Below, piece by piece: positions 1-41,887 of a stretch of DNA of 41,887 nucleotides. The position numbers and the translations under genes were made by a program. The notes beneath the pieces are model-generated. The model searched no databases, was not told the origin of the DNA, and worked only from the letters and a program-made list of their open reading frames with translations. Source of the DNA: an uncultured Bacteroidales bacterium (lineage in GTDB: Bacteria > Bacteroidota > Bacteroidia > Bacteroidales > UBA4417). Location: assembly GCA_903822525.1 (NCBI GenBank), contig CAIJPI010000218.1:1-41887 (forward strand), in the 5' to 3' direction. How positions within the stretch are numbered: the stretch's first letter is position 1; each line of letters begins with the position of its first letter.

Positions 1-104
1 CCCTGAACCCCTGAACCTTTGAACCCCTGAACCCCTGAACCCTTGAACCCTTGAACCCTTGAACCCTTGAACCCTTGAACCCTTGAACCCTGAAACCCTG
101 AACC
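1..104. repeat. C-rich octamer tandem array
   Basis: The window opens inside a tandem array with unit CCCTTGAA and variants CCCCTGAA and CCCTGAAA, about a dozen imperfect copies. The left end is cut by the window. It ends about 120 bp before lepA and is followed by a short AGCGAAGCGAGC stretch. It has no coding potential I can support. The strand asymmetry (C-rich top, G-rich bottom) could allow folded structures in single-stranded form. Confidence 0.9.
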
Positions 105-209
105 GAGCGAAGCGAGCTCACCGAAGGTAAACCCTGAAACAAAAATACCCTAACATTCACCCTTCCAAAACCTGATTCGAACATATGTAAAAAATTGTTC
201 TGAATTTTA

Positions 210-217
210 TACCTTTG
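210..217 (+). promoter_or_regulatory. -7 box of lepA
   Basis: TACCTTTG matches the Bacteroidetes sigma-ABfrA -7 consensus TAnnTTTG and ends 5 bases before the lepA ATG, so the transcript would be nearly leaderless. No clear -33 TTG is seen at the usual spacing. Confidence 0.5.
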
Positions 218-222
218 CAGCA

Positions 223-2010
223 ATGGAACACATCAGAAACTTTTGTATTATAGCACATATCGACCACGGCAAAAGCACCTTGGCCGACCGCTTGCTCGAA
301 ACCACCGGAACCATTACCGATCGCCAGCTTCAGAACCAGGTGCTCGATGATATGGATATTGAACGCGAACGTGGTATTACGATAAAAAGCCATGCCATAC
401 GGATGGATTATCTTAGAGATGGCATTCAATATGAATTAAATCTCATTGATACTCCGGGACATGTTGACTTCTCATACGAAGTATCACGTGCCATCGCTGC
501 CTGCGAAGGTGCACTCCTGATTGTTGATGCAACTCAGGGTATACAGGCTCAGACCATTTCCAATTTATACCTGGCACTCGAACACGATCTCGAGATTATC
601 CCGGTGATGAATAAAATGGATATGGAATCAGCCATGCCCGAAGAAGTAGAAGATCAGATTATTGAACTTATTGGTTGCAAATCAACAGATATCATTCGAG
701 CCAGTGCACGCACAGGAATGGGAATTCAGGAAATACTCGATGCCATTATCAGTCGTGTTCCGGCACCTAAAGGTGATCCTGAAGCTCCGCTGCAGGCTCT
801 TATTTTTGATTCCCTGTTTAATCCCTTCAGGGGAATAATCGCCTATTTCCGTATCTTCAACGGGCAGATCCGTAAAGGCGACCAGGTAAAGTTTGTGAAT
901 ACCGGAAAAGAATATAAAGCAGAGGAAATCGGGTTGCTGAAATTACAGCAAAAGCCAATGGATATGCTTACAACCGGCGATGTTGGCTATATTATTTCAG
1001 GGATTAAAACCGCCAAAGAAATAAAAGTAGGCGATACCATTACTCATGTCGACCGTCCGTGTGTAACTGCCGTCGAAGGATTTGCAAACGTAAAACCCAT
1101 GGTTTTCGCCGGGCTTTACCCTATTGATGCTGACGATTACGAGGAACTCCGTGTTGCCATCGAAAAGCTGCAATTAAACGATGCTTCACTCAGTTTTGAA
1201 CCTGAATCATCCTTAGCACTCGGATTTGGTTTCCGTTGCGGGTTTCTTGGACTTCTGCACATGGAGATTGTTCAGGAACGCCTCGATCGTGAATTTAACA
1301 TGGATGTAATTTCGACGGTGCCTAACGTAATGTACAAAGTTATTACTACCAAAGGCGAGGAAATTGAAGTTCACAACCCTTCAGGGATGCCTGACACAAC
1401 CTGGGTTGACGATATTTACGAGCCATTTATTTCGGCCCAGGTAATTTCAAAATCGGATTACCAGGGTGCTATCATGAAACTCTGCCTCGACAAACGCGGC
1501 ACGCTCAAAAACCAGATATACCTTACACAAAACCGTGTTGAACTTAGCTTCGACCTGCCTTTAGGTGAAATTGTAATTGATTTTTACGATAAACTCAAGA
1601 GTATCTCGAAAGGTTATGCTTCGTTCGACTATCATATTTCCGACTACCGTAAAGCCGACCTGATAAAACTGGATATTCTTCTTAACGGCGATCCGGTTGA
1701 TGCACTGAGTACGCTTATTCACCGCGACAATGCCTATAGTTTCGGTAAACGTATCTGCGAAAAGCTGAAAGAACTTATCCCAAGGCAACAATATGAAGTA
1801 GCCATTCAGGCAGCTATAGGTGCAAAAATCATTTCGCGCGAAACTATAAAGGCCCTTCGTAAAGACGTTATTGCCAAATGCTACGGCGGCGATATATCGC
1901 GTAAACGCAAATTACTCGAAAAACAAAAAAAGGGGAAGAAACGCATGCGCCAGATTGGTAACATCGAAGTTCCTCAAAGTGCATTTTTGGCAGTACTAAA
2001 ACTTGATTAA
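223..2010 (+). CDS. lepA: Elongation factor 4 (LepA), ribosome back-translocase GTPase
   Basis: LepA/EF4 is a membrane-associated and cytosolic translational GTPase that acts on stalled or mistranslocated ribosomes. The 595-residue length is the family norm. The G domain is at the N-terminus with the P-loop AHIDHGKST (about residues 10-18), a G2 region RERGITIKS, the G3 motif DTPGH near residue 76 and the G4 motif NKMD near 130. Domain II, the EF-G-like domains III and V, and the LepA-specific C-terminal domain with a Lys/Arg-rich segment ([14 protein letters not shown]) follow. The ATG sits directly behind a -7 box. The gene is monocistronic and closed by a strong terminator. Identity is essentially certain. 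Confidence 0.98.
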
Positions 2011-2484
2011 CAGTTTCCCTCTAATTCTTACTACAAAAAGCCTTTCAGCTTTCAAATGGCTGGAAGGCTTTTTCCTTATTTCTGTATCGAAGCCAGGCAT
2101 GGATTGTTTCAATTCTGCTGGATTAAAATTGCCGGTGAATATTTCGTTTAACTTAATAATAGGAATAAGTTTCTGAGCGCTTCTGATCTCTTGTCTCTAT
2201 TAACTGCATAATGTTCAAGAAACAAATATGAAATATTTCAGTAATGTCATTCGTAAATTGAATATTCCGCTTGTGCATCGAATTTAGAATGTGTATAATT
2301 TTGCAGTATTAATTCTTAATCAAAGGATTCAAAGTGTATTCGGCTCCATGACTAATCATCATTTTCAAATGTTTTATTCATACTTTATCATAATCATACA
2401 GCCCTTCTATATCAGGAGAAATGGCCACTCTTGGCAAAATCATTATATTAGCGGCTGATTTTCAAAAAACACAGGCTTTACAAA
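2011..2484. other. Intergenic region lepA-norC
   Basis: Beyond the lepA terminator this AT-rich stretch holds no convincing gene. A possible promoter for norC is TTG at 2271-2273 with TAATTTTG at 2296-2303 (spacer 22, slightly long), which would leave a leader of about 175 bases. I looked for an FNR-type TTGAT-N4-ATCAA palindrome and did not find one. Confidence 0.5.
2035..2073 (+). terminator. Rho-independent terminator of lepA
   Basis: AAAAAGCCTTTCAGC pairs with GCTGGAAGGCTTTTT across a 9-base loop with one T:G wobble, ending in five T. It lies 24 bases after the lepA stop. Confidence 0.85.
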
Positions 2485-2922
2485 ATGAGGTTAAATACAA
2501 AACGGTTTATTTCAGGCATATTAATTACTTCCTTTTTCATCTACTCCATTGTGATATATACAGTAGGAACCAGGGTAGATAAAGGTGAAAAATATGTAAC
2601 CGAGCAGGCAAAGCGGGGAAAACTGCTTTTCCAGAAGAATAACTGCATTGCCTGCCACCAGATTTATGGACTGGGTGGATATATGGGGCCTGATTTAACC
2701 AATGTAATTTCAGCCCCCGGAAAAGGTCCGTTATTCGCCAAGGCTTTTCTGATGGTAGGATCGGAAAGGATGCCTAACTATCATTTAACGGAAACTGAAA
2801 TCGAAGAGCTTATTGCCTTCCTCACTTATGCTGATAAAACCGGCGTTTCGCCTGTTAAAAAATTCGAAATAAATTATGATGGAACCGTTAACTGGAAAGG
2901 GAAAGATGAAAAGAGAGACTAG
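2485..2922 (+). CDS. norC: NorC-like membrane-anchored cytochrome c
   Basis: This is probably the electron-donating c-type cytochrome subunit of a nitric oxide reductase-like complex, anchored in the cytoplasmic membrane with its heme in the periplasm. One N-terminal helix (about residues 8-27) is uncleaved signal-anchor-like. The heme c site is C54-I-A-C-H58, followed by GLGGYMGPDLTN, a segment typical of NorC and related cytochromes. M96 in the ERMPNY context is the likely sixth ligand. The length of 145 residues matches NorC. The next gene, a heme-copper subunit I, overlaps its 3' end, so the two are cotranscribed and translationally coupled. It could instead serve another heme-copper enzyme, because the partner has a non-standard active site. 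Confidence 0.75.
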   Translation: MRLNTKRFISGILITSFFIYSIVIYTVGTRVDKGEKYVTEQAKRGKLLFQKNNCIACHQIYGLGGYMGPDLTNVISAPGKGPLFAKAFLMVGSERMPNYHLTETEIEELIAFLTYADKTGVSPVKKFEINYDGTVNWKGKDEKRD

Positions 2923-4237
2923 CATTTATTTTATATTATTCGCGATACTTGCTTTGTTGGGAGGTGTACTGTTTGGTATTATCGGCGCATTTCAGTTTGT
3001 TATTCCAAAGTTTTTCGAATGGATACCTTTTATTAAAAGCAGGCCGTTACACGTTTCATTGGTTATCGCGTGGATATTCCTGAGCGCAGTGGGTGGCATT
3101 TATTATTACCTGCCAAAGTATTGCAATGTTAAGCTGTTTTCGAACAAATTACAGGTAATCCATCTTTGGATTTTCATACTAACAGGCGTTTTGGTAATCA
3201 CTTCGTACCTGGCGGGAAAATTCGGGGGAAGAGAATATTGGGAGTTCCCTCCTGTACTGGCCATTCCGATAATAGTTTCGTGGCTTATCTTCGGATTTAA
3301 TTATTTCAAAACTGTTTTCACGAAAACCGAACCCTGGCCCGTGTACCTATGGATGTGGGGTACAGGAATATTCTTTTTCCTGTTCACTTATTTGGAATCT
3401 AATTTATGGGTATTCTCCTATTTTCGCGATCACCTGGTCCGCGACATTACCGTTCAGTGGAAAGCAGGCGGTTCCTTGGTTGGTTCCTGGAATATGCTTA
3501 TTTACGGAACAGCCATATTTTTGATGGATAGAATTCAACGGGAAGATAAGATCGCAAAGTCAAGACTGGCATTTATTATGTATTTCCTGGGCTTAACCAA
3601 CCTGATATTTAACTGGGCTCATCATATATACATCGTTCCCAATGCAATATGGGTGAGGTATATAGCTTATGGTATAAGTATGACAGAATTGTTGATCCTG
3701 GGTAAGATAATCTGGAACTGGAAAAGAGACCTGACAAAATCACTCAGGGACTTTCATATTCTTTCAATCCGGTTTATTGTTGCCTCCGATGTTTGGATCC
3801 TACTGAATCTCATTCTGGCAATTTTACTTTCGATACCTGCCATCAATATTTTTACTCATGGCACCCATCTTACTGTAGCGCATGCCATGGGAAGTACGAT
3901 CGGAATAAACACAATGATTCTGATTGCATCCTGTTTATACTTGATTCCCGATGCCACAAATCTTCAGTTTACTAACTTACAAAGCAAGATAATTTCGGTG
4001 GGATTCTGGATAATGAATATCGTTCTACTCTTTTTCTGGCTGGCACTTATCTTTGCAGGATACAGTAAAGGCTACCTGGTTGTTGAAGACAAACTGACAT
4101 TTCAGGAAATCATGCTGCATATCAGGCCATATCTGACAATTATAGCAATAACCGGCATAGGGATTTTCGGAGGAATCATGATGATCTTTACCCCTCCGCT
4201 AACACTACTTAAAAAATATTTATTTGGAGTTCATTAA
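2906..4237 (+). CDS. NorB/CcoN-like heme-copper oxidase superfamily subunit I, atypical ligands
   Basis: This is a polytopic membrane protein of 443 residues with about 12 helices, close to NorB size (about 450-466). I chose the ATG at 2906, overlapping norC by 17 bases, because an ATG at 2876 would add ten residues of norC-overlapping sequence. H49 (PLHVSLVIAW) matches a low-spin heme b ligand. H239-H240 (NWAHHIY) match the metal-B His pair, H326 (LTVAHAM) matches the high-spin heme ligand, and E261 matches NorB E280. The oddity is that where CcoN has QWWYGHNAVG and NorB has its metal-B His, this protein has QWKAGGSLVG, so the His is G189 and no NorB E211 equivalent is seen. The second low-spin ligand of NorB (HGH motif) is M328. 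Family membership is clear by eye. The substrate (NO, O2 or neither) is not. Confidence 0.75.
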   Translation: MKRETSIYFILFAILALLGGVLFGIIGAFQFVIPKFFEWIPFIKSRPLHVSLVIAWIFLSAVGGIYYYLPKYCNVKLFSNKLQVIHLWIFILTGVLVITSYLAGKFGGREYWEFPPVLAIPIIVSWLIFGFNYFKTVFTKTEPWPVYLWMWGTGIFFFLFTYLESNLWVFSYFRDHLVRDITVQWKAGGSLVGSWNMLIYGTAIFLMDRIQREDKIAKSRLAFIMYFLGLTNLIFNWAHHIYIVPNAIWVRYIAYGISMTELLILGKIIWNWKRDLTKSLRDFHILSIRFIVASDVWILLNLILAILLSIPAINIFTHGTHLTVAHAMGSTIGINTMILIASCLYLIPDATNLQFTNLQSKIISVGFWIMNIVLLFFWLALIFAGYSKGYLVVEDKLTFQEIMLHIRPYLTIIAITGIGIFGGIMMIFTPPLTLLKKYLFGVH

Positions 4238-4279
4238 TACGTTGCCCTTACCTCAGTTCCATCAATATTCAAAAGCGAA

Positions 4280-4693
4280 CTACTCCTGAATCAGACTAAG
4301 CAAGGTAGTCTGTGCTAGCTTTTCGTATGTATAATCTCTAATATCTTTAAACACTTTCCTGGTATTGCAGGATGCTTCATCCTTGCAAGATTCACATGGC
4401 TGATAGGCTTTCTCCGAAACACATGGCAAAAGAGCTATCGGCCCTTCAAAATGGCGAATAACCTCTGATAGATTAATATCTTCCGGTTTGCGAATCAGGT
4501 AATAACCACCTGATTTACCAAGTTTGCTGCCCAGCATACCCAGTTTCTTCAGATCAAGCAATATAGCTTCGAGATAACGTTGAGGAATAGTTTCACTCCT
4601 GGCTATATCGCTTATAAGTATAGCCCCGTTTCCAACTTCTCTCGCTAAGCGTGTGAGTGCCAGTATGGCATATCTTGTTTTTTGTGATAACAT
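4280..4693 (-). CDS. Rrf2-family transcriptional regulator with Cys cluster
   Basis: This is a 137-residue Rrf2/IscR/NsrR-type regulator. The N-terminal winged helix (residues 1-70) carries the typical opening KTRYAILALTRLA and the wing KSGGYYLIRKP. The C-terminal part holds C91, C100, C103 and C109 (spacing 8, 2, 5). Family members use such clusters to bind a [2Fe-2S] or [4Fe-4S] center sensing NO, redox state or Fe-S status. The spacing differs from IscR (C-x5-C-x5-C). It lies 26 bases after the FNR-like gene on the same strand and faces the NOR-like pair tail to tail, so regulation of norCB in response to NO is a reasonable inference, not shown by an operator I could identify. Confidence 0.88.
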   Translation of the reverse strand: MLSQKTRYAILALTRLAREVGNGAILISDIARSETIPQRYLEAILLDLKKLGMLGSKLGKSGGYYLIRKPEDINLSEVIRHFEGPIALLPCVSEKAYQPCESCKDEASCNTRKVFKDIRDYTYEKLAQTTLLSLIQE

Positions 4694-4719
4694 AGTGTAA
4701 TTGAATTTTAAATTGGTGG

Positions 4720-5418
4720 TTAACCGTGTTTGCTGATTTCGAGAAGCTTATGGTAATCTTTAATTTCAAGTACTTTTCCCTCAAACGAAATAATACCTTC
4801 TTTATTCATTTTCGAAAGAGTGGTGATAACATTTTCATGCGAACAGGCTGCAAATTCCGAAATCTCCTTCCTGGTAAATGAAATGGTAAATTTATGGCTC
4901 TTGTATACCTGGTCGGCCAGGTACAGAATAATATCCGCTATCCTTCCATGTACCTGCTTGTGCGCCAGACTTATAAAATTAAAAATAGCTGACTTGAACA
5001 TCTCAGTCGACTCCTCAAACATCATTATCGCATATTTCCCATTGTTCATCAGCGATTTCTTCATGGCCTTACTATCAATCAGGCAAGCTTCACATTCCTC
5101 AAGTGCGATCAGGGAGAAAAGATTAATCTCTTTAAAGAAAAGATTAGCTCCACCTAAAAGAATAGGACCTGTAACAATGGTGAGTATCACACTTTTCCCT
5201 GCTTCATTTTCGAAATTAAATTTAACAATTCCTTTGTGAAGATATACCAGATTTGAGGCTTTGGCTCCCTGCTTCAAAATAGTTTCACCTTTTTTAAATA
5301 ACAATTGCTGTGACGTTCTCCTTATAAGTTCAAACTCTTCGGGTGCAATGTGCCTGCAACTCATTTTCCTGAATGAGCATTCGTTGCAGTCGTAACGGCT
5401 ATGGCGGCTATCTGGCAT
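4720..5418 (-). CDS. Crp/Fnr-family regulator, FNR-like with N-terminal cysteines
   Basis: This is a 232-residue protein with a cyclic-nucleotide-binding-like jelly roll (about 25-130), a long dimer helix (about 130-160) and a C-terminal helix-turn-helix (TRKEISEFAACSHENVITTLSKM, about 180-202, broken here only for reading). I start at the ATG at 5418, because the longer frame begins with TTG and overlaps a -7 box. The N-terminus has C11, C14 and C21 (C-x2-C-x6-C), and C109 and C112 lie in the effector domain. E. coli FNR uses three N-terminal cysteines plus one central cysteine for its oxygen-sensing [4Fe-4S] cluster, so cluster binding is plausible. It heads a two-gene operon with the Rrf2 regulator. 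Confidence 0.88.
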   Translation of the reverse strand: MPDSRHSRYDCNECSFRKMSCRHIAPEEFELIRRTSQQLLFKKGETILKQGAKASNLVYLHKGIVKFNFENEAGKSVILTIVTGPILLGGANLFFKEINLFSLIALEECEACLIDSKAMKKSLMNNGKYAIMMFEESTEMFKSAIFNFISLAHKQVHGRIADIILYLADQVYKSHKFTISFTRKEISEFAACSHENVITTLSKMNKEGIISFEGKVLEIKDYHKLLEISKHG

Positions 5419-5439
5419 ATTTGTTTGTTTTTTAATATC

Positions 5440-5447
5440 CAAACCTA
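5440..5447 (-). promoter_or_regulatory. -7 box of the FNR-like gene
   Basis: On the minus strand TAGGTTTG fits TAnnTTTG. Transcription would begin about 15 bases before the ATG at 5418. No convincing -33 element was seen. Confidence 0.4.
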
Positions 5448-5701
5448 CAATATTGCATACTTAAGTTTAGATTTATTTAGCAAATGTACACAAGTGCAGT
5501 GTATTTATAGTATATATTTGCAGAAAAATAATTTATCACGCCGGCAAATTATAAAATAGAAGGTAAAATGTCAATAGCGTTGCACTCCGTTATGAAATGC
5601 CCTGTCAATTCTCAAAACACATGACCTCATTCCGATACTATTTCGGAAATCAAAATAACTCAAGAATCAGGCAGTTACACAAAAACCCAAAACTATCTAT
5701 T

Positions 5702-6655
5702 ATGAAAAGAACTTTGTCCTTAAGTAGTCTGTTCCTCATCATACTGATGATACTGATATATATTCCAACAGGCTGCAAGCAAAAAGATTCCAAAGAAACC
5801 GTTTCCATTTCAGGCGCATTTGCACTTTATCCGCTAGCCGTTAAATGGGCAGAGGAATACCAGAAACTGCATCCTGAAGTCACCATCGACATTTCAGCAG
5901 GAGGTGCCGGTAAAGGAATGACCGATGTACTAACCGGAATGGTCGACCTTGCTATGTTCTCCCGGACCGTTTCTCCCGAAGAAGTGGCAAAAGGGGCATG
6001 GTATATGGCTGTTTCGCGCGATGCGGTACTCCCCATGGTCAGCGACAACAATCCATACCTGTCTGATTTAAAGCTACGTGGAGTTACCCGGTCAGAATTT
6101 ACAGACATTTTTATCAATAAAAAAATAACCGAATGGAATCAGCTGACAGCCAAACCCGGCCATGATAAAGTAAATATATTTACCCGCTCCGATGCATGCG
6201 GAGCAGCCGAAATGTGGGGAAAGTATCTGGGGAAAAATCAGGAAAGCATCGAAGGTGTTGGAGTATTTGGTGACCCTGGCATATCCGATGCGGTTAAGAA
6301 CGATAAGTATGGAATAGGCTATAATAATGTCATATATGCCTTCGATATAAAATCGCGAAAACCATATCCCGGCTTAGCTGTTTTGCCAATTGATATCAAT
6401 AATAACGGGAAAATTGATGCTGACGAAAATTTCTATTCATGTCTCGATTCAATGATGTCAGCCATACGCGAAGGGAAATATCCCTCTCCTCCTTCGCGCG
6501 ATCTTTACCTGATCTCAAAAGGTGCTCCTGTAAAAGAATCTGTTCTGTCATTTCTAAGCTGGATATTAACAGATGGACAAAAATATGTCGCTGATGCAGG
6601 ATATGTCCAATTGAAACCAAATCAGATTGAAACTGAAAAAGCAAAATTGAAATAA
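5702..6655 (+). CDS. PstS-like phosphate-binding lipoprotein
   Basis: This is a substrate-binding protein of the PstS type, 317 residues. I start at the ATG at 5702 because it gives a clean lipoprotein signal: a hydrophobic segment, then IPTGC with C25 as the lipidated cysteine. The mature part opens with the family pattern VSISGAFALYPLAVKWAEEY and then GGAGKGMTDVLTGMVDLAMFSR, the PstS phosphate-loop region. FTRSDACGAAEMWGKYLG is the second conserved loop. It is likely anchored in the periplasm or on the surface. The next gene encodes an OprP-like porin. No pstC, pstA or pstB is in the window, so the inner-membrane partner must be elsewhere. It could bind another oxyanion. Confidence 0.8.
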   Translation: MKRTLSLSSLFLIILMILIYIPTGCKQKDSKETVSISGAFALYPLAVKWAEEYQKLHPEVTIDISAGGAGKGMTDVLTGMVDLAMFSRTVSPEEVAKGAWYMAVSRDAVLPMVSDNNPYLSDLKLRGVTRSEFTDIFINKKITEWNQLTAKPGHDKVNIFTRSDACGAAEMWGKYLGKNQESIEGVGVFGDPGISDAVKNDKYGIGYNNVIYAFDIKSRKPYPGLAVLPIDINNNGKIDADENFYSCLDSMMSAIREGKYPSPPSRDLYLISKGAPVKESVLSFLSWILTDGQKYVADAGYVQLKPNQIETEKAKLK

Positions 6656-6775
6656 GTCGAAGATTATCCGATTGTCATTCAATTATTGTTTGGGTCCCGG
6701 GATTCAGGTTTCAGAATGTATAATTCAGAGTTTTTGAAATATCAACCATACAGAACATAATTCACACCATTGAAC

Positions 6776-8065
6776 ATGAACTATATTAAAAATAAGCTTC
6801 TAGTCCTGTCTTTCATGTTTTCATTCGTAGGACTGATGGCACAGCAGCCAGTGCTTTCGCGTGATGATTCAGTAACTTTAGCAGTTGCAAAGCTGACTAA
6901 ATCAGTCAAGGCTCTCGAAAGGATCAAGATTACAGGTTTTATTCACGCCCAGTATCAAAAAGCGGATACCCTGGGAGCAAAATCATTTAATGGGGGTGAC
7001 TTCTCAGCATTATCGTCGCAACGTTTTATGGTTCGCAGAGGATATATAAAGGCTGAATATTCAGGCAACTTCGCAAGCTATTCAGTACTACTTAACGCCA
7101 ATGAAAAAGGAGTTAGCATACTCGATGCCTATTTTAGCATTAAAGAACCGTGGTTAAAAGCATTTAACCTTAAAGGTGGAATTTTTTACCGCCCTTTTGG
7201 ATATGAACTTGGCTACTCAAGAGTACTGAGAGAAAGCCCGGAACTAGGCAGAGTCAGCCAGTTGTTGTTCCCCGGCGAACGCGACTTAGGTGCTTCTATA
7301 ACATTTCAGATGCCGGAATCTTCAGCATTGCATCCGCTTAAAATTGATGCCGGACTATTTACCGGGAATGGGATTAATCCGGAAACTGATAATAAGCTTG
7401 ATTTCATAGGCCGGATAGGAATTGCGGATGCATTAAAGAAAACCAAAATGGATTATGGTGTGGGAATTTCATACTACTACGGTTCTGTATACCATGCGAA
7501 AAAAGAAGTGTTTCAGATGGCTGACGTTGAAGGCATCCGGGCATTTCGCCAGCTTATAGCCGATACTATCCCAGGAAATTACTATAAGCGGAAATATTTA
7601 GGCTTTGACGGGCAATTCAATGTTCAGTCACTGCTTGGAAAAACAACATTAAGAGGCGAATATATAACAGGTCAGCAGCCCGGATCCGATAATACTACTA
7701 TAAGCCCAACAATACCAATAGCTTACAATCTCTATCTCCGTAAATTTCAAGGGGCGACTTTTTTCCTGATTCATACATTACCTGAGAGTATGTTTTCAAT
7801 TGTAATAAAATACGATTTCTACGATCCGAACACTGAGCTAAAGGGCGATGAAATCGGCATAAAAACAACATCGGCAAAAGCAACCAATGGTACTGACTTA
7901 TCTTATAATACATGGGGCTTTGGCTCTATAACCGATATTAACCAGAATCTTCGTTTAGTTCTATATTATGATTTAGTAAAGAATGAATGCTCGAAAAACC
8001 TGGCTGGATTCAAAAGCGATCAAAAGGATAATGTTTTCACAGTACGGATTCAGTATAAATTTTAA
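6776..8065 (+). CDS. OprP/OprO-like outer-membrane porin
   Basis: This is a 429-residue outer-membrane beta-barrel of the phosphate-selective porin O/P family. A signal peptide (about residues 1-22, ending LMAQ) precedes a short predicted coiled segment (VAKLTKSVKALERIK), as in trimeric OprP-like porins. The barrel follows with ITGFIHAQYQ and RFMVRRGYIKAEYSG, the usual first strands, and the protein ends in QYKF, an aromatic C-terminus. The ATG at 6776 is preferred over an upstream TTG. It follows the PstS-like gene by 120 bases and probably brings phosphate or a similar anion across the outer membrane for that binding protein. The specificity is inferred from context and family. Confidence 0.8.
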   Translation: MNYIKNKLLVLSFMFSFVGLMAQQPVLSRDDSVTLAVAKLTKSVKALERIKITGFIHAQYQKADTLGAKSFNGGDFSALSSQRFMVRRGYIKAEYSGNFASYSVLLNANEKGVSILDAYFSIKEPWLKAFNLKGGIFYRPFGYELGYSRVLRESPELGRVSQLLFPGERDLGASITFQMPESSALHPLKIDAGLFTGNGINPETDNKLDFIGRIGIADALKKTKMDYGVGISYYYGSVYHAKKEVFQMADVEGIRAFRQLIADTIPGNYYKRKYLGFDGQFNVQSLLGKTTLRGEYITGQQPGSDNTTISPTIPIAYNLYLRKFQGATFFLIHTLPESMFSIVIKYDFYDPNTELKGDEIGIKTTSAKATNGTDLSYNTWGFGSITDINQNLRLVLYYDLVKNECSKNLAGFKSDQKDNVFTVRIQYKF

Positions 8066-8106
8066 AAGGTCCATTCTGTTTTTTATCAAACAAAAAATTT
8101 CTACGC

Positions 8107-8137
8107 CCTGGCAGATAACACTGCCAGGCTTTTTTTT
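8107..8137 (+). terminator. Rho-independent terminator after the porin gene
   Basis: CCTGGCAG pairs perfectly with CTGCCAGG over a 6-base loop, followed by C and a run of eight T. It lies 41 bases after the porin stop. Confidence 0.92.
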
Positions 8138-8365
8138 GCTAAAACTGCTCCCTATAAAAAAATCAGCAGTCTTGTGCTTTGAGTATCACATTCATTGTAA
8201 ACCGGTATAAGCAAAAGACGGAGCCAATCAAAACACCCAATATTTTAAAATTAAAACAATCCTACAAATTAATGTTCAATATTTCATGAAACTCACTTTT
8301 CTAATGTAACTTTATACCTGCCCTAAACGTTGTATTGTCCTAATGCAATAACCGAAAACCAAAAT

Positions 8366-8854
8366 ATGACTACAGTAGAGTACAATTCATGTGCTGACTT
8401 ATATTCTGATGGTGTGTACCGATTTATCCTGAAGAATATAAAGGATAGAGATACAGCCCAGGATATTGTTCAGGAATCGTATGTACGTATGTGGGAAAGA
8501 GTGAAGGATATTTCATACGAAAAGGCCAGGGCATATCTTTTTACAACAGCTTACCATACTATGATTGATCACATCCGTAAAAATAAGCGGCTCAGTTCAA
8601 TGGAAGACAGTTATACAGAAACACATGATGAATCACCCGGCACATACAACGACCATAAAGAAATAATTAATGAAGCAGTAACCCGACTACCTGAGATACA
8701 ACGATCGGCTATTATGCTGCGCGACTATGAAGGTTATTCGTACGAAGAAATCGGTGACATCTTAAAACTTAATGAATCACAGGTAAAGGTTTATATTTTC
8801 AGAGCCCGGACTTTTCTAAAACAATATATTGGCAGCCTCGATTTAGTACTCTAA
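8366..8854 (+). CDS. ECF-type RNA polymerase sigma factor
   Basis: This is a 162-residue extracytoplasmic-function sigma-70 factor. Region 2 (about residues 10-75) includes RDTAQDIVQESYVRMWERV and AYLFTTAYHTMIDHIRKNKR. Region 4 (about 105-155) includes LPEIQRSAIMLRDYEGYSYEEIG and a helix-turn-helix KLNESQVKVYIFRARTFLK (written in parts here). I use the ATG at 8366, because the longer frame starts with TTG and adds residues without family similarity. The next gene, 28 bases on, is a single-pass membrane protein with anti-sigma architecture. The following gene encodes a GIN/beta-barrel protein, a common Bacteroidetes set in which the sigma factor probably controls its own locus. No target promoter could be identified. 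Confidence 0.93.
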   Translation: MTTVEYNSCADLYSDGVYRFILKNIKDRDTAQDIVQESYVRMWERVKDISYEKARAYLFTTAYHTMIDHIRKNKRLSSMEDSYTETHDESPGTYNDHKEIINEAVTRLPEIQRSAIMLRDYEGYSYEEIGDILKLNESQVKVYIFRARTFLKQYIGSLDLVL

Positions 8855-8882
8855 ATTCTACACTTACGAAAGAATCAACAAA

Positions 8883-10268
8883 ATGAAAATCAACAGGGAT
8901 AATTACGAAGCGTATTTCCTCGATTATCACGAAGGGCAACTTAGCCTCGAAATGGTCAGGGAATTACACTTGTTTATTGAACAAAATCCCGATCTGAAAA
9001 ATAGCATTACTGATTTTGAGATTATTCCGCTTTCTGCCGACCAGGATATTATTTTTGGGAAAAAACCGGAATTAAAAAAAAATCCCACTCCCGCTATATT
9101 TCAGGTTAACGAATTAAATTATGAAGAATACCTGATTTGTGAAACGGAGGGCCTGCTGAGTCCGGAACAGCTTAATATACTCGATGAATTTCTGAGCCTG
9201 AATCCCCGGTTTGTGAAAGACAGGAAATTATATGCACTTACACACCTTCATCCTGACGATGAAATTGTATTTGAATCAAAACAATCACTTAAGCAGAAAG
9301 CAATTCCTTTAGGTGCTATACACGCTGAAAATTTTGAAACATACCTGGCCCGTGAACTTGAAGGCGATCTGGATCAGGATGAAGTGCAACAAGTAAATGA
9401 GTTTATGCTTTTGAACCCACACCTGGAAAATGATCGCACTCTATACAAGCAAACTATCCTCAGTGTTGAACATAACATCACATTCGGGGATAAAGACAGC
9501 CTGAAAAGATCAAAAACAGAAGTTACCCGGATACTTTATTATGCTCTTTCGGCTGCCGCCGTTATAGCACTTATTTTCAGCGCCTATTTTTTACTCGATC
9601 GTAACAATATCTCTAAAAATATTCCGGATCAAGGCATTGCAAAAAAAATCATCAATAATGAAGCAGGCATCTCAACACATGAAATACCTGCAAACCAGGT
9701 AGCCTCCACAAAATTGCGCCCTGCTGATTTAACCTCAAACCCTACCCTTCCGGCTCAAAGGATTTTTAAAGCCTCCATTAATCCCAATATTAATAAAGAT
9801 CGTCCTGATCAGCCAATAGCTATAGATAAACGACATCCAGTTGAACCATTGAAATGCTTGTCAGCAAACGATGTCACTTCACGACAATATGTCGATCCGC
9901 AATTCACTTTCATTCGGACAAGCCAGATGTATATGAACCAAAACACTGAATTTTATTATAATCTTAAGCTTTCGGAAGAAATCCAGTTTGCAGAGTTGAA
10001 CGCAAAAGATCTCAAACCCGGAAAAACCATATTCGATGCAGCGACCGGTAAAATTGGAAGTTTATTTGCCATAAATCAGGCTTCCGAGCCGGTTAAAGAA
10101 AAGCCAAGCTTCTCTTTCTGGTCCTTTGCTGAACTCGGCGTACAAACTTTTAACAACATTACTTCGAGCGAACTTGAATTAAAATTACATAAAGATGATG
10201 AAGGAAAGGTAACCGCATATGGACTTCAAAGCGGGCTGCTTGATTTCGAAAAAGAAGTGAAGAAATAA
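8883..10268 (+). CDS. Anti-sigma-factor-like membrane protein with three tandem N-terminal modules
   Basis: This 461-residue protein has the layout of an anti-sigma factor: a cytoplasmic N-terminus of about 215 residues, one membrane helix (about 217-238) and a periplasmic C-terminus. The N-terminal part is three copies of a 60-residue module at about 7-66, 79-138 and 150-209. Each has N-(Y/F)-E-x-Y, an acidic-G-x-L segment, a helix ending in LNP or QNP, then D-x-I-x-F and a final SLK or ELK. No CHCC zinc-finger motif is present, so this is not a classic ZAS domain. The periplasmic part ends near a FSFWSFAELGVQTFNN segment seen in Bacteroidetes anti-sigma-like proteins. Partner and signal are inferred from position only. 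Confidence 0.7.
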   Translation: MKINRDNYEAYFLDYHEGQLSLEMVRELHLFIEQNPDLKNSITDFEIIPLSADQDIIFGKKPELKKNPTPAIFQVNELNYEEYLICETEGLLSPEQLNILDEFLSLNPRFVKDRKLYALTHLHPDDEIVFESKQSLKQKAIPLGAIHAENFETYLARELEGDLDQDEVQQVNEFMLLNPHLENDRTLYKQTILSVEHNITFGDKDSLKRSKTEVTRILYYALSAAAVIALIFSAYFLLDRNNISKNIPDQGIAKKIINNEAGISTHEIPANQVASTKLRPADLTSNPTLPAQRIFKASINPNINKDRPDQPIAIDKRHPVEPLKCLSANDVTSRQYVDPQFTFIRTSQMYMNQNTEFYYNLKLSEEIQFAELNAKDLKPGKTIFDAATGKIGSLFAINQASEPVKEKPSFSFWSFAELGVQTFNNITSSELELKLHKDDEGKVTAYGLQSGLLDFEKEVKK

Positions 10269-10289
10269 TTTTACACTAATTAAATACTA

Positions 10290-10314
10290 ATCCGGGTTAA
10301 CCCCGGATTTTTTT
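10290..10314 (+). terminator. Rho-independent terminator of the sigma/anti-sigma operon
   Basis: ATCCGGG pairs with CCCGGAT across TTAAC and is followed by six T. It lies 21 bases after the stop codon. Confidence 0.88.
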
Positions 10315-10503
10315 ATACTTATTCAAATTGAGAATAGTTTAATTCATAGCTAGCATGCGCTTGGGTTAATTTGATTTATATGAAACCACTAATATCGAAA
10401 CACCCATTGTAAATACTTATTTCTGAGTCTTTGTAACATTATGAACAGATATTCCGTCTACCAAACTGAAATCAGTAAAAACAAACAATATAATTCCAAT
10501 CCA

Positions 10504-12126
10504 ATGAAAACTATAAAAATAGCAATTGCAGGAATGATGCTCCTTACATTCACATTTAGCAATGTTAAAGCTCAGTCAAAAGGAAATGGTGAAGTTACAA
10601 CCCAGGAACGCCAGGTTCCTGCTTTTGATGCCATAAAAGTGGGCTGCGCCATAAACCTGATACTCTCACAGGGTGAGCAACAATCAGTAAAAGTTCAAAC
10701 GGATGATAATCTGCAGAACCGTATTATTACCAAGGTTACGGATGGGACACTCACCCTGAGTTGTGAAAATGTAAATAATGCAACAAAGATGGATGTTTAT
10801 GTTACAGCCATTAAACTTACAAAACTGGATGCCAGCGGAGCTTCAAAGGTAACAGGCGAAACACCATTAAAAAGTGAGGCTTTTGGATTATACGTTTCTG
10901 GTGCCGCAAAGGCGAACCTGAGTATCGAAACCGGCATTTTTAACAATGAAACCAGTGGTGCAGCTAATATCACAGTTACACTTACAGCAAAAACTGCTAA
11001 CACTGAAATTAGTGGTGCAGGTAACATGATACTCAAAGGGACAGCCGAACAGCATAATACCGAAGTTTCAGGCGCCGGAAATTTAAAATCATTCGAATTT
11101 ATTACTGATAATACCTCGGCTGAAGTTTCGGGTGCCGGAAATGCAAAAATAATGGCCCGCAAACAACTTAAAGCTGATTTATCCGGAGCAGGAAATATCA
11201 CTTATTTTGACAAGGATAATATCAAAAAAATAGCACATCAGGGTGAGTATGTTATAACATTCGATGGAATGGATAATGTAAAAAGCGTGATAATTGAAGA
11301 TGAAGACGAATCCAGGAACATCACAGAACCCTTTATTATTTCGGAAGATAAAGATTCAGTAACTGTAACTCTGAATGATAAAAAAGTTGTTATAATAACT
11401 GACGACTCAGTGAGGGTGAATATTGGTCAACGTGACTACGTAATCAGCGATGATGGGGTTAAAATCAAAAAGCACAACAAAAAACCTAAGTTCAATGGCC
11501 ACTGGGCAGGATTTGATCTCAGTGTGAACGGATTATTAAATGAAGATAGAATAATTGATTATCCCCAAGCAGGTGTAAATCAGGATTATGAATTTATGGA
11601 TCTGAATTATGCAAAGTCGACCGGTGTGAATATTAATTTCTTTGAACAAAACGTTAATCTGGTTAACCAGCATCTTGGACTTGTAACAGGAATGGGTATA
11701 ACATGGAATAATTATCGCTTTGATAAAAATGTCACATTAACTGACGATGGAGCTTTTGGGGGATATTTTGATACGGATCCAACCAGAAATTATGAAAAGA
11801 GCAAACTCACTATAACTTATCTTAAAGTGCCTTTAATGCTCGAATATCAAACTAACAGTAAAATGAAAGCTAATAGTTTTCATATCAGCGGCGGAATTGT
11901 AGGAGCTTTAAGAATAGGAACACATACAAAAGTGGTTTATAATGGCAGCAAATCGAAAAGCAAAGGGGATTACTTTATAAATCCATTCAAAGCTGATGCC
12001 ATTGCAAAGATTGGATGGGGAGTCATTAACCTTTACGGGACTTATTCGCTCACAGAAATGTTCCGCCACGACAAAGGTCCGGTAGTTTATCCTTTCGAAA
12101 TAGGTATAACACTGGCTGCATTTTAA
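10504..12126 (+). CDS. GIN-domain (DUF2807) protein fused to an outer-membrane beta-barrel
   Basis: This is a 540-residue exported protein. I start at the ATG at 10504, which gives a clean signal peptide ending in VKAQ. An in-frame ATG at 10441 would add 21 polar residues. Residues about 30-240 form a GIN/DUF2807 domain, a right-handed repeat fold, visible as recurring SGAGN-type turns (DASGASKV, VSGAAKAN, ISGAGNMI, VSGAGNLK, VSGAGNAK, LSGAGNIT). The C-terminal 200 residues resemble a PorT-type outer-membrane barrel (NQHLGLVTGMGITWNNYRF, LKVPLMLEYQT, ending TLAAF). The middle stretch is acidic (IIEDEDES). It probably sits at the outer membrane. A role in envelope sensing by the preceding ECF pair is inferred from gene order. 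Confidence 0.8.
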   Translation: MKTIKIAIAGMMLLTFTFSNVKAQSKGNGEVTTQERQVPAFDAIKVGCAINLILSQGEQQSVKVQTDDNLQNRIITKVTDGTLTLSCENVNNATKMDVYVTAIKLTKLDASGASKVTGETPLKSEAFGLYVSGAAKANLSIETGIFNNETSGAANITVTLTAKTANTEISGAGNMILKGTAEQHNTEVSGAGNLKSFEFITDNTSAEVSGAGNAKIMARKQLKADLSGAGNITYFDKDNIKKIAHQGEYVITFDGMDNVKSVIIEDEDESRNITEPFIISEDKDSVTVTLNDKKVVIITDDSVRVNIGQRDYVISDDGVKIKKHNKKPKFNGHWAGFDLSVNGLLNEDRIIDYPQAGVNQDYEFMDLNYAKSTGVNINFFEQNVNLVNQHLGLVTGMGITWNNYRFDKNVTLTDDGAFGGYFDTDPTRNYEKSKLTITYLKVPLMLEYQTNSKMKANSFHISGGIVGALRIGTHTKVVYNGSKSKSKGDYFINPFKADAIAKIGWGVINLYGTYSLTEMFRHDKGPVVYPFEIGITLAAF

Positions 12127-12453
12127 ACCTGAAAGAGAGTCGCTATTTACAGATTATTAAACACCTTTAAACAGCAACATTTACTTAAAGTTGATTATGG
12201 TTAGTTGACTGACTGCCTCCGCCCGGAGGCAGTTTTTTTTTTTCGATCAAAGCATTAACTTTGCCACATCGGGAGACTGGTTTTTTGTGTTTATACAGTT
12301 CAGAAATGCAACAAATCTTATCTGCTGTTTGTCTGAATCACACTATTCGAAATAATCCAATTACTAATAAAAATATTTCGAAGTGACGATTTAGAACAAT
12401 GTTAATCAGCATATTAATCCATTTTATAAAAATAATCTGTAATACAATTTCTC
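12127..12453. other. Intergenic region before the YebC gene
   Basis: Apart from the terminator, the stretch is AT-rich with no gene I can support. TAACTTTG at about 12251-12258 fits TAnnTTTG but lies roughly 200 bases before the start codon and may or may not be the promoter. Confidence 0.4.
12212..12243 (+). terminator. Rho-independent terminator
   Basis: ACTGCCTCC and GGAGGCAGT form a 9-bp perfect stem with loop GCCC, followed by about ten T. It terminates the GIN/beta-barrel gene. Confidence 0.94.
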
Positions 12454-13194
12454 ATGTCGGGACATAATAAATGGTCGACCATCAAGCGTAAAAAAGGAGC
12501 TCTGGATGCCAAAAGGTCGAAAATATTCTCAAAAATAAATAAAGAAATTACAGTTGCTGTAAAAGAAAGCGGACCCGATCCTGACTCAAATCCAAGGCTG
12601 AGGCTTGCCATCGCCAATGCTAAAGGCGCCAGTATGCCGAAAGATAACATTCAGCGTGCTATCAGCAAAGGTTCGGATAAAGACGGAGCCAACTTTATTG
12701 AGTGTACTTTCGAAGGCTATGCCAATGGCGGAACTGCTATTTTCCTGGAAGCCACTACCGATAACCAGCAACGAACTATTGCCAATGTGAGGATGTATTT
12801 CAATAAATTTTCGGGTAACCTAGGTACCAACGGATCGCTCAGTTTCATTTTCGATCGCAAAGGGATATTTACCATTCCTGAGGGCAGCCTGAATGCCGAT
12901 GATTTCGAAATGGAAATGATTGAAGCCGGTGCTGAAGATATGCATCACGAAGAAGGCTATTTTACAGTAACCACCGCTATGGAGAATTTTGGTGCTATGA
13001 TGAAAAAGCTTGAAGCGCTTAAAATTGAACCTGAAAACGCACAATTACAACGCATTCCGAAAGACACCTCCAAAGTTGATTTGGAAACTGCTAAAAAAGT
13101 AATGCGTCTGGTCGAAATGTTCGAAGAAGACGATGATATTCAAGCTGTATATCACAACCTCGAAATGACAGATGAATTGATGGATTCGTTGTAA
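12454..13194 (+). CDS. YebC/PmpR/TACO1-family protein
   Basis: This 246-residue protein has the family's invariant opening SGHNKWSTIKRKKGALDAKR, then FSKINKEITVAVKESGPDPD and RLAIANAKGASMPKDNI. The second half has the conserved NLGTNGSLSFIFDRKG block. YebC proteins are cytosolic and were described as DNA-binding regulators. Later work links the family to translation of difficult sequences such as proline stretches. The downstream sensor gene encodes a long poly-proline run, but I see no evidence that this proximity is more than coincidence. The gene stands alone between two terminators. Identity is secure; the exact role in this organism is open. Confidence 0.96.
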   Translation: MSGHNKWSTIKRKKGALDAKRSKIFSKINKEITVAVKESGPDPDSNPRLRLAIANAKGASMPKDNIQRAISKGSDKDGANFIECTFEGYANGGTAIFLEATTDNQQRTIANVRMYFNKFSGNLGTNGSLSFIFDRKGIFTIPEGSLNADDFEMEMIEAGAEDMHHEEGYFTVTTAMENFGAMMKKLEALKIEPENAQLQRIPKDTSKVDLETAKKVMRLVEMFEEDDDIQAVYHNLEMTDELMDSL

Positions 13195-13215
13195 ATCCAG
13201 GTACTTTTTTATTCT

Positions 13216-13252
13216 AAAAACCGGATGTCCCAAAACGATATCCGGTTTTTTT
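13216..13252 (+). terminator. Rho-independent terminator of the YebC gene
   Basis: AAAAACCGGAT pairs with ATCCGGTTTTT over a 13-base loop, with seven T at the end. Confidence 0.9.
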
Positions 13253-13353
13253 GTTTAAATTAATTGCGATACAACTAAATCCAATGCTAAATAAATAATA
13301 TTTATAAAATTCATTATCAGACAGATGAATAAATATTTTCGTCTAAATTAAAC

Positions 13354-13390
13354 TTTTAGTTGTATAACTATGTTTTTAGTTGTATCTTTG
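13354..13390 (+). promoter_or_regulatory. blaI promoter with overlapping operator repeats
   Basis: TTG at 13360-13362 and TATCTTTG at 13383-13390 with a 20-base spacer make a textbook Bacteroidetes promoter. The sequence TTTTAGTTGTAT occurs twice as a direct repeat (13354-13365, 13374-13385), overlapping the -33 and -7 elements. TAGTTGTATAACTA (13357-13370) is palindromic. A third inverted copy, ATACAACTAAA, is at 13269-13279. This is the position expected for autorepression by the BlaI-type regulator. Confidence 0.7.
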
Positions 13391-13408
13391 TGTCATAATT
13401 CAAAAACG

Positions 13409-13792
13409 ATGAAGAAACTAACCAAAGCCGAAGAACAGATCATGCAAGTGCTGTGGGAACTGGAGAAAGGATTTGTAAACGATATAGTAAGTCAATTACC
13501 TGAGCCAAAGCCAGCCTACAATACAGTTTCAACCATAGTACGTATATTGGAACAAAAAGGATTTATTGCTCACAAAGCTTACGGACGGACTCATGAATAT
13601 TTCCCGATCGTTCAAAAGGAGGACTACTCGCGCGAATACCTGAACAATTTCACTCAAAATTATTTCAGTAATTCGTACAAAGCCCTGGCTTCGTTTTTCG
13701 CTCAAAGTGAAACGCTAAGTATCAAAGAACTGGAAGAAATAAAGGTACTTGTAGAGGAACAGATCAATAACCATAAGGAGGCTAAAAAATGA
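13409..13792 (+). CDS. BlaI/MecI/CopY-family repressor
   Basis: This is a 127-residue winged-helix repressor. The N-terminal DNA-binding domain is at about residues 1-75, with LTKAEEQIMQVLWELEKGFV, PAYNTVSTIVRILEQKGFI and a wing AYGRTHEYFP. The C-terminal helices serve in dimerisation. I use the ATG at 13409 because the frame's earlier TTG lies inside the -7 region. In the Bla/Mec systems the repressor is inactivated by proteolysis triggered by a BlaR1/MecR1 sensor protease. Here the next gene is such an M56 protease, overlapping by 4 bases (ATGA). Repeats over the promoter suggest autoregulation. No beta-lactamase gene is nearby, so the controlled function is unknown. Confidence 0.93.
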   Translation: MKKLTKAEEQIMQVLWELEKGFVNDIVSQLPEPKPAYNTVSTIVRILEQKGFIAHKAYGRTHEYFPIVQKEDYSREYLNNFTQNYFSNSYKALASFFAQSETLSIKELEEIKVLVEEQINNHKEAKK

Positions 13793-15165
13793 ACGCACTT
13801 ATAACCTATATCGTTGCTTCGGTAGTTTCGCTGGGAGTATTCTACGCGGCTTACATGGTATTGCTGCGTAAAGAACCGCTTTTCCGGTTCAACAGGGTGT
13901 ACCTGCTTTCGGCCTTACTCCTCTCCTACCTTATTCCGCTAATCACTTTGCTGCCTGATTCCTTCTTATTTCTGAAGGAAAATGCTCCAGGTGCTGGTTT
14001 TATGCGATCGATCAACTTATCACCGGTTGTCATCAGCGCTACTGCAAGTAAAATCCCATCACTTACAGGAATATTGGGATTCATCTATTTTATTGGAGTT
14101 TTGTACTTCACGGTAAGATTAATGATCAGGCTTTTTAGCATACACAAGCTTAAAAAGAACGGAGTAAGGCTTGATAAAAATGAAAACACTATTCTATGGA
14201 GTGAGTCAGCCATTCCTCCGTTTTCATTCTTCCGAACCATGTATTTACCCGCTAACCTGAAAGATGCCCTTCATTTAAACGAAGTGATCAGGCACGAACA
14301 GGTTCATATTAATTCATTGCATAGTTTCGATATTGTGTTTACGCAGGTAATGCAGATCGTTTGCTGGGTAAATCCTTTTATTCCGTTAATAGAGAACTCG
14401 TTGCGCGAAATTCATGAATTTGAAGCAGATAAAGCGGTTATACATGCCGGCACCGATCCGGTAACCTATACCAAAATCTTGTTTGCACAGAATAAAACAG
14501 CCCTGGCTGTAGTGCTGGGAAATAATTTCAATTACTCACTTATAAAAAGGAGGTTAACCATGTTTTACAGAAAGAATACGCGATATGCCAGGCTGAAGGC
14601 TATTGTAGTATTACCATTAGTAATTTGCATAGTAATGATTTATGCATTAGGCTGCAAACAATCAGACAATAAATCTTCCGAAACAACCGTTTCCACCGAG
14701 GCTCATACCCAGGCTGCACCCGCAGATCAACCTGATGGATCGGTACCACCACCGCCTCCACCAACATCTTCGGTTGCACCGCCACCACCTCCTCCTCCAC
14801 CGCCTCCTCCGCCTCCACCTGTCCCAGAAGGAAAAATAGCTTTCAAAGAGCCTGTATTTACCGTAGTTGAAAATATGCCTCAATTCCCCGGAGGAGAAGC
14901 AGCACGCTTTAAATATATGATGGAGAATGTTATATATCCTGAAACTGCAAAGGAACAAGGTATACAGGGAACCGTTTATGTGTCATTCATTGTTGAAAAA
15001 GATGGCAGTATAACCAATACAAAAGTCAAAAGAGGAGTTGAAAAATCTTTAGACAAAGAAGCATTACGGGTGGTGAGTACCATGCCCAAATGGAGCCCCG
15101 GCACTCAAGAAGGAAAATCTGTGAGGGTGCAATTTAACATGCCTATCAGTTTTAAACTGAAATAA
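13789..15165 (+). CDS. BlaR1-like M56 peptidase with poly-proline linker and TonB C-terminal domain
   Basis: This is a 458-residue membrane protein. The N-terminal half has several helices, then a zinc metalloprotease site H169-E-Q-V-H173 with a downstream EFEADKAV segment (about 210-217) typical of family M56. A further helix lies near 265-282. The sensor part of classical BlaR1 (penicillin-binding domain) is absent. Instead there is a proline-rich run of about 14 consecutive prolines plus a shorter run (about 320-347), followed by a TonB C-terminal domain (about 356-458: MPQFPGGEAARF, YPETAKEQGIQGTVYVSF, VEKDGSI). It is translationally coupled to the BlaI gene and likely cleaves or inactivates that repressor. 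The TonB domain suggests contact with outer-membrane receptors. The signal is unknown. Confidence 0.9.
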   Translation: MNALITYIVASVVSLGVFYAAYMVLLRKEPLFRFNRVYLLSALLLSYLIPLITLLPDSFLFLKENAPGAGFMRSINLSPVVISATASKIPSLTGILGFIYFIGVLYFTVRLMIRLFSIHKLKKNGVRLDKNENTILWSESAIPPFSFFRTMYLPANLKDALHLNEVIRHEQVHINSLHSFDIVFTQVMQIVCWVNPFIPLIENSLREIHEFEADKAVIHAGTDPVTYTKILFAQNKTALAVVLGNNFNYSLIKRRLTMFYRKNTRYARLKAIVVLPLVICIVMIYALGCKQSDNKSSETTVSTEAHTQAAPADQPDGSVPPPPPPTSSVAPPPPPPPPPPPPPPVPEGKIAFKEPVFTVVENMPQFPGGEAARFKYMMENVIYPETAKEQGIQGTVYVSFIVEKDGSITNTKVKRGVEKSLDKEALRVVSTMPKWSPGTQEGKSVRVQFNMPISFKLK

Positions 15166-15187
15166 TATTTATTCTGAATCAAAGTAG

Positions 15188-15220
15188 ACCCAAATTGCGT
15201 TAATCCGTAATTTGGGTTTA
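15188..15220 (+). terminator. Terminator after the M56/TonB gene
   Basis: ACCCAAATT pairs with AATTTGGGT over a 12-base loop, followed by a short T-rich tail. It lies between convergent genes. Confidence 0.6.
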
Positions 15221-15246
15221 TTAATTTAAAATTCTAACCTAAGAAA

Positions 15247-15272
15247 CGAAAAGGGCAGCCAAAGCCACCCTT
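15247..15272 (-). terminator. Terminator of ackA
   Basis: On the minus strand AAGGGTGGC-TTTG-GCTGCCCTT forms a 9-bp stem with two G:T pairs, then TTCG. It starts 27 bases after the ackA stop. The T tract is weak. Confidence 0.5.
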
Positions 15273-15298
15273 ATCATTTCAACTATCGCAAATATAAA

Positions 15299-16498
15299 TT
15301 AAGCAGTTACAATCTCAAAAGTATCCTGAGCAATTACAAGTTCTTCGTTAGTTGGAACCACCATTACTGTAACTCTTGAACCTGGTTTGCTTATGATCAC
15401 TTCTTTCCCACGGAGTTTTGTATTTTTCTCCACATCAAATTCAATACCCATAAACTCAAGCCCGCTGGCCACTTCCTGTCTGGTTTCCCAGCCATTTTCA
15501 CCAACACCGCCTGTAAATATAACCACATCAACACCACCCATAGCGGCAGCATACGATCCCAGGTATTTTTTAATCCGGTAATGATAGATATCGAGCGAAA
15601 CTTGCGCACGGTGATTTCCTTCACCGGCAGCTGTTTCTATATCGCGCATATCGCTCGAAACACCTGATAAGCCAAGCATACCACTGTGCTTATTAATTAA
15701 AGTACTGGTATAAGGAATACTAATCTCTTCCTTATCTGCAATGAATAGAAGTGCCCCGGCATCAATATCTCCACTACGGGTTCCCATTACCAGTCCTTCA
15801 ACCGGTGTCATTCCCATAGAAGTATCCCTCGACTTACCGTTTTGTATGGCACACATGGAAGCGCCGTTGCCAAGATGACAGCTAACAATTTTCAGATCCT
15901 CAAGTTTTTTGCCAAGGATTTCGGCGGCACGCTGAGCAACAAAACGATGGCTTGAACCATGGAAACCATAGCGGCGAACTTTATACTTCTCGTACAAAGA
16001 ATATGGAATACCATAAAGATAAGCCTGTTCAGTCATAGTCTGATGGTAAGCTGTATCAAAAACTCCAACCTGAGGAACTTCGGGCAACAGTTTGGAAATG
16101 GCATAAATACCTTCCAAATTCGGCGGATTGTGAAGCGGTGCCAAATCGATACATTCAACAAGTGCAGCTATAACTTCTTTTGTTATTGCAACGCTGCTGT
16201 TATACTTTTCGCCGGCATGTACAACACGATGCCCAACAGCACCAATTTCGTTCAGGTCTTTAACGCAGCCGTATTCTTTATGTGTAAGAATTCCGAGCAC
16301 AAACTCAATACCAGCCTGATGGTCAAGAATTTCGCCTTCAAGTTTAAGTATGTCGCCATTTGCCATATTGTGTTTAACCGATGCTCCTTTAAGACCAATT
16401 TTGTCAACCAGTCCTTTTGCAACTACTTCTGCCGAAGGCATTTCGAAGAGCTGATATTTAATGGATGAACTTCCACAGTTCAATACTATAATCTTCAT
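15299..16498 (-). CDS. ackA: Acetate kinase
   Basis: This 399-residue protein interconverts acetyl phosphate + ADP and acetate + ATP, in fermentation or acetate activation, in the cytosol. The opening MKIIVLNCGSSSIKYQLFEM is the acetokinase signature 1. GHRVVHAGEKY carries substrate-binding residues, VFDTAYHQTM includes the catalytic Asp, and RRYGFHGSSHRFV contains the conserved His. CHLGNGASMCAI and GGVDVVIFTGGVGENG are the nucleotide-binding and late signatures. Full length, normal start. It lies 30 bases downstream of the hydroxyacyl-CoA dehydrogenase-like gene and may be cotranscribed with it. No phosphotransacetylase gene is in the window. Confidence 0.98.
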   Translation of the reverse strand: MKIIVLNCGSSSIKYQLFEMPSAEVVAKGLVDKIGLKGASVKHNMANGDILKLEGEILDHQAGIEFVLGILTHKEYGCVKDLNEIGAVGHRVVHAGEKYNSSVAITKEVIAALVECIDLAPLHNPPNLEGIYAISKLLPEVPQVGVFDTAYHQTMTEQAYLYGIPYSLYEKYKVRRYGFHGSSHRFVAQRAAEILGKKLEDLKIVSCHLGNGASMCAIQNGKSRDTSMGMTPVEGLVMGTRSGDIDAGALLFIADKEEISIPYTSTLINKHSGMLGLSGVSSDMRDIETAAGEGNHRAQVSLDIYHYRIKKYLGSYAAAMGGVDVVIFTGGVGENGWETRQEVASGLEFMGIEFDVEKNTKLRGKEVIISKPGSRVTVMVVPTNEELVIAQDTFEIVTA

Positions 16499-16528
16499 TT
16501 GTGAACTTTTTAAAACAGAATTGATTTA

Positions 16529-17503
16529 TTACCTGTATTCGGGGCAAGTGATGGTGCTTTCGATGATTTTGCCATTTAAATCATACTTATAGAAACCTTG
16601 TCCGGTAGCCTTTCCCAAATAATTGGCACGAACCAGGCGTTTCAGAACCGGCGATGTTTTATACCCATGTTCACCATATTCATTATACAGGTTATCCATC
16701 CATTTCTGTAATTTATCCAATCCGATTTTATCAGCACGTTCGAAAGGTCCAAACTGATGGCCGAGGCTGGTACGCATTATTTCGTCGATATCCTGGGCCG
16801 AAGCAATTCCTTCCATCAGCATCTCGCATGCCTGGTTGATTATAACACATAACATGCGTGTTGTAATGTTGCCCGGTGATTCCATGAGTGTGATAGGCTT
16901 TTTCTCGAGCATCCGTACAAAACGGCTAACAAGTTCGAACGACTCCTCTGAAGTACGTGAACTACGAACAACCTCGAGTACTTTTACATCATCGGTTGGC
17001 GACATAAAATGGAGTCCAACGGCACGATCAGGATATTCGAGTCCTGAAGCGAGGTCGGAGATCATGAGAGTAGCCGTATTTGATGCCAGTATAGCATTTC
17101 GACGAACAAATTTTTCAGCTTTCTGCAAGATTTCTTTCCTGATTTCGAGACTGGTGCCTGGCTTACGTGAATTAATCACCTCAAAAACTATATCACAGTC
17201 AGATAAATCACTATATTCGATAGTGCCTTTGATACGCGACATGATAAGACGTTTTTCGCTGGTAGTCATTCCCCAACGGAGAATTTCAAGATCAATCAAG
17301 TGCTTAATACCTTCAATTCCGCCTGATACACGTTCTATATTTAAATCGAGGCATACCACATCGAAGCCATGCTGACTGATTGTTTTAGCGATTTCCTGCC
17401 CCATAGATCCACAACCGATGATACCAATTTTATGAATTGAACCGTGTAGTTTAGGACTTTTAGTGAGACTGAAATCTTCCAGTTTTCCAATAATTTCTGA
17501 CAT
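16529..17503 (-). CDS. 3-hydroxyacyl-CoA dehydrogenase family protein
   Basis: This is a 324-residue NAD-dependent dehydrogenase of the 3-hydroxybutyryl/3-hydroxyacyl-CoA family. The Rossmann motif is IGIIGCGSMGQEIA (about residues 25-38). ASNTATLMISDLA corresponds to the conserved SNTS region. The catalytic His-Glu pair is seen in GLHFMSPTDDVKVLEVV, with His and Glu 12 residues apart as in the family. GNITTRMLCVIINQA corresponds to the usual GFVVNRLL. The loop after the catalytic His is MSP instead of the usual FNP, so substrate preference may differ. I start at the ATG at 17503; the longer frame uses a distant upstream codon with non-conserved residues. With ackA downstream, a role in fatty-acid or butyrate-type fermentation is possible. 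Confidence 0.88.
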   Translation of the reverse strand: MSEIIGKLEDFSLTKSPKLHGSIHKIGIIGCGSMGQEIAKTISQHGFDVVCLDLNIERVSGGIEGIKHLIDLEILRWGMTTSEKRLIMSRIKGTIEYSDLSDCDIVFEVINSRKPGTSLEIRKEILQKAEKFVRRNAILASNTATLMISDLASGLEYPDRAVGLHFMSPTDDVKVLEVVRSSRTSEESFELVSRFVRMLEKKPITLMESPGNITTRMLCVIINQACEMLMEGIASAQDIDEIMRTSLGHQFGPFERADKIGLDKLQKWMDNLYNEYGEHGYKTSPVLKRLVRANYLGKATGQGFYKYDLNGKIIESTITCPEYR

Positions 17504-17918
17504 TTCTGTAAAGTATAATTGTATGTGAATTTTGTTCGAAAAATATTTATACATTTAGCTATCAGCACTTTATAAACTCGAGTGCCAATTTTTGTGCAAA
17601 GGTAGAATTTATTTGATGGTTACTTAAAGAATACTGTTAATATTTTAACAGATAGGGATTTTTTTTTACAGGATGGAAGTGGGGGAATTTGTCATTCGTG
17701 GACATTTAGTATAAATTCAGTGGACATTCAGAGGTTGTTTGATATGAGGGGTGAGAATGGTTGAATTAATACGTTCTATTTTAAGTCGGCGTTAAGCGGT
17801 GAGGTAGTATAATGCAGGGAGATTTTACGCGCTTGCGTTTGTTAATAATTAAGCAATATCTGAACCAGATAATGAGGAGAATGCCTGACCATTTTTTGTA
17901 ATTTTGCGCTTATACACT
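17504..17918. other. Intergenic region with divergent promoter boxes
   Basis: Divergent genes flank this stretch. A minus-strand -7 box TACCTTTG (17604-17597) would serve the dehydrogenase gene and a plus-strand TAATTTTG (17899-17906) the DUF4271 gene. A near-identical dodecamer, GTGGACATTTAG/GTGGACATTCAG, occurs at 17698-17709 and 17720-17731, 22 bases apart. No gene is seen. Confidence 0.5.
17899..17906 (+). promoter_or_regulatory. -7 box of the DUF4271 gene
   Basis: TAATTTTG fits TAnnTTTG and lies 12 bases before the ATG at 17919. No clear -33 element. Confidence 0.45.
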
Positions 17919-18806
17919 ATGAGCGACTCAATAATCCGATATCAGTTTAATCCCATGCATACCGATACGGTAGGATTTTACGATTATTGTATTCCGCTGA
18001 CTAACGAAAGCAAACCTCCGAGTGTTGATTCGCTGAAGAAATATTATGACTTCAGCATTTACAATTATATTACACCGCCAAAGGTGCCAAAGCAGTTTTG
18101 CGAAACAGTTTCTGTTTTTGGCAGGCATGAACTTTCACCGGTTCACAAAGGGCCATTGCCGATACAGCGGCATTCGGCTGACTGGATTACGATCATTTTC
18201 CTTGCATGCCTGTTTATTTTTGCATGGATACAAACATCCTATTCGAAAAGGCTGGGCCAGATTTTCAGGGCTGTTGCCCAGGCTCACAGCGTAAACCAAC
18301 TGGAGCGTGAAGGCAATATTTTCAGTGAACGGATAACTCTTGGACTTGGATTTATTTACTACACTATCTGTTCAATTTTTGTATTTCAGCTTACAGAAAC
18401 GTATAACCTTATTCCACAAGGTATGAACAACCTGGAGCTGACTGCAATAATTTTTTCCTGTCTTTTTTTGTATCAGCTTTTAAAATCAATGCTTGTTTAT
18501 ATCACAGGAATTATTTTCAGCACCAGAGAATCTGCCAGGCAATATCAGCTTAACACATTGATATTTAACTATGTAATAGGCATTTTTCTGTTTCCGATTA
18601 CAATAATAGCATTTTATTGGGACAGCAAAGCGTTAATTACCGTTGGAGCCATAGTGGTCGTGATTTTAATGTTGTACAGGTTTTTCAGAGGTTTTTTGAC
18701 CGGCCTTGATAAGAACAGTTACAATTTGTTTTATTTATTGTTATACCTTTGCACCCTCGAAATTTTACCTCTATTCCTGTTATTTAAGGCAATAAGTAAA
18801 ATATAG
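17919..18806 (+). CDS. DUF4271 family membrane protein
   Basis: This 295-residue protein starts at the ATG at 17919, an in-frame upstream codon being unlikely because it overlaps the -7 box. A soluble N-terminus of about 85 residues is followed by a helix DWITIIFLACLFIFAWIQ and then about six to seven more helices. This is the architecture of DUF4271, a Bacteroidetes family often encoded next to uroporphyrinogen-III synthase, as here (43-base gap). Its function is unknown. Position suggests cotranscription with hemD, but a role in heme synthesis is not established. Confidence 0.8.
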   Translation: MSDSIIRYQFNPMHTDTVGFYDYCIPLTNESKPPSVDSLKKYYDFSIYNYITPPKVPKQFCETVSVFGRHELSPVHKGPLPIQRHSADWITIIFLACLFIFAWIQTSYSKRLGQIFRAVAQAHSVNQLEREGNIFSERITLGLGFIYYTICSIFVFQLTETYNLIPQGMNNLELTAIIFSCLFLYQLLKSMLVYITGIIFSTRESARQYQLNTLIFNYVIGIFLFPITIIAFYWDSKALITVGAIVVVILMLYRFFRGFLTGLDKNSYNLFYLLLYLCTLEILPLFLLFKAISKI

Positions 18807-18849
18807 AAATAAGATTTTTTTCTGGACTGTTAAAATAAATATTAGTAAC

Positions 18850-19605
18850 GTGCATAAAATCAAGAACATACTGGTCTCGCAGCCTGTTCCGGCAGATTTG
18901 GAAAAATCACCTTATGGTGACATTATCAAGAAACACGGAGTGAACATTGAATTTATCAAATTTTTTAAAATTGAAGGTGTTACTGTACGTGAGTTTCGCG
19001 ACGAGAAAGTATACATTAACGAACATACGGCAATAATATTCAACAGCAAGCATGCCGTAGATCATTTCTTCAGCATAGCCAAAGATGTCAGGGTTGATAT
19101 TCCTGAGACCATGAAATATTTCTGTATGTCGGAGTCTGTGGCTTTTTATCTCCAAAAATATGTCCAATTCAGGAAACGCAAAATTTTCTTTTCGGAAAAT
19201 GACGTTTCTCAATTGGTTGATCTGATTAAAAAGCACAAAACTGAACGGTTTCTGCTTCCATGTTCCGACAACCATAGCAAGGAACTCCCTGAATTACTGG
19301 ATACGGCAAAGATAAACTACAGCGAAGCTATACTGTACCGGACTGTTCCGGCCGATATGACAGAACTTGTAGATATTACAAAATTTGACATGTTTGTATT
19401 CTTCAGTCCTCAGGGAATACGTTCGCTTTTCCACAACTGGCCTGATTTTCAGCAGGGTGAAATTGTGATAGGAACCTTCGGCACCACCACCACACAAGCA
19501 GCAACCGAAGCCGGGCTAAAAGTTGATATTATGGCTCCGAACCCGACAACACCGTCCATGACTATGGCCATTGATGCTTATCTTTCAAAGTGTCATAAAA
19601 AATAG
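18850..19605 (+). CDS. hemD: Uroporphyrinogen-III synthase
   Basis: This 251-residue HemD-type protein cyclises hydroxymethylbilane to uroporphyrinogen III in tetrapyrrole synthesis, in the cytosol. The two-domain alternation is visible: N-terminal ILVSQPVPADL, then AIIFNSKHAVDHFF, a second domain FLLPCSDNHSKELPELL, then MFVFFSPQGIRSLF, and a C-terminal GTFGTTTTQAATEAGLK and NPTTPSMTMAIDAYL, the family's end motif. The first in-frame start is GTG; the next ATG would remove the first domain, so GTG is used. It follows the DUF4271 gene and ends at a strong terminator. Confidence 0.93.
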   Translation: MHKIKNILVSQPVPADLEKSPYGDIIKKHGVNIEFIKFFKIEGVTVREFRDEKVYINEHTAIIFNSKHAVDHFFSIAKDVRVDIPETMKYFCMSESVAFYLQKYVQFRKRKIFFSENDVSQLVDLIKKHKTERFLLPCSDNHSKELPELLDTAKINYSEAILYRTVPADMTELVDITKFDMFVFFSPQGIRSLFHNWPDFQQGEIVIGTFGTTTTQAATEAGLKVDIMAPNPTTPSMTMAIDAYLSKCHKK

Positions 19606-19630
19606 TAAGAGATATAATTACCAATCCGAG

Positions 19631-19664
19631 CCCCGTTGATAGAATATGTTAACGGGGTTTTTTT
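19631..19664 (+). terminator. Rho-independent terminator of hemD
   Basis: CCCCGTT pairs with AACGGGG over a 13-base loop and is followed by seven T. Confidence 0.9.
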
Positions 19665-19716
19665 ATTGCAATTTAACATAAGTGAGATAAAGACTTACTG
19701 AACAACGATAAAACAC

Positions 19717-19724
19717 TAAATTTG
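19717..19724 (+). promoter_or_regulatory. -7 box of rnpA
   Basis: TAAATTTG fits TAnnTTTG, 16 bases before the rnpA ATG. No clear -33 element. Confidence 0.45.
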
Positions 19725-19740
19725 CAATTCAACAGACTCT

Positions 19741-20148
19741 ATGCTCACAGCCGTTAAAAAAAACACTTTCAGGAAACCCGAAAAAATCTGTAATCAGAAT
19801 CAGATTGACCGGCTTTTTAAGGAGGGCAAGTCGTTGAAATCGGGGCAATTCCGTTTGTTATTCCTTGAAACTGAATTCTCCGGAAATCCCGCTGTACAAT
19901 TGCTGATTGCCGTTCCTAAGAAGAGCCTACGGCATGCTGTTGACAGAAACCGGATGAAACGGCTTATACGCGAAGCATACAGGCATAGCAAGCACAAAAT
20001 ACTTGAAGTATACTCGACAGATAAGAATCATTGTGATATTGCAGTTGTATTTAATGGCAAGGAATGCGTTTCGCAGGCTGATACCCTGACTGCAATAAAT
20101 GAGTTAATGGCTCGTTTAATACGTACCCATGAAAAAAATTCTGATTAA
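19741..20148 (+). CDS. rnpA: Ribonuclease P protein component
   Basis: This 135-residue protein binds the RNase P RNA and helps process the 5' ends of pre-tRNAs. The motif [13 protein letters not shown] (about residues 76-90) is the RNR signature. The N-terminal helix and strand region ([21 protein letters not shown], read in parts) and the [15 protein letters not shown] stretch are typical. The C-terminal 20 bases overlap yidD, so the two are translationally coupled, the common bacterial arrangement. rpmH, often upstream, is not here. Confidence 0.96.
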
Positions 20149-20350
20149 AATAATGATAGGTGGCATACGGTTGTACCAATATGCCATTTCGCCGTATTTA
20201 CCTCCCTCGTGCCGGTATACGCCAAGCTGCTCAGCATATGGGATAGAGGCACTGAAAAAGCACGGACCTTTTAAGGGAGGCTGGCTGACTATCAAGAGGG
20301 TAGCTTCATGCAATCCATGGGGTGGCAGCGGATATGACCCGGTACCCTGA
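20129..20350 (+). CDS. yidD: Membrane protein insertion efficiency factor YidD
   Basis: This small protein of 73 residues belongs to the YidD family, which aids insertion of inner-membrane proteins by the YidC pathway. The conserved core is visible: [22 protein letters not shown] with its cysteines, then [27 protein letters not shown] and the ending GYDPVP (read in parts). It overlaps rnpA by 20 bases. The usual next gene, yidC, is absent here; the S41 protease follows instead. Confidence 0.96.
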
Positions 20351-20477
20351 TGGTTCACGTTATCAATAAACCGAAATACTGAGCTGCCGAAACAACCAGC
20401 TTAATTATTTGTTTTTTATTTAATCCTTGATGGATACCATACCTAAAGTCTGAATTCTAAATAAAAAAAACACCCTC

Positions 20478-22193
20478 ATGAAACATATAGCTTTAATGCC
20501 CATAAAATTATTTGTAATTGTATCCATTTTCGTGGCATTTATCGCAGGTTCTGCCGTTAAGGCTCAGAACTCATCCGATTTTGAGATTTCAAAGAACCTG
20601 GAGATCCTTACATCCTTATACAAAGAGCTGAACACCAATTATGTTGATGGAGCAAATCCATCGGAGCTTATGAAAACGGGAATTGATGCCATGCTTGATA
20701 AATTGGATCCTTACACTGTTTTTATACCGGAATCAGAAATTGAGGATTACAGGTTTATGACTACCGGGGAATACGGAGGAATTGGTTCGCTGATTCACAA
20801 GCAAGGTGATTATGTCATAATATCGGAGCCTTACGAAAACTCGCCCGCGCAGAAATCAGGGCTTAAAGCCGGTGACAAAATACTAAAAATCAATGACAAA
20901 AGTGCTTCAGGCAAATCGGTTGAAGATGTAAGTGCAATATTAAAAGGTCAGCCGGGTACAAATTTCAGGCTGGTGATTGAACGCAACGGAGAATCAAAGC
21001 CGCTGACTTTCGACATTATTCGCGAAAAAATATCCATTGATCCAGTCCCTTATTACGGGATGATAGGGAATGGAATTGCGTATATTAAACTCAACAGTTT
21101 TACGCAAACAGCTTCGGCTGAGGTTAAAAAGGCTTTAGTTGATCTGAAAACAAAAAATACTGTCAGTGGGTTAATACTGGATTTACGTGATAATGGAGGC
21201 GGACTGCTGAATGAAGCTGTAAATATTGTAAATCTTTTCGTAAAGAAAGGCGAACTGGTTGTATCAACAAAGGGGAAGCAAAAAGATAAAAACAGGAGTT
21301 ATCAAACCACCATGGAACCTGTTGATGCCAATCTGCCGTTGGTTGTTTTGGTTAATGGCATGAGTGCCTCCGCATCGGAGATTGTTGCCGGAGCCCTGCA
21401 GGATTTAGACCGTGCCGTTATAGTAGGCCGCCGCACATATGGTAAGGGTCTTGTACAAAACGTTTTCCCGCTGAGTTATAACACACAGGTAAAAATAACA
21501 GTTGCCAAATACTATATCCCGAGCGGGCGCTGCATTCAGGAAATAGATTATGCTCACAAGAATGCCTCAGGGAATCCTGATAATCTTCCAGATTCCTTAA
21601 TCACAGCCTATAAAACCATGCATGGCCGCACAGTATATGATGGCAAGGGGATTGCCCCGGATGTAGCTACCGACACTTCAAGGTTGAGTACTGTGTCCTA
21701 TAACCTGATCACCAAGTACATTATTTTCGATTATGCAACCAAATATGCTGCATCACACCCCTCTATTGAGACTGCAGCCAATTTCAGGATCAGCGACACC
21801 GACTATGATGATTTTGTAGCTTTTACCGATAAAAACGGCTTTGAATTCAAGACTGTTGCCGAAAAAGAACTGGAAACGGTAAAAAAGGCTGCCATTTATG
21901 AAAACTGCTGGAATGATATGAAAACGCAATATGATTCGATGCTTGAAGCCATTGCTCTTCATAAGAAAAAAGACCTGACAGAAAATAAGCCCGAAATCAC
22001 CGATATTCTACAACAGGAAATTGTGAGCCGGTATTACTATCAGAAAGGCCGGATTGAATCGACACTGAGTGATGACACTGAACTGAAAAGTGCACTTAAG
22101 GTATTGCATGATGCTACAACTTATTCATCGATACTTGACGGGACATATATAAAGGCAGATGCTCGTCCGAAACCAACAAAGACTCAGAATTAA
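20478..22193 (+). CDS. S41-family C-terminal processing peptidase
   Basis: This 571-residue periplasmic serine protease has a signal peptide ending near VKAQ (about residue 30), an N-terminal helical part with DPYTVFIPESE, a PDZ domain (about 95-185: AQKSGLKAGDKILKIND) and the S41 core. The catalytic residues are S298 in NGMSASASEIV and K323 in TYGKGLVQ, 25 residues apart as in CtpA. Family members cut proteins at C-terminal tails in the envelope. About 150 residues follow the protease core, rich in charged residues and ending in Lys/Pro-rich sequence. The O-antigen ligase-like gene starts 12 bases later, so the pair is probably cotranscribed. Confidence 0.95.
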   Translation: MKHIALMPIKLFVIVSIFVAFIAGSAVKAQNSSDFEISKNLEILTSLYKELNTNYVDGANPSELMKTGIDAMLDKLDPYTVFIPESEIEDYRFMTTGEYGGIGSLIHKQGDYVIISEPYENSPAQKSGLKAGDKILKINDKSASGKSVEDVSAILKGQPGTNFRLVIERNGESKPLTFDIIREKISIDPVPYYGMIGNGIAYIKLNSFTQTASAEVKKALVDLKTKNTVSGLILDLRDNGGGLLNEAVNIVNLFVKKGELVVSTKGKQKDKNRSYQTTMEPVDANLPLVVLVNGMSASASEIVAGALQDLDRAVIVGRRTYGKGLVQNVFPLSYNTQVKITVAKYYIPSGRCIQEIDYAHKNASGNPDNLPDSLITAYKTMHGRTVYDGKGIAPDVATDTSRLSTVSYNLITKYIIFDYATKYAASHPSIETAANFRISDTDYDDFVAFTDKNGFEFKTVAEKELETVKKAAIYENCWNDMKTQYDSMLEAIALHKKKDLTENKPEITDILQQEIVSRYYYQKGRIESTLSDDTELKSALKVLHDATTYSSILDGTYIKADARPKPTKTQN

Positions 22194-22205
22194 CCTAACG
22201 AACTG

Positions 22206-23948
22206 ATGCAACTTCACAAAGGAAAATGGCCTCCGCTTTACACAAACATGTACTTTGTTTCACTGGCGCTGCTGGCAGTATCATTACCCTTGTCGAAGTA
22301 CACCATGAGCCTGTTTCAGTTCAGCACTTTGTTTTTCTGGCTGTGGCATGGAGTAGATACATCATTCCTAAAGAAGTATCCTGCAGGTAGTTTTAAAAAG
22401 GCTATTAATCTGGCAAGCTGGACATGGGATGTCATCAAAAATGTATTTATTGCCCTTTTCAACAAATTTGCACAGTTTTTCAGGAACAAGCCTGCGATGG
22501 CAGTTTCTTCCATATTATTGCTGCATGTTATAGGCTTGCTTTATACAAGTGATTTTCATTATGCGTTTAAGGATCTGCGCACTAAACTTCCCCTATTTAT
22601 CCTCCCTTTGTTTATTGCCACCGGTCCACGTATCAGCACCCGGACTTTATACTGGATACTTGCTGCCTTTGTTGTGGCTGTGGTTGGAGGTAGCGTTTAC
22701 CGGCTGATACTTTTTCTGAATTTGCCAGTTGCTGACAGTCGGACACTTGCAGCGCACACTTCACATATACGATACAGCCTGAATGCCGTTTTTGCAGTTT
22801 TTGTCCTCTTTTTCTTTATTTACACAAAAGGCCTGAACATCAGGCTAAAAACAGTATTACTGCTTGTTGCGATTTGGATCATAGGGTTTATGACCTACAT
22901 GAACTACTCCACCGGCATATTGCTATTTGCTTTTATCAGTTTACTTCTGCTGCTGTTTTTTACCTTCAAAATTAAAGGAATACTGGTGAAAAGCGCTGCT
23001 TTGCTTTCTATTACTATCCTGATTGTTATTCCATTATTTTACCTATTATCAATTGGCTATAGTTATCTGAATACCCCATCGGTTGAATTTTCGAAACTCG
23101 ATAAATACACTCCTCAGGGAAATTCGTATTACCATGATACTGTAAATTTTAAATCAAAAAACGGGAAATGGGCCGGACTCTATATTTGTGATAAAGAATT
23201 GCGTCAGTCGTGGGCAAAACGCAGCAGTTTATCACTCGACAGCCTGGACCAGAGGAAGCAACTTCGCCGGTTTGCACTTATCAGCTACCTGGCATCGAAG
23301 GATTTGAGAAAAGATGCTGAAGGAATAAGCAAACTTACAGATGCCGACATACGCAATATTGAAAAAGGGGTTAACCGTTATGATTATGCTAAATTGCCGG
23401 GGCTGCGATCGCAGATAGAGGATTTCATTGCAGGCTACCAGCGGTATATTGCCGGCAACGACCCCAATTCGGGCTCCATGGTTCAGCGTTTAGAATACTG
23501 GCGTACTTCGGTTCTGATTATACGGCAGAATCCGGTACTTGGCGTCGGTACGGGTGATCTCCCGACCGTTTTCGAAGAGCAGTACAGGAAGATGAATACA
23601 AACCTGGCCAGTCAAAACCGGCTGCGTTCGCATAATCAATACCTTTCAATTACTGTCGCTTTTGGAATAGTAGGACTGGTTTGGTTTTTGGTTGCCATGT
23701 TTTATCCAGGCATGAAAACACACAATTTTAACAATTATTTTTACGTGGTTTTCTGGATTATTTTCATGATTTCGATGCTTACCGAAGACACCATTGAGAG
23801 TCAGGAAGGCGTCACTTTTTATGTGTTATTTACAGCATTGCTAGTTTTGGGCAGAGAAAAGCCGGAAGTATCAGAATCACTGATCTATTTTGAGGATTGT
23901 GTGTCCTGCGCAGACAAATCCAAAAGAGAACAATTTGAAGAGGTATAA
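22206..23948 (+). CDS. O-antigen ligase/polymerase-like membrane protein (Wzy_C family)
   Basis: This 580-residue protein has about 10-12 hydrophobic segments and one long non-membrane loop (about residues 290-430). The region LEYWRTSVLIIRQNPVLGVGTGDL, then RSHNQYLSITVAFGIVGLVWFL, is the typical motif pair of WaaL/Wzy_C proteins, with the conserved His in SHNQYL (read in parts). Such enzymes ligate or polymerise glycans at the periplasmic face of the inner membrane. Substrate cannot be told from sequence. It follows the S41 protease gene closely. No other glycan genes are adjacent. Confidence 0.82.
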   Translation: MQLHKGKWPPLYTNMYFVSLALLAVSLPLSKYTMSLFQFSTLFFWLWHGVDTSFLKKYPAGSFKKAINLASWTWDVIKNVFIALFNKFAQFFRNKPAMAVSSILLLHVIGLLYTSDFHYAFKDLRTKLPLFILPLFIATGPRISTRTLYWILAAFVVAVVGGSVYRLILFLNLPVADSRTLAAHTSHIRYSLNAVFAVFVLFFFIYTKGLNIRLKTVLLLVAIWIIGFMTYMNYSTGILLFAFISLLLLLFFTFKIKGILVKSAALLSITILIVIPLFYLLSIGYSYLNTPSVEFSKLDKYTPQGNSYYHDTVNFKSKNGKWAGLYICDKELRQSWAKRSSLSLDSLDQRKQLRRFALISYLASKDLRKDAEGISKLTDADIRNIEKGVNRYDYAKLPGLRSQIEDFIAGYQRYIAGNDPNSGSMVQRLEYWRTSVLIIRQNPVLGVGTGDLPTVFEEQYRKMNTNLASQNRLRSHNQYLSITVAFGIVGLVWFLVAMFYPGMKTHNFNNYFYVVFWIIFMISMLTEDTIESQEGVTFYVLFTALLVLGREKPEVSESLIYFEDCVSCADKSKREQFEEV

Positions 23949-24153
23949 GGACAATTAATATTAAGTTCCTGAAAAGAAAGGCTTTTTTTCTTATTCTTTG
24001 TCATCTTCCAAGAACCGTGTTGGAGCAGAAAAATAAGATTTCGTTACATAGAAAACCCCGCAAAGCGCTAAATCAAAGAATTTCGATAGTTTATTGTTAA
24101 TCTGAATTCATACTTAATAATTTTCAAGTACATTTATACCCTATTAAAATCCT

Positions 24154-24642
24154 ATGATTACACATACATTAACGGTAGCTTACACTGAAGCATCCGGAAC
24201 ATCGAACCTTCCTGATGATGACAGAAAATTACTGGAAGAAGCCTGGCATGCGTGTGACTCAGCCTATGCGCCCTACTCGAATTTTCATGTTGGCGCATCG
24301 CTCAGACTTGCTAACCACATTATTTTCAATGGTAATAATCAGGAAAATGCAGCGTATCCTTCGGGAATTTGTGCTGAGAGGGTAGCCGTTTTTTCGGCTT
24401 CGGCCCTGCATCCGGGAGTACCCATTGAGAGTATTGCTGTTGTTGCTAAAACAGAAGTATTTAATCTGGCCGTCCCGGTAACACCTTGTGGTGCCTGCAG
24501 GCAGGTGCTGGCCGAATACGAAACTCTTTCGGGGAAGCCTATCAGGATTTTACTTCAAGGCAACTCGGACAAGATCTGGATAATTGAAGGAATCGCCAAT
24601 CTGTTGCCGCTTATGTTCCATGGCGGTGAACTCAAGAAATAG
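24154..24642 (+). CDS. cdd: Cytidine deaminase
   Basis: This 162-residue zinc enzyme deaminates cytidine and deoxycytidine to uridine forms in pyrimidine salvage. The substrate-binding segment AYAPYSNFHVGASL and the zinc/catalytic motifs are present: CAER with the catalytic Glu (about residue 74) and PCGACRQVL with two zinc cysteines. The length and the N-terminal helix fit the tetrameric type. It is monocistronic. Confidence 0.96.
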   Translation: MITHTLTVAYTEASGTSNLPDDDRKLLEEAWHACDSAYAPYSNFHVGASLRLANHIIFNGNNQENAAYPSGICAERVAVFSASALHPGVPIESIAVVAKTEVFNLAVPVTPCGACRQVLAEYETLSGKPIRILLQGNSDKIWIIEGIANLLPLMFHGGELKK

Positions 24643-24866
24643 CGTTTTAGTTTTTGAGTGCCCTACTATGGACTTTTGGCATGTGAAAACTGGAATATGC
24701 AACAAAGCAAATGATTGCTTCCATTTTTTTGAAGATGATTTGTTGAAAAGCGAATATAAACCAATTTCATATAAAAACCCGCTTGAACTTCAGATCCAAC
24801 CATTTAAGAAACAGTCTGCACTCCAAATCAAATAAAAAGAACTTCTTTATAAATTAACTTATTCTC

Positions 24867-25733
24867 ATGAAAAAAATTCTCCTTCTTAGCATTGTATTAG
24901 TTACGCTTCTTTCGATGAAAAACGACAGACCTGCCTACCGTTTATTTGACAAAAACGGAAAGAGTTCTTCCTATAAAGAATTAATAAATGAAGCGGCTGA
25001 TGCTGATATTGTATTTTTCGGAGAGTTGCATGATAATCCGATCTGCCATTGGCTTGAATATGAAATTACAGCAGATTTGTATGCTGCTAAAGGCAAAAAC
25101 CTGATGTTGGGTGCTGAAATGTTTGAAGCCGATAACCAACTGATTGTGAACGAATATCTTGCCGGGCTGATAAAAGAAAAGAACTTTGAAGCAGAAGCTC
25201 GTCTGTGGCCAAATTACAAAACCGATTACAAACGACTTCTTAATTTTGCCCGCGACAGCAGCCTCGCTTTTATTGCAACCAATATACCCCGCCGTTATGC
25301 CTCCATGGTAAACAAGGGTGGTTTTGAAGTGCTCAGTACTCTTGATAAAAATGCGCTTCAATTTATGGCACCATTACCAGTACAATATGATTCGACCTTA
25401 GCCTGTTATGCAGATATGGCAAAAATGATGGGGGATTCACCTTCGCATGTTACTGCAAACCTCACCCGTGCGCAGGCTTTGAAAGATGCTACTATGGCCT
25501 TTTTTATTTTACAGAATTTCAAGAAAGGCAAGACATTCCTGCATTACAACGGCAGCTATCACAGTGACAGGTTTCAGAGTATTATTTGGTATTTACAGCA
25601 GGCCGACCCAAAATTGAAAATCGTTACTATCTCGTCAGTAGAGCAGGATGACCTTGACGACCTAAAAAAGGAATCGGAAGGATTGGCCAGTTTTATTATT
25701 GCCATATCTGAGAGTATGTCGAAAAGCCAGTAA
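24867..25733 (+). CDS. ChaN-like heme-binding family protein
   Basis: This 288-residue exported protein of the ChaN/Cofac_haem_bdg family has an N-terminal hydrophobic stretch (about residues 1-16), so it is exported or anchored, but there is no lipobox cysteine. The core motif FFGELHDNPICHWLEYEI (about 50-67) is the conserved GE-x-H-x-(N/H) block of the family. LMLGAEMFEADNQ and LHYNGSYHSDRF, late in the protein, match conserved family regions. In Campylobacter ChaN binds heme and is tied to iron uptake; in other members the role is unclear. No heme-uptake gene is adjacent, though one lies about 3 kb away on the other strand. Confidence 0.85.
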   Translation: MKKILLLSIVLVTLLSMKNDRPAYRLFDKNGKSSSYKELINEAADADIVFFGELHDNPICHWLEYEITADLYAAKGKNLMLGAEMFEADNQLIVNEYLAGLIKEKNFEAEARLWPNYKTDYKRLLNFARDSSLAFIATNIPRRYASMVNKGGFEVLSTLDKNALQFMAPLPVQYDSTLACYADMAKMMGDSPSHVTANLTRAQALKDATMAFFILQNFKKGKTFLHYNGSYHSDRFQSIIWYLQQADPKLKIVTISSVEQDDLDDLKKESEGLASFIIAISESMSKSQ

Positions 25734-25958
25734 TACAAATTACTGCCCGTTACAAATCTATTTTTTTTAATTTACCACTGGTGAACACCGGGTAGCTTTG
25801 CTATTATGACAGCTAATTAAGACAATCCTATTAGCTCAGAGGTTTGCCAAGGATTTATTAATAATATTTGAAAACAGGCTTTCAGAATTTATGGATTTAG
25901 TTATTTACCTATTATTATCGGAATGATATAAGACTAAAAAATCCTTAAGGTAGTCAGT

Positions 25959-26354
25959 TTACACGAAGGTAAACAACAGATTTACAAAGAAGTTCCAGAC
26001 TGTTACAATTCCAATTGCGAACAGTTTAGACATATAAAAATTTTGATTGCGTTTGCTCACTAACAGCCAGATTACCATTGTATTCATTCCCAGTCCTATT
26101 ACGGAGAAGAACAGAAATCTTGAATACTCAACAGCCAGTTCCGGGTTGTTGCTATGGAATGTCCACCAGCGGTTTAAGAAATAGTTGCTGCTTGCTGCAA
26201 GGGTAAAACCCACGGCATTGGCGAGATATTTCTGAATCTTCGCTTTTTCCTTGCTCAACCAAGTAAATCCAAAATCGACAAGTACCCCGGTGGCACCTAC
26301 GGCTCCAAACTTCATGAATTTAATGAGAATATCCTGGGTAAAAAACTGCATCAT
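25959..26354 (-). CDS. GtrA-family membrane protein
   Basis: This 131-residue protein has four hydrophobic helices and the family opening FMKFGAVGATGVLVDFGFTWL, followed by NAVGFTLAASSNYFLNRWWTF (read in parts), the GtrA signature. GtrA proteins are thought to flip polyprenyl-linked sugars across the inner membrane. No glycosyltransferase partner is adjacent. The start has two ATG codons in tandem; the first is given. Confidence 0.9.
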   Translation of the reverse strand: MMQFFTQDILIKFMKFGAVGATGVLVDFGFTWLSKEKAKIQKYLANAVGFTLAASSNYFLNRWWTFHSNNPELAVEYSRFLFFSVIGLGMNTMVIWLLVSKRNQNFYMSKLFAIGIVTVWNFFVNLLFTFV

Positions 26355-26423
26355 AGTGCGCGAAGGTACGGAAAAAGATTTTTGCAGTAAAATGATGCAG
26401 GCAAATGATATTTCTGATCCATA

Positions 26424-28217
26424 TCAGAACTGAACAATCAGGATTTGTTTCTGACCTTCCCTGATAATTTCGACGCTTGCGACCTGCCCTGGTTTCAGTT
26501 TTCCGAGCCTGGCCATATAATCATATATATTTGTTACAGGCTGTCCTTCAATTGAAATAACACGATCGCCCTTGACAATTCCAAAACGATCGGCAGGACC
26601 ACCTTTACGTACGCCATCTACTCTGAGTCCGTTATTATCATTCGAAACCATATCAGGAACAATGCCAAGGGTAACTTTCATATTCCTTCCGTACCGGGTT
26701 GCCTGTTTTGCACCGGCTTCGCGGAAAGATAATCTTTTTCCAGATGCCAGGGTATTTGCCAGATCGTTAACCATTTGCAAAACAGCTACTTCACCAGTAT
26801 AATTTATTTTAGCGGCATTATCACCCGGGGTGTGATAATCGTCGTGAGCACCGGTAGTAAAATAAAAAACAGGAATATTTTCGCTGTAAAATGAAGCATG
26901 ATCGGAAGGGCCATAGCCATCGGTGGAATGTGAAATTTTATAAGGCCGATCCATTTCCAGGATTTTGAGCAAGGAATCAGATTCGGCTGAAGTCCCGGTA
27001 CCTCCAACACTGATAGTATTGGTTTCCGGGTTCAGTCGTCCGATCATATCCATATTGATCATGGCATTTACTTTTTTAAGATCAAGCGGTGGTTTGCTTA
27101 CAAACTCCTTTGAACCAAGCAGACCCATTTCTTCACCGGCAAATGCAACAAATACCACGCTTCGTTTAAGATTTGCGCGGTTGGCTGAAAGTTTCTGTGC
27201 CAGTTCCATAACGCCGGCAGTTCCTGATGCGTTGTCGTCGGCACCGTTGTGAACAGCGAGTTGCTCAGGCGCACGTGAGCCACTACCCTCTCCACCCATG
27301 CCCAGGTGGTCGAAATGCGCACCAATGACGACAAATTCGTTTTTGAGGACAGGATCAGAACCATCAATAACAGCTGCCACATTCTGAGCTGTAACCCTGG
27401 TTTTTACAACATCGGCAGTTGCAGTAACCGAAGGTTCGAGGTATAAGGAAACAGGTTTATGATTCTCTTTCATCTCACTCTCGAGAGAAGCAATGGTGTA
27501 ATTCATTGAAGCCAGCATTTTGTCGGCAAGTGCCCTGGTAATACTGAATACAGGAAGACCTGCATCGGAGGGCGATTTGTCATATTGCATATGCATGATC
27601 ACATCCGACTTTTCGAGATCGGAAGGTGATACCAGAAAAACGCCCACAGCGCCTTTATCTTTGGCAGTAAGCACTTTCCCTCTTTCCTGTTCGTAAGGGA
27701 GGAAAGCGCTGTTTGCTTTATCGGGCTCAGGATCGCCCCGCAGGATAATTGCCCATTTCCCTTTAACATCAATATTTTTAAAGTCGTTCCATTTGAGCGA
27801 ATCGAGGTCGAGATCGAAACCATAGCCGGCAAAAGCAACAGGAGCGGCTACTGTTGCTGCCGAAGAGAATGAAAGCGGAGTAAAATCGACTTTCGGATCA
27901 GCAGAAAAATCCCCGAATGAGATAGAATTATTGTTTCCAGGTTTTACATCAGCAACAATTTCGAATTTCTGAAGCCCATTATCAAACAATAAGCGAAGGC
28001 CTGCCTGGCTGAAGTAATCGCGGATATAGGCAGATGCTACACCATCTTCGGGAGTACCCGGCTTGCGGCCTTTCAGCGAATCGGAAGCCAGAAAGCCAAT
28101 TTGTTTCTGTAAATCAGTAGTTGTGATTTCGGGGCTGTATTGCGCCGATACAAATTTTGCGGATAATAATAATCCAATAAGGATCGAGGTGGTTGTAAAA
28201 CGTATCATGAAAGTCAT
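26424..28217 (-). CDS. M28-family zinc peptidase with PA-like and PDZ domains
   Basis: This 597-residue exported protein has a signal peptide ending FVSAQ and a region of about 130-250 resembling a PA insert (VAFAGYGFDL, NIDVKGKWAIILRG). The M28 aminopeptidase core carries zinc-binding motifs GAHFDHLG (about residue 300), HNGADDNASGTAG and FAGEEMGLLGSKEF, followed by NMDMIGRL. SDHASFYSENIPVFYF holds a further zinc ligand. A C-terminal PDZ domain (about 520-597: GGPADRFGIVKGDRVISIEG) follows. It likely acts on peptides in the periplasm or outside. A second in-frame ATG at 28208 is an equally possible start. It is monocistronic. Confidence 0.93.
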   Translation of the reverse strand: MTFMIRFTTTSILIGLLLSAKFVSAQYSPEITTTDLQKQIGFLASDSLKGRKPGTPEDGVASAYIRDYFSQAGLRLLFDNGLQKFEIVADVKPGNNNSISFGDFSADPKVDFTPLSFSSAATVAAPVAFAGYGFDLDLDSLKWNDFKNIDVKGKWAIILRGDPEPDKANSAFLPYEQERGKVLTAKDKGAVGVFLVSPSDLEKSDVIMHMQYDKSPSDAGLPVFSITRALADKMLASMNYTIASLESEMKENHKPVSLYLEPSVTATADVVKTRVTAQNVAAVIDGSDPVLKNEFVVIGAHFDHLGMGGEGSGSRAPEQLAVHNGADDNASGTAGVMELAQKLSANRANLKRSVVFVAFAGEEMGLLGSKEFVSKPPLDLKKVNAMINMDMIGRLNPETNTISVGGTGTSAESDSLLKILEMDRPYKISHSTDGYGPSDHASFYSENIPVFYFTTGAHDDYHTPGDNAAKINYTGEVAVLQMVNDLANTLASGKRLSFREAGAKQATRYGRNMKVTLGIVPDMVSNDNNGLRVDGVRKGGPADRFGIVKGDRVISIEGQPVTNIYDYMARLGKLKPGQVASVEIIREGQKQILIVQF

Positions 28218-28538
28218 TTATCTGGAATGAAAAGCAAACTTATTTAATATTTTTCAATGAATTCGGGTAATGAATTTATTTTATTTCCGGAAGTGATTAC
28301 AGATTGTATATAAAGGTAAGTAACCAGATGTTTAACATATTGTATTATCGTTGTTTACAGAACAAGTAGTCTTAAGTTTAGAGAAGCATTGCAGTCTTAA
28401 TTTGTGATTCCTTATTGCTTTGCAACTTAAAAGCTATTTTTATTTAGCCACGAAGACACTAAATCGCTAAGGAGCACAAAGTTAAATAAGCAACTTCAAA
28501 CAACAAGTATTAGCTTTACAGGCATTTGCTTCGAAGAA
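28218..28538. other. Intergenic region with a dispersed repeat
   Basis: AT-rich, no gene seen. CACGAAGACACTAAA at 28449-28463 recurs exactly at 37098-37112, and both are followed by a GCACAAA stretch, so it looks like part of a dispersed intergenic repeat family. Confidence 0.6.
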
Positions 28539-29552
28539 TTATAATTTCTGATATTCAAACGAAGGATAACCTTTTTCCATTTTGTTATTCAGGAATTTAT
28601 AAAATCCGATAAAACGAAGCTTGTAAAGAAATCCTTCTGTATCGCGGATAACATATATGAGGTCTGAATTTACCGTGTATGTCCCCCCCGCAAAATCGTA
28701 GCGTTTCCAGTCGTAACCAATCCTATCGGCCCTTTTGGTAAAATTCATTGTCTGGGCCTTCTCGAAATTTATACTTTCGAATGATGTTAATGAATCAACA
28801 GCGACTTCAACAAAAGCAGGATTTAAGGTAACCCCGGTAACCAGGTATGGATAGGGATCGCCTACATCGGTATACAGCAGCGTAGTATATTGGGTGAATA
28901 AAAGATCCCAGGAAGAATTTTTCGGTTCAGTAATAGCTTGAGCAGGATTGCTTATGGAGAAGAGCACATGGTTAACGTCACCCTGTTTAGTAATTGAATA
29001 GGACTGTGGATTTGAGCCGTTCGTTGCTGCAATACGAAAATAGTATGTTCCGCGGATCAGGCTATCCAATACCAACTGGCTGAAACCACGTGGATTCCCA
29101 TTTTCATCGATTCCGCGATCGATAAGCAATAAGCGTTCGTTGCCAATAGTGTCGTTATTAATCACTGTAAACCATGCTCCTATTGCCAATGAATCAGCGC
29201 TACCATCCGAAGGATTAAACTGCCAGAGTGCGCCAATGGTATCAGCCGGAAGTCCGAATACCTGTCCGGTAAGGCAGGTTGCTTTCATAAAGCTGCTGCT
29301 GTTGAGGATAACGCGCCATCCTGCAGGCGAACTCTCGAAGCCCAGGTCCCATAATGCTTTCAGGCTGATGCTAACGGCGTTGCTGTCGTGAAGGCTGTAA
29401 TATACCTGGTATTTGTATGTATCGGTAAGCGGAATGGTATCGGTTATATAATTGCCTGGAACATGCGGGGCAACCTGATCATCATCTTTAAAACAAGATG
29501 TAAGCAGAACTACCAATGAGGCAATCAAGAGGTTAAGAAGTATACGCTGCAT
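28539..29552 (-). CDS. HmuY-family heme-binding-like lipoprotein
   Basis: This 337-residue lipoprotein has a signal LLIASLVVLLTSC with C20 lipidated. The body has the features of the HmuY family: ALWDLGFESSPAGWRVILN near the start, SSWDLLFTQYTTLL, a PYLVTGVTLNP segment and the closing LIYVIRDTEGFLYKLRFIGFY (read in parts). HmuY of Porphyromonas is a surface hemophore that hands heme to the TonB receptor HmuR. Here the gene overlaps the receptor gene by one base (TAATG), so they are coupled. Which ligand it binds is not known from sequence. Confidence 0.85.
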   Translation of the reverse strand: MQRILLNLLIASLVVLLTSCFKDDDQVAPHVPGNYITDTIPLTDTYKYQVYYSLHDSNAVSISLKALWDLGFESSPAGWRVILNSSSFMKATCLTGQVFGLPADTIGALWQFNPSDGSADSLAIGAWFTVINNDTIGNERLLLIDRGIDENGNPRGFSQLVLDSLIRGTYYFRIAATNGSNPQSYSITKQGDVNHVLFSISNPAQAITEPKNSSWDLLFTQYTTLLYTDVGDPYPYLVTGVTLNPAFVEVAVDSLTSFESINFEKAQTMNFTKRADRIGYDWKRYDFAGGTYTVNSDLIYVIRDTEGFLYKLRFIGFYKFLNNKMEKGYPSFEYQKL

Positions 29553-31774
29553 TAGATTTTTCTAAAGTTGTAAGTAAATTTCACAAAGGCAGTCCGCCCC
29601 CAGGCAACGCGCGAAGCACCGTCGCCACCGCCCGAATGAGCTCCGCTGTTGACAATTCCGGCTTTAACGTCCTTCACATTCATCAGGTTTTTACCTCCTA
29701 CAGAGAATGAAACCCTGTTTTGAAGAAAACTTTTCATCAGGCTGATGTCGAGGTTTGAATAGCCACCAATATAATCATTAGCAAAAGTGCCATCGGGAGT
29801 TAATTGCGGAAAGCGTCCGGTAAATTTATAATTTACTGTCGCCGAAGCATTGTATTTTTCGAGGTTATAGGTGATCATGGCATTAAAATCGGTACTGTAA
29901 TGGAATGTTTTATCGCTCTGGTCAGCGGTGTTTTCAGGAAACTTACGCCCTACGTGTGATATACCGCCTTTTAAGGTTAGCTTAGGATAAAAATTAACTG
30001 TGGTATTGGCCTGAATTCCCTGTGAAATGAATTTCGACACATTACCGTAGGTATAGGTAGTAATGTCGTTACCAACCTGGAAGAGCCAGATCATATTATC
30101 GACATAGTTGTAGAATAATCCCAGTTCGGTATTCAGGAATGCTTTGGATGTTTCGCGGTTGTAGCTGAAATTCAGGTTGACGTTATGCGAATATTCAGCT
30201 TCCAGGTCGGGGTTGCCATGCAGATTGTGGTTAATATCCACAAAATCGAGGTACAGTTCTTTAATGGAAGGTGCTCTGAATCCGCGGGCATAGGTTGCCC
30301 GTACAGCTGAATTAGATGAAATTCCATATTTTATATTTACCGAATACACAACAGGTGCTTTATACTGGGTATTATAAATAAACCTGGCCCCGGGCTGGAA
30401 GGAAAATTTGTGTGAAGGGTCGTATTTCAGACTAATAAAACCTGCATAATCGCCTATCTTCTGTGATCCGCCCTGAATGCGTTCACCTTCGTTTATTTCG
30501 AGGTTTCCATCGAAGCCTGCCTGGTAATTCAGTTTCTGACCCGGATAATTCCGGTTATACCAGGCCCTTAGCAAATAGCTTCCAACAGCAGTGGTATCGC
30601 CACCTGCAAGTTGTTTTTGCAGAATGGTTAAATCGTTCTGGTACAAATTCCTTTTGCGAACGAAGGTTGAATATGCTCCAACCAGGCTGATCTGGCGGTT
30701 GGTGGATATTGTATAGGAAGTTTCGGCTTTCGAAGTCTGGCGTACGGTGTGGAAAATATTATCGACCGCTGTTTCGTAATACGGCTTTTGCAGATCCCCT
30801 TTATCCTGGAGTTGTTCGTCGAAAAATTGTATGGATAACTTAATCCTTGTTTTTCCGCCCGAATATAAATAGAAAGCATCGGCATTATACTGCCGTTTTG
30901 GCTTCCATTGCATGGACCTTAGTGTATCATTTGCTGTAAATCCATCGAAGAAATTACGCGAAAAATCGAGTGAGAAGTGGTTGTTCTTACGACGAGCAGA
31001 CCCGCCTGCGTTAAAATTATATACTCCTACCGATTCGGCATAGGCATTTGCAAATGCAGTAAGTGAAAAATTTTTATTCTCTTTGGTTATAATGTTGACT
31101 ACACCCGCTATAGCGTTGCTTCCATAAATTACTGACATGGGTCCTTCAATAATCTCAACGTGGTCGACATTATACAGATTTAGCTGATTGAGATCGATAT
31201 TGCCATTTATACGTCCAACAACAGGAACTCCATCGATTAGGAACTTTACATTTTCGCCTGATAATCCTTGTAAACTTAAGCTTGTGCCGAGCACCCCACC
31301 CTGGGTGATGCGCATATTGCTTTCGGTACTGAGCAAATCGGTGAGGTTGGTAGCCGACTTACGTTCGATCTGCCGGCTATTGATAACATTGATTTTATAG
31401 ATGGATTTATCAACTTTTTCGGGTTTAAACTGGGCTGTTACCACAAACTCGCTCATATTCAGAACTGCGGGAACGAGCAATAGGGTAGCCGTAATTCCGG
31501 GTTGAATGGTATCAACAAGGGTTTCGTAGCCGATATACGTAATAGCTATTTTACTGATTTCTTTGACTTCGTTTGGGACTGTCCCTTTAATATCGGTAAC
31601 ATATTGTTTCAGCACATTTGACCGAAGTCCTTGCAAGCATACCGTTGCAAAAGGAACAGGTTCTTTACTCTTTGCATCCTTCACAACGATGGCAGCCTGC
31701 TGACCGAAGATCTCACCTACAGCCAGCAGAAACGCCATCAACCCTGATAATCTGATAAACAAACCTTTCGACAT
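29552..31774 (-). CDS. TonB-dependent outer-membrane receptor (HmuR-like)
   Basis: This 740-residue receptor has a signal peptide (about 1-24), a CarboxypepD_reg-like domain (about 27-100: PVPFATVCLQG, ITYIGYETLVD), a plug (about 105-240: LTDLLSTESNMRI, VKFLIDGVPVVGR, VDHVEIIEGPMSVIYGSNAIAGVVNIIT) and a 22-strand-type barrel to the C-terminus. I start at the ATG at 31774; the longer frame begins with GTG. An AGGAG sequence 6-10 bases upstream (31781-31785 on the plus numbering) supports it. It is flanked by two HmuY-like genes on the same strand, so heme or a related porphyrin is the likely cargo, driven by TonB. Confidence 0.9.
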   Translation of the reverse strand: MSKGLFIRLSGLMAFLLAVGEIFGQQAAIVVKDAKSKEPVPFATVCLQGLRSNVLKQYVTDIKGTVPNEVKEISKIAITYIGYETLVDTIQPGITATLLLVPAVLNMSEFVVTAQFKPEKVDKSIYKINVINSRQIERKSATNLTDLLSTESNMRITQGGVLGTSLSLQGLSGENVKFLIDGVPVVGRINGNIDLNQLNLYNVDHVEIIEGPMSVIYGSNAIAGVVNIITKENKNFSLTAFANAYAESVGVYNFNAGGSARRKNNHFSLDFSRNFFDGFTANDTLRSMQWKPKRQYNADAFYLYSGGKTRIKLSIQFFDEQLQDKGDLQKPYYETAVDNIFHTVRQTSKAETSYTISTNRQISLVGAYSTFVRKRNLYQNDLTILQKQLAGGDTTAVGSYLLRAWYNRNYPGQKLNYQAGFDGNLEINEGERIQGGSQKIGDYAGFISLKYDPSHKFSFQPGARFIYNTQYKAPVVYSVNIKYGISSNSAVRATYARGFRAPSIKELYLDFVDINHNLHGNPDLEAEYSHNVNLNFSYNRETSKAFLNTELGLFYNYVDNMIWLFQVGNDITTYTYGNVSKFISQGIQANTTVNFYPKLTLKGGISHVGRKFPENTADQSDKTFHYSTDFNAMITYNLEKYNASATVNYKFTGRFPQLTPDGTFANDYIGGYSNLDISLMKSFLQNRVSFSVGGKNLMNVKDVKAGIVNSGAHSGGGDGASRVAWGRTAFVKFTYNFRKI

Positions 31775-31776
31775 TA
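31734..31776 (-). repeat. Start-like repeat copy 1 (over the receptor start)
   Basis: This copy covers the ATG and first 14 codons of the receptor. On the minus strand it begins TAATGTCGAAAGG and continues TTTGTTTATCAGATTATCAGGG. Two diverged copies lie upstream at 31871-31913 and 32016-32059. Confidence 0.6.
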
Positions 31777-31842
31777 TGATTCTCCTATTGTATGCGTTTG
31801 TAAACACTTAAGTTGTTTGAGAAATTAATGCGGCTTACTGCC

Positions 31843-31861
31843 GGCCTGAATAAATCAGGCC
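31843..31861 (-). other. Intercistronic hairpin A
   Basis: GGCCTGA-ATAAA-TCAGGCC forms a perfect 7-bp stem between repeat copy 2 and the receptor gene. No T tract follows on either strand, so it is not an ordinary terminator. Confidence 0.6.
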
Positions 31862-31911
31862 TGCAGCACAGCCATTAGCCCTACTAATCTATTAAACAAA
31901 ACAAAGAACAT
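31855..31911 (-). other. Possible 18-codon leader ORF
   Basis: Within repeat copy 2 an ATG opens MFFVLFNRLVGLMAVLQA and stops. It resembles the receptor's own first residues (MSKGLFIRLSGLMAFLLA). It may be a leader peptide or a remnant of a duplicated gene start. No evidence of translation is visible. Confidence 0.3.
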
Positions 31912-31913
31912 TA
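31871..31913 (-). repeat. Start-like repeat copy 2
   Basis: Minus strand begins TAATGTTCTTTG and continues TTTTGTTTAATAGATTAGTA, then GGGCTAATGGC. It aligns along its whole length with copies 1 and 3. Confidence 0.6.
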
Positions 31914-31958
31914 AGCATTTACATATTTTGAAATGCGTGTATTCAGAACAGGCAGGAA

Positions 31959-32057
31959 CTATGTTAATTGGTGGCAAACCACCGGCCGGCGATATTTCTT
32001 CCGGCCGGTAGCATAACCATCAAACCCTGGTAACCTGATAAACAAAATCCACAACAT
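31959..32057 (-). other. Possible 32-codon ORF coupled to the T9SS-HmuY stop
   Basis: An ATG overlaps the upstream gene's stop codon (TAATG) and opens MLWILFIRLPGFDGYATG, running to a TAG at 31961-31959. Its start again resembles the receptor's N-terminus. The reading frame passes through hairpin B. Coding status is uncertain. Confidence 0.3.
31981..32009 (-). other. Intercistronic hairpin B
   Basis: ACCGGCCGG and CCGGCCGGT form a perfect 9-bp GC-rich stem with an 11-base loop. No T tract follows. It lies between the T9SS-HmuY gene and the receptor gene and could stabilise or attenuate the operon mRNA. Confidence 0.7.
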
Positions 32058-32059
32058 TA
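32016..32059 (-). repeat. Start-like repeat copy 3 (at the T9SS-HmuY stop)
   Basis: Minus strand begins TAATGTTGTGGA and continues TTTTGTTTATCAGGTTACCA, then GGGTTTGATGG. The first three bases are the stop codon of the upstream gene. Confidence 0.6.
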
Positions 32060-33358
32060 ATTATTTACTATCACTTTGCGTGAAATTACATTTGCACCAA
32101 GTTGTATCCTAACGATGTATATTCCGGAAGGGACATCCGATACCGGGATACGCAGAGTGGAAAGGACTTCAACCGGCAAATTATATTCGTTGGCACTGAC
32201 AGTCCGCCCTGACATATCGTGCATGGTAACCACAGCCGTTTTCGAGGTGCCCGGGTTAATTACCAGGTTCATAGTTCCGTTGACAGGATTAGGATAAATG
32301 GCTGCATTGAGGTTTGATTTACCTGTTTCGTCAATGCCAGCGGCTGAAATCATTTCTTTATTCAGTACAATTCGGCCGGTAGTACTTCCTCCAAAATCAG
32401 TGAAAACAAGTTTATGAATATTTCCCACTTTATCCTGAACAAAGAAAGCCAGGGAGTCCTGTACATGATATATAAAGCTGGCATCGAGTGATTTCCATTC
32501 CCAGCCTATGGGAGAGCGGGTTGAATCCATTGCCTGAAGGTCGAACATGCGATAATCGGGTGCAACATGTTCGAATTTGTTCACTTTCACTCCGTAGTTG
32601 CTCAAAACGCCGGTAACCGGATAGAGGGTACCATCAGGATAGGTATACATATATTTTGCAAAAAGGATATCCCACTGTGCGGATGGAACCGGCTCAAAAG
32701 CAACTTCTGCATTGGTAGTGATTGAGTATCCGACAAAATTCTTATCTGCCTGTGCATTGCAATCCACTGAAGCGCGGGTATCGCCTGAACCATCGAGGTT
32801 AGCATACCGGATCTCGGTTTTGTTTTCGCTTGAGTATTTACGCATGATCCATAGTTTACGGTAGCTACCATCGCGCAACCTGATGATAAATAAGGAATCG
32901 CCTACCACGTCGTGTGATGCGGTATTATATTTTCCCCAGCCATAATCAGGATGACCTTTCTGGTTCTGGCAGAAAGCACCAGTTTCCCAGTCGGTAGTAG
33001 AGTTTACCAGTTTCTTCCATGCAAGTATTCCGGTTGTATCAACAGAAGCCCAGCCGCTGGTATCCGCTTTCGGATAGGCGTACAATTCGACTCCTGAGAG
33101 CCCGATTCCGTTGTTGTTGCAAGCATCGTTGGTGAGAATGCTTGCACTCATGCGTGAGGCACGAAAAGCGATATCCCATTGCTTACGGTTAACGGCACCC
33201 CGGTTACCTGCCGACATGCTGTAATAAACTTCGTTATTATATCCCGAACCCATTAATACGGTGTCGATTACCGGGCCTGATTTCTGGGCTGTTGCAGAAA
33301 ATATGCCTGCGAAGGAAGTTGCCAGTATAGCAACAAATGTGTAAAACTTGTTTTTCAT
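32057..33358 (-). CDS. HmuY-like protein with T9SS C-terminal sorting domain
   Basis: This 433-residue protein has a signal peptide ending ATAQ. The body (about 30-330) resembles the HmuY family: NRKQWDIAFRAS, then AQWDILFAKYMY, a LYPVTGVLSNYGVKV segment, IGWEWKSLD and FFVQDKVGNIHKLVFTDF, matching in order the neighbouring HmuY lipoprotein. The last 80 residues form a type A T9SS sorting domain (AAIYPNPVNGTMNLVI to SGIYIVRIQ and ending KVIVNN). It is therefore predicted to be secreted by the type IX system and anchored to the surface or released, where it could capture heme for the receptor next door. Confidence 0.85.
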   Translation of the reverse strand: MKNKFYTFVAILATSFAGIFSATAQKSGPVIDTVLMGSGYNNEVYYSMSAGNRGAVNRKQWDIAFRASRMSASILTNDACNNNGIGLSGVELYAYPKADTSGWASVDTTGILAWKKLVNSTTDWETGAFCQNQKGHPDYGWGKYNTASHDVVGDSLFIIRLRDGSYRKLWIMRKYSSENKTEIRYANLDGSGDTRASVDCNAQADKNFVGYSITTNAEVAFEPVPSAQWDILFAKYMYTYPDGTLYPVTGVLSNYGVKVNKFEHVAPDYRMFDLQAMDSTRSPIGWEWKSLDASFIYHVQDSLAFFVQDKVGNIHKLVFTDFGGSTTGRIVLNKEMISAAGIDETGKSNLNAAIYPNPVNGTMNLVINPGTSKTAVVTMHDMSGRTVSANEYNLPVEVLSTLRIPVSDVPSGIYIVRIQLGANVISRKVIVNN

Positions 33359-33502
33359 CAGTATGATTTTAAATGATTTGAAATCGCTCTTTGACTGTAA
33401 ATTATCTGTTTCGTGGCATGAGTACGCCCAGGAATGAAACAGGAACAGGTTTTAAACACACACAATCGGAATTTGTGCGAATAGTTTACCTTAAGTCAGA
33501 AA

Positions 33503-33874
33503 TTAAGCTGAAGGAGGGCCTCTGAATGAAAAGGCCTGAATACCCAGAAAGAGATGCGGGGTATCGGTGAAAATGAAACAGGTGAATGTTATTTCCTGTT
33601 GCGGAATATCAATAATGTGCTGAGCGGGAGCAGTAAAGTCGAACTGCTGACCTAAGCTAAAAGATTTTAAATTTCTGTCATTCTTAACAAATGAAGCAGT
33701 GTCTTTTTCTTTAATCCTGGTGGATGAGCAGGCAACCGGAATCAGTTGTTTGCCCCAGATGCGATTCTGATGAAAATTAACCAGGTTACCAAGGTAAATC
33801 CAGATTACGGCCAAAGCCCATCCCAAAAGGATAATCTTGCGTAAAACTGAAGAGCCTGACCTGATGTAACTCAT
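33503..33874 (-). CDS. Small membrane-anchored protein at the head of the heme locus
   Basis: I do not recognise a named family. The 123-residue protein has one N-terminal helix (about residues 11-33, KIILLGWALAVIWIYLGNLV) and a soluble remainder with a single cysteine, ending in FSFRGPPSA. It lies 144 bases upstream of the T9SS-HmuY gene on the same strand. The position suggests it belongs to the heme-uptake operon. The coding call rests on length, a plausible ATG and the membrane segment. A C-terminal RGPP motif may help find relatives. Confidence 0.6.
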   Translation of the reverse strand: MSYIRSGSSVLRKIILLGWALAVIWIYLGNLVNFHQNRIWGKQLIPVACSSTRIKEKDTASFVKNDRNLKSFSLGQQFDFTAPAQHIIDIPQQEITFTCFIFTDTPHLFLGIQAFSFRGPPSA

Positions 33875-34050
33875 AATTCGATTCAGAAATATCGTGCAAA
33901 GTTGTATATTTTTTGGAAGGAAAAAACATTTTTAACATTTTTTTTCGCCAAACACTAAAAATAATTCAATTAATGACATATATCAATTTAATAATAACAA
34001 AATGACAAATTAATAATGATTTAAAATAGGTTTTGGCTTAAAAACACAAA

Positions 34051-34078
34051 TGTCAGTCGAGTTTATTCTCAACTGACA
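34051..34078 (-). terminator. Possible terminator of the flavodoxin gene
   Basis: TGTCAGTCGAG pairs with CTCAACTGACA with one mismatch over a 6-base loop. On the minus strand it is followed by TTTGTGTTTTTAAG, a loose T-rich tail. Confidence 0.5.
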
Positions 34079-34125
34079 TCAGTCTGGTTCAGGAAAGCTT
34101 CTGAAAATTAGCTTAGAGAAGGCCG

Positions 34126-34635
34126 TTATATTTTTGCCTCGAGCCTGATTTGTTTCACCCAGGATTGTATTCGTTCCTCAGTAAAATCGGGCTGAGTGTC
34201 GTCATCGATGGCCAGCCCGACGAATTTTCCGTCTTTTTCGGCTGTTGAGTAGTAAAAATTATATCCTGATATAGGTGTTTGTCCCACAACATTTTCTTTA
34301 TGTGGCAGACGGCAGAATATTGTTCCCATGCCATCGACAAAGCTTTCGGGATACATTTTCTGATCGCCAAGCCCAAAAAGGGCTATTTTTTTTGTGGCAA
34401 TATCAGCTTCGATAAGTGTGTCGATAAACCGCTCCCAATCCGAATGCATTTCACCAATGCCCCAGGCTGCTGTTCCCAAAATCAGAAAATCGTATTTCTC
34501 TACATCTTTTTTTGTGCTGCTGCCTACATTATGAATATCAGCAACACCGGAACCAAAGGTTTCCTGTATCTTACGTGCTACTTTAGCTGTACTTCCGTTA
34601 TCTTTACCTCCAAAAAAAATTCCGATCTGAGACAT
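34126..34635 (-). CDS. Flavodoxin (long-chain type)
   Basis: This 169-residue FMN protein is a low-potential electron carrier that often replaces ferredoxin under iron shortage. The opening IGIFFGGKDNGSTAKVARKI is a variant of the FMN phosphate loop (usually T/S-x-T-G-x-T), here with GKDNGSTA. LILGTAAWGIGEMHSDWERF is the isoalloxazine loop with the stacking Trp, and KIALFGLGDQKMYPESFVDGMG follows (read in parts). The length and the insert in the last part fit long-chain flavodoxins. I use the ATG at 34635; the longer frame begins with TTG. It lies upstream of the heme-uptake genes on the same strand. Confidence 0.93.
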   Translation of the reverse strand: MSQIGIFFGGKDNGSTAKVARKIQETFGSGVADIHNVGSSTKKDVEKYDFLILGTAAWGIGEMHSDWERFIDTLIEADIATKKIALFGLGDQKMYPESFVDGMGTIFCRLPHKENVVGQTPISGYNFYYSTAEKDGKFVGLAIDDDTQPDFTEERIQSWVKQIRLEAKI

Positions 34636-34667
34636 AGTATGATTAGTTTTCAATATGGTTAGTTATG

Positions 34668-34675
34668 CAAATCTA
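34668..34675 (-). promoter_or_regulatory. -7 box of the flavodoxin gene
   Basis: On the minus strand TAGATTTG fits TAnnTTTG, 32 bases before the ATG. I could not define a Fur site. Confidence 0.4.
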
Positions 34676-34753
34676 GTTATAAATCAAAGTAAGTGTTTCT
34701 TTGCTGCTTAATATTTTCTAAGTAATTTTGAAGTTTTAGCCAAAGCCGTGAAA

Positions 34754-35749
34754 ATGATAAGCCGATTTATGAAACAGCATTACCTCTATTTTGTTTTACC
34801 TACGTTATTAATTTCCCTGTTACTTTTGAGTCTTGTTATCGCTGAGACTGGTTTTGGGCTTATAAGTCTTCTTGATTTTTCCCTGGTTTGCGCATTAATT
34901 TATCTTAGTGTGCGCACGGCTTCTCATTTCAGCCGTTTACGCAACAACCTCGAAAATATTGAGAATGGATCGCTTGAAAACATCAACATTAAAGGAAAAG
35001 GTGTTTTTGCCCAACTAAATTTAACCATCACGCATATATTTGAACAGATACGTAAGCAGGGAAACGAGTTACAACATGAGAAATTACGCAGGCTCCGTTC
35101 GGTTATTGATGGGCAGGACCAGGAGCGTAACCGTTTGTCGCGCGAATTGCATGATGGCATCGGGCAATCGCTTATTGCTATAAAACTCCAGCTCGAAAAT
35201 GCTGAGAATCAGAATTATTCGATGATGCGTTCGGGTATTGATTCAGCAAAGAATATGATTGACAACACCATTGAAGAAGTGCGCCGTGTTTGCAATGCCC
35301 TGTTACCGGCGGCACTTAATGAATTTGGTATTGTATCGACACTCAGGGCACTTTGTTCCGAATTATCCTCTTTGGCAGGTTTTAATGCTGTTTTTGAGAG
35401 CTCAGCACCATTGGACCGTATGTCGAAAAAATCGCAGGTTTATCTGTACCGTATCGCCCAGGAAGCTTTAAATAATATCACCAAACATGCCAGGGCCACT
35501 GCGGTGACCATGAAACTCAGCCGTGTGGATAATATAGTTACGCTTGAAGTATCCGACAACGGAAAAGGTTTTATATTTGACCCGGTTTGTTTTGCCCAGC
35601 GAAACGGGTTACAGAATATGCGCGAGCGGGCTCACCTGTTGCAGGGTGAATTTTCGGTTGATAGTCAGCCAGGCAATGGAACAACAATAAAGGTTTCGAT
35701 ACCTTATACTATTGAAAATGGAAAAGATCAAACTGATTTTGGTGGATGA
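34754..35749 (+). CDS. NarL-type sensor histidine kinase
   Basis: This 331-residue kinase has two N-terminal membrane helices (about residues 8-55) with almost no periplasmic loop, a linker with a predicted coiled coil (about 60-110), a HisKA_3 dimerisation domain with the phospho-acceptor His in SRELHDGIGQSL, and an ATPase domain with YRIAQEALNNITKHA (N box) and DNGKGF (G1). The lack of an outside sensor suggests an intracellular or membrane-borne signal. A GTG six bases upstream is an alternative start. The response regulator gene overlaps its 3' end by 32 bases. Confidence 0.93.
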   Translation: MISRFMKQHYLYFVLPTLLISLLLLSLVIAETGFGLISLLDFSLVCALIYLSVRTASHFSRLRNNLENIENGSLENINIKGKGVFAQLNLTITHIFEQIRKQGNELQHEKLRRLRSVIDGQDQERNRLSRELHDGIGQSLIAIKLQLENAENQNYSMMRSGIDSAKNMIDNTIEEVRRVCNALLPAALNEFGIVSTLRALCSELSSLAGFNAVFESSAPLDRMSKKSQVYLYRIAQEALNNITKHARATAVTMKLSRVDNIVTLEVSDNGKGFIFDPVCFAQRNGLQNMRERAHLLQGEFSVDSQPGNGTTIKVSIPYTIENGKDQTDFGG

Positions 35750-36377
35750 CCACCAACTTGTACGGACAGGGATTGCTAATTTACTTTCGGGGGAGCCGGG
35801 ATTTGAAATCATCGGAGAGGCTGCTGATGCAAAGGAGTTATTCGATTTACTCAAGCATACTCAACCTGAAATAACGGTACTTGACATTGCTTTACCAGGC
35901 ATGTCGGGAATTGAAATAACAAAAAGGCTGCATAACGATTTCCCGGGCATACGCATCCTTATTCTTTCGATGCATACTTCGGAAGAATTTATTTTCAATG
36001 CCATTAATTCGGGAGCGAGAGGATATTTACCTAAAAACACTTCGCGCAAGGAGCTGATTGAAGCGATTTATGCCATTCACCGCGGTGAAGAGTATTTTGC
36101 CGAGAGTATTTCGAACGTGATTTTAAAGAGTTATATCAAGAAGGCTAAATCGGATTTGCCGGATGCCGAAAATAACGAGAATCTCCTGTCGAAGCGGGAA
36201 ATTGAAGTTCTGCGGCTGTTTGCCGAAGGAATGACGAACCAGGAAATTGCCGATAAACTTTTTATCAGCATACGTACCGTTGAGTCGCACAAAAATCATA
36301 TTATGGCCCGGCTGGAACTTAAAACCACCGTTGACCTGGTGAAATTCGCCATCAGGAATAATATCATCTTGCTTTAG
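35718..36377 (+). CDS. NarL/LuxR-family response regulator
   Basis: This 219-residue protein has a receiver domain (about residues 1-120: LILVDDHQLVRTGI, the phospho-accepting Asp in VLDIALPGMSG, ILSMHTSEEF, GARGYLPKN) and a C-terminal LuxR helix-turn-helix (about 150-215: LSKREIEVLRLFAEGMTNQEIA, TVESHKNHIMARLELKT). It pairs with the overlapping kinase gene. I use the ATG at 35718; the earlier in-frame TTG adds two residues. Target genes are unknown. The thioredoxin-like gene follows 130 bases on and the flavodoxin gene is divergent from the kinase. Confidence 0.95.
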   Translation: MEKIKLILVDDHQLVRTGIANLLSGEPGFEIIGEAADAKELFDLLKHTQPEITVLDIALPGMSGIEITKRLHNDFPGIRILILSMHTSEEFIFNAINSGARGYLPKNTSRKELIEAIYAIHRGEEYFAESISNVILKSYIKKAKSDLPDAENNENLLSKREIEVLRLFAEGMTNQEIADKLFISIRTVESHKNHIMARLELKTTVDLVKFAIRNNIILL

Positions 36378-36507
36378 GTTAGCAGAAATAATTATTAGAA
36401 TAGCATTACTACAGGCCGCAAAGCTTAAGTGAACACTTTACGGGTGGGGAAATCGCATGGTAAAGAAAAACAGGCATAGGCCTAATGAAGAATCTAAAAA
36501 GAGTCTC

Positions 36508-37020
36508 ATGAAAATCATCTTTTTTCTAACAGCTATAATGCTCCCTGCCATAGCTTTTTCGCAGAATCTGAATCAAAAAGCCACTGATCAAAAGAAAAAT
36601 AATGAGATGCTTATCGGTTATTGCAACCGCGATGGATTTAAAACCATCGACAGCAATTTCGATTCGGCATACCTGGCTGAATATAAGGTTTACCGCACCG
36701 ACCTGGCTACCATGAAACTGCTTTCACAGAAACTGAAAGGAGTGAACGTCACTCTGGTAATGGCTACCTGGTGTGGTGACAGTAAAGAATGGGTTCCCCG
36801 GTTTTATAAGATTATGGATGAGCTTAACTTCAACCATAAAAAACTGACTGTGATTTGTGTTGACAGGGAAAAGAAAGCTCCCGGAACAATTGCGGCCGGT
36901 TTGAACGTCGACAAGGTTCCGACTTTTATCTTTTACCGGAAAAAAACTGAACTTGGCAGAATTATAGAAGTCCCTTCTGATTTGCTGGAAAAGGACATAA
37001 CAGTCATTTTATCAAAATAA
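36508..37020 (+). CDS. Exported thioredoxin-fold protein with single-Cys WCGDS motif
   Basis: This 170-residue protein starts at the ATG at 36508, giving a signal peptide ending AFSQ; an upstream in-frame ATG would put 17 charged residues before it. The body is thioredoxin-like: VNVTLVMATWCGDSKEWVPRFYKIMDEL, then LTVICVDREKK and KVPTFIFYRK with the cis-Pro (read in parts). The active site is WCGDS, not CxxC, so a disulfide exchange with two local cysteines is not possible; a thiol or peroxidase-like role, or a noncatalytic role, is more likely. Confidence 0.85.
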   Translation: MKIIFFLTAIMLPAIAFSQNLNQKATDQKKNNEMLIGYCNRDGFKTIDSNFDSAYLAEYKVYRTDLATMKLLSQKLKGVNVTLVMATWCGDSKEWVPRFYKIMDELNFNHKKLTVICVDREKKAPGTIAAGLNVDKVPTFIFYRKKTELGRIIEVPSDLLEKDITVILSK

Positions 37021-37318
37021 CTGTTATAGGTATTACGAAACAAAGAATCTATACTTCAATCATTGACAATTTCCTTTAAATCGCAAATCAATAATGTCAC
37101 GAAGACACTAAAAAGGCACAAAAACGGCTTTGTACTGATTTTGTGCTGCGACTAAAACATATTCATGGCTTCTACTTTATGGAATTTGGTGTTTTTGTGC
37201 TTTAGTTGCAAAATAAGTATTGACAGGCAGCAAAAATTCCACTATTGAAATGCGACAAGCATGAATTCCATCGGCGTACTATCCTGATGTAGCTAAACAA
37301 AAGATTAAATACTGAGAA

Positions 37319-38164
37319 ATGATACAATTAACTAATACCATACCTGAAACCCGTTCGGTAATTCAAGAGCTCAAGTCGGAAGGAAAGAAAATCGGTTTTG
37401 TCCCGACCATGGGGGCATTGCACGAAGGCCACCTGAAACTCATTCGTCAGGCTGCCCATGAAAACGACTTTGTGGCTGTCAGCATATTTGTGAATCCAAC
37501 TCAGTTCAACAACCCTGAAGACCTTGCCAACTATCCACGCACGCTCGAAACTGACATGCAAAAGCTTGAAGGCAGTGGTTGCAACCTTGTATTTTACCCA
37601 TCAGTTGAAGAAATGTATCCTGAGCCAGATCTAACCGTTTTTGATTTCGGGCAGCTCGATAAAGTGATGGAAGGTCGTTACAGGCCCGGTCATTTTAATG
37701 GGGTGGCGGTTGTGGTAAAGAAACTTTTTGAAATTGTAGCACCCCATAAAGCCTATTTTGGTGAGAAGGACTTTCAGCAGCTTGCCATTATCAAAAAGCT
37801 TGTTAGTATGCTGCAAATAGATTTAGAGATTGTCCCCTGCCCTATTGTGCGCGAAGCCGACGGGCTTGCTATGAGTTCGCGTAACGCACGTCTGACTCCT
37901 GAAGAACGGGCAGAAGCTACGGTTATTTATAAAGCCCTTACCGCGGTGAAAGAGAATTATTCGTGGTTTGTACCCGGTGGAGTGAGACAACTGGTGATGG
38001 GAGAAATACAGGAAAGCCCACTTTTCAGAGTAGAGTATGTGGATGTAGTCGATTCGGAAACACTTCAACCTTTTGAGGACTGGTCGGATGCCGAACATGC
38101 TGTTGTTTGTGTTGCCGCATTTATAGGAAAGGTTAGGCTTATTGACAATATAATTTTATACTAA
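37319..38164 (+). CDS. panC: Pantothenate synthetase
   Basis: This 281-residue cytosolic enzyme joins pantoate and beta-alanine with ATP in coenzyme A synthesis. The conserved motifs are in order: GFVPTMGALHEGHLKLIRQA (HIGH-type ATP site), SIFVNPTQFNNPEDLANYPR, GRYRPGHFNGVAVVVKKLF, YFGEKDFQQLAIIKKLV and MSSRNARLTPEERA (KMSKS-like). Full length with a normal ATG. panD follows 149 bases downstream and has its own -7 box. Confidence 0.98.
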   Translation: MIQLTNTIPETRSVIQELKSEGKKIGFVPTMGALHEGHLKLIRQAAHENDFVAVSIFVNPTQFNNPEDLANYPRTLETDMQKLEGSGCNLVFYPSVEEMYPEPDLTVFDFGQLDKVMEGRYRPGHFNGVAVVVKKLFEIVAPHKAYFGEKDFQQLAIIKKLVSMLQIDLEIVPCPIVREADGLAMSSRNARLTPEERAEATVIYKALTAVKENYSWFVPGGVRQLVMGEIQESPLFRVEYVDVVDSETLQPFEDWSDAEHAVVCVAAFIGKVRLIDNIILY

Positions 38165-38298
38165 ATCAGGTTCTACCAGTTGATTAAAGATTTATTGCGA
38201 AAGGCTGTGACAGGTTATGGGTAGGTAAGAAACGGCCGGAATTCTGTGTATTTTATTCCCGTTTTCGTTCAGAAAAAAATTATCTGACAGAAATTTCG

Positions 38299-38306
38299 TA
38301 ATTTTG
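38299..38306 (+). promoter_or_regulatory. -7 box of panD
   Basis: TAATTTTG fits TAnnTTTG and lies 7 bases before the panD ATG, implying a very short leader. Confidence 0.45.
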
Positions 38307-38313
38307 CAGCGCT

Positions 38314-38661
38314 ATGATAATTGAAGTCTTAAAATCGAAATTACACCGGGCCACCATTACTCAGGCTAACCTGAATTATATCGGCTCTATTTCCATTGAC
38401 GAAGATCTGATGGATGCTGCAAACCTTATTGAATTTGAAAAAGTTCAGGTGGTGAATATTAACAACGGCGAAAGGATAGAAACATACGTAATAAGAGGCG
38501 AAAGAGGTACAGGCGTTATCTCGCTCAATGGTGCTGCTGCCCGTAAAGCACAGGTAGGTGACCTGGTAATCATTGCCAGCTATGCGCAGATAGACTTTGA
38601 AGAAGCCAAAAAGCATAAGCCTACCATTGTGTTTCCGACTGAACAAAACAGATTAAGCTAA
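38314..38661 (+). CDS. panD: Aspartate 1-decarboxylase proenzyme
   Basis: This 115-residue pyruvoyl enzyme makes beta-alanine from aspartate for pantothenate synthesis. The self-cleavage site is Y22-I-G24-S25, which yields the pyruvoyl group on the new N-terminal residue. [16 protein letters not shown] and [25 protein letters not shown] are typical, as is the K9 region (read in parts). The next gene starts 5 bases after the stop, so the three genes to rfaE2 are probably cotranscribed. Confidence 0.98.
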
Positions 38662-38666
38662 GCGCA

Positions 38667-39686
38667 TTGACCCAAAAACTCAAGAACATTGTCCGTTTTA
38701 CCGTATTCCTTGGAATCGGCATTTTTTTTATATGGATATTTCTGCGCAATCTTACTCCCGGGCAGAAACAGGATATCATAAGTTCGATGGGGACCGCCAA
38801 TTACTGGTGGATTTTGCTTGCCATTCCTTTGGGAGTGCTAAGCCATTTTCTCAGGGCAATGCGGTGGAAAATGCTTATTGAAACAATGGGTTACAAGCCC
38901 CGCAACAGCAATATGTTCTTTGCGGTTATTATCGGCTATTTTGCCAACCTGGCACTACCTCGCCTGGGTGAAGTAAGCCGTTGTACTGTACTTACCAAAT
39001 ACGAAGATGTTCCTTTCAACAAATCGTTCGGCACCGTTATCACCGAAAGAGCGCTGGATTTGGTCATTTTCTTAATTCTGTTTTTCCTGAACCTGGCATT
39101 GCAGGCTGATCGTCTTTCAGGATACATCAATGAAAAAATATATAAACCAATCCAGGCCAAACTGCATCTTAGCTACGATTTATCAGGCTCCCTGATTATC
39201 CTGATGCTTGCCTTCCTTATTATATTTGGCCTGATATTTTTAGTTTTCAGAAAAAAGATCACCTCTAATTCATTATATCTTAAGATCTTAAAAATGGTGC
39301 TTGGTTTTGTGGAAGGCATGAAATCACTCCTTAAAGTCAGGAACCTCTGGCTTTTCATTTTTTACTCACTTTCCATTTGGGCACTCTACCTGCTTATGGC
39401 CTATCTGGTTTTTTTCAGCATACCAGGAAGCAGCCATTTAGGCATTGATGCGGGACTTGCTGTTCTTGTATTCGGATCCATAGGGTTTATGGTTGTGCAG
39501 GGCGGAATCGGGATTTATCCGGCTATTGTTGCCGAAACGCTTGTTCTATACGGCGTTGCCAGTGCACAGGGATACGCATTGGGATGGCTGATATGGACAT
39601 CCCAAAACGTGACTATTGCTTTGGGTGGAATTATTTCATTACTTTTATTACCGATTTTAAATAACCGGAAAAATGTCAAAGCTTGA
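38667..39686 (+). CDS. Flippase-like membrane protein (LPG_synthase_TM / UPF0104 family)
   Basis: This 339-residue protein has about eight hydrophobic helices. The motif LSHFLRAMRWKMLIETMGYKP near residue 60, then ALPRLGEVSRCTVLTKYEDVPF and GTVITERALDLVIFLILF (read in parts), is the core of the lysylphosphatidylglycerol-synthase membrane-domain family. These proteins are linked to lipid transport. The start is TTG, 5 bases after panD; no ATG is available before residue 42, which would cut the first helix. It overlaps rfaE2 by 14 bases. Confidence 0.87.
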   Translation: MTQKLKNIVRFTVFLGIGIFFIWIFLRNLTPGQKQDIISSMGTANYWWILLAIPLGVLSHFLRAMRWKMLIETMGYKPRNSNMFFAVIIGYFANLALPRLGEVSRCTVLTKYEDVPFNKSFGTVITERALDLVIFLILFFLNLALQADRLSGYINEKIYKPIQAKLHLSYDLSGSLIILMLAFLIIFGLIFLVFRKKITSNSLYLKILKMVLGFVEGMKSLLKVRNLWLFIFYSLSIWALYLLMAYLVFFSIPGSSHLGIDAGLAVLVFGSIGFMVVQGGIGIYPAIVAETLVLYGVASAQGYALGWLIWTSQNVTIALGGIISLLLLPILNNRKNVKA

Positions 39687-40170
39687 TACAATACGGAGAA
39701 AAATATTTACCTATTCAGATGCCGAATATAGCCGTTTGTTAGCCATATGGCAGTTTCAGGGTAAAAAAATAGTATTTACCAATGGATGTTTTGATATACT
39801 TCACCTGGGTCATATCGACTATTTATCGAAAGCTTCCGAATTAGGCAACCTATTTATTATTGGGCTTAATACCGATGCGTCAGTAAGCAAAATCAAAGGC
39901 AAGAACCGGCCTATTCAGGATGAGATGTCGCGCGCTATGGTGCTGGCATCGCTCAATTTTGTTGATTATGTAGTTTTTTTCGGAGAAGATACGCCATACA
40001 ATCTGATTAAACTTACGCAACCCGATGTGCTGGTAAAAGGTGCTGACTATAAGCCGGAAGATATTGTGGGTTATGATATAGTGAAAAATAAGGGTGGAGA
40101 GATTGTTACTATTGAGTTCCTGGAAGGGTATTCGACTACGGCGATTGAGAAGAAAATATTGAGGGGTTAG
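39673..40170 (+). CDS. rfaE2: D-glycero-beta-D-manno-heptose 1-phosphate adenylyltransferase
   Basis: This 165-residue nucleotidyltransferase adds AMP to heptose 1-phosphate for ADP-heptose in LPS synthesis. It is the stand-alone C-terminal half of E. coli HldE. IVFTNGCFDILHLGHIDYLSKA is the nucleotidyl-transferase HxGH site (read in parts). IGLNTDASVSKIKGKNRPIQDE, then VDYVVFFGEDTPYNLI and PDVLVKGADY, follow the family order. The stop codon lies inside the G-rich repeat that follows. No kinase-half gene is near. Confidence 0.95.
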   Translation: MSKLDTIRRKIFTYSDAEYSRLLAIWQFQGKKIVFTNGCFDILHLGHIDYLSKASELGNLFIIGLNTDASVSKIKGKNRPIQDEMSRAMVLASLNFVDYVVFFGEDTPYNLIKLTQPDVLVKGADYKPEDIVGYDIVKNKGGEIVTIEFLEGYSTTAIEKKILRG

Positions 40171-40210
40171 GATTTAGGGGTTAGGATTTAGGGGTTGGGG
40201 GTTAGGGAGG
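40163..40210. repeat. G-rich repeat overlapping the rfaE2 stop codon
   Basis: GGGGTTAGGATTTA occurs twice in tandem (40163-40176, 40177-40190), then GGGGTTGGGGGTTAGGGAGG. The TAG stop of rfaE2 (40168-40170) is in the first unit. Four or more G runs of 3-5 could form a G-quadruplex on this strand. Confidence 0.85.
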
Positions 40211-40315
40211 TAAATCAGAAGATTTTATGATAAAATCCATTTAAATAAAACGAGAGCGAAAACTCCGGATTCAGAGTAAGTCCAATTCTGCCTTTGACAA
40301 ACAAAATAATTTTTC

Positions 40316-40395
40316 GATTTGGTTTTTTAATTTTTCCATCATATAATTGATTTGGTTTTTTAATACTTATATATTTATTGATTTGTATTTTTAAC
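40316..40395 (+). promoter_or_regulatory. Three spaced direct repeats upstream of the ATPase gene
   Basis: GATTTGGTTTTTTAAT is present identically at 40316-40331 and 40349-40364, and as GATTTGTATTTTTAAC at 40380-40395. The starts are 33 and 31 bases apart, about three helical turns. The third copy contains the -33 TTTG of the promoter, so a regulator bound here would block or position RNA polymerase. Confidence 0.6.
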
Positions 40396-40413
40396 TTAAT
40401 TTAATTATTTTTG
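40382..40413 (+). promoter_or_regulatory. Promoter of the AAA/DUF4143 gene
   Basis: TTTG at 40382-40385 and TATTTTTG at 40406-40413 with a 20-base spacer match the Bacteroidetes promoter consensus. The start codon is 24 bases beyond. Confidence 0.65.
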
Positions 40414-40437
40414 TTTTGGAATTTCAACTAAACCAAA

Positions 40438-41754
40438 ATGTACCTGCCAAGATTCATTGATAATGAGTTGCTTACGTGGAAAAACGAAACCGGGCGTAAA
40501 CCTTTGCTTTTAAGAGGTGCACGGCAGGTAGGCAAGTCTTCGGCGGTACGAAATCTTTCTAAGCATTTTACTTATTTCATTGAGTTAAATTTCGATGAAA
40601 ACCCGGGGTTGAGCAAACTGTTCGATAATAATCAATCAGTAGAGGATGTTTGCGAACTAATCTCAATTTATAGCAAAACACCTGTCGTTGCAGGTGAAAC
40701 ACTCTTGTTTTTTGACGAAATTCAATCGTGCATTCCTGCCATATCGATGTTACGGTATTTTTATGAAAAAAAACCTGATTTACATGTAATTGCAGCAGGT
40801 TCTTTGTTGGAATTTGCCATGATGGAAATCCCTTCTTACGCTGTTGGCAGGGTACGTTCGATGTTTTTGTTTCCATTTTCGTTCAGTGAGTTTTTAAATG
40901 CCCTTGACGAAGATGTTCTTGTAAAATTAATAGAGAAATCCGACCAAAAGAAGCCGATAAATGAACTGATTCATCAAAAAATAATACATTATTTAAGGAG
41001 ATTCCTCATTATTGGCGGAATGCCCGAGGCGGTTAGTGTTTACAAAGAAACTGGTGATTTATTGAAAGTCCAGAATATTCTCAACGATCTCATCATTTCA
41101 TTTCAGGAAGATTTCAGTAAATACAAAAAGAAAATCCGAACAGCAAGTATAACAGAAGTATTATATGCTGTAATACAACAAGTTGGCAATAAATTCACGT
41201 ATTCGTATCCCAATTCGACCCAAAACAACAATCAAGTTAAAGAAATGCTGGCTTTATTGCAAAAAGCAGGTTTAATAATTCCTGTAACCCATACTTCGGC
41301 GAACGGCATTCCACTGGGGGCTGAAACAAATCCTAAAAAGCGGAAGTTCCTGGTGCTTGACACTGGTATTTACCAGAGAGCCTTGGGACTGGATTTGACC
41401 CGATTATTTAACGAGGACCCATCAGGTTTCGCGAACCGGGGCAGCATAGCCGAACTGCATGCCGGGTTAGAAATAGTTAAAAACAGTACCTGTTATAGTA
41501 AACCTGAACTGTATTACTGGCAAAGGGATGCACGCAACAGCCAGGCAGAAGTTGATTATATAGTCCAAAAACAAGATGAAATAATTCCCATCGAAATTAA
41601 AGCAGGCACAAAAGGAGCTATGCAAAGCCTGTATATCTTTTTGAAAGAGAAAAACATAAAAAAAGGAATCCGGTGCTCTCTTGAAAACTTTTCAGAATAC
41701 GAAAGCATTGAAGTCATACCTTTATACGCTGTTGGGAATATTTTCAAAGCATAA
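40438..41754 (+). CDS. AAA ATPase with DUF4143 domain
   Basis: This 438-residue protein has an AAA_14 ATPase domain: Walker A LLLRGARQVGKSSAV (about residues 22-36), Walker B TLLFFDEIQSC, and a sensor-like VIAAGSLLEFAM. A C-terminal DUF4143 domain (about 200-400) follows, with RGSIAELHAGLEIV and YYWQRDARNSQAEVDYIVQ, a PD-(D/E)xK-like core in which E-VDYI and the following IPIEIKAG hold acidic and Lys residues of a nuclease-type fold. These proteins are widespread in Bacteroidetes, often in many copies, and their function is unclear; links to mobile or defence DNA have been suggested. It sits in AT-rich DNA with its own promoter and repeats. Confidence 0.9.
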   Translation: MYLPRFIDNELLTWKNETGRKPLLLRGARQVGKSSAVRNLSKHFTYFIELNFDENPGLSKLFDNNQSVEDVCELISIYSKTPVVAGETLLFFDEIQSCIPAISMLRYFYEKKPDLHVIAAGSLLEFAMMEIPSYAVGRVRSMFLFPFSFSEFLNALDEDVLVKLIEKSDQKKPINELIHQKIIHYLRRFLIIGGMPEAVSVYKETGDLLKVQNILNDLIISFQEDFSKYKKKIRTASITEVLYAVIQQVGNKFTYSYPNSTQNNNQVKEMLALLQKAGLIIPVTHTSANGIPLGAETNPKKRKFLVLDTGIYQRALGLDLTRLFNEDPSGFANRGSIAELHAGLEIVKNSTCYSKPELYYWQRDARNSQAEVDYIVQKQDEIIPIEIKAGTKGAMQSLYIFLKEKNIKKGIRCSLENFSEYESIEVIPLYAVGNIFKA

Positions 41755-41808
41755 GTAACTGTCTAAAAATGATAAAAACCACTTTCAGGCATCAAAACCC
41801 TGTATTCC

Positions 41809-41887
41809 TGTCACATTGAGCGAAGTCGAAATGCACTCGTTCAACGCTAAAACCAAAATATTGAGATGATATAGTGGGCTTCGACTC
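41809..41887. repeat. REP-like intergenic repeat at the window edge
   Basis: TGTCACATTGAGCGAAGTCG then AAATG (41809-41833) is a short repeat often seen between genes in Bacteroidetes and other bacteria. The last bases, GGGCTTCGACTC, are close to its reverse complement, so an inverted partner may begin at the cut edge. Confidence 0.5.

Follow-up and report, generated by a model that had tools for sequence, protein, structure and literature searches.

A NorB-like protein family with glycine and methionine at two conserved heme-copper histidine positions, encoded with a NorC-type cytochrome c in Bacteroidota

The 41,887-nt stretch of DNA analysed here (the window), from an uncultured Bacteroidales bacterium, encodes a protein of the heme-copper fold that is nearest to NorB and CcoN and that has Gly and Met at two positions where these proteins have metal-B and low-spin heme histidines. 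The protein belongs to a family that forms a separate clade with shared changes, and is not one NO reductase (NOR) with a lesion. It is associated with N2O/NO metabolism, yet does not in general take the place of NOR. As a tentative first choice, it is proposed to form a NorCB-like two-subunit complex, fed by cytochrome c, that would reduce NO with a His/Met heme b and with a metal B that is either rebuilt or weakly held to vacant.

The gene pair and its two neighbours in the window are as follows:
2485..2922, + strand, NorC-like membrane-anchored mono-heme cytochrome c of 145 aa (Pfam Cytochrom_C 1e-9; best solved-structure match NorC 3o0r_C, E 3e-13)
2906..4237, + strand, NorB/CcoN-like heme-copper-fold subunit of 443 aa (PF00115 E 2e-35; 3o0r_B E 1.2e-19)
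4280..4693, - strand, Rrf2-family regulator with a Cys cluster, convergent neighbour (PF02082 E 2.8e-33; Cys motif read)
4720..5442, - strand, CRP/FNR-type regulator with an N-terminal Cys cluster, CNEC...C (PF13545 and PF00027)

The cytochrome c gene (2485-2922) and the NorB-like gene (2906-4237) overlap by 17 bases, and the product of the latter was read directly as one uninterrupted ORF. Beyond the pair, and on the opposite strand, come the Rrf2 gene and then the CRP/FNR-type gene, each with a Cys cluster; the NorC-like, FNR-like and Rrf2 neighbours named in the original prediction are borne out by the structure match of the cytochrome and by Pfam for the regulators. By its PF00115 match, the large subunit has the subunit I fold of the heme-copper oxidoreductase (HCO) superfamily. 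Among solved structures, phmmer places P. aeruginosa NorB (3o0r_B) first and CcoN next, a family profile search with hmmsearch also ranks NorB first, and Foldseek of the predicted structure returns 3o0r_B as the best match by E-value (4.4e-13, TM 0.83) with CcoN structures close behind. The NCBIfam ccoN score is 69.9 bits for a cut-off of 583. The structure model has a pTM of 0.86 and a pLDDT below 50 at residues 179-188, 238-240 and 242-245; because these belong to active-site loops, no active-site geometry or distances were taken from it.

The correspondence of ligands was derived from profile-profile alignments to cNOR (E 1.9e-26) and to CcoN (E 5.6e-18), and checked further with phmmer and hmmsearch against 3o0r_B and with a joint MAFFT alignment for which column counts were made. 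NorB residues were located by their numbering within these alignments; their names and roles in the P. aeruginosa protein (H60, H207, E211, H258-259, E280, H347, H349 and E138) are general background or come from the original prediction. The positions are:
3050..3052, + strand, H49, first low-spin heme b ligand position (NorB H60), His in all rows of the joint alignment
3470..3472, + strand, G189 (ggt) at the place of NorB H207, a metal-B ligand, Gly in 24/24 and 22/22
3620..3625, + strand, H239-H240, the remaining metal-B His pair (NorB H258-H259), invariant
3686..3688, + strand, E261 (NorB E280), candidate carboxylate ligand, invariant
3866..3868, + strand, H321, invariant in the family and not at that position in the compared families (family and joint alignments)
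3881..3883, + strand, H326 (cat), proximal heme b3 ligand position (NorB H347; family, profile-profile and joint alignments)
3887..3889, + strand, M328 (atg) at the place of NorB H349, candidate second low-spin heme b ligand, Met in 24/24 and 22/22

G189 falls on NorB H207 in the cNOR profile-profile, hmmsearch and joint alignments. The phmmer register is off by one, H207 being an insertion between G188 and G189, and in either register the NorB-like protein offers no His or Glu at this place. M328 falls on NorB H349 in the cNOR profile-profile and joint alignments. Both columns contain His in 6/6 cNOR, 6/6 qNOR, the NOD-like row, 10/10 CcoN and P. aeruginosa NorB. A counterpart of NorB E211 is absent from the joint MAFFT and hmmsearch alignments, and V192 stands there in the cNOR profile-profile alignment. 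At the E261 position of the joint alignment, cNOR and qNOR also have Glu, the NOD-like row has Gln and CcoN has Leu. The spacing from G189 to H239 is 50 residues, as in CcoN (H206-H256), and is 51 in cNOR (H187-H238). These results uphold the ligand reading of the original prediction, which had matched H49, H239-H240, E261 and H326 to NorB, placed Gly at the first metal-B His with the spacing of CcoN, seen no equivalent of E211, and proposed Met as a putative ligand at the second low-spin heme position. H176, which had been named as the residue that might occupy metal B instead, lies in a variable column (N 14, H 8 and S 2 of the 24 sequences) and was rejected. The NorB-like protein keeps four of the six histidines that passages of PMC3413370 describe as the signature of HCOs; the remaining two are replaced by G189 and M328.

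The family alignment comprises 24 sequences that are 40-84% identical to the window protein, and the wider joint alignment has 22 family rows among cNOR, qNOR, NOD-like and CcoN rows. Residues G189, H239, H240, E261, H321, H326 and M328 are invariant in all 24 sequences, and H49 does not vary among them either. The Gly and Met substitutions, which the original prediction had proposed to look for in close homologues, are common to these and to 22/22 family rows of the wider alignment, and G189 and M328 can therefore not be attributed to sequencing error. E164, K186, N196 and Y242 are also invariant in 24/24; none of the cNOR, qNOR, NOD-like and CcoN rows used for comparison has the family residue at the E164, K186, N196 or H321 position, and Y242 occurs also in cNOR, qNOR and the NOD-like row. 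The residue aligned with NorB E138, which we take to have a role in the proton path, is E113; it is Glu in 24/24 sequences and in 21/22 rows of the wider alignment, with Ala in locus L103. Four more members from other genomes (L095, L100, L102 and L103) agree with the ligand pattern. One genome has a second family copy (L131, G457:C6), an open frame of 444 codons that likewise encodes Gly and Met at the two positions. Values of dN to five relatives range from 0.12 to 0.23, dS being not computable (returned as -1 and taken as saturation), and the low dN is counted as support for purifying selection on the NorB-like gene.

In a tree of 46 rows (22 family, 6 Bacteroidota cNOR, P. aeruginosa NorB, 6 qNOR, 1 NOD-like and 10 CcoN), the family forms a single clade (100/99) that is separate from cNOR, qNOR and CcoN. 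The cNOR, qNOR and NOD-like rows form another clade (99/97), with the family outside in this tree; branches are long, and a grouping of the family with cNOR was not rejected by the AU test (p 0.115). The original prediction of a NOR relative with an unusual site stands as to the kinship with NorB and the altered metal-B ligands, and is amended in that the protein represents a separate clade and not one lesioned NOR. A search of genome contigs by exact peptide patterns gave at least 29 loci, a lower bound set by the method, with 26 in contigs titled as Bacteroidota groups and 3 in Proteobacteria or Lysobacterales MAGs. Flavobacterium silvisoli RD-2-33, the single hit whose title does not mark it as a MAG, has nosZ, and neither NirK above the cut-off nor NirS, cNOR or qNOR was found in it. 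An even draw of 395 Bacteroidota genomes contained 7 carriers, the window's own genome included, and 7 of the 60 genomes of another set (own included) carry the family, all 7 being of the same genus. Plasmid-borne relatives were not found at E 1e-30.

The NorC-like gene lies directly upstream of the family gene in the window and at 32 of 34 loci, with L049 and L053 ending at the family gene. The heme c ligands of its product, C54, C57, H58 and M96-P97 (CxxCH and Met-Pro), are present in 33/33 sequences. Rrf2 or CRP/FNR-type regulators recur at some other loci, genes for ScdA/RIC and a bacterial-like globin were identified by Pfam close to the family gene in L094, and NadAB, anaerobic NrdD, HemN and nar genes were recognised by eye at some loci. 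An FNR-type box of the form TTGA-N4-6-TCAA was found in none of 22 upstream regions, and the looser TTG-N8-CAA in two of them.

Other genes recur in these surroundings. A membrane protein family of ca. 400-430 aa is found near the gene in three genomes (L094:1187-2422, L052:11464-12681 and L055:8889-10190), with an H-[SA]-HSHFAF motif in L094 and L052; the L094 member has no Pfam match. Next to the family gene or to a nos cluster, a fasciclin-domain gene recurs (L098:4167-4745, L094:2489-3046, L095:1174-1752, L096:10827-11384 and L097:707-1282), as called by Pfam for L094 only, by phmmer for L094-L097 and by eye for L098. Genome G442, a carrier with both nosZ and NirK, encodes a NOD-like protein of qNOR length (L102:11375-13681), with HN for HH and Q for E, next to the family gene and divergently from it. 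Finally, the window's own genome has a qNOR with canonical ligands at G000:C118 (L099:6031-8271), near genes that are ScdA-like and Rrf2-like by eye.

In the even draw, nosZ is present in all seven carriers (counting the window's own genome), against 129/395 in the background (hypergeometric 3.5e-4), and without the own genome the figures are 6/6 against 128/394 (1.1e-3), these values serving as a guide only since the genomes are related. Overall, nosZ was found in 23 of the 36 carriers examined and 13 show none, it being understood that MAG incompleteness bears on every gene absence counted among carriers. Four of the 23 (G426, G468, G471 and G472) have nosZ on the same contig as the family gene, 11.5-14.5 kb away, and in four carriers with few contigs (G108, G205, G355 and G442) the two are on different contigs. 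NirK is over the cut-off in 6/36 carriers, plus one just under it (G470), and convincing NirS occurs in one (G466). In 28/36 there is no convincing NirS and no NirK, even when the near-threshold case is counted. As a common source of NO, NrfA was discarded, being clear in only 4/36 carriers (of nine rows above the family cut-off, five are only weak partial matches).

Canonical reductases coexist with the family: cNOR is found in 6/36 carriers, qNOR in 7/36 (one a fragment, in G010) and a NOD-like gene in one. Among nosZ-positive genomes, 9/23 carriers also encode a cNOR, a qNOR or the NOD-like protein, against 15/80 non-carriers with cNOR or qNOR (Fisher p 0.053), the latter set being 80 of 122 available genomes; omitting the NOD-like gene leaves 8/23 carriers (p 0.15). 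The NorB-query matches of non-carriers were classed as cNOR or qNOR by E-value and length, and motifs were read for carriers and for G121, a nosZ-positive non-carrier whose match is a qNOR fragment counted in the 15/80. Replacement of canonical NOR by the family is not supported, canonical NOR being if anything commoner in carriers. Two Proteobacteria-titled carriers, G465 and G470, have NirK (just under the cut-off in G470) and, among their listed HCOs, nothing else recognisable as a NOR, and a third carrier of Proteobacteria type, G466, has NirS plus an eNOR-like protein. In the latter genome (L127 and L130), a B-family-like HCO has GHSSQQ replacing the oxidase GHPEVY, and it was called eNOR-like because this motif is expected for such a protein; a second COX1-like protein is encoded on the same contig.

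From the fold, the partner gene, the kept and lost ligand positions, the clade and the genomic setting, we infer the heme and metal content, the Met ligation, the substrate and the reaction of the complex as follows. Electrons would enter at the cytochrome c, whose heme c has His/Met ligands, and travel by way of the H49/M328 heme b to the catalytic heme b3 (H326), at which NO met under low oxygen would be reduced. Metal B may have been rebuilt as a 2-His-1-carboxylate site of H239, H240 and E261, leaving a gap in place of the first metal-B His and E211; alternatively, it may be weakly held or absent, in which last case H239, H240 and E261, possibly joined by K186, would border an empty pocket. 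Judging from the genomic setting, NO is the likeliest substrate, and it is favoured over oxygen because E261 is common to cNOR and qNOR and not to CcoN. Reduction of NO by this complex is consistent with the NorB/CcoN fold, the NorC-like partner with its heme c ligands in 33/33, the invariant H326, HH pair and E261, the conservation of E113, purifying selection, the FNR and Rrf2 neighbours and the nosZ association. The nearby nosZ in 4/23, the ScdA/RIC and globin genes of L094, the NOD-like neighbour in G442, and NirK with no recognised NOR in G465 and G470 point the same way. Against it stand the loss of two of the six signature histidines and of the Glu of canonical NOR, the majority of carriers in which no NO-forming nitrite reductase of the NirK, NirS or NrfA kinds was found, the undepleted canonical NOR, the four few-contig carriers with nosZ on another contig, the eNOR-like protein of G466 and the lack of a TTGA-N4-6-TCAA box in 22 upstream regions.

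A possible, less probable version is that the binuclear centre has been given up, and that a mononuclear heme b3 pocket lined by the invariant Lys, His pair, Tyr and Glu, and supplied with electrons by a His/Met heme b, would carry out a reaction within NO/N2O metabolism unlike the NO reduction of known NORs.

It is unlikely that the complex is an electron carrier and no reductase, with metal B gone, a His of H239/H240 closing heme b3, and electrons exchanged between cytochrome c and another system such as NosZ. A heme b with His/Met ligation would have a shifted potential, which would suit such a role, as would the loss of the metal-B His and of E211, the association with nosZ and the quinol modules of NrfD type or resembling ActABC that were seen by eye near the gene at a few loci (NrfD by Pfam only in L037). 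However, around the metal-B motifs K186, N196, Y242 and E261 do not vary, which seems more than a plain carrier needs, and 13/36 carriers show no nosZ. Equally doubtful is a reductase or dismutase acting on another small molecule (hydroxylamine, nitrite, or NO in a different reaction) in a pocket with His, Lys, Tyr and Glu. In its favour are the invariant K186 and H321, which do not occur at those positions in the compared families, and the putative NO dismutases, as presented in parts of PMC3413370, suggest that ligand changes can accompany new chemistry; the candidate substrates are, however, themselves conjectural. An oxygen reductase working on trace oxygen might be read from the CcoN-like QW motif and spacing and from the CRP/FNR-type neighbours, but it is improbable, since the CuB ligand is lost and in 7/7 carriers for which PF00115 was run, other proteins match COX1 more strongly (oxidase motifs were read for 3/7). 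Finally, a decayed, non-functional copy or a sequencing error, as the bare loss of canonical ligands might suggest and as the original prediction had considered in part, is dismissed given the same residues in 24/24 sequences from many species, the intact partner gene and the low dN, obtained with no computable dS.

No published description of this ligand set was found in a search outside which the central 2024 survey of NOR diversity (Murali 2024, 10.1073/pnas.2316422121) fell, and a prior listing of the family as an unnamed HCO is possible. By PMC12569097, the reference set of that survey comprises 67 Nor and 865 other HCOs. According to parts of PMC12569097, a large survey excluded sequences that do not have the conserved ligand-binding residues, and nor-lacking genomes that have nir and nosZ (9% for Bacteroidota) were noted as unexplained. 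The family could be sought in such genomes. A conserved clade that does without two signature histidines and goes with a NorC-type cytochrome and nosZ would be either an NO consumer of N2O-reducing Bacteroidota that has gone uncounted, or a natural experiment on what metal B and a bis-His heme are needed for; it may handle NO by unfamiliar chemistry or do a different job.

When compared to known systems, the family shares with cNOR (NorCB; P. aeruginosa 3o0r, R. denitrificans 4xyd) the fold, a NorC-type mono-heme cytochrome c partner (window and 32 of 34 loci), H49, the HH pair, E261, H326 and the HGT motif before H326. It differs in forming a clade of its own in the tree and, by alignment, in that FeB would have neither the first of its three His nor E211, and in that M328 replaces H349, so that His does not occupy both low-spin heme b positions. 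Because cNOR-defining ligand features were tested and found to be absent, the family was not filed as cNOR. With CcoN (cbb3) it shares the fold, the RP.H motif, a QW helix that lacks the E211 residue and the 50-residue spacing to HH; it differs in having Gly for one of the three CuB His, Met for one of the two heme b His, Glu (E261) at a position that is Leu in CcoN, and a single NorC-like cytochrome upstream. The putative NO dismutases, derived from qNOR, are likewise ligand-altered NOR relatives, with one His changed to Asn and Glu to Gln as described in portions of PMC3413370; they alter one His of the HH pair and keep the other five, whereas the family alters two other positions, keeps HH and E261, and at 443 aa is not of qNOR length. 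Lastly, eNOR, sNOR, gNOR, nNOR and bNOR are also NOR families with altered active-site residues (PMC8756737, from part of Table A4), the substituted residue of eNOR, sNOR and gNOR being one that is Tyr in oxidases (same table); by their description in parts of PMC11388526 these five are related to B-family oxidases, whereas the window family matches NorB and CcoN.
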